From a virus, in the IMG/VR virus record IMGVR_UViG_3300013133_000053, positions 1 through 27,390 of that record: DNA of 27,390 nucleotides; one strand, given 5' to 3'. The translations under genes and the position numbers were made by a program. How positions within the stretch are numbered: position 1 is the first letter of the stretch; each line of letters starts with the position of its first letter. Under the pieces are notes generated by a model, which was not told the DNA's origin, ran no database searches, and worked only from the letters and a program-made list of their open reading frames with translations. Positions 1-27,390 of this stretch are shown one piece after another.

Positions 1-2
1 AT

Positions 3-545
3 ACACCCAACGAACTTTTAAAAGTATTAAGTATAGATTCTGAGTATGAGGTTAGGGCATCAGTAGCTAGTAATACTAATACCCCCATTGAAGTTTTAAA
101 AGTATTGAGTACAGATGCTGAGACTTGGGTTAGAGATGTAGTAGCTAGTAATCCTAATTTACCTATTGAAGTTTTAACAAAAAATCACGATAAATTACAA
201 GTAAAAAATAGCAATTTTAAAAAATTAATAGTTACTCATCCTTATAATTATTTAGATATAGGAGATACAAGTTATAAGGCAGTATATGAACAACAAGCAA
301 ACCAACTGTGGAGTGTTTCGGTATCCCAATCTAGCCCATTCATTGTTTTTTTAAGTACTTTATGTCCACAACACATCCTTAACCCCTCCCAAAATGCTAA
401 AAACTTAGAGTTGTTGAATACCCTAGTAGAACAAGCTAAAAAATACTGCCCAAGTATTAAAGATAAAGAAGATTTTATAGCAATTTATAAAACTTTTAAA
501 GAAACTTTTGAAAACTTAAAGACTGTTTCTTTTAATAAGCTATAA
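3..545 (+). CDS. LRV/HEAT-like repeat protein, 5' end outside window
   Basis: The frame is open from the left edge, so the protein starts upstream; the only nearby start-like codon is a TTG at 105 inside a repeat, which I do not accept as the start. Two tandem 26-residue units are visible (nt 3-80 and 81-158), each of the form TPxELLKVLSxD...VRxxVASNxN, followed by a degenerate third (LPIEVLTKNHDKL) and a unique C-terminal region of about 115 residues. The pattern (VRxxVAxNPN then TPxxxLxxL) matches the variant leucine-rich repeat (LRV) type of helical repeat, usually a protein-binding scaffold. No catalytic motif is seen. Related repeats occur in two other genes of the window (8733-8933 and 25833-26297, both minus strand). 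Stop is TAA; the next gene starts 11 nt later. Function unknown; the repeat assignment is fairly secure. Confidence 0.75.
   Translation, partial: TPNELLKVLSIDSEYEVRASVASNTNTPIEVLKVLSTDAETWVRDVVASNPNLPIEVLTKNHDKLQVKNSNFKKLIVTHPYNYLDIGDTSYKAVYEQQANQLWSVSVSQSSPFIVFLSTLCPQHILNPSQNAKNLELLNTLVEQAKKYCPSIKDKEDFIAIYKTFKETFENLKTVSFNKL
65..161. repeat. DNA-level repeat arm (inverted copy at 8748-8844)
   Basis: This 97-nt stretch of the first LRV gene aligns without gaps to the reverse complement of 8748-8844 (inside the 8733-8933 gene), with about 17 mismatches by hand count. There is one perfect 20-nt core (114-133 with 8776-8795). The two copies encode equivalent LRV units on opposite strands. Confidence 0.6.
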
Positions 546-556
546 AGGAATTACAC

Positions 557-718
557 ATGAATACTTTAAAGACAATACAAACTGTACTACTCCAAACAGT
601 TCCGAGTAGCCTTACTTATACTAAAAAAGCCAAACTTAATAAAGGTGGTTCTAGGGTGTTTTTATTAAACTCAGAAACGTTAATAATTATTCACAAAATT
701 ATTGAGGATGTAATATGA
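557..718 (+). CDS. Small 53-aa hypothetical protein
   Basis: ATG at 557 is preceded by an AAGGA Shine-Dalgarno at 7 nt spacing, and the frame ends at TGA 716-718. That stop overlaps the ATG (715) of the next gene as ATGA, a typical translational-coupling junction. The product is a basic N-terminal part (several Lys, Gly-Gly-Ser) and a hydrophobic Leu/Ile-rich stretch near residues 34-49 (VFLLNSETLIIIH). No family is recognised. The RBS and the 4-nt overlap on both sides of a short gap are the reasons to call it real; it lies between the LRV gene and a Cys-rich gene, probably in one transcript. Confidence 0.6.
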   Translation: MNTLKTIQTVLLQTVPSSLTYTKKAKLNKGGSRVFLLNSETLIIIHKIIEDVI

Positions 719-921
719 TTAATATCTGTTGTGAAAAATGTAAAACAGTTTTGATACAATTGACTTTGGGCAAGGTTAGAAAAAACTTAAAGTGTTATTG
801 TGCATCCTGCACAAATAATATACAAAACGAACTGAATCAGTTAAAAACTAAGGGGGATAATAACTATTTATATCCCGATTTTTTGAAAGACATTTTTGAT
901 GGAAAAATTAACCCAAAGTAG
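715..921 (+). CDS. Small Cys-rich, Zn-ribbon-like protein (68 aa)
   Basis: The ATG overlaps the preceding stop (ATGA) and has GAGG upstream. The protein carries a CCEKC cluster at residues 5-9 and a CYCASC cluster at about 27-32, i.e. two CxxC knuckles about 20 residues apart, the spacing expected for a zinc ribbon. The C-terminal half is charged and without motifs. Stop is TAG at 919-921, one base before the end of the convergent amidase gene, so there is no room for a terminator between them. Possible roles are nucleic-acid binding or protein contact; no family can be named. Confidence 0.65.
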   Translation: MINICCEKCKTVLIQLTLGKVRKNLKCYCASCTNNIQNELNQLKTKGDNNYLYPDFLKDIFDGKINPK

Positions 922-922
922 A

Positions 923-1498
923 TTAAATTATTGAAGCTAATGCTTTCGCTATACTTTTGGCGCTAATTTCCCAATCTTTTAAGTTTTCTAATTCACATAG
1001 AAAATAAGGTTCTAGAATTAGAGCTCTACAATTAGTTTTTTGTAAAAAGTATAACATAATTTCATCTCCCGGAATATCCCCAGCAAAATCCACCTTGTTG
1101 GGGGAGTCTCCTCTAACCCAACCCTCCTTAACCCCACGATTTTTGATGAGTGTGGGAAGCATATTCTGAAGAAATGCAGTATGATAAGCTATAGCTAATT
1201 CTTTTCCTATAATAGAACTAGGACAATAAAGAGTTTCACAGCCAGACACATAAGTAGTCCCCGCACTATTAAAATGAAGTTCTACTGCTATGTCATTAAC
1301 TTTATACAAAGAGTTAATTCTAGATACTTTTTTATTTAATTTTCCGGTAGGGAGAATAGTAACGCTATTTATACCCAACTCCGTGACTAAGTAGGAGTGA
1401 ATAAAATTTATCCATTTAGTAGTTTCAGTAAACTCTACTAAATTTTTCCAAGTTGCTCCAGTCGCTTCTGGGTAGTGTCCAGCAGATAGTATAAGCAT
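923..1498 (-). CDS. N-acetylmuramoyl-L-alanine amidase (Amidase_3), probable endolysin
   Basis: Zinc amidase that would cut the MurNAc-L-Ala bond of peptidoglycan. The 191-residue protein is a bare catalytic domain: SAGHYP near the N-terminus (His8), an early Glu (Glu22), VELHFNSA (His75) and LILEPYF (Glu163) match the His/Glu/His zinc set and the catalytic Glu of Amidase_3 enzymes. There is no signal peptide or cell-wall binding domain, so export would need a holin; a holin-like gene lies at 10072-10293. It is the last gene of a four-gene minus-strand operon: its ATG shares one base with the TAA of the preceding gene. It could instead act in virion entry, but the single-domain form and the small-gene context favour lysis. 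Confidence 0.88.
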   Translation of the reverse strand: MLILSAGHYPEATGATWKNLVEFTETTKWINFIHSYLVTELGINSVTILPTGKLNKKVSRINSLYKVNDIAVELHFNSAGTTYVSGCETLYCPSSIIGKELAIAYHTAFLQNMLPTLIKNRGVKEGWVRGDSPNKVDFAGDIPGDEIMLYFLQKTNCRALILEPYFLCELENLKDWEISAKSIAKALASII

Positions 1499-1662
1499 TA
1501 TATAAGATTTCCTAGTTCGTTTTTAATATCTTTTTTCCAAACGCTCTTTTGAGAACATCGGGAAGCCTTTTCACCGTCTTTAAAGGTGTGGACTCCACAC
1601 CCACTCTTATTTTGTGAGTATTTAGAGACAAAATTATTAATTTTAGGTGTTCTAGATTTCAT
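1498..1662 (-). CDS. Small basic hypothetical protein (54 aa)
   Basis: I place the start at ATG 1662 (MKSRTPKINN...) because an AAGGA and a GAG lie just upstream and this start overlaps the previous gene by only 11 nt. A longer version from 1725 would overlap the HTH gene by 74 nt. The protein is very basic and Lys/Ser/Asn-rich, with two Cys (CGVHTF and SRCSQKS) and no recognisable domain. It overlaps the amidase start by one base (TAATG), so it is translated from the same operon. Function unknown; a nucleic-acid contact is possible from charge alone. Confidence 0.6.
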   Translation of the reverse strand: MKSRTPKINNFVSKYSQNKSGCGVHTFKDGEKASRCSQKSVWKKDIKNELGNLI

Positions 1663-2011
1663 TTCTCTTTTTCCTTTCTTCCTTGGTACGCATATACCAA
1701 GACGTTTTTCTTTTATGAGTACCAATTTTAATAAAATACCTCCACTCTTTTTTATAAGTCAAAGTACCCTCTTTCATATATCTAGAAATATGGTTATATA
1801 AAGTCCTCTCTGTCATTCCTAGGATTTTAGCGGCCCTGCGTTTATTCCCCGAAGTGTGATCCATGACGGCACAAATATGAATCCTTACTACGTCTTTCAA
1901 GCTTAAGAATTTTTGTTTCTCTACAACTATTTTTCTGGGGTGAGCAATGTAGTAGGATAAACTTTCTTCTTCGGGAGCCATAAAACTCCGTAAACTATTT
2001 TTCTTTTTCAT
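1652..2011 (-). CDS. Fis-type helix-turn-helix DNA-binding protein (119 aa)
   Basis: The central part (residues about 40-80) reads GNKRRAAKILGMTERTLYNH followed by ISRYMKEG. This is the Fis/NtrC C-terminal helix-turn-helix pattern (GN..RAAK.LG...RTLY..), where the second helix carries the DNA-reading residues. There is no receiver or AAA+ sigma54-activation domain, so it is a stand-alone Fis-like regulator or architectural protein. The C-terminal tail (residues 90-119) is strongly basic. It is the second gene of the operon that ends with the amidase and overlaps the gene before it by 17 nt. A role in controlling this operon or the divergent promoter about 370 nt upstream is plausible but inferred. 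Confidence 0.75.
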   Translation of the reverse strand: MKKKNSLRSFMAPEEESLSYYIAHPRKIVVEKQKFLSLKDVVRIHICAVMDHTSGNKRRAAKILGMTERTLYNHISRYMKEGTLTYKKEWRYFIKIGTHKRKTSWYMRTKEERKKRNEI

Positions 2012-2351
2012 ATACTACCTGTACCATTTTAGTAAAAGCTTCTTTATCGAAGGTAATTTTAGCTTTAAGTTGTGGGATGAAACTCTTTAACCCACTTAAC
2101 ACCCAATATTCAAAATTTTCTTTCTGAGATTTTTTATTTATGATCCACCAAGGTGGCTGAAAATCTATATAAATTAATACTTTATTATTAATTTCATCTA
2201 ATAAAAAATCTACGTCCAGAACGGATTTGTGCCAAGGGTTATATAGTTTTATGTTATCATAAATTATATTAATCATTGGCTTAGTAGCCAATAAGTTATT
2301 GGTAGACATCCAAGAAAACGCTTCTTGTACCAATTTTCCTTTTTCCAACAT
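1995..2351 (-). CDS. Hypothetical protein, first gene of the amidase operon (118 aa)
   Basis: ATG 2351 follows a GAGGG Shine-Dalgarno and a leader of only about 20 nt from the predicted start site. The protein has a mixed alpha/beta look: helical N-terminus, then alternating hydrophobic strands (VDFLLDEINNKVLIYIDF), a PPWW motif near residue 76 and an amphipathic C-terminal helix. The strand pair with Asp/Glu and the following lone Lys is faintly reminiscent of a small nuclease fold, but I cannot identify a catalytic set and do not claim one. It overlaps the HTH gene by 17 nt. Confidence 0.65.
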   Translation of the reverse strand: MLEKGKLVQEAFSWMSTNNLLATKPMINIIYDNIKLYNPWHKSVLDVDFLLDEINNKVLIYIDFQPPWWIINKKSQKENFEYWVLSGLKSFIPQLKAKITFDKEAFTKMVQVVYEKEK

Positions 2352-2376
2352 AAGAAAAACCCTCTTACTTTTACAT

Positions 2377-2404
2377 ATTATAACACAAAAAGTAGTTGCA
2401 ACAA
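2377..2404 (-). promoter_or_regulatory. Sigma70-like promoter for the amidase operon
   Basis: On the minus strand TTGTTG (2404-2399) is followed by a 16-nt spacer and TATAAT (2382-2377), a perfect -10 hexamer. It would start RNA near 2370, about 20 nt before the first ATG of the 923-2351 operon. Its -35 shares bases with the -35 of the divergent promoter on the + strand, so the two cannot be occupied together. Confidence 0.6.
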
Positions 2405-2423
2405 ATTAAAATGTAGGTATACT
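2396..2423 (+). promoter_or_regulatory. Sigma70-like promoter for the 2458 gene
   Basis: TTGCAA (2396-2401), 16-nt spacer, TATACT (2418-2423). RNA would begin near 2430 and the gene start is at 2458 with a strong AAGGAG. The -10 overlaps the left arm of the inverted repeat at 2419-2459, which could be an operator. Confidence 0.55.
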
Positions 2424-2459
2424 GTACTTGGGTTAACTAACTATTAAGGAGTACAGTAT
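2419..2459. promoter_or_regulatory. Operator-like inverted repeat over -10 and start codon
   Basis: ATACTGTACT (2419-2428) and AGTACAGTAT (2450-2459) are exact 10-bp inverted repeats separated by 21 nt. The left arm covers most of the -10 and the right arm covers the end of the Shine-Dalgarno and the first bases of the ATG. Because most of the left arm lies upstream of the predicted transcription start, a DNA operator is more likely than an RNA hairpin. If transcription started further upstream, a hairpin hiding the start codon would form. Confidence 0.45.
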
Positions 2460-2907
2460 GTATCTTTCAGATTTACACACAACCCTCAAACAAGTGTTAG
2501 AAACACACTATAATCAAGATGTTACTAATCTGTTAATTAAAGAAAAAAATCATATTTTAGACTGGAAAGCTTTTGAGGTTTCTGGGACAATAAGTAACAA
2601 CCACAAACCCCTCTCTGTGGGTTATTATATTTCCTTTTGGCAAACAGATAAAAATGGATTGTCTGTAAATTTGGATCAACTCCAACCCCTCAAAAATCAA
2701 TTAAAGGCTTTGAGAGTGGGGAACAAATTGCTTTTATCAGATAAGTCTGTAATACAGATAAATAATCTCAAAATAAGTTATGAATTAAATCAAAAACCAA
2801 TGTGTGAAATTTGGTTTGGAGATGTTGATGGGTATTGGGCTGTTTTAGATTTAGAAACAGGAGTTATACAAGGTAGTACTTTAACAGTCGTGGAAGTTAT
2901 TAATTGA
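2458..2907 (+). CDS. Hypothetical protein (149 aa)
   Basis: ATG 2458 with an optimal Shine-Dalgarno (AAGGAG, 6 nt spacing). The protein is soluble in character: an N-terminal helix, then repeated short beta strands with aromatic residues (GYYISFWQTDK, CEIWFGDVDGYWAVLDL), suggesting a small beta-rich fold. No known motif is visible. It ends at TGA 2905-2907 and is followed 20 nt later by another small gene, with which it likely forms a two-gene + strand transcript leading towards the hairpin at 3155-3217. Function unknown. Confidence 0.65.
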   Translation: MYLSDLHTTLKQVLETHYNQDVTNLLIKEKNHILDWKAFEVSGTISNNHKPLSVGYYISFWQTDKNGLSVNLDQLQPLKNQLKALRVGNKLLLSDKSVIQINNLKISYELNQKPMCEIWFGDVDGYWAVLDLETGVIQGSTLTVVEVIN

Positions 2908-2927
2908 AGATGGGGGCTTGAAAACAA

Positions 2928-3146
2928 ATGATGGCATTAGATATAAATGATTGTAAAGCTGCGTTGATGAGAGAGGTTTCTATTGAGGGCCTATTAAAAG
3001 ATTATGAAAATCTAAAAACTATTTCTTTTCACGTTTGGGACCAAGAATATATAGTTAGAGTTGATAATGTACAAAATAGTTCTAGTGTTGTAAAAATTAG
3101 AACTAAAGATGTAAAAGAGGCTTTGGGGGTTTATAATCTACTCTAA
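2928..3146 (+). CDS. Small hypothetical protein (72 aa)
   Basis: Two consecutive ATG codons (2928 and 2931); a purine/G-rich stretch (GATGGGGGC) lies about 11-13 nt upstream and could serve as a weak RBS. The product has an N-terminal helix (INDCKAALMREVSIEGLLKDY) and a beta-hairpin-like middle (TISFHVWDQEYIVRVDN) ending in KVxxVKEALG-like residues. No family is recognised. It is the last gene before a convergent junction with the resolvase gene. Confidence 0.55.
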   Translation: MMALDINDCKAALMREVSIEGLLKDYENLKTISFHVWDQEYIVRVDNVQNSSSVVKIRTKDVKEALGVYNLL

Positions 3147-3154
3147 AGTAAAAA

Positions 3155-3217
3155 TGGTGCTGGGGCTAAAAAAAAGGGGGTTTTTGGTTATTTAGTTGTT
3201 TTTTGGTCCCAGTACTA
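3155..3217. terminator. Long imperfect hairpin between convergent genes
   Basis: GTGCTGGGGCTAAAAAA (3157-3173) can pair with TTTTTTGGTCCCAGTAC (3199-3215), 17 pairs including three G-T wobbles, with a 25-nt loop. A further wobble and a T-A pair extend it outwards. It sits between the stop codons of convergent genes (3146 and 3236). There is no clean U-tract after the stem on either strand, so it is a terminator candidate by position and structure rather than a textbook one. Confidence 0.4.
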
Positions 3218-3235
3218 AATAACGAATGGATGAGG

Positions 3236-3829
3236 TTAATAATACTTCTCTAACCAAGCGTAGCCAACCCCTATAGCATCCACTTCATCCGAATGTTTAC
3301 TGTGTTTGGTAACATCAAAAGTAGTATTAAACCTTTTATTTACTAACCGTTCAGCTAAGTGTTTTTTAGTAATTATTATAAACTTTTTTTTGTTAGAAAG
3401 TTTTTTATTACTCTTTTTGTGGACCTTATTAAGTTGTTTATCTTGCTCAGATAAACGTAAATTAAAAAAGGTTCTCCAACCACTGGCTCCATCACTATCA
3501 AAAAATACTACTTTTTCTAACCATTCCGAAGATAAGTTTTTTAATAATATCCAATGGTATCCGTCTAAAACCTTACCGCTCATTCTAGACTTATGTCGGT
3601 TAACTTCTTCAATAACTATGATTTCTAAAGTATTATTGTATTCTTGTAATACTGTTAGTATCTTTTCACTTAAGTCTTGGAGTTTGGATAGGGTGCCGAT
3701 AGGATAAATACTTTTTATTTTACTGGTTATAACCCCACTTTTAATTAGTGTTTTATCTGGTATATTGAATACTGCAAAGCCGGTACAAGTTGTAGATAAG
3801 TCTAATGAGATTAAATGCCTAGATGTCAT
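3236..3829 (-). CDS. RuvC-like Holliday-junction resolvase
   Basis: RNase H-fold endonuclease expected to cut branched DNA made during recombination and replication. Key features of the 197-residue protein are SLDLSTTCTGFAVF (Asp10, first catalytic acid in strand 1), IVIEEVNRHKSR (Glu74/Glu75) and DEVDAIGVGYAWLE at the C-terminus (Asp181/Asp184), which is the RuvC/phage resolvase pattern. A lysine-rich stretch (residues 136-156) probably contacts DNA. Its ATG overlaps the previous gene's stop by 11 nt. It closes a recombination operon (UvsY-like, UvsX, SbcD, SbcC, Zn-ribbon protein). The family is clear; junction specificity is inferred. Confidence 0.85.
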   Translation of the reverse strand: MTSRHLISLDLSTTCTGFAVFNIPDKTLIKSGVITSKIKSIYPIGTLSKLQDLSEKILTVLQEYNNTLEIIVIEEVNRHKSRMSGKVLDGYHWILLKNLSSEWLEKVVFFDSDGASGWRTFFNLRLSEQDKQLNKVHKKSNKKLSNKKKFIIITKKHLAERLVNKRFNTTFDVTKHSKHSDEVDAIGVGYAWLEKYY

Positions 3830-4145
3830 CTAGTTTAATCCGTCTCTCCCCTCTTTTGTTTAAAAGGGTTTTTTTAATAATTCCGTTAGTACGATTTATT
3901 TGAATGAGCTCATCTCCAATAATATCCCTAGCATGATTCCGAGCCCTAGCTGTAATTATTTTTTGAAAATCTTTAGTTATTTTTTTATTAGTAGCTGGGT
4001 TAATGGTTTCTAAAAATAAAGCATTGGGAACGCCCAACACAACTTCCATCCTGGTATTGTGAGTGGGGCATACCACCTCTTTTTTAAAAGTTTCCTTAGT
4101 GTGTGTACAGCCTAGTTGGGTACATTTGAATTTATTTAAAGGCAA
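3819..4145 (-). CDS. Small Zn-ribbon protein between SbcC-like and RuvC-like genes
   Basis: The frame is open from 4193, but an ATG start there would overlap the SbcC gene by 58 nt. I prefer the TTG at 4145 (or the adjacent ATT at 4148), preceded by GGAG, which reduces the overlap to 10 nt; this gives about 108 residues. From that start the N-terminus reads LPLNKFKCTQLGC and later CPTH, a C-x4-C...C-x2-H set typical of a zinc finger/ribbon. The C-terminal half is basic and helical (ARARNHARDIIGDE) and looks nucleic-acid binding. Its place in the recombination operon suggests a role with the nuclease or resolvase. No family is recognised. Confidence 0.65.
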   Translation of the reverse strand: MPLNKFKCTQLGCTHTKETFKKEVVCPTHNTRMEVVLGVPNALFLETINPATNKKITKDFQKIITARARNHARDIIGDELIQINRTNGIIKKTLLNKRGERRIKLDDI

Positions 4146-6136
4146 AATTGAGTTACTCCATCTCGAAGTTCTACATGAGTAATTTGAGTACAAATAGCTT
4201 TAACAACTGAATTGTGCTCTATCATTAACGTTGGGTCAGTTCTACGGTTCAAAAGGGTGATAACTCTTTCCATTGAAGCCTCACTGAGGTCTTTAAACGC
4301 TTCATCTAAAAACAAGCAGGTAAAGGGGGTTCCACACCGTTCTTTAGTTATTTCCCCCAAAGCTAAATCAGTAGCTAAACATAATCGTTTAAATTGGCCC
4401 CCAGAGCACAAACCCAAAGGTCGGGGGGTCCCATTTATTATAACATCAGTTTCTATTTTGAAGTCTACGTTAGAGAAGGTTAAAGAAACAGGCATACCAA
4501 ATAATTCATTTAGGAACTTCTCTACTTTTTGATTTAAGAGATTCAAAGAATTTGTGAATACCCACGATTTTACATCCCGAAAAGCATCTTTTAGGGTTTC
4601 TAGCTTAGCTAGATTAAGGTGTATATCACTTAACTTAAAATCTGAAGCATGTATACTTTCTTGAAGATTGGTAGCTTCAACACTTTTATTATCTAACATT
4701 TGGGTTAATTCTTTAGTGTTGGGGGGGTTATTCACTTCATTAGTAATATCCACATTGAGTTTAGATACCACTTCCCATTTGTGTGTTATACTTAACTCAT
4801 TCTTTTCTAAATCCCCAAGGATAGTTCTGTGTTTGTCTTGATATTCTTTATACAGCTTTTCTTTTTCAGAAAACCCCTTAAGAGCCAAATTTATAGCCTT
4901 TAATTTTTCCTTCAAGGATTCCACAATTGGTGGTTTTTCTGGTGGGTTATTTTCCAAATCTACTAACCTAACTTGTAAGTTATCGTGGTCCTCTAATAAT
5001 TTAATCTTTTTTGCTTCAGTTTTGGAGTGAGAAGAAAGAATCTTTTCTAATTGTTTGTTTTTATTAGATAAAAGGGATTCTTTCCCTCCCTCCCAGGGCT
5101 TTTCACATGTGGGGCATAAAGGGTCTTTTTCTTTTTGAATCTGTTTTATGGATTCTTTAATTTCTTTGATTTCAAGTTGTTGTTCTGATATGAGATCCCC
5201 TAACTCTTTTATGCTGTTTGTAGAGTTTTCGAGTAATTGTTGAGTTCCTACTAAATCTTTAGAGTGTTTATCAAAGGCATTTTGGATCTTGTCTACAGCC
5301 TCTAGTTTGCTAGTTATGTCATATTTAACTTTGAGGATCTTAGACTCATCATCTTTATTGGGGGGCTCAATTTTACCCGCTCCATCTAAATGTGCTAAAA
5401 GACCAATTAAAGTAATTTTTTTAGAATTTAAAACCTCTAACTCTTGTTGGGCTGTTACTATTAATTCTTTTTTCTGAACCAAGTTTTTTTGATGAGTATC
5501 TTGTAATTGTTTTATATTAGAAGATAAAATCTTAATGGCTTCTTTAACTCCCTGTAGTTTAGCCTCACTCAAGGATCTCTCTGTAGATACGTCTTGAACT
5601 TGAGTTTTACAAGATTTGATACGATCTTTAACTTCTTCCCTAGCTTCATCGTAAATTTTTAAATTCTGGATTTCAGAAAGAATTTTAGACTTAGCTTCTT
5701 GATTAGAAGATAAAAACTTTTGTGGATAGTTTTGTGGGAAATATAAAGTTTGACAAAATGTGTCAAAACTCAAACCCACCGCCTTTTCGACTAATGATTG
5801 TGTTTCTTTTAAATCCTTACCCCTAATCTCCATCCCATCCTTAATTAACACAAGATCGTTAGGGTTTCTAGTTCTGGTTATTGTAATCCCACCAAACTCT
5901 ACGCTTACGGAACACGTTTTTTTACCAAAATGTATAACTTCATCAATTTTGGTATCTTTTGGGAGTTTCCCAAAAATACACCAACTAGGGGCGTTTAAAA
6001 TTGCACTTTTCCCGGAACCCTCTCCAGTCATATCATCATAATTAAAACCTGTTATTAAAGTAACTCCAGGCCCTAATTCAAACTCCAAAGTTTCCCAACT
6101 AAGAAAGTTTTTAGCTTTAATTTTTAAAGCTGTCAT
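4136..6136 (-). CDS. SbcC/Rad50-like recombination ATPase (T4 gp46-like)
   Basis: ATPase subunit of the two-gene nuclease complex that resects DNA ends. In 666 residues the order is: Walker A with GEGSGKS (38-44), Q-loop region (FPQNYPQ, 133-139), a long coiled coil (about 160-335), a CPTC zinc hook (Cys341, Cys344), the returning coiled coil (about 350-520), then the ABC signature LCSGGQFKR (576-584), Walker B FTCLFLDE (605-612) and His641 (IEHN). The arms are short compared with bacterial SbcC (about 1000 residues), as in phage gp46. The partner SbcD-like gene lies 25 nt upstream. The stop is TAA, overlapped by the Zn-ribbon gene. Confidence 0.92.
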   Translation of the reverse strand: MTALKIKAKNFLSWETLEFELGPGVTLITGFNYDDMTGEGSGKSAILNAPSWCIFGKLPKDTKIDEVIHFGKKTCSVSVEFGGITITRTRNPNDLVLIKDGMEIRGKDLKETQSLVEKAVGLSFDTFCQTLYFPQNYPQKFLSSNQEAKSKILSEIQNLKIYDEAREEVKDRIKSCKTQVQDVSTERSLSEAKLQGVKEAIKILSSNIKQLQDTHQKNLVQKKELIVTAQQELEVLNSKKITLIGLLAHLDGAGKIEPPNKDDESKILKVKYDITSKLEAVDKIQNAFDKHSKDLVGTQQLLENSTNSIKELGDLISEQQLEIKEIKESIKQIQKEKDPLCPTCEKPWEGGKESLLSNKNKQLEKILSSHSKTEAKKIKLLEDHDNLQVRLVDLENNPPEKPPIVESLKEKLKAINLALKGFSEKEKLYKEYQDKHRTILGDLEKNELSITHKWEVVSKLNVDITNEVNNPPNTKELTQMLDNKSVEATNLQESIHASDFKLSDIHLNLAKLETLKDAFRDVKSWVFTNSLNLLNQKVEKFLNELFGMPVSLTFSNVDFKIETDVIINGTPRPLGLCSGGQFKRLCLATDLALGEITKERCGTPFTCLFLDEAFKDLSEASMERVITLLNRRTDPTLMIEHNSVVKAICTQITHVELRDGVTQFCL

Positions 6137-6161
6137 AAATAATTCTCATCCCAAGGAGTTA

Positions 6162-7145
6162 TTAAACTTTTCGTAAAATATTTAAACCTAAGTCTATAGT
6201 ATCGGGGTTTAAAGAGTTTTCTTTAGCCCAAAGTTCAAATAGTTTTAAATTGTCTAAAGTTTCATCTACCCCCAAACTTAAATTTTGTGTTACATCTGCC
6301 TTTTTTAAAATTTTAGTACTTGGGGGGAAACCATCTACTTTAAACTCATCTACAGCTTCTTTACTGCCCGTAAGAATGACTCTATTATAATCCTTTGTAT
6401 TCAACGTGGGGGTAATGGGATTGGGGCTTCCACAGTCTATATAATAGGTTTTATGTTTTGGAAAATTAGTTTCTACTAACTCTAGGTTCATTTCAGGAAG
6501 ATGTAATACTCCTAAATACTTAGTCTGATCGCTTTCTCCGAAACTATGACTAAAGGGGGTTCCTAAAAAAGTTATGTTCCCATTTTCAGCATATTTATGA
6601 AAATGCCCACTGATTACCTTAAGTTTTTTGGGAATATCACTAGGGGATATTTCTCCACTAGACTTCCCTGTAGCTATTAACCCATTACCATAGTCAAACC
6701 CTATAACCCCTTGGTGCATAAAGAGAAGTTTTGGATTTTCCTTCTTAAATTGTAATAAAGCCTTTTTAAATTCCTCTATATCATGAAAATAAGGAAAAAA
6801 GAGTGTGGAAATAGCCCCCTTCTCGCACTCTACAGGAATGAGAGTTGGTTTATCTACAATGGTTACGTTTTCTAAAACCTTGAGGACTTCTTGAGAGTGT
6901 TCTTTACACTCTAAGTTAAACCAACAATGATTCCCAATTAATAGAGTATGGTTTAGTTTAGAAGTGGATAAATAATCAAATAAGGCGTTAATACACCTAC
7001 CCCTAATTAATTCTTTAGTATCCAACTGGTCCCCTAACCACACACAATCATTACCCATAGATTCTACCAACCCGAATAATTTAGATATGGTATCTAAATT
7101 ATCTGGTTTAATGTGGGGGTCCCCTATTATAGTTAGTTTAGTCAT
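6162..7145 (-). CDS. SbcD/Mre11-like nuclease (T4 gp47-like)
   Basis: Calcineurin-type metallophosphoesterase that supplies the nuclease of the gp46/47-like complex. Motifs in the 327 residues are DPH (Asp9, His11), GDQLD (Asp39), GNH (Asn72, His73), MHQG (His144) and SGHFH (His181, His183), i.e. the full two-metal set. In most relatives GNH is followed by Asp or Glu; here it is Cys74. The catalytic His itself is present, so I expect an active enzyme. The start ATG shares one base with the UvsX stop (TAATG), indicating coupled translation. Confidence 0.9.
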   Translation of the reverse strand: MTKLTIIGDPHIKPDNLDTISKLFGLVESMGNDCVWLGDQLDTKELIRGRCINALFDYLSTSKLNHTLLIGNHCWFNLECKEHSQEVLKVLENVTIVDKPTLIPVECEKGAISTLFFPYFHDIEEFKKALLQFKKENPKLLFMHQGVIGFDYGNGLIATGKSSGEISPSDIPKKLKVISGHFHKYAENGNITFLGTPFSHSFGESDQTKYLGVLHLPEMNLELVETNFPKHKTYYIDCGSPNPITPTLNTKDYNRVILTGSKEAVDEFKVDGFPPSTKILKKADVTQNLSLGVDETLDNLKLFELWAKENSLNPDTIDLGLNILRKV

Positions 7146-8101
7146 TATTCAGACTCCTGATCCAAACCTTTTAATTTCCTTTTTATAGACTTAGAACTAG
7201 GTAAGGTTTCAACAAAATTCTCTAAATCTTCTTTTGTGTTCAAAATTCCAGGAGCTGCTATATAAAATTCAGTAGTAGCTTTTACTGGACCTAAATGTCC
7301 TTTTTTACACTTCAAAGAAGATTTTATTCCATAAACTTCTTTTATACCACCCACAGTTCTGGTTAAATCCTCTAGTCTAGCAGTCTTAACAATCAAAGTA
7401 GACATAAAATATAACTCAGCTCCACCCTTCAATTGTTCCTTTGCATACCCAAAGGTTGGCATAGTCATATAGTGGTGGTTTATAAACATCGTAGCTGCAT
7501 TCGTGCTTCTAATTTTTTGTCTTACTTTTCTAACATTTGTATTGTTTATTTTAGCTTCAACTGAAACATGAGCCTTCTCTGCATTTGAATCTAATACTTT
7601 TTCAGCCACTGATGCTGGAACAGAATCCCATACGAACAAAACTTTAGTGCTATCCCCAGTAATTCTCATATCTTGAAGATCCGTTAATGCGTCATCTAAA
7701 GCATCCCAAGATTCTTCTAATGAATTAACTATAATAGACACTACATCTAAAGAATTACCTCCCATAGTTTCAAACCTATCGAAGTCAAATTTATGTTCAG
7801 AGTCTATTAAATAAACTACGCCCCCCTCCTTCTGGAGTCTAACCATAGCATCCATAACTATAGTTGACTTACCAGTATCAGAGTCCCCATAAATTTGAGT
7901 GATATGTCCACAAGGGATTCCTTTGCCTCCGACACAACGTTGAAAATACTCAGGCATTTCAATCCAATCACTAACCTGAATAAGCTCTTCCTTACTTCCT
8001 GCTTTTATGGCTAATGGTCCAGATCGAGGTTTTTTACTTGCTTTGGCTCTAGCCTCAGCCTTTCGATTAAGGCGTTCTCGCATCTCGTCGGCTTTACTCA
8101 T
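7145..8101 (-). CDS. uvsX: RecA/UvsX-like recombinase
   Basis: ATP-dependent strand-exchange protein. In 318 residues the RecA core shows Walker A GDSDTGKST (72-80), VYLIDSE strand, Walker B VLFVWDSVPA, FINHHY and the L2-side segment LKGGAELYFMSTLIVKT. It resembles phage UvsX more than cellular RecA (short, lacking the RecA C-terminal domain pattern). The N-terminus (about 30 residues) is very basic and probably forms the filament-contact region. RBS AAGGA with 6-nt spacing. It lies 9 nt after the UvsY-like gene and overlaps the SbcD-like gene, so loader, recombinase and end-processing nuclease are made together. Confidence 0.88.
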   Translation of the reverse strand: MSKADEMRERLNRKAEARAKASKKPRSGPLAIKAGSKEELIQVSDWIEMPEYFQRCVGGKGIPCGHITQIYGDSDTGKSTIVMDAMVRLQKEGGVVYLIDSEHKFDFDRFETMGGNSLDVVSIIVNSLEESWDALDDALTDLQDMRITGDSTKVLFVWDSVPASVAEKVLDSNAEKAHVSVEAKINNTNVRKVRQKIRSTNAATMFINHHYMTMPTFGYAKEQLKGGAELYFMSTLIVKTARLEDLTRTVGGIKEVYGIKSSLKCKKGHLGPVKATTEFYIAAPGILNTKEDLENFVETLPSSKSIKRKLKGLDQESE

Positions 8102-8110
8102 ATGTAATCC

Positions 8111-8488
8111 TTATTGTGCTCGACTACTAGCACCGAGTTGAATTAACATAGATTCTTTAGTAAGAATACCTTTCAAAAAACCCTTTAAAGTGTCACAATC
8201 ACGTTTTACTAATAAAACTTTACGAAGTTGTTCTTTAATTTCTGAGTCTGTATCCGTATGAGCTTCTACCCCGTTTTCCGTGAGTTTTGGGAAGTCATTT
8301 TTTAACTTGATATATTTTGCAGCCTTCAATTCATCCAAAATTGCTTTTTCTAAGGAGTGTGTTGCTTCCGCTTCAGCTGCAAGTTTAGAATATCTATAAG
8401 CCAAGGCTGGTAATCTAACCCACTCAGATTGTAAATCAGTTACATCAATTGCAATATCTTTATCTAAATCTAAATCTAAACCATCCAT
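8111..8488 (-). CDS. UvsY-like recombination mediator (tentative)
   Basis: 125-residue, mostly helical protein directly upstream of UvsX. By eye its first half follows T4 UvsY: an acidic start, then IDVTDLQSEW and YRYSKL, where T4 UvsY (from memory) has IDSTKLQYE and MLYSKW at like spacing, followed by a charged helix of similar length. The C-terminal part (EIKEQLRKVLLVKRDCDTLK) also fits the all-helical pattern, and the ending SMLIQLGASSR is a phage-typical tail. UvsY (137 residues in T4) loads UvsX on ssDNA coated by SSB. RBS GAGGG. The identification is by pattern and position only. Confidence 0.6.
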   Translation of the reverse strand: MDGLDLDLDKDIAIDVTDLQSEWVRLPALAYRYSKLAAEAEATHSLEKAILDELKAAKYIKLKNDFPKLTENGVEAHTDTDSEIKEQLRKVLLVKRDCDTLKGFLKGILTKESMLIQLGASSRAQ

Positions 8489-8549
8489 CTTTTTTTACCC
8501 TCTTTTATTAAATAACACAAATACTTAAACTTTATCCATCAGTGTTGAA

Positions 8550-8657
8550 TCACTGTGGGTTTTTATTTAAAATGTGTTTTGAAGCTACGAAAATTATGGC
8601 TCCAAGTACACACAACATAATTATTACTCCTATACGAAAAATAGCTGCTTGCAACAT
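8550..8657 (-). CDS. Very small membrane protein with two possible starts (35 or 22 aa)
   Basis: ATG 8657 has AGGAG at 9 nt spacing and encodes 35 residues: a short N-terminus (MLQAAIFRIGVII), then MLCVLGAIIFVASKHILNKNPQ. Nearly the whole chain is hydrophobic up to the Lys/His/Asn tail, so it should be a single membrane span with a basic cytosolic end. The in-frame ATG at 8618 (codon 14) has its own copy of the same RBS/start cassette (ATAGGAGTAATAATT-ATGTTG), so a 22-residue form is equally likely to be made. It lies between an LRV gene and the UvsY-like gene. Small phage membrane peptides of this kind include holin/antiholin pairs; function here is unknown. Confidence 0.55.
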   Translation of the reverse strand: MLQAAIFRIGVIIMLCVLGAIIFVASKHILNKNPQ

Positions 8658-8732
8658 AAATTATTACTCCTATTTAAAAAGTTTAATTACATAATTACTT
8701 TAGCTGACACTTTTACATCAATCAAGAAGTTT

Positions 8733-8933
8733 TTACAAAACTTTACAAAAATTAGGGTTACAAGCTACTAATGCCCTAACCCAAGTCTCAGCATCCATAC
8801 TCAATGCTTTTAAAAGCTCAATGGGTGTATTACAATTATGAGCTACTGATTCCCTAATCCACTTATAATGATCCTCTGCACTCAATACTTTTAAACTTTC
8901 AATGAGTGTATTATGGTTCCTAGCTCCCGTCAT
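8733..8933 (-). CDS. Short LRV-repeat protein (66 aa)
   Basis: ATG 8933 has AGGAG at 9 nt spacing, so this is a genuine short gene and not simply a remnant. It consists of little more than two LRV units: NTLIESLKVLSAEDHYKWIR and ESVAHN, then NTPIELLKALSMDAETWVRA and LVACNPNF, ending in CKVL. The second unit is close in DNA sequence to the + strand unit at 65-161, which suggests duplication and inversion within the phage. A two-unit solenoid is small for a stable fold, so it may be a truncated copy that is still translated, or it may oligomerise. Function unknown. Confidence 0.65.
   Translation of the reverse strand: MTGARNHNTLIESLKVLSAEDHYKWIRESVAHNCNTPIELLKALSMDAETWVRALVACNPNFCKVL
8748..8844. 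repeat. DNA-level repeat arm (inverted copy of 65-161)
   Basis: Reverse-complement partner of 65-161; see the finding on LRV genes. The similarity at nucleotide level, including many third codon positions, points to a fairly recent duplication rather than to protein-level selection alone. Confidence 0.6.
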
Positions 8934-8960
8934 TTGTTAGTACTCCTGTTAATTGAGGGT

Positions 8961-9179
8961 TTACTCTTTATCCACAATATTGTTAGCTTCTCGTGCTCTA
9001 GCCAACTCAGAATAGCACTCATGCTCTAAAGGGTAAACCAACTCCAAAAACTCCACTCTACTAGTAAGATATAAATCTAAAACTTGGTTTTTACCCTCTT
9101 CGGCCCCCAACATCGTTCCTAAGCCAATGCAAATTAGACCAAATGCTAGCATAATAACCCACTCTTTTAAAATTCCCAT
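8961..9179 (-). CDS. Small single-span membrane protein (72 aa)
   Basis: ATG 9179 with AGAGG upstream. Residues 7-26 (WVIMLAFGLICIGLGTMLGA) form one clear transmembrane segment with a short N-terminus; the remaining 45 residues are acidic and helical (VEFLELVYPLEHECYSELARAREAN). The shape, an N-terminal anchor with a helical soluble tail, is like a minimal inner-membrane spanin or a phage membrane accessory protein, but no spanin-specific feature is present. It follows the 9192-10100 membrane-anchored gene by 12 nt and a holin-like gene further upstream, so a lysis function is possible but unproven. Confidence 0.6.
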   Translation of the reverse strand: MGILKEWVIMLAFGLICIGLGTMLGAEEGKNQVLDLYLTSRVEFLELVYPLEHECYSELARAREANNIVDKE

Positions 9180-9191
9180 TACTGAACACCT

Positions 9192-10100
9192 CTAAAGACC
9201 CAAACTAATACCCAAAGATAGTGTACCATCGAAACCTACCTCAGGACCCACATAAGTATTTTTAAAAATCTTGGGGAGTGGCCTAAACAATACAGGTGTT
9301 ACTCCCCCCTTAATACTATTGTCTTCTACTATACCATCAAATTGTAAAAACTTCCAAGTTAAATTTTGTGGATTTTCTCCATATCCAGCTAAGCTAATGC
9401 CCCCCTTAGGATTTATATCTTTGTTTACACTAACTCCTAAACTTCCCTGAGGACTCCACATAAATTTTCTCTTTCGATTTACTGGCTCCGTAGGATCAAT
9501 TAAAGCAGTTCCTCCCACAATATTAAGCGGGTGTGGTTTCCCAAACCAATCAACCCCGTCTCGTTGGCTTAAGTGGGGATTGCGTAAAACCCAATCAGCT
9601 TTAGAAACTACACTATAAGTCCCTAAATTTTCATCTCTAGCCACGGCTGTTTTTACATCTATTTCATGATCATAAATTTTAGAAACTACCCTCCCATCAT
9701 CAAAAATTAACACATAACCTACGGGTGGTCCATTTTCAAACCTAATTTCATTCAAAATAAAGTTAACCTCCCCAGAGTTATAAACAATATCTGAATTATT
9801 GGTTTCTCTAGCTTTTTCTTGAATTAAGTACGTAGCATTAGATAACAGCTTAATCCTACCTTTAAGAGCTTTCTTTTCTTGTGCCCAATTAGATTCTACC
9901 TCTTTTAAGAGCGCAGCTTGAGTTACGTAATCAATCTTTAATTTAGCTGTAGTAGCAGATAGTTGTTCATACGCCGTGGTTTTACCTATAAGTTCTTCGT
10001 GTAGTCGTGCAGAGTCTGAATCCCTCCACATACTATAAATGGCTACTGGAACTAACATTAGTAGTAAAGGTTTAATCTTTATTTTTTTTATTAGAGACAT
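9192..10100 (-). CDS. Membrane-anchored coiled-coil protein with beta-rich C-terminus (302 aa)
   Basis: The start is set at ATG 10100 because GGGAG lies 6 nt upstream; the frame is open from 10133, but only a TTG without RBS is available there. The N-terminal segment (KPLLLMLVPVAIYSMW) is a single membrane anchor, followed by a coiled coil (about residues 28-105, rich in Lys/Glu/Leu heptads), then a Gly/Pro-rich beta region. The C-terminus alternates polar and hydrophobic residues (YVGPEVGFDGTLSLGISLGL), like a closing beta strand. The likely topology is a periplasmic domain anchored in the inner membrane. The gene overlaps the holin-like gene by 29 nt. Spanin-like bridging of the envelope is one reading; another is a host-surface or virion-associated role. 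Confidence 0.6.
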   Translation of the reverse strand: MSLIKKIKIKPLLLMLVPVAIYSMWRDSDSARLHEELIGKTTAYEQLSATTAKLKIDYVTQAALLKEVESNWAQEKKALKGRIKLLSNATYLIQEKARETNNSDIVYNSGEVNFILNEIRFENGPPVGYVLIFDDGRVVSKIYDHEIDVKTAVARDENLGTYSVVSKADWVLRNPHLSQRDGVDWFGKPHPLNIVGGTALIDPTEPVNRKRKFMWSPQGSLGVSVNKDINPKGGISLAGYGENPQNLTWKFLQFDGIVEDNSIKGGVTPVLFRPLPKIFKNTYVGPEVGFDGTLSLGISLGL

Positions 10101-10293
10101 AATCTGCTCCCAATTTAATAGTGTGTTCTCCAATATTACCAGCGATATAAATATATACTATTTCTTTAGCTGCTGCTAAAAATTCAGTGCCAGTAATTAG
10201 GGTTAAATAACAATAACCTGCAGTTAATAGTAGAAATACTACTACTACAGTGAATTTTCTAAAGCCCAACAAAAGTCCTACTAGCTGTTTCAT
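10072..10293 (-). CDS. Two-span membrane protein, holin-like (73 aa)
   Basis: ATG 10293 lies in an ATGA overlap with the previous stop and has GAGGAG at 5 nt spacing. Two hydrophobic segments (residues about 13-33, FTVVVVFLLLTAGYCYLTLI, and about 41-54, AKEIVYIYIAGNIG) are joined by a short loop, with a charged C-terminus (NKKNKD). Size, two spans and a basic tail are those of small phage holins, and phage proteins with the GTEF...GNIGEH layout are common. There is no definitive holin signature, and the amidase is 9 kb away on the same strand, so the call is tentative. Confidence 0.5.
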   Translation of the reverse strand: MKQLVGLLLGFRKFTVVVVFLLLTAGYCYLTLITGTEFLAAAKEIVYIYIAGNIGEHTIKLGADYVSNKKNKD

Positions 10294-10886
10294 GGAATCT
10301 CCTCAAGTGATGCAGTAAATGGTGGTGGGCTAACTTTAAAAGCCCACCCGTTAGTTAGTTTGAAATCTAAATCAAATTGCTCGTATAGCTTTGATAAAGC
10401 GTTTTTATTCTCAGCTATTTTATGAACAGAAGATCGTACATCCCTATAATCTTCTAATAACACGGAAATAAAAGAAAAATTACTAATTGCTCTCCCAAAA
10501 CAACTAAATAATAAACGATCTAAGTCCAAATACCCAAAACCCTCATAATAGGCATTTACGACTTCTGGTTTTAATCCCTTTTGTAGATATGATATTCCTT
10601 TTAAGACAAGTGGATCAAAAAGTTTTAAATTTTTAACTAAACTATCAAGGGGTTGGGGTAAATTAGTCTGGATTATTTCTACATTCCCCACAGATATTAA
10701 TTTAGTCTGTATGGCGGCCATAATTAAAATAATACTATCTTTTGGAGATATACTAATATTGAAAGATTCTGATTCCCCTAAACAAGAAAACACCCCCTGA
10801 ATAAAATAATTTCTTCCCACAACTTCCCACAAATCTTTGTGGGATATTTGTTTATATGGGTGTTGTGTATTATGTGGATTATACAT
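10290..10886 (-). CDS. Hypothetical protein downstream of DNA polymerase (198 aa)
   Basis: ATG 10886 shares one base with the polymerase stop (TAATG), so it is translationally coupled to the polymerase. The protein is soluble, mainly helical, with aromatic-rich segments (YYEGFGYLDLDRLLFSCFG) and a Pro-rich end (SPPPF). No motif of a known replication factor is visible. Coupling suggests a function in replication or a structural partner of the polymerase, but this is only positional inference. It ends at TGA overlapping the holin-like gene's start. Confidence 0.6.
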   Translation of the reverse strand: MYNPHNTQHPYKQISHKDLWEVVGRNYFIQGVFSCLGESESFNISISPKDSIILIMAAIQTKLISVGNVEIIQTNLPQPLDSLVKNLKLFDPLVLKGISYLQKGLKPEVVNAYYEGFGYLDLDRLLFSCFGRAISNFSFISVLLEDYRDVRSSVHKIAENKNALSKLYEQFDLDFKLTNGWAFKVSPPPFTASLEEIP

Positions 10887-13543
10887 TATTTTGCATCCCT
10901 AAGATTATTAGCAATAATGGGTTCGGCCAACATTGGTATATCTACTTTAGTAGTATATAGGTTTTTTTCCATTTTGTCTTTAAAAATAGAGGCTCCTAGT
11001 TCGCTTTGTTCATCTTTAACATACCCAATTAGCTCATCATGAACTTGTAGCACTAAATAAGCATCTACATTATGAATTTTGCAACCCCTAACTACTTCTA
11101 GCATAGCTCTATTGGTTATATGACTGGCTAAACCTTGGATAGGAAAGTTTTTAGAATTATTCAACTCGTTCTTAAACAAAGATCTAACATAAGTCCAACT
11201 TCCCTTTTTTAGTATATCGCTATATTTTATACCCGTTTCTTGAGAAAAATACTTTAAGGCATCCTCGTTTAGTCCACATTCAGTGTTAGGGTTTTCTAAT
11301 AAACTTTTTTTACAATCCAAAAACTCATCAACCCCAATATTAAAATTATTTAAAATCTCAAATACAATCTTTGTATAATTAAAATGTCTCTTGCGGCCAA
11401 TCAAGGTTTTAACATAACCTTTCGTAAGGCTATCATGTTCACACTTTTTCATATACTTTCTAAGTTCTGGATAAGCGTCTAAGTATTGGTTAACTACTTC
11501 CCACCCCCCCTCAACATCTAAAGACTCCTTGTGTTTTCCAGTCTTTTTGTCAAAAAAGAATCTTCGTAAACCCATTAAAGAGGCAACTTGGGGACCCCTA
11601 CTCCCATAAGGTATTGATAAAGCTATTCCTTTATATTTATTACGATTATTTTTATCTTCTGAAGAACCAGATTTTTTAAGGTTTCTATAAGGCTCTTGAT
11701 GAATGTCACAATAAATTTTAGAATAAAAATCTAAATCTTTTGTGAAAATTTCTTTAAGTTTAGGGTCTCCAGAGTTAAAAGCGAATAATCTAGGTTCTGC
11801 ACTAGCCCAATCTGCCGCAACTATTTTATACCCCGGAGGAGCTATAAAAGCTTTTTTAATACCAGAACTAGCTAAATTTTCTAGGTCTACGTGCCCACAA
11901 TCTTGACAGATGACGTCAAAAATCAACTCGTTTTGAAAATGTTTAGTAATGTTGGTTGAGTCACATTTAATACAATTATCATACTCTTCAGCTTTTGGGA
12001 GAGTGTGAAGGTTAAAGCCCCCAGAACAAGCGAATCGACCCGATACGGTTCCATTTTGTTTCATATCCATATAAAGATAACCATCTCTATTTAGAGCCAA
12101 GGCAGTACAAATATAACTATCATAAAGCTTAATTAGCTTTTTCCAAAGCATTAAGTCAGCAACCCAAGGGTACTTCTCTAAAAAGAACTCTTCTAACACC
12201 TCAGCTCCCATAGACGGGATTGGATTATCTTTGGTTGCTGAATCAGTTTGAGGCAGCTTTGATTTATCGTGTTGGAGTTGATCACAAAATAACCACCGAA
12301 GGTGCATTGAAGATCCGATATTAAAACTATATCTCTTACCCCCAGTAGCTTCCACAAAAATATCTTGTTTAATTTTCTTTATTTGATTCAAACTGTAAGG
12401 AATCTCTGTTTCCCCTAAACACCAACTCCAAACCCAGTGAGGATTTTGTTGATAGTGTTTCTTAAGTTCAGCTTTAGACAACGTTTCTTTGTATGTATTA
12501 GTTTTTTTATCAAACTTAGTAGGATAAGATAACCCCTCTAATTCAATAACCTTTTTCACAAACTTACCATTAGTTACCACTTCATTGAAGCTTTTCCCAA
12601 TATTAAAATTTGTTAAAAGGGGGTTGATCTCAACTATAATTCTATCTTCTAACTCTTCCAGCTTTATTTTGGTTTCCCTTTCCATTTTTGAAAATAAGTC
12701 TACGTCAACAAGGACTCCCTTGCGCTTCATGGGAATAACTACTTCTTTACAAACTGGCATAACCTCATCTTTGAAAAACCAGTCTAACATTTCTGGCCCC
12801 AAATCAGCTATAAATTTTTTTATCCCAACTTCAAATACTCCAAAAGTTAGGAAAGTATCAGCTATAGCATACTTGGCTAAAGTTTCTGGCTCGGCTCTCC
12901 AAACATTTTTATTCCTACTATTATAGAGTCCCCCATTACGTATAATTGTGGTTCCTAACTCTTTTTGTTCTTGATTAGATAAGGCGTGGGGATTAATCCC
13001 TAATTCTTCTTTCCACTCTTCGGCTGTATCTTTTAACCCATTGCGAGTGTTTTCATTAATTACATGAACTAATAAAGAAGTATCTAGAAAAACCCTATCA
13101 CTAAGGTCTATTCCTGTGTTAGCCCAAGTTTGGTTAACATCAAATGGAGCATTGTGCATAATAAGAGATGTGTTAGAAAACCAAGACCGCATATACTCTA
13201 TTATAAACTCAGGAATTTTATATTCTTTTGGGGTTACAAATTCTGGGTAAGTTTTTCCAGTCCAATGATCTATAAAATGACCGTTTTGAAAAACCTCTAT
13301 TTTTTCTTTGTCTATGGTTATAGTTTTAGTGGATTTGGTATCTGGGACCCAAGTAAGCAGGGGGACATAAAATCCAGATTTACTATCTAATGAGAAAGAA
13401 AAACCAATTAAGCAGGTTTCATAAAGATTTAACCCATTAGTTTCAGTGTCATAAGACATGTACTTTGGTTTTTTTTCTTGTAAAAAAACATGTACTTTCT
13501 TTAAGTCCTTTTCTGTGGAAAGGTAATTATATTTTTTAAACAC
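10886..13543 (-). CDS. polA: Family A DNA polymerase with 3'-5' exonuclease
   Basis: 885 residues, GTG start. Exonuclease domain: YDTETNGL (Asp32, Glu34), HNAPFD (Asn131, Asp135), YAIAD (Tyr225, Asp229). Polymerase motif A: AADWASAEPR (Asp578, Glu583, Arg585). Motif B: RNKYKGIALSIPYG (Arg634, Lys638, Leu642, Tyr646). PIQGLASHI at 801-809, motif C QVHDEL (His835, Asp836, Glu837). All catalytic residues are present, so replicative synthesis with proofreading is expected. No 5'-3' nuclease domain. Two oddities: Leu642 aligns with E. coli Phe762, and a CxxC...CxxC insertion (Cys524, 527, 546, 549) lies just before motif A. The gene follows the helicase by 4 nt. Confidence 0.95.
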   Translation of the reverse strand: MFKKYNYLSTEKDLKKVHVFLQEKKPKYMSYDTETNGLNLYETCLIGFSFSLDSKSGFYVPLLTWVPDTKSTKTITIDKEKIEVFQNGHFIDHWTGKTYPEFVTPKEYKIPEFIIEYMRSWFSNTSLIMHNAPFDVNQTWANTGIDLSDRVFLDTSLLVHVINENTRNGLKDTAEEWKEELGINPHALSNQEQKELGTTIIRNGGLYNSRNKNVWRAEPETLAKYAIADTFLTFGVFEVGIKKFIADLGPEMLDWFFKDEVMPVCKEVVIPMKRKGVLVDVDLFSKMERETKIKLEELEDRIIVEINPLLTNFNIGKSFNEVVTNGKFVKKVIELEGLSYPTKFDKKTNTYKETLSKAELKKHYQQNPHWVWSWCLGETEIPYSLNQIKKIKQDIFVEATGGKRYSFNIGSSMHLRWLFCDQLQHDKSKLPQTDSATKDNPIPSMGAEVLEEFFLEKYPWVADLMLWKKLIKLYDSYICTALALNRDGYLYMDMKQNGTVSGRFACSGGFNLHTLPKAEEYDNCIKCDSTNITKHFQNELIFDVICQDCGHVDLENLASSGIKKAFIAPPGYKIVAADWASAEPRLFAFNSGDPKLKEIFTKDLDFYSKIYCDIHQEPYRNLKKSGSSEDKNNRNKYKGIALSIPYGSRGPQVASLMGLRRFFFDKKTGKHKESLDVEGGWEVVNQYLDAYPELRKYMKKCEHDSLTKGYVKTLIGRKRHFNYTKIVFEILNNFNIGVDEFLDCKKSLLENPNTECGLNEDALKYFSQETGIKYSDILKKGSWTYVRSLFKNELNNSKNFPIQGLASHITNRAMLEVVRGCKIHNVDAYLVLQVHDELIGYVKDEQSELGASIFKDKMEKNLYTTKVDIPMLAEPIIANNLRDAK

Positions 13544-13547
13544 AAGG

Positions 13548-14438
13548 TTATTCTTCTACAGTTTTAATTTGGGATGTTAGTCGTTTTAACCTAGTAAATT
13601 CTGGAGTATTTCTATATCCAGTCACTCTTTTCTTATCTTCCTTTTCTTTTTCTTCGAGGGCTATGGGTAGAAGGTCATTAAAATCTTTCTTTTGGGCTTC
13701 AGACAAAGGAATTAAGAGCTCGTTTTCCCCATTATATGATAATAGAAGCCTTTCATAATTACGAACAGGGTCTGAGGAAGATTGATGTCTGATTTTTGCA
13801 TATTGCCAAGCCAAAATACGATGCTTGGTTAAATGTTGAACTCGCAACAAAGGTTGCCAAATAGAAATTATGTAGTCCACTGTCCACTCAAACGCTGATG
13901 TTCCATAAGCTCCATCTTTATCAATAGGAGTATCCCCTTGACCCTTCCCTTTAGTGGTCTGAGTTAGCACGATAAGAAACACATCTAATAGCTTAGCTAG
14001 TGGTTTAAGTGCTTTACAAAGAGTGGTGGAGCTAATACTACGAGTATTTCCCCAACCACCCCCCAGCTCTCCCTCTACCCCAAAGGTAGGTTGTTGAGAA
14101 ATATCTACCACATTATTTACAATCCCTATATAATCTATAGCTACTGCTGCTATATTTTTTTTGGTATACTCTTTCAAGTCATTACATAACCACACTATAT
14201 CTTGTAGCCCTATATTCCTTGGCTCCCCCTTTTCATCTTCATTAGAGATTACATAAAGACGGTTTGAAGCGTCTGAATCTCGTCCCACTAGTCTAATCCA
14301 CTTATCAATAATTTCTCGTTCTGGCATTTCTAAACTAAAAAATACAAAAATATCATCTACTTCGGGGTTGTTTTCTATAAAACTTTTAAACACGTTAAGA
14401 GTGATAGTGGTTTTACCAATTCCCGGTGCTCCAATCAA
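13548..14438 (-). CDS. DnaB-type (SF4) helicase domain, in frame with the primase across a TGA
   Basis: RecA-fold replicative helicase: Walker A GAPGIGKTT, an acidic VFFSLEMP (H1a-like, catalytic Glu), VAIDYIGIV (Walker B Asp) and FLIVLTQTTKGKG (H3-like), then the conserved Arg-rich end. If read alone its first start-like codon is a TTG (14438) only three residues before the P-loop. That would delete beta strand 1 (TQILGLIG), and there is no Shine-Dalgarno. Upstream codons back to the TGA at 14462-14460 are open and in frame with the primase, so the coding continues across the stop. The natural product is very likely a primase-helicase fusion. C-terminal tail is Lys/Glu-rich. Alternatives are stop readthrough, a strain mutation or a base-call error. 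Confidence 0.8.
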   Translation of the reverse strand: MIGAPGIGKTTITLNVFKSFIENNPEVDDIFVFFSLEMPEREIIDKWIRLVGRDSDASNRLYVISNEDEKGEPRNIGLQDIVWLCNDLKEYTKKNIAAVAIDYIGIVNNVVDISQQPTFGVEGELGGGWGNTRSISSTTLCKALKPLAKLLDVFLIVLTQTTKGKGQGDTPIDKDGAYGTSAFEWTVDYIISIWQPLLRVQHLTKHRILAWQYAKIRHQSSSDPVRNYERLLLSYNGENELLIPLSEAQKKDFNDLLPIALEEKEKEDKKRVTGYRNTPEFTRLKRLTSQIKTVEE

Positions 14439-14459
14439 CCCTAAGATCTGTGTTTTTCT

Positions 14460-15536
14460 TCAAGGGTTAGTTAAACAATCAAAATATTCAGGGCCATTTA
14501 CGGGTTCTCTGAGAGCAAAGGTCGCTTCTGGGCTTTGTAACCGCTCAGCTATAGAAGCAAATTTAACCGAAGTTTTAGGTTGTGGAGACTCGTATACTTT
14601 ACTCACTGTAAGGTCTGCGTACTCAGACCTATGTAAACCTTTAGAGAGAGCTTTTTGAGTATTCAATAACACATTAAAAGTGTCTTTCTTACTAAGACCC
14701 CTCCCCTTTAAAATATTAGCTAAAGCTAAATCAGCCCCGCTCCTATCTCCATAAAACTCTGTGGGGTTAGTAAATAGTTCGTAGATTCTATTATTTTGGT
14801 AAAGTAATTCTATAAAACTCTCAGGGAGTTGGCCCACATCTACATCGTCTGCGAACTCAAAAGGGATTTTCCCTGCGACCCTATCCAAATGGTTAATTAT
14901 TTTTGTAGTTTGCTCTGAAGTAATTAACGGGACTACTAATTCTAATAATTGAGCACTGGTGTAGGTGACATTTTTTTTTAAACTTATCACCTTCGCTAGT
15001 TTGGGTTCTCCATACACTTTAGTATTATAGGTGTTTGGAACCCGCATAAGTTGCATTATAGTCCAAATGGATGGATCAGTTTTAAAGCGGTTAATTAACC
15101 CGTGTTGTAATATACAATACGTTTGTTTTGTTAAATCAGAAACCCTCCAATACGCATGTATTCCATTACCTGAGTCTATTATAATAGTGGGTGTTAAGCC
15201 AAACGTAGATAATTCTTTCAAAAAGTCTTCTTTAGAAGAGTATTCACCATGCTTTAAGTCCATATCCACAAAAACGTATTGAAAGACGTCTATATTCTTT
15301 CCACTCAAGAAATTTATGTTTAATTCTTCATAAACATTCGTGCTGGGGTGGTTCGGGAACCAATAGGAGTTGAATCCCATTAGATTCTTTTCAGTTACTT
15401 CAGACAAAGAAAGTTTACCCTCAATAACATTAGGGCCTGGAATATCTTCTACAAAATCAGGATTATCAACCCAAACCCCTTGTGAGATAATTTTCTTTTT
15501 TCCCCATTCTGGTTTTAATAATCTATAAAAAGACAA
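14460..15536 (-). CDS. PrimPol (archaeo-eukaryotic type) primase domain
   Basis: Catalytic core of the AEP primase family: YVFVDMDLKHG (Asp91, Asp93), IIDSGNGIHAYWR (His127) and LMRVPNTYNTK (Arg165), in the order DxD, SGxGxH and RxPxTxN. It would make primers (or prime and extend) for the phage replisome. A helical C-terminal part (about 240-345) is typical of the linker to a helicase. The start is TTG 15536, supported by AAGGAG at 8 nt spacing. The frame ends at TGA 14462-14460 after YFDCLTNP and is followed in frame by RKTQILGLIGAPG of the helicase. Length 358 residues is normal for a PrimPol domain in a fusion. Confidence 0.85.
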   Translation of the reverse strand: MSFYRLLKPEWGKKKIISQGVWVDNPDFVEDIPGPNVIEGKLSLSEVTEKNLMGFNSYWFPNHPSTNVYEELNINFLSGKNIDVFQYVFVDMDLKHGEYSSKEDFLKELSTFGLTPTIIIDSGNGIHAYWRVSDLTKQTYCILQHGLINRFKTDPSIWTIMQLMRVPNTYNTKVYGEPKLAKVISLKKNVTYTSAQLLELVVPLITSEQTTKIINHLDRVAGKIPFEFADDVDVGQLPESFIELLYQNNRIYELFTNPTEFYGDRSGADLALANILKGRGLSKKDTFNVLLNTQKALSKGLHRSEYADLTVSKVYESPQPKTSVKFASIAERLQSPEATFALREPVNGPEYFDCLTNP

Positions 15537-15554
15537 AAAAACTCTCCTTGAAGT

Positions 15555-15578
15555 AAAAAAAAGGGGGCTAAAACCCCC
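15555..15578 (-). terminator. Rho-independent terminator
   Basis: On the minus strand GGGGG (15578-15574), loop TTTTAG, CCCCC (15567-15563) and eight T (15562-15555). It lies 28 nt after the stop of the 15606-15923 gene and just before the primase RBS. It would end transcripts from the upstream nucleotide-metabolism/exonuclease genes, leaving the primase-polymerase block to readthrough or its own promoter. Confidence 0.8.
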
Positions 15579-15605
15579 AATTAAGGTACTATTCTTTTAT
15601 TAGTT

Positions 15606-15923
15606 TTAATCTTCCGAAAAAACTTCTACGTGATATTCATTCTCCAAATTTATAGATAGATTATAAGCTGGTTTATCGCTTTTCGTATTTGCAAGAACGT
15701 TACACCCCTTCACTAGAAAGTATTGATCGGTTTCCACATCTTGCCAAATTAACCGACCCTTTACAAAATCTTCTGGTTTATTTGCTCCAGGATCTAAGTT
15801 TTTGAAAGAAATGCTAAAAAAAGTATCCTTTTTATCCGATTGGTTTTCCCAAATAGCTCCAATTTGACGATACACCCCACCATCTTCTTTAGGGGGTGAT
15901 TTTTTCTTTTTACCAAGTGCCAT
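15606..15923 (-). CDS. Small OB-like protein, possible ssDNA-binding protein (105 aa)
   Basis: ATG 15923 with a strong TTAGGAG. The protein has a basic N-terminus (GKKKKSPPK), a beta-rich body with aromatic residues (QIGAIWEN, TFFSISFKNL, GRLIWQDVETDQYFLVKG) and an acidic C-terminal end (VEVFSED). Small size, aromatic strands and an acidic tail fit a phage SSB of OB fold, and the position next to primase, helicase and polymerase fits too. No SSB signature sequence can be seen, so this is an inference from size, composition and context. A strong terminator follows it directly, so it may be more abundantly made than the genes after it. Confidence 0.5.
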   Translation of the reverse strand: MALGKKKKSPPKEDGGVYRQIGAIWENQSDKKDTFFSISFKNLDPGANKPEDFVKGRLIWQDVETDQYFLVKGCNVLANTKSDKPAYNLSINLENEYHVEVFSED

Positions 15924-16016
15924 ATTTTTACTCCTAATTACTGTTGTTTTGTCTACTAAAAATTAAGTTTTATAACGATTTATCATCTTACATATTTAAG
16001 TACCCCATAATTAACG

Positions 16017-16547
16017 TTACGTAGAGTATTTACTAATCAAACCTAAAATATCATTATCTTCTATAGATGATTCATCTTCTATGAAAGGGCTTTCAGATTC
16101 TACAATTTCAGCTTCTACTTTAGACTTTTTGCCCAAGCCCCGTAACCCTTTTGTGGGATGTTTGGAGTTCGATGGTTTTTCTTCTTCTGTTTCTGTAATT
16201 TCATCTTCTACTTTAGACTTTTTGCCCAAACCCCGCAACCCTTTTATGGGGAGGGGTTCTTTACTTTTAGAGGATTCCCTTAAATCCATTTTAGGTGATT
16301 CTTCTACAGTTTGTTCAAGGGTGATGGACCCAACAATAGGATCTGTTAGACCAGAAAGTATCAATGCACTTTGTAAAGCCTCATCTGGGCTAGATGAGCT
16401 TTCAAAAATCGTATGAATTAGTCTTTCAACCATTATTTCCACGATGGTGAGACAAAGTTGATTTTCTGCTCTATGTTTTATGTGAATGGTTAGTTCTATG
16501 TTTTTTCTAGCTTGTGTAAGTAGACTTAGTGTTGTTTCGGACCACAT
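16017..16547 (-). CDS. Disordered protein with a duplicated KGLRGLGKKSKVE motif (176 aa)
   Basis: ATG 16547 with AAGGA upstream. Residues 1-75 are helical (ARKNIELTIHIKHRAENQL; ...VERLIHTIFESS). The rest is low-complexity, Ser/Glu/Lys-rich and probably disordered. Two copies of KGLRGLGKKSKVE, flanked by acidic stretches, are separated by 31 residues, and the DNA repeats too (41 nt, 39 identical). The C-terminus is acidic (DESSIEDNDILGLISKYST). This looks like a scaffold or adaptor with two short binding motifs. The adjacent replication genes suggest a role there, but no family can be named. Confidence 0.6.
   Translation of the reverse strand: MWSETTLSLLTQARKNIELTIHIKHRAENQLCLTIVEIMVERLIHTIFESSSSPDEALQSALILSGLTDPIVGSITLEQTVEESPKMDLRESSKSKEPLPIKGLRGLGKKSKVEDEITETEEEKPSNSKHPTKGLRGLGKKSKVEAEIVESESPFIEDESSIEDNDILGLISKYST
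16112..16245. repeat. Two direct copies of a 41-nt repeat inside the 16017-16547 gene
   Basis: Positions 16112-16152 and 16205-16245 match at 39 of 41 bases, with a 93-nt (31-codon) period, so the reading frame is kept. It encodes the duplicated KGLRGLGKKSKVE segment. The near identity suggests a recent tandem duplication that selection has not yet eroded. Confidence 0.75.
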
Positions 16548-16589
16548 TTATTTTTTCCTTAAAAATTTTTGCATTTCCAGTTAAGTATA

Positions 16590-17048
16590 TTATTGTTTGG
16601 AGATATTGTCAACTAATTCTTTATATAAAGTTTCATATTTTGCGGCTTTTAAAAGAGCTGCTTCTAGTTGTTTTTTCAAAACTTTATTAACCCCCCATAA
16701 CGGATTAGACTCTTCCTTTAATAAACCCCGAGCCACAAATTTAAATCCAGGCTCATCAAAAGCGTTAATAGTATTTGTGAGTTGTGTAATCCTTTGCCGT
16801 TGCATAGAAATTTGGGTTAGGTCTCGAATAGACTCTTTCACTAAAACGTCATACTTGTAATATAATGCAGTTAATAAAACAATAATATCATCCCGCGATT
16901 TCAAAAGATCTGCATCATTACTTCTTTTTCTAATTCTTTCCAACAAATCTTTACATAAAACCCAAGTTCTTTTTCGTAGTTGTTCTTCTAAGCATAGTGG
17001 AGGATCTTCTTTTCCTACTACCGATAAAAAACTTTTCTTTTCATCCAT
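16590..17048 (-). CDS. Hypothetical helical protein (152 aa)
   Basis: I start it at ATG 17048 (MDEKKSFLSVV...), 10 nt after the exonuclease stop with a GGTGG upstream. An earlier TTG at 17069 would overlap the exonuclease gene without an RBS. Nearly the whole chain is charged amphipathic helix (KDLLERIRKRSNDADLLKSR; ...KQLEAALLKAAKYETLYKEL), so a coiled-coil or helical-bundle protein is likely. No known domain. It lies between the exonuclease and the motif-repeat protein in the same transcript. Confidence 0.6.
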   Translation of the reverse strand: MDEKKSFLSVVGKEDPPLCLEEQLRKRTWVLCKDLLERIRKRSNDADLLKSRDDIIVLLTALYYKYDVLVKESIRDLTQISMQRQRITQLTNTINAFDEPGFKFVARGLLKEESNPLWGVNKVLKKQLEAALLKAAKYETLYKELVDNISKQ

Positions 17049-17058
17049 ATAACCACCA

Positions 17059-18438
17059 TTATTTAACAATTAGTTGTTTTAAGCTTAATTTTTTATCTTT
17101 GGAATAAAGATTTACTTTATCTCTAAACTCAGCACCGCATTTTATACAACTATATTTTTGAAACTTACTAACGGAAGTATAGTAAAACCCACTTTCCTTG
17201 AACTCCTCAGATCCACAATTGCAAACGTGTTTGTGGTGTTCTCTGTAAAGGTTTAAGTTGATTGTAGAGATCCAAGGTAGCATATTTCCATACAGTTCTT
17301 CTAAACTCAATACATCCAAGATGTTGTATTTCTGCATCTCATTCCACGAATCTATATTATTTTTTAAACATTGAGTCCAAAGTTCTTGTCCCCCATATTT
17401 AGGGGAGCTAGTCTTTTTATATTTGGTGTTAAGAGCATGTGTTAAATAATCTAAGGAGTTTCTAGGGAACCTAAAGTGTTTTTTTGCCAATCTATAAGTA
17501 TCTATCTGTTTAAAACTAGAGGGTGGTTTTAGTTTATTTAAAGCTAATCTATAATTTATAAACTTAGTATCGAAAGAAGCTCCATTATGAGTAATAACTA
17601 TATCAGCTTCATCTAACAAATCTCTAATCTCAGTCACTATTGTTGAATCTTTAGAAAAATCTTTTACTCCACGTTGGTCTTTATAAATAATATTTTTGGG
17701 GTGGTCGTGAAGCCACTTAGCTGCAAAGCTCAACAAATAACTATGCTCTATAACTTGGTTTAAATGAATAGTTGTATCGTAAGGATTCCAAAAATACCCA
17801 ATAGAAGGGCTGGTTTCAATATCAAAAATCAAAATTTTTGGTTCTTCTTTTCTTTTTGGGCCAACACAAGTTTCTCTCAAAAGTGAAAACGGCCCATTCT
17901 TTCCACTTATTTCCAATGCTGAAACTAAAACTTCAGCATCTCTATAATGTCCAGAAAAATCTTTCTTGGTGATGTTTTCTGGTGGTTTTTCTAGTTTTTC
18001 GGAAAGATATAATAAGGTTTTTTTTAGGCGGGGAAAAAACTGCTCTTGTTTTACTTTCCCAAATAATTTTTCTTTTATGGGTTGGAAGGGTTTAGAATCA
18101 AATTCACTACTGCTTATTAGATAATAATCTTTGCTTATATTCTTCTTAATGTCTCTATATGATAGGGTTTTAGGATCTTTGTTTAATTCCTTTGCTAAAA
18201 ACTCTAAAGTGACTTTAAACCTTTCTTCATAAGAAGAAAGCTCTCGTCTACAATCTTGTTTTAGTTTGGAAAACCCACCCATTTGTTTTAGTGTGTAATC
18301 TGTAATCTGTTCTTTTATATTATGTTTTATACAAATCTTTTCATATAGGTTTTTGGAAATACTCCAAACACTAAGTTTAGTTTTTTTAGATACTTTTTTC
18401 AAAGAAATTATAAAGTTTTTCTTAATTTGTTTAGACAT
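17059..18438 (-). CDS. DnaQ-like 3'-5' exonuclease with N-terminal repeats and C-terminal Zn ribbon (459 aa)
   Basis: The middle (about 200-385) is an RNase H-fold exonuclease: FDIETSP (Asp206, Glu208), THNGASFD (Asn285, Asp290) and YNILDVLSLEEL (Asp375), the DEDD set of the YprB/RNase_H_2-like group. Residues 1-195 carry two helical repeats with similar endings (GGFSKLKQDC and GPFSLLRETC), resembling the helical repeats attached to HNH/homing nucleases, and probably bind DNA. The C-terminus has CNC (406-408) and CIKC (431-434), a zinc ribbon. The polymerase already has proofreading, so this enzyme likely does repair, recombination or host-DNA breakdown. Its ATG overlaps the preceding stop by 8 nt. 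Confidence 0.8.
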   Translation of the reverse strand: MSKQIKKNFIISLKKVSKKTKLSVWSISKNLYEKICIKHNIKEQITDYTLKQMGGFSKLKQDCRRELSSYEERFKVTLEFLAKELNKDPKTLSYRDIKKNISKDYYLISSSEFDSKPFQPIKEKLFGKVKQEQFFPRLKKTLLYLSEKLEKPPENITKKDFSGHYRDAEVLVSALEISGKNGPFSLLRETCVGPKRKEEPKILIFDIETSPSIGYFWNPYDTTIHLNQVIEHSYLLSFAAKWLHDHPKNIIYKDQRGVKDFSKDSTIVTEIRDLLDEADIVITHNGASFDTKFINYRLALNKLKPPSSFKQIDTYRLAKKHFRFPRNSLDYLTHALNTKYKKTSSPKYGGQELWTQCLKNNIDSWNEMQKYNILDVLSLEELYGNMLPWISTINLNLYREHHKHVCNCGSEEFKESGFYYTSVSKFQKYSCIKCGAEFRDKVNLYSKDKKLSLKQLIVK

Positions 18439-18982
18439 GTATAACCCCTTTTGGGTACAACTCTGTCAATAAAAACCCAGCTATATTAAAAATTGATGTT
18501 TTAGTTTTTTTAAAAGTCACTAATTCTTTTTTAGTAAAAAATTTATTAAAATTTTTATACCACATTAGGTTAAACTCGTCTAAAGAATCTTTATTAAAGT
18601 TAATAAAATCTATCGCTTTATCTATATCTGATTCAAATATATAATCAGCTATAATCCCACAAAGGGTGGAAATTTGTCCTTTTTGTCTATTGGAAATTCT
18701 TTTATTGACTATAAAGTATAGAACTATGGATTCATAATCTACTAAATCTACATAATTAAATAGTTTTTCGTACGACTTAATAAAATTAAGGGCTTTCTCA
18801 ATTGGACCCACGGGAGAGAAAGGTTTAAGATTCAATCGCTCATTTTCTTCTACCAAAAAAACTTTCGGGTGTAGGGGGTGGGTTACTAACACTTGATTGG
18901 GGGATAATTCACATAGATTCATAGAGCTTGATTCTAGTGTTCCTATAGTGGTAATAGTTACTACATCTAGTATTTTGACCAT
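18431..18982 (-). CDS. Hypothetical protein (183 aa)
   Basis: ATG 18982 shares a base with the dCMP deaminase stop (TAATG). The N-terminal 55 residues are beta-like (VVTITTIGTLESSS, NQVLVTHPLHPKVFLVEE); the C-terminal part is helical, rich in Phe/Tyr/Asn (IDFINFNKDSLDEFNLMWYKNFNKFF). No motif is recognised. It sits between dCMP deaminase and the exonuclease in the same transcript and is conserved in frame and coupling, which supports expression. Confidence 0.6.
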   Translation of the reverse strand: MVKILDVVTITTIGTLESSSMNLCELSPNQVLVTHPLHPKVFLVEENERLNLKPFSPVGPIEKALNFIKSYEKLFNYVDLVDYESIVLYFIVNKRISNRQKGQISTLCGIIADYIFESDIDKAIDFINFNKDSLDEFNLMWYKNFNKFFTKKELVTFKKTKTSIFNIAGFLLTELYPKGVIHV

Positions 18983-19431
18983 TAAGACCCCGCAAAGATA
19001 GTTAGCCTATAAAACTCCCCGTAAGGGTCGATTATTAAAGTTAAATCTCCCATACTTTTACTTTTTTTCATATCTCTATACAGTTTTTGGAAATATACAG
19101 TATTGATTCCAGCTTGATGCAAAACACGTACACACGCGGTGCATGGACTAAGGTTACTAACTAACACCCTTCTATTCGTACTTATACCATGCCTAGCACA
19201 ATTACAAATTAAGTTAGTTTCTGCGTGAATCATATAGGGGTATTTGGCTGGTCTAGTTTTTGGTAATTTATCATCGTTAGAACCCCTGCAAAACCCATTA
19301 TAACCAGTAGCTACAACCGCATCAGATTCAACATCTACTAGTAAAACACCCACTTTAGTTTCTTCGTCTGGGGATAACATAGATACCCCTTCTAACTGCT
19401 TAAAGTAAGATTGTAGCTTTTTTATTTTCAT
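18982..19431 (-). CDS. dCMP deaminase
   Basis: Zinc deaminase converting dCMP to dUMP, the substrate of thymidylate synthase (24517-25350). Zinc and catalytic motifs are IHAETN (His69, Glu71) and SPCTAC (Cys97, Cys100), typical of the cytidine/deoxycytidylate family. The region TGYNGFCRGSNDDKL fits the dCMP deaminase nucleotide pocket. Length 149 is slightly short compared with T4 (about 190). ATG follows directly after the preceding gene's TAA. dCTP/dTTP feedback is usual in the family, but is not readable here. Confidence 0.9.
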   Translation of the reverse strand: MKIKKLQSYFKQLEGVSMLSPDEETKVGVLLVDVESDAVVATGYNGFCRGSNDDKLPKTRPAKYPYMIHAETNLICNCARHGISTNRRVLVSNLSPCTACVRVLHQAGINTVYFQKLYRDMKKSKSMGDLTLIIDPYGEFYRLTIFAGS

Positions 19432-20022
19432 TTATTTACAACCGTCAGCCACTTCGTAATTATCATAACACGTAATATCTGGCTTTTTACAATCTTTCCC
19501 ACCATCATAACATTGAACCACTGGTGGTTTTTCTGAATTTGGGAGTTCTTTGGTTGGGAGATTAGTAGAATTTTTTTGATCTTCCTCTGGATGTCTTCCA
19601 ACCCCCACCGTCAAAAAATTTCTTAGGTACTGATCTTGCATAATTAGGCTATTTTGAGATCCTTCTACAAAGCTGGAATCATTTCGATGCCCAAGTGATA
19701 CTTTATTTAGATATCCGAACTGAGGAGTTGGAGCTACCCCTAAAATAAAGGATGGTGTCCAAGAAGCGTAAACCTCAGTATTAGATTTGATTTCTCGACC
19801 GACACTTAAAAAAGTCATATTGGAGTTACAAGTCGTTTTAGTTACATAACCCGCTCCAAACTTAGCTTTTTTGTTAATAGTATTCAAAGAAAAAAACTTA
19901 GCTTTGCCGCATTTGAGTGGAGCTCCTATTTCAACCCCAACCTCCAACATCATACTAGATGGTTCTGCCCAAGTTTGTAGTGTGTAGAAGAGTAAGATCG
20001 CTATAGAAATTAGTTTATTCAT
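19432..20022 (-). CDS. Exported protein with signal peptide, beta-rich, Cys-rich C-terminus (196 aa)
   Basis: Begins with a classic Sec signal peptide: MNK, hydrophobic ISIAILLFYTL, then QTWA/EP as a likely cut site. The mature part is strand-rich with a Gly/Ser pattern (LEVGVEIGAPLK, KFGAGYVTK, VYASWTPSFILGV, QFGYLNKVSLG), as in small outer-membrane or periplasmic beta proteins. The last 35 residues hold Cys residues (QCYDGGKDC...ITCYDNYEVADGC), probably disulfide-bonded. It sits between NrdA and dCMP deaminase, an odd place for an exported protein. Candidate functions are superinfection exclusion or envelope modification; none is proven. Confidence 0.65.
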   Translation of the reverse strand: MNKLISIAILLFYTLQTWAEPSSMMLEVGVEIGAPLKCGKAKFFSLNTINKKAKFGAGYVTKTTCNSNMTFLSVGREIKSNTEVYASWTPSFILGVAPTPQFGYLNKVSLGHRNDSSFVEGSQNSLIMQDQYLRNFLTVGVGRHPEEDQKNSTNLPTKELPNSEKPPVVQCYDGGKDCKKPDITCYDNYEVADGCK

Positions 20023-20087
20023 TTTTGGTTCCCTTTTTATAGATTAATATTTACTATCTGTAATTCTACTCATTAATTAATTAAAAG

Positions 20088-21827
20088 TCAACTTTCACAA
20101 GCTTTACACTCATCAGAGCCCACAGTGGTTACTTTTAGTCCCGCTTCAGATCTACAATAATATAATGTTTTTACTCCCAACTTCCATGCCAACAAATGAG
20201 TTTGGTTGTAAAAAACTGGGTCTACATCCTTATTAAAAAACAGGTTTAAGCTTTGGGATTGACAAACATATTTCTGTCGTTGGGCAGCTTGTCTAATTAA
20301 TGCTTGTGGGTTTATTTCATAAGCAGTCAGAAACACTTCTTTGTCTTCTGGCGAAAGAAAATCCAAACCTTGAACAGATCCCTCAGCTCTTATAATCGTT
20401 TTCCAAACTTTTTTATTATCTTGGTCATATTTTTCTTTTAACACTTTTTTAAGTAATGGGTTCTTCCTGTAAAATAGGCCCTTAGAAGATTTATCCGTAA
20501 AAGCATTACTTATCATGGGTTCTATGCCAAAAGAGACTCCACCAGATATTGTAGAATTTGATCTTGTGGGAGCTATCGCTATCCTATGGGAATTATATCT
20601 ACCGCTCCCAACACACCACTCAGGCTCTCCTAACTCTTGAGCTAAGGCTTTGGTAGTCTTTAAAGAGTCTGAATCTATAAACCTAAAAATTTGAGAATTA
20701 AGCTGCATGGCGTTAAAGGATTCAAACGGGATACCCTTTTCTTGTAATAGAGTATGCCAACCCAACACCCCAATCCCTATCGCTCTCCCCTTTTTAGCAT
20801 GTCTAACTACTTTTTCTAGATTTGGAATCGTAGACCCTTTTTGTATAAACTCATTCAAGACCCCATTCAAAAACAGAGTAGCTATTTGAGGCAAAGTAAG
20901 TCCATGACTCTCAAATGTTTTCCACTCTTCCCAATTAGCTAAATTCAAAGATGATAAACAGCAAATAAAGGAATGGTCTTCATCTGTGTGTAAAGTAATT
21001 TCTGAGCACAAATTTGTTAAATTAGTCTTTAATCCCAAAGCTTTATATGAATCTGGATCGGCTCTAGTAACTGTATCTATATACACGATATAGGGCTCTC
21101 CAGTTTCAAACCTAGTTTTTAAAATTTTAGACCACGTATCTTGGGCCTCTAGGTCTCCAGAAAACACCCTCTCTAAAAACTCATCGGGGATCAAGGCACA
21201 ATGATGGATGTTTCCACATTGACGATGAATGTCTCCTTTTGGCTTCCTCATATCTAAAAACTCGGGAAAATCTTTGTGGTTTACATTTAAATTGATTACT
21301 GCGGCTCCTCTACGAGAACCTTGGTTAATTCCTATAATTGTAGAATCATAAATTTTAGCAAAAGGAATAATCCCCTCTGTACTTCCATTATCTCCTCCTT
21401 TAATGGGTGTTCCCCTTGGTCTGATAGCATCAAAGCTAACTCCTACACCCCCTCCAACTTTAGTTAAAGCGGCTAATTCACTTGCTCCGGCCATAATACT
21501 GGAAATACTATCTTGGGGAGTAATCCCAAAACAAGAAATAGTTAACCCCCTAGATAAACCACTGTTGGATAATACTGGACTAGCCGGACATAGCCAATTA
21601 TTCCACAAAGTAGTAAAGAATAACTCTTGTAGCTGGTCTTGAGTTAAGCCTAAAATAGACTTAGAATCCCCCAGTAAATGTTTGGCCGCACTAGAGGCTA
21701 CTCGTATATACATATCTTTTGGGGTTTCGTCTTTAAACAAATATCCTTGAGAGATGGTTTTGAAACCCTCTATTTTATACCACTCCGGGGCTAAACCAGC
21801 TAGCTTTAATTCCTTCAACTTTTTCAT
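20088..21827 (-). CDS. nrdA: Ribonucleotide reductase, large (alpha) subunit, class I
   Basis: Converts ribonucleotide diphosphates to deoxy forms. Visible elements: ISCFG (Cys99, redox pair), TNLCSEI (Asn272, Cys274 thiyl, Glu276), CCLSSLN (second redox Cys), LYYCRSEAG (radical-path Tyr556/557) and a C-terminal CKAC (Cys574, 577) for re-reduction. It is 579 residues and starts directly in the catalytic domain, without the roughly 90-residue ATP cone, so dATP inhibition is probably absent. It follows nrdB by 11 nt and ends at TGA. Thioredoxin/glutaredoxin partner not in the window. Confidence 0.93.
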   Translation of the reverse strand: MKKLKELKLAGLAPEWYKIEGFKTISQGYLFKDETPKDMYIRVASSAAKHLLGDSKSILGLTQDQLQELFFTTLWNNWLCPASPVLSNSGLSRGLTISCFGITPQDSISSIMAGASELAALTKVGGGVGVSFDAIRPRGTPIKGGDNGSTEGIIPFAKIYDSTIIGINQGSRRGAAVINLNVNHKDFPEFLDMRKPKGDIHRQCGNIHHCALIPDEFLERVFSGDLEAQDTWSKILKTRFETGEPYIVYIDTVTRADPDSYKALGLKTNLTNLCSEITLHTDEDHSFICCLSSLNLANWEEWKTFESHGLTLPQIATLFLNGVLNEFIQKGSTIPNLEKVVRHAKKGRAIGIGVLGWHTLLQEKGIPFESFNAMQLNSQIFRFIDSDSLKTTKALAQELGEPEWCVGSGRYNSHRIAIAPTRSNSTISGGVSFGIEPMISNAFTDKSSKGLFYRKNPLLKKVLKEKYDQDNKKVWKTIIRAEGSVQGLDFLSPEDKEVFLTAYEINPQALIRQAAQRQKYVCQSQSLNLFFNKDVDPVFYNQTHLLAWKLGVKTLYYCRSEAGLKVTTVGSDECKACES

Positions 21828-21838
21828 GCAAACACCCT

Positions 21839-22819
21839 TTACATAATCGAATTTAAATTTAAGTTTTCAAACAAATTTTCTACGGTAAAATTACATTTTT
21901 TATAGTCCGTAACTCGGTTACTAAAAAAATCGGTCATCTTTCTGCCGTATAAAGTTTCTTCAAACCAGAACATACGATCTAAAGCAGCACCATCTATATT
22001 TTTCCAATTAATTTTAAGCCCTAATTCTAGAAGTTTTTGGTTTGCTCTCATCCTAATAAAGTTTTTTAAATCTTTTGAAGATAAGCCTCTAATATCTCCT
22101 AAAGAAAAGGCATGATCAATAAAGTTATCTTCCAACTCTACCGACAATCGGGCAGCATCATAAATTTCTTTTTTAAAATCAGCAGACCAAATATCATCAT
22201 TCTCTTCCATAAGTGTTCTAAATAACCAACAGCCTGCTTCGGAGTGCAAATTTTCATCCCGAACACTCCAACTAATGATAGTTTCAGTAGCTTGTAAAAG
22301 ATTAAATCTACTGAAGTTCATCAGGACTGCAAATGAGCTAAAAAGATTCACCCCCTCAGTGAAAGCACTAAAAATTGCTAAAGATCTAGCCTTTTCTCGT
22401 TTAGTTTTATTAGGAGTCATCTGAAGAGCATTCAGTTTAGCTACCGCAGTGGAGTCGTTCATAAATGCAGCATAATCATTTAATCCTAGTGAGTCGTTCA
22501 GATAAGAGTATGCTGCTGTATGAATCGATTCCCAAGCACTGAACGTACTAGCCATCATTTGGATTTCCGGCTTAGGAAACCATTTAGCAACGGTTCGCCA
22601 GTAGTCATTAACGCTAATTTCGGTTTGCGTAAAAGCATTAAGAATCTGGCCCACCACTTGGCGCTCTGCTTCAGTTAGCTTTGTTTTCCAATCTGAAATA
22701 TCTTTAGCCATAGACTCTTCCCAAGGCACCCAATGAGCATTTTGTTGAGCTTCAAAATACTCGTAAGCTTTTGGATATTCAAAAGGTTTATATACTACTC
22801 GTGGAGTAATTAGAGACAT
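21839..22819 (-). CDS. nrdB: Ribonucleotide reductase, small (beta) subunit, class I
   Basis: Ferritin-like radical subunit for NrdA. Metal ligands by motif: TQTEIS (Glu67), ESIH (Glu97, His100), radical Tyr104 in HTAAYSYL, FTEGVNL (Glu155), and RDENLH (Glu189, His192). The first ligand is Glu, where E. coli NrdB has Asp84; the radical Tyr is retained. The C-terminal tail (NLFENLNLNSIM) would dock into NrdA. Gene order nrdB then nrdA, with GroEL immediately upstream. Confidence 0.93.
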   Translation of the reverse strand: MSLITPRVVYKPFEYPKAYEYFEAQQNAHWVPWEESMAKDISDWKTKLTEAERQVVGQILNAFTQTEISVNDYWRTVAKWFPKPEIQMMASTFSAWESIHTAAYSYLNDSLGLNDYAAFMNDSTAVAKLNALQMTPNKTKREKARSLAIFSAFTEGVNLFSSFAVLMNFSRFNLLQATETIISWSVRDENLHSEAGCWLFRTLMEENDDIWSADFKKEIYDAARLSVELEDNFIDHAFSLGDIRGLSSKDLKNFIRMRANQKLLELGLKINWKNIDGAALDRMFWFEETLYGRKMTDFFSNRVTDYKKCNFTVENLFENLNLNSIM

Positions 22820-22840
22820 GATAAGTATACTCTTAAATTA

Positions 22841-24451
22841 TTATTTTTTAATTATGATACCGCCGCCAGCGGTAGATAGTAATGTAGCTATAGATACAGC
22901 ATTTTCTAAAGCAGTTCTAGTAACCTTAACTGGGTCCACAATACCTGCTGCTAAAAAGTTTTCTATTAGGAGGTTTTGGGCGTTACACACTAAGTTTGAT
23001 TCCGCTAATATATTTAACCTCAACTTTTGTATAAGCTCGCTTGGAACCCCAACGTTTTCTAAAATCTGAATAAATGGAGTTTGTAAGGCTTTTCTAAGAA
23101 TCTTCTCCCCCAAGTTAATTTGATTGGATGTTGGAAAAACTTCCTCAGCTAAACGCAATAAGGCGCACCCACCTCCAGGTACTACTCCCTCTTGAATTGC
23201 GGCTCTAGCTGCGTTCAGTGCATCCTCAATTCTATCGTACTTCTCCTTAATCTCAAATTCTGTTGCTCCCCCAACCCCAATTTTAGCTATACCTTGAGTT
23301 AAAGAGGCTAATCGTTCCCCAATGAGTTGTGCATCATAAGGACTTTCTGCTACATCTTTGAGCTCTCTCAAATGATTAACTCTAGCCAGAACAGCTTCTT
23401 CAGTCCCAGCCCCATTATAAAAAGTAGTAGTATATTTAGTAACTACCACTTTTTCACAAGTGCCAAAATCTTTTGGGTTAGCTTCTGTTAAAGATCTGTT
23501 TCCATTTCCTAACCTTTGGGCACCCAACAACACTACTAGATCATCATAATACCCAGTCCTAATATAAGTTGTGTGGGGGCCTTTTACTGGGACTACAGTT
23601 AAACCTATTTCCATTTTTTGGGCCAACAACCACGTAATTACTTCTGGATGAAAATCGTTAGCTATTAACACTATGGGTGGAAACTCTACCTTCTTAGTAG
23701 CTTGTGCGTATTTTTCTAAAACAGAAATTAGTAAGGAATAACTATTTAAATCCCCATCGTAAACTAAAATAATGGGATTGTTTGCTTCAAAAGTAGTATT
23801 GTTACGGGCGTTAAAAAACCTATCTCTAGCTTCTGCCCCTCTATTAATTTGATACCCATCAACTACAGTGAGTGTAGTATGTAGCCCAACACCCTCATCC
23901 ACCGTAATGATCCCATCTACCCCCACCTCTGAAAAAGCTTCTCCTATAATGTCCCCAATATCAGAATCCCCGTTGGCAGAGATTGCAGCTACTTTAGAGA
24001 TAAGGTTTTTATCTTTTACTGGAACAGCTATGGTTTTCAGAGCCTCTTTAATTTTGTTAGCTGCAACTTCAATTTCTAGGCGCAACATTTGAGGGTTAAT
24101 TTGGGAGTCAGTCTTTAAAACTTTTAAAGATTCTAATAGAATAGCCTCCCCTAATACCACTGCGGAAGTAGTTCCATCTCCAGCTTTAGTGTTTGTTTGT
24201 TGACAAATAGCTTTAACTGCTTGAATAACCAAATCTATTTTAGGGTCTGGGTCAGAACACTCTACTGCTACACTCACCCCATCCTTAGTGATTTTGGGCC
24301 CCAGTGGGTCTCCGTTTAGCTGTTGTCCGATCCGTTCAATAAGAATAGGAAGCCCTCCGGGTCCTAAAGTACGCTTAACTATAGAAGCAATTTTTGTCAT
24401 CCCCTGAACCAGCGGGTCTTGTAGATCTTCTTTACTAATGATTTCTTTCAC
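22841..24451 (-). CDS. groEL: Phage GroEL-like chaperonin
   Basis: 536 residues with GroEL layout: KRTLGPGG and ITKDGVSVA near the N-terminus, GDGTTSA (91-97, ATP-hydrolysis Asp92), VPGGGCALL in the returning equatorial domain, and VDPVKVTRTALENAVSIA near the C-terminus. The GGM tail of bacterial GroEL is missing (ends GGGIIIKK). GTG start with a strong GGGAGAAGG. There is no GroES gene in the window, so it either works with host GroES, like some phage chaperonins that do not need it, or has a partner elsewhere. It lies between thyA and nrdB. Presumed substrate is a phage protein such as the capsid or RNR. Confidence 0.92.
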   Translation of the reverse strand: MKEIISKEDLQDPLVQGMTKIASIVKRTLGPGGLPILIERIGQQLNGDPLGPKITKDGVSVAVECSDPDPKIDLVIQAVKAICQQTNTKAGDGTTSAVVLGEAILLESLKVLKTDSQINPQMLRLEIEVAANKIKEALKTIAVPVKDKNLISKVAAISANGDSDIGDIIGEAFSEVGVDGIITVDEGVGLHTTLTVVDGYQINRGAEARDRFFNARNNTTFEANNPIILVYDGDLNSYSLLISVLEKYAQATKKVEFPPIVLIANDFHPEVITWLLAQKMEIGLTVVPVKGPHTTYIRTGYYDDLVVLLGAQRLGNGNRSLTEANPKDFGTCEKVVVTKYTTTFYNGAGTEEAVLARVNHLRELKDVAESPYDAQLIGERLASLTQGIAKIGVGGATEFEIKEKYDRIEDALNAARAAIQEGVVPGGGCALLRLAEEVFPTSNQINLGEKILRKALQTPFIQILENVGVPSELIQKLRLNILAESNLVCNAQNLLIENFLAAGIVDPVKVTRTALENAVSIATLLSTAGGGIIIKK

Positions 24452-24516
24452 AACCTTCTCCCATTAAGTTTTTTTCCGATACTTATTTAAAAACCTTCAC
24501 AAAATAAACTTAAAAA

Positions 24517-25350
24517 TTAAACAGCGATTGGAGCCCTTATTGCTGAATGGTGGGTATACCCCTCAAACGTTATATCTTCAAATGTAAAATTATTTATATC
24601 ATCTACATCTGGATTTAAAACCAACCTGGGTAATGGTAGGGGGTCCCTTTTTAATTGCAAAATAGCTTGATCAACATGGTTGCTATAAAGGTGTACATCA
24701 CCATAGGTGTGGATAAAATCACCCACACCAAGACCACAAACTTGGGCAATTAAGTGGGTAAGCAGTGCGTAACTAGCTATATTAAAAGGTGTTCCTAAAA
24801 ACACATCTCCAGACCTTTGGTATAACTGACAAGAAAGCTTGTTATCTCTTACATAGAATTGAAATAAGCAATGGCAACTACAAAGTGCAGCCTTTCCTAA
24901 ACCCACATTCAAGTGTGGCTTTACGTTTGGAAGGGGTATAAATTGTGGGTTCCAAGCAGATACTACTATTCTTCTAGAATAAGGATCTTGTTTAATTAAA
25001 TCAATGGCGTTTTGAATTTGATCAACAACTCTACTTCTGGTTAACGGCCAATTTCTCCATAAAGTGGGGTACATAGGTCCTAAATCCCCCTCTTTTGTTG
25101 CCCAAGGTTCCCAAATAGATACCTTATTATCCCTTAAATACTGAATATTACTAACTCCCCTCAACATCCATATTAGTTCATGAACTACGGAATCAGTATA
25201 AATTTTTTTAGTGGTTACTAATGGAAACCCTTTAGTAAGATCGTATTTAACTTGTTCTCCAAAGAGGGATAAAGTTCCAACCCCCGTTCTATCAATGCTT
25301 GGAGTCCCTTGATTCAATACTTTTTCTAACAACTTTAAATACGATTCCAC
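24517..25350 (-). CDS. thyA: Thymidylate synthase (ThyA type)
   Basis: Methylates dUMP to dTMP using methylene-tetrahydrofolate. 277 residues with the full signature: Arg21 (DRTG), WMLRG, a CHC segment with catalytic Cys159 before His160, FQFYV, QRSGDVFLGTPFNIASYALL and HTYGDVHLY. An insertion of about 12-15 residues (IPLPNVKPHLNVGLGK) lies just before the active-site Cys, and the usual Pro-Cys is Ser-Cys here. C-terminus ends IAV, matching the family's essential C-terminal tail (usually API-V/A). Works with the dCMP deaminase of this window. Gap of 65 nt to groEL. Confidence 0.95.
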   Translation of the reverse strand: MESYLKLLEKVLNQGTPSIDRTGVGTLSLFGEQVKYDLTKGFPLVTTKKIYTDSVVHELIWMLRGVSNIQYLRDNKVSIWEPWATKEGDLGPMYPTLWRNWPLTRSRVVDQIQNAIDLIKQDPYSRRIVVSAWNPQFIPLPNVKPHLNVGLGKAALCSCHCLFQFYVRDNKLSCQLYQRSGDVFLGTPFNIASYALLTHLIAQVCGLGVGDFIHTYGDVHLYSNHVDQAILQLKRDPLPLPRLVLNPDVDDINNFTFEDITFEGYTHHSAIRAPIAV

Positions 25351-25383
25351 GATAATCTACCTATATGCTTTCTTGGCTAAATA

Positions 25384-25839
25384 TTAATCGAAGAAATTTC
25401 TGCGGTAAGTTACCTCAACCCCGATTGCATCATAACTATCAGCATCTTCATTAAAAGCACAACTGTGGTGAGTATACTTACCATTAAAAGTAAAGAGTTT
25501 ATCTTTGGATTCTATAAGGTTTAATCGGAAACCACCATTTGATGTTAAACGATCTCTACTATTCCCAGATTCACACATTGGGCTCTCGTTTTTAGTTTGA
25601 TCCAAACCCAAAAACACTTCTCCCCACTGAAGATAATTTACTCCAGTTTTATTATCTTCCGCAAAAGCAACAACTCCAACCCCAATACCAATAAAAAGCA
25701 CTATTCCCCACACAATGCTCTTTCCCTCCTTAGATGCTAGGAATTGTTTTAGTCTTTCAGGGCTTTTGAAGCTCCATAAAAGTGCGGCTATCAGTGTTAG
25801 TATTACAAAGCCTACAAAAAGGAATTTTGATGTTAACAT
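25384..25839 (-). CDS. Membrane-anchored protein with beta-barrel-like C-terminal domain (151 aa)
   Basis: Start ATG 25839 overlaps the preceding stop by 7 nt, with GAGG upstream. Two hydrophobic segments (residues about 4-23 and about 42-60, the second IVWGIVLFIGIGVGVVAFA followed by Ala-Glu) suggest a hairpin anchor or a cleavable second segment. The remainder is strand-rich: LQWGEVFLGLDQ, GFRLNLIESKD, LFTFNGKYTHHSCAF, AIGVEVTYRRNFFD, with an aromatic-ending strand as in outer-membrane barrels. Only a few strands are present, so a full barrel would need oligomers. The likely site is the cell envelope; function unknown. Confidence 0.6.
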   Translation of the reverse strand: MLTSKFLFVGFVILTLIAALLWSFKSPERLKQFLASKEGKSIVWGIVLFIGIGVGVVAFAEDNKTGVNYLQWGEVFLGLDQTKNESPMCESGNSRDRLTSNGGFRLNLIESKDKLFTFNGKYTHHSCAFNEDADSYDAIGVEVTYRRNFFD

Positions 25840-26297
25840 TTAGTTTGACCTCTCTTGATGTGGATAAAGTTTGGATTTTCTCTAACTGCTTGTCTTACTG
25901 ATAGCATTTCATCGTTAGTTAATTTCTCTAGTACTAAAAAAGGGGTATTGGGGTTCCTAGCTACTGCAGCTCTCACTAATGGAATTTTATCTTTAGCTAA
26001 AACCTTTAAAATCTTAAAACAGGAACTGTAGTTTTTAGCTAGTTCCACTCTAACTAGACAACTCTTATCAACAAGTAACGCTGTTAAAACCTTATTAGAA
26101 TTTTTAGGCTTTTTAGCCTCGTTAATCCTAAAAGATTCTGGCTCGCATAAAAATTTCAAAATTAGAATATCATCTTCTAAGTCTTTGATTTTTAAACTAG
26201 CCTCTACATAAGCCTCGTGTCTAGAAAATTCATCTATTTCTACACCCCAAGAACTAATAGGCATGTTTAAAATAGTATGTAACTCTGTATCGTTCAT
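25833..26297 (-). CDS. LRV-repeat protein (154 aa)
   Basis: Third repeat-containing gene of the window. The C-terminal half shows three units of about 26 residues: KVLTALLVDKSCLVRVELAK, KILKVLAKDKIPLVRAAVARNPN and VLEKLTNDEMLSVRQAVRENPN, each with the VRxxVAxNPN signature of LRV repeats. The N-terminal 65 residues are unique and helical (HEAYVEASLKIKDLEDDILIL). It starts 3 nt after the UvsW-like helicase gene, and its end overlaps the start of the 25384-25839 gene by 7 nt, so it is made in the same transcript. Repeats of this type usually bind proteins. This copy is more diverged from the first two in DNA sequence. Confidence 0.7.
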   Translation of the reverse strand: MNDTELHTILNMPISSWGVEIDEFSRHEAYVEASLKIKDLEDDILILKFLCEPESFRINEAKKPKNSNKVLTALLVDKSCLVRVELAKNYSSCFKILKVLAKDKIPLVRAAVARNPNTPFLVLEKLTNDEMLSVRQAVRENPNFIHIKRGQTKC

Positions 26298-26300
26298 AAT

Positions 26301-27390
26301 TTAGACTCCCGTAGCCCCAAAATCTGTTTTATAAATTTCCAACCGCATATCTAAATGTTTATTTAAGTATTTTGTACCATCAAAACTAAAATCGTGTAGA
26401 GTACACTTAACTTTTCCTGGATACAACCTAACTAACCTCCCTAACGCTTGAATAATATTTGTTTTAGACTTACCACCCTGTGCCATCAGCAAGTGGTCAG
26501 TAGAACAAATATCTACCCCCTCGCCCAAAACCTTGCTACCAATTAAAATTCTAATCTTTTTCGCATTAAAATCTTGTATGGTTTGTTTTACAAAATCTTT
26601 TTCATTATCCCCAGAAATAAATACACATCCAATTTCTAAACTTTGTAGATATCTAGCAATATTATATCCCGACTGATCTTTTCGGTCAACTAAAATAAGG
26701 ATTTGTTCTTTCGTTGAAATACTATTAATTATATTTTTAATTTCCCTTAAAAGTGGAGTCTCCCCAGTTTCTATACCAGAACAATAATTGAGACTATATT
26801 CGGTTTGATATTTTTGTTTAAAAACTCCCTTAATATTATGTACTTGAACATTTATTGGAGTTAAATATCCATCCATAATAGCTTGCCGTGGAGTATACTC
26901 ATACAACACATTAGAAATTACTCCCCACATATCTAATTCTTTATTATCGTTTCGTAAAAAAGAACCACTAAACCCGAACTTATAATAAATATGGTTTAGT
27001 TCTGGTAACATAGCTGTCCAAGACTCGGCACCAGCATGATGAAACTCATCCCCGTAGAAGGCATCAATAGACTCTAATGCTTGTTCCAACAATCCTTGTT
27101 TTCGTAGACTGTTAAGGGTTTGAATAGAAACTATTTGTATTGGAGCTACTTTTTTACTCTTCTTAGCATTAGACGTAGTAATTTTATGAACCTTTTTCGC
27201 CCCAAACGAATCTTCAAGATTAGCTTTTATTTGCTCTAATAAATTTAAGCTGGGAACAATAACTAAAGAGTTTACTTGTAAAATTTTGATTAAGTTTATC
27301 ATTACTAAAGTTTTACCAGAACCTACTGCGGAACAAAACACTCCCCTACCGTGTTCTACTCCTTGACGGATCATTTCAGCTTGGTAGTAT
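26301..27390 (-). CDS. UvsW-like SF2 DNA helicase, 5' end outside window
   Basis: The frame stays open to the right edge: codons upstream of the ATG at 27374 read YYQAEMIRQG, a helicase Q-motif-like lead-in, so the ATG is internal and the gene is truncated. Motifs visible: FCSAVGSGKT (Walker A), VIVPSLNLLEQ (Ia), VSIQTL (Ib), YGDEFHHAG (II, DEFH), FGFSGSF (III), VFISGD/GSKVLGEGVDI (IV-V), QALGRLVR (VI). Family members such as T4 UvsW unwind recombination intermediates and act in the switch from origin- to recombination-dependent replication, which fits the UvsX/UvsY/RuvC genes here. Stop TAA, 3 nt before the LRV gene. Confidence 0.88.
   Translation of the reverse strand, partial: YYQAEMIRQGVEHGRGVFCSAVGSGKTLVMINLIKILQVNSLVIVPSLNLLEQIKANLEDSFGAKKVHKITTSNAKKSKKVAPIQIVSIQTLNSLRKQGLLEQALESIDAFYGDEFHHAGAESWTAMLPELNHIYYKFGFSGSFLRNDNKELDMWGVISNVLYEYTPRQAIMDGYLTPINVQVHNIKGVFKQKYQTEYSLNYCSGIETGETPLLREIKNIINSISTKEQILILVDRKDQSGYNIARYLQSLEIGCVFISGDNEKDFVKQTIQDFNAKKIRILIGSKVLGEGVDICSTDHLLMAQGGKSKTNIIQALGRLVRLYPGKVKCTLHDFSFDGTKYLNKHLDMRLEIYKTDFGATGV

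Follow-up and report, generated by a model that had tools for sequence, protein, structure and literature searches.

An in-frame TGA at an invariant tryptophan codon of a fused phage primase-helicase gene is probably a lineage-specific one-base change

On the minus strand of the window, the 27,390-nt stretch of viral DNA analysed here, a PrimPol-type primase and, after it, a DnaB-type helicase share a single reading frame (15536-13548), whose sole interruption is a TGA codon at 14462-14460, exactly where the first-pass annotation had placed it. The primase frame ends with ...EYFDCLTNP-TGA, and past the TGA the same frame continues with RKTQILGLIGAPGIGKTT... (Table 1). The locus thus poses the question of whether this stop is a regulated device that makes two products from one gene, as in the programmed readthrough suggested by that annotation, or one of the two other readings it offered, a stop mutation or a wrong base.

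Table 1 Features of the primase-helicase locus.
Feature	Coordinates	Strand	Details
PrimPol (archaeo-eukaryotic/RepB-type) primase part of the fused gene	14460..15536	-	358 codons, TTG 15536 to TGA
In-frame TGA at the invariant-Trp codon	14460..14462	-	residue 359 of the fusion; CCT (Pro) before, A after (UGA-A)
DnaB-type helicase remainder	13548..14459	-	303 codons; P-loop GAPGIGKTT; TAA end 13550-13548; without a usable start of its own
Family A DNA polymerase gene	10886..13543	-	GTG start four bases after the TAA of the fusion; same order in relatives
Small conserved gene upstream of the fusion	15606..15923	-	upstream in relatives too (homologues in L007 and L040)

The start codon of the frame has a good ribosome-binding site (AAGGAG) and coincides with the start in the relatives described below. 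The primase part contains the PrimPol motifs VFVDMDLK and DSGNGIHAYW, both common to the relatives, and matches PHROG DNA primase families in a profile search; Pfam RepB_primase yields a weak match in 4 of 12 family members, and the window's own primase sequence has no Pfam match. The helicase remainder matches Pfam DnaB_C (E=3.7e-8) and the PHROG DnaB-like replicative helicase (E=1e-14), and the read-through protein, in which the Walker A motif GAPGIGKTT is present, scores 35.4 bits against DnaB_C, for which the curated cut-off is 27.

A direct search with the helicase recovered a single relative, and the adjacent polymerase led to six close relatives (L007-L012) and two more distant ones (L013 and L014); with a junction pattern allowing TGG or TGA and a second pattern, placed in a different helicase motif, the close set grew to 13 (L007-L012, L035 and L038-L043, of which L035 and L041 are partial, the contig or the locus ending there). 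All 13, about 37-49% identical to the window over both parts, have one unbroken fused frame with TGG (Trp) at the position of the window's TGA, in clear support of the initial suggestion that TGA had replaced TGG by a one-base change, and separate primase and helicase genes occur in none of them. Eight of these (L007-L012, L042 and L043) were found via the polymerase or the other helicase motif, that is, by searches blind to the junction, so that this subset is unbiased towards Trp at that position. The junction pattern itself matched 11 contigs, all with TGG, and its TAA/TAG version matched zero contigs, so that the relatives yielded no stop codon, whether TGA, TAA or TAG, at the junction. 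When the window's TGA is translated as Trp and the 12 full-length proteins are aligned, every one has Trp at position 359; L013 and L014, the two more distant relatives, are likewise fused, with Phe (TTT) at this site. The junction of the relatives reads P-W-R-K/R/T or a close variant, with Pro as the usual family residue before the codon, in agreement with the PWRK-type sequence that the first-pass annotation had expected from related ATPases.

In the complete relatives, the fused proteins are 654-676 aa long, and the family A polymerase gene lies directly downstream of the fusion wherever the locus extends that far. The window shares with them homology over both domains and the same neighbour, and its frame is continuous save for the TGA; sequence comparison clearly points to its membership, by descent, in the family of fused PrimPol primase/DnaB helicases. 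Given that the relatives are all fused and have TGG, the fused state is ancestral, and the window differs from it by a single TGG-to-TGA transition or by a wrong base. No same-species copies of the junction were found in IMG/VR, in a search from which near-identical records may have been withheld; a search of genome contigs yielded only a distant Photobacterium DnaB-like helicase without a primase, and in phage records the helicase part had no match and the primase had only distant ones, mostly from Pseudomonas phages such as PaMx11. The window itself is a fragment; contigs of 101-121 kb carry its longest relatives.

Several other genes of the window are of note in their own right. A minus-strand block (20088-25350) encodes the large and small subunits of ribonucleotide reductase and thymidylate synthase and is interrupted by the gene for a Cpn60/GroEL family chaperonin (22841-24451, minus strand; Pfam E=2.7e-41), with ~54% identical homologues in several relatives. 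An SbcC/Rad50-like ATPase gene (AAA_23; 4136-6136, minus strand) adjoins a gene that is conserved in relatives (6162-7145, minus strand), as in phage recombination nuclease pairs. Two genes on opposite strands, at 3-545 (plus) and 8733-8933 (minus), encode repeats of the motif 'N/TPIELLKALSxDxExxVR', which resemble variant leucine-rich repeats.

The location of the stop relative to the two domains bears directly on a two-product design. The DnaB_C match in the read-through protein begins at residue 351 (profile position 8), 8 residues ahead of the stop, whereas with the helicase remainder alone it begins at profile position 24. In the predicted structure of the read-through protein (mean pLDDT 77, pTM 0.46, the relative placement of the two domains being uncertain), a low-confidence flexible linker spans residues 318-343, the first helicase strands follow the linker, and residue 359 belongs to a short strand directly ahead of beta 1; with domain placement uncertain, whole-model structure matches revealed little beyond the DnaB fold. 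In this model, the stop is ~15 residues into the folded helicase domain, not in the linker, so that the TGA, initially described as lying at the domain junction, is indeed near the boundary but inside the helicase fold. This would be a poor site for a designed boundary between two products. On the combined sequence evidence, the best explanation of the gene appears to be one fused replicative primase-helicase (RepB/PrimPol-type primase and DnaB-type helicase), not a designed two-product gene.

We consider it highly likely that the TGA is a lineage-specific one-base change at the conserved Trp codon, with roughly even chances of a recent nonsense allele and of a wrong consensus base. In the fused gene, 52 transitions would create a stop codon, and the change from TGG to TGA at this site is one of them. 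The helicase part retains 44 of the 48 columns that are invariant in the other 11 full-length members, which is within the range of the relatives, and on the terminal branch of the window it is not accelerated (0.557, compared with 0.743 for the primase part). Because a helicase left untranslated for long would have decayed, this lack of decay or acceleration indicates that the change is recent, erroneous or bypassed.

The sub-case of a consensus or assembly error, in which the true base is G and the gene is an ordinary fused one, is contained in the estimate for a one-base change rather than additional to it, and we put it at somewhat under an even chance. It would account for a single-base difference at an invariant residue upstream of an undecayed helicase, and for the fact that this is the sole in-frame stop in any homologue-covered gene of the 27 kb. 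Against an error, the base is not marked as unreliable and the rest of the sequence is clean: no internal stops or frameshifts were found in other window genes among those with homologues in the fetched relatives, and wider damage to the contig was rejected on this ground.

If the base is real, most ribosomes would end after the primase part and a stub of the helicase fold, whereas published work would lead one to expect a small full-length fraction, produced when tRNA-Trp of the host misreads UGA-A in the ordinary way. UGA with a following A is especially liable to such misreading (PMC5289835), which agrees with the leaky context named in the first-pass annotation, and insertion of Trp would restore exactly the conserved residue. 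Rates of readthrough differ widely by host, from ~12% in E. coli to 0.04-0.08% in Pseudomonas with one reporter (PMC9481147). Phage T7 can replicate with its processivity factor, thioredoxin, made only via stop-codon leakage, in very few copies (PMC12645430). Together, the leaky UGA-A, the restoration of Trp and the T7 tolerance of few copies suggest that a real nonsense allele could be viable. Two considerations nevertheless weigh against a one-base change. For a replicative helicase, the cost of a nonsense allele should be high, and such an allele should rarely become the consensus. In addition, the stop lies near the boundary of two activities, is the leakiest of the stops in a leaky context, and is one whose misreading restores the native residue; chance yields this position, leaky context and Trp identity only a few percent of the time, in a count made post hoc, and we regard the combination as mildly suggestive.

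Programmed, that is, selected, UGA readthrough, which would make mostly primase alone plus a set, minor share of fusion containing Trp from tRNA-Trp, would draw on the same leakiness, and we consider it improbable. In its favour, the frame past the stop is intact and shows no acceleration, Trp is the residue mostly inserted when E. coli reads through TGA (PMC11126739), the T7 thioredoxin case provides a precedent, and the codon before the stop specifies Pro, which at the C terminus slows peptide release (PMC7246954). However, this Pro is merely the usual residue of the family, this position is a sense codon in all 13 relatives, the stop falls within the folded helicase, and the prior for such a mechanism is low. 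Downstream RNA structure stimulates readthrough in many, not all, such genes, and no stable or unusual structure was detected around or downstream of this stop (folding compared with shuffles, z of 0.28, 0.03 and 1.0). The GTG of the polymerase gene has a weak ribosome-binding site four bases past the helicase-frame stop (13541-13550, minus strand), and judging from this spacing, translation of the polymerase is probably coupled to that of the helicase, so that the upstream TGA could harm polymerase output; scarce helicase translation would then probably lower the polymerase, too, a further point against selection for the stop. The specific regulated readthrough put forward at the outset is therefore not borne out by the relatives, the mRNA or the domain layout. 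We assign a similarly small chance to a version in which the TGA arose through one base change in a fused ancestor and is real and fixed, and misreading by host tRNA-Trp doses a little fusion against an excess of free primase.

The possibility of two genuinely separate genes, with helicase translation beginning at TTG 14438 or, by reinitiation, at the TGA, is highly unlikely. This TTG is in frame, 7 codons past the stop, but in the start-codon scan AGGG abuts it without spacing, initiation there would lose conserved residues before beta 1 together with part of beta strand 1, and every relative is fused; the next common start codon, GTG 14393, is past the P-loop. With no usable start, a separate helicase start and reinitiation were both rejected. 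The initial view that the helicase has no good start of its own holds, as does its low opinion of the ribosome-binding site at TTG 14438. That TGA is a sense codon (Trp) in the phage or its host, finally, has next to no likelihood: the TGA sits on an invariant Trp and TGA ends only 4 of the 36 listed ORFs of the window, but Trp is encoded by TGG 123 times in the called genes, where global recoding would put TGA at many of the Trp positions, no second in-frame TGA occurs, the window has TGG at the four further conserved Trp columns of the fusion, three genes besides the primase frame terminate at TGA, translation with code 4 merges no other window genes, and neither the UGA-suppressor tRNA that had been proposed for a search nor any other tRNA was found in the window.

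For the most part, this locus is a case for caution: a stop near a domain boundary looked regulatory, and the family reveals a fused gene with a lone, lineage-specific stop at an invariant Trp. Should the base prove real and fixed, the phage would offer a natural experiment on the smallest amount of replicative helicase with which a phage can manage, in parallel with the laboratory finding on leaky thioredoxin in T7; if selected readthrough were true, this would be a replisome gene dosed by readthrough.

Among known systems, the fused primase-helicases of uncultured tailed phages in IMG/VR are like the window in domain order, length, start context and downstream polymerase and differ from it in having TGG for Trp (TTT for Phe in L013 and L014) in place of TGA. 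The helicase part resembles the C-terminal domain of the DnaB family (Pfam DnaB_C; G40P and E. coli DnaB) in profile and fold, but its N-terminal partner is a PrimPol-type primase rather than the DnaB N-terminal domain, and the first part of the domain precedes the TGA. The PrimPol motifs are shared with the RepB/RepB'-type archaeo-eukaryotic primases (Pfam RepB_primase), the version in the window being fused to a helicase. In phage T7, gene 4 (gp4A/gp4B) likewise provides primase and helicase at the fork from one gene, with a primase of the DnaG/TOPRIM type, and its short form arises from an internal start and keeps the helicase; the stop in the window, by contrast, would yield the primase alone.
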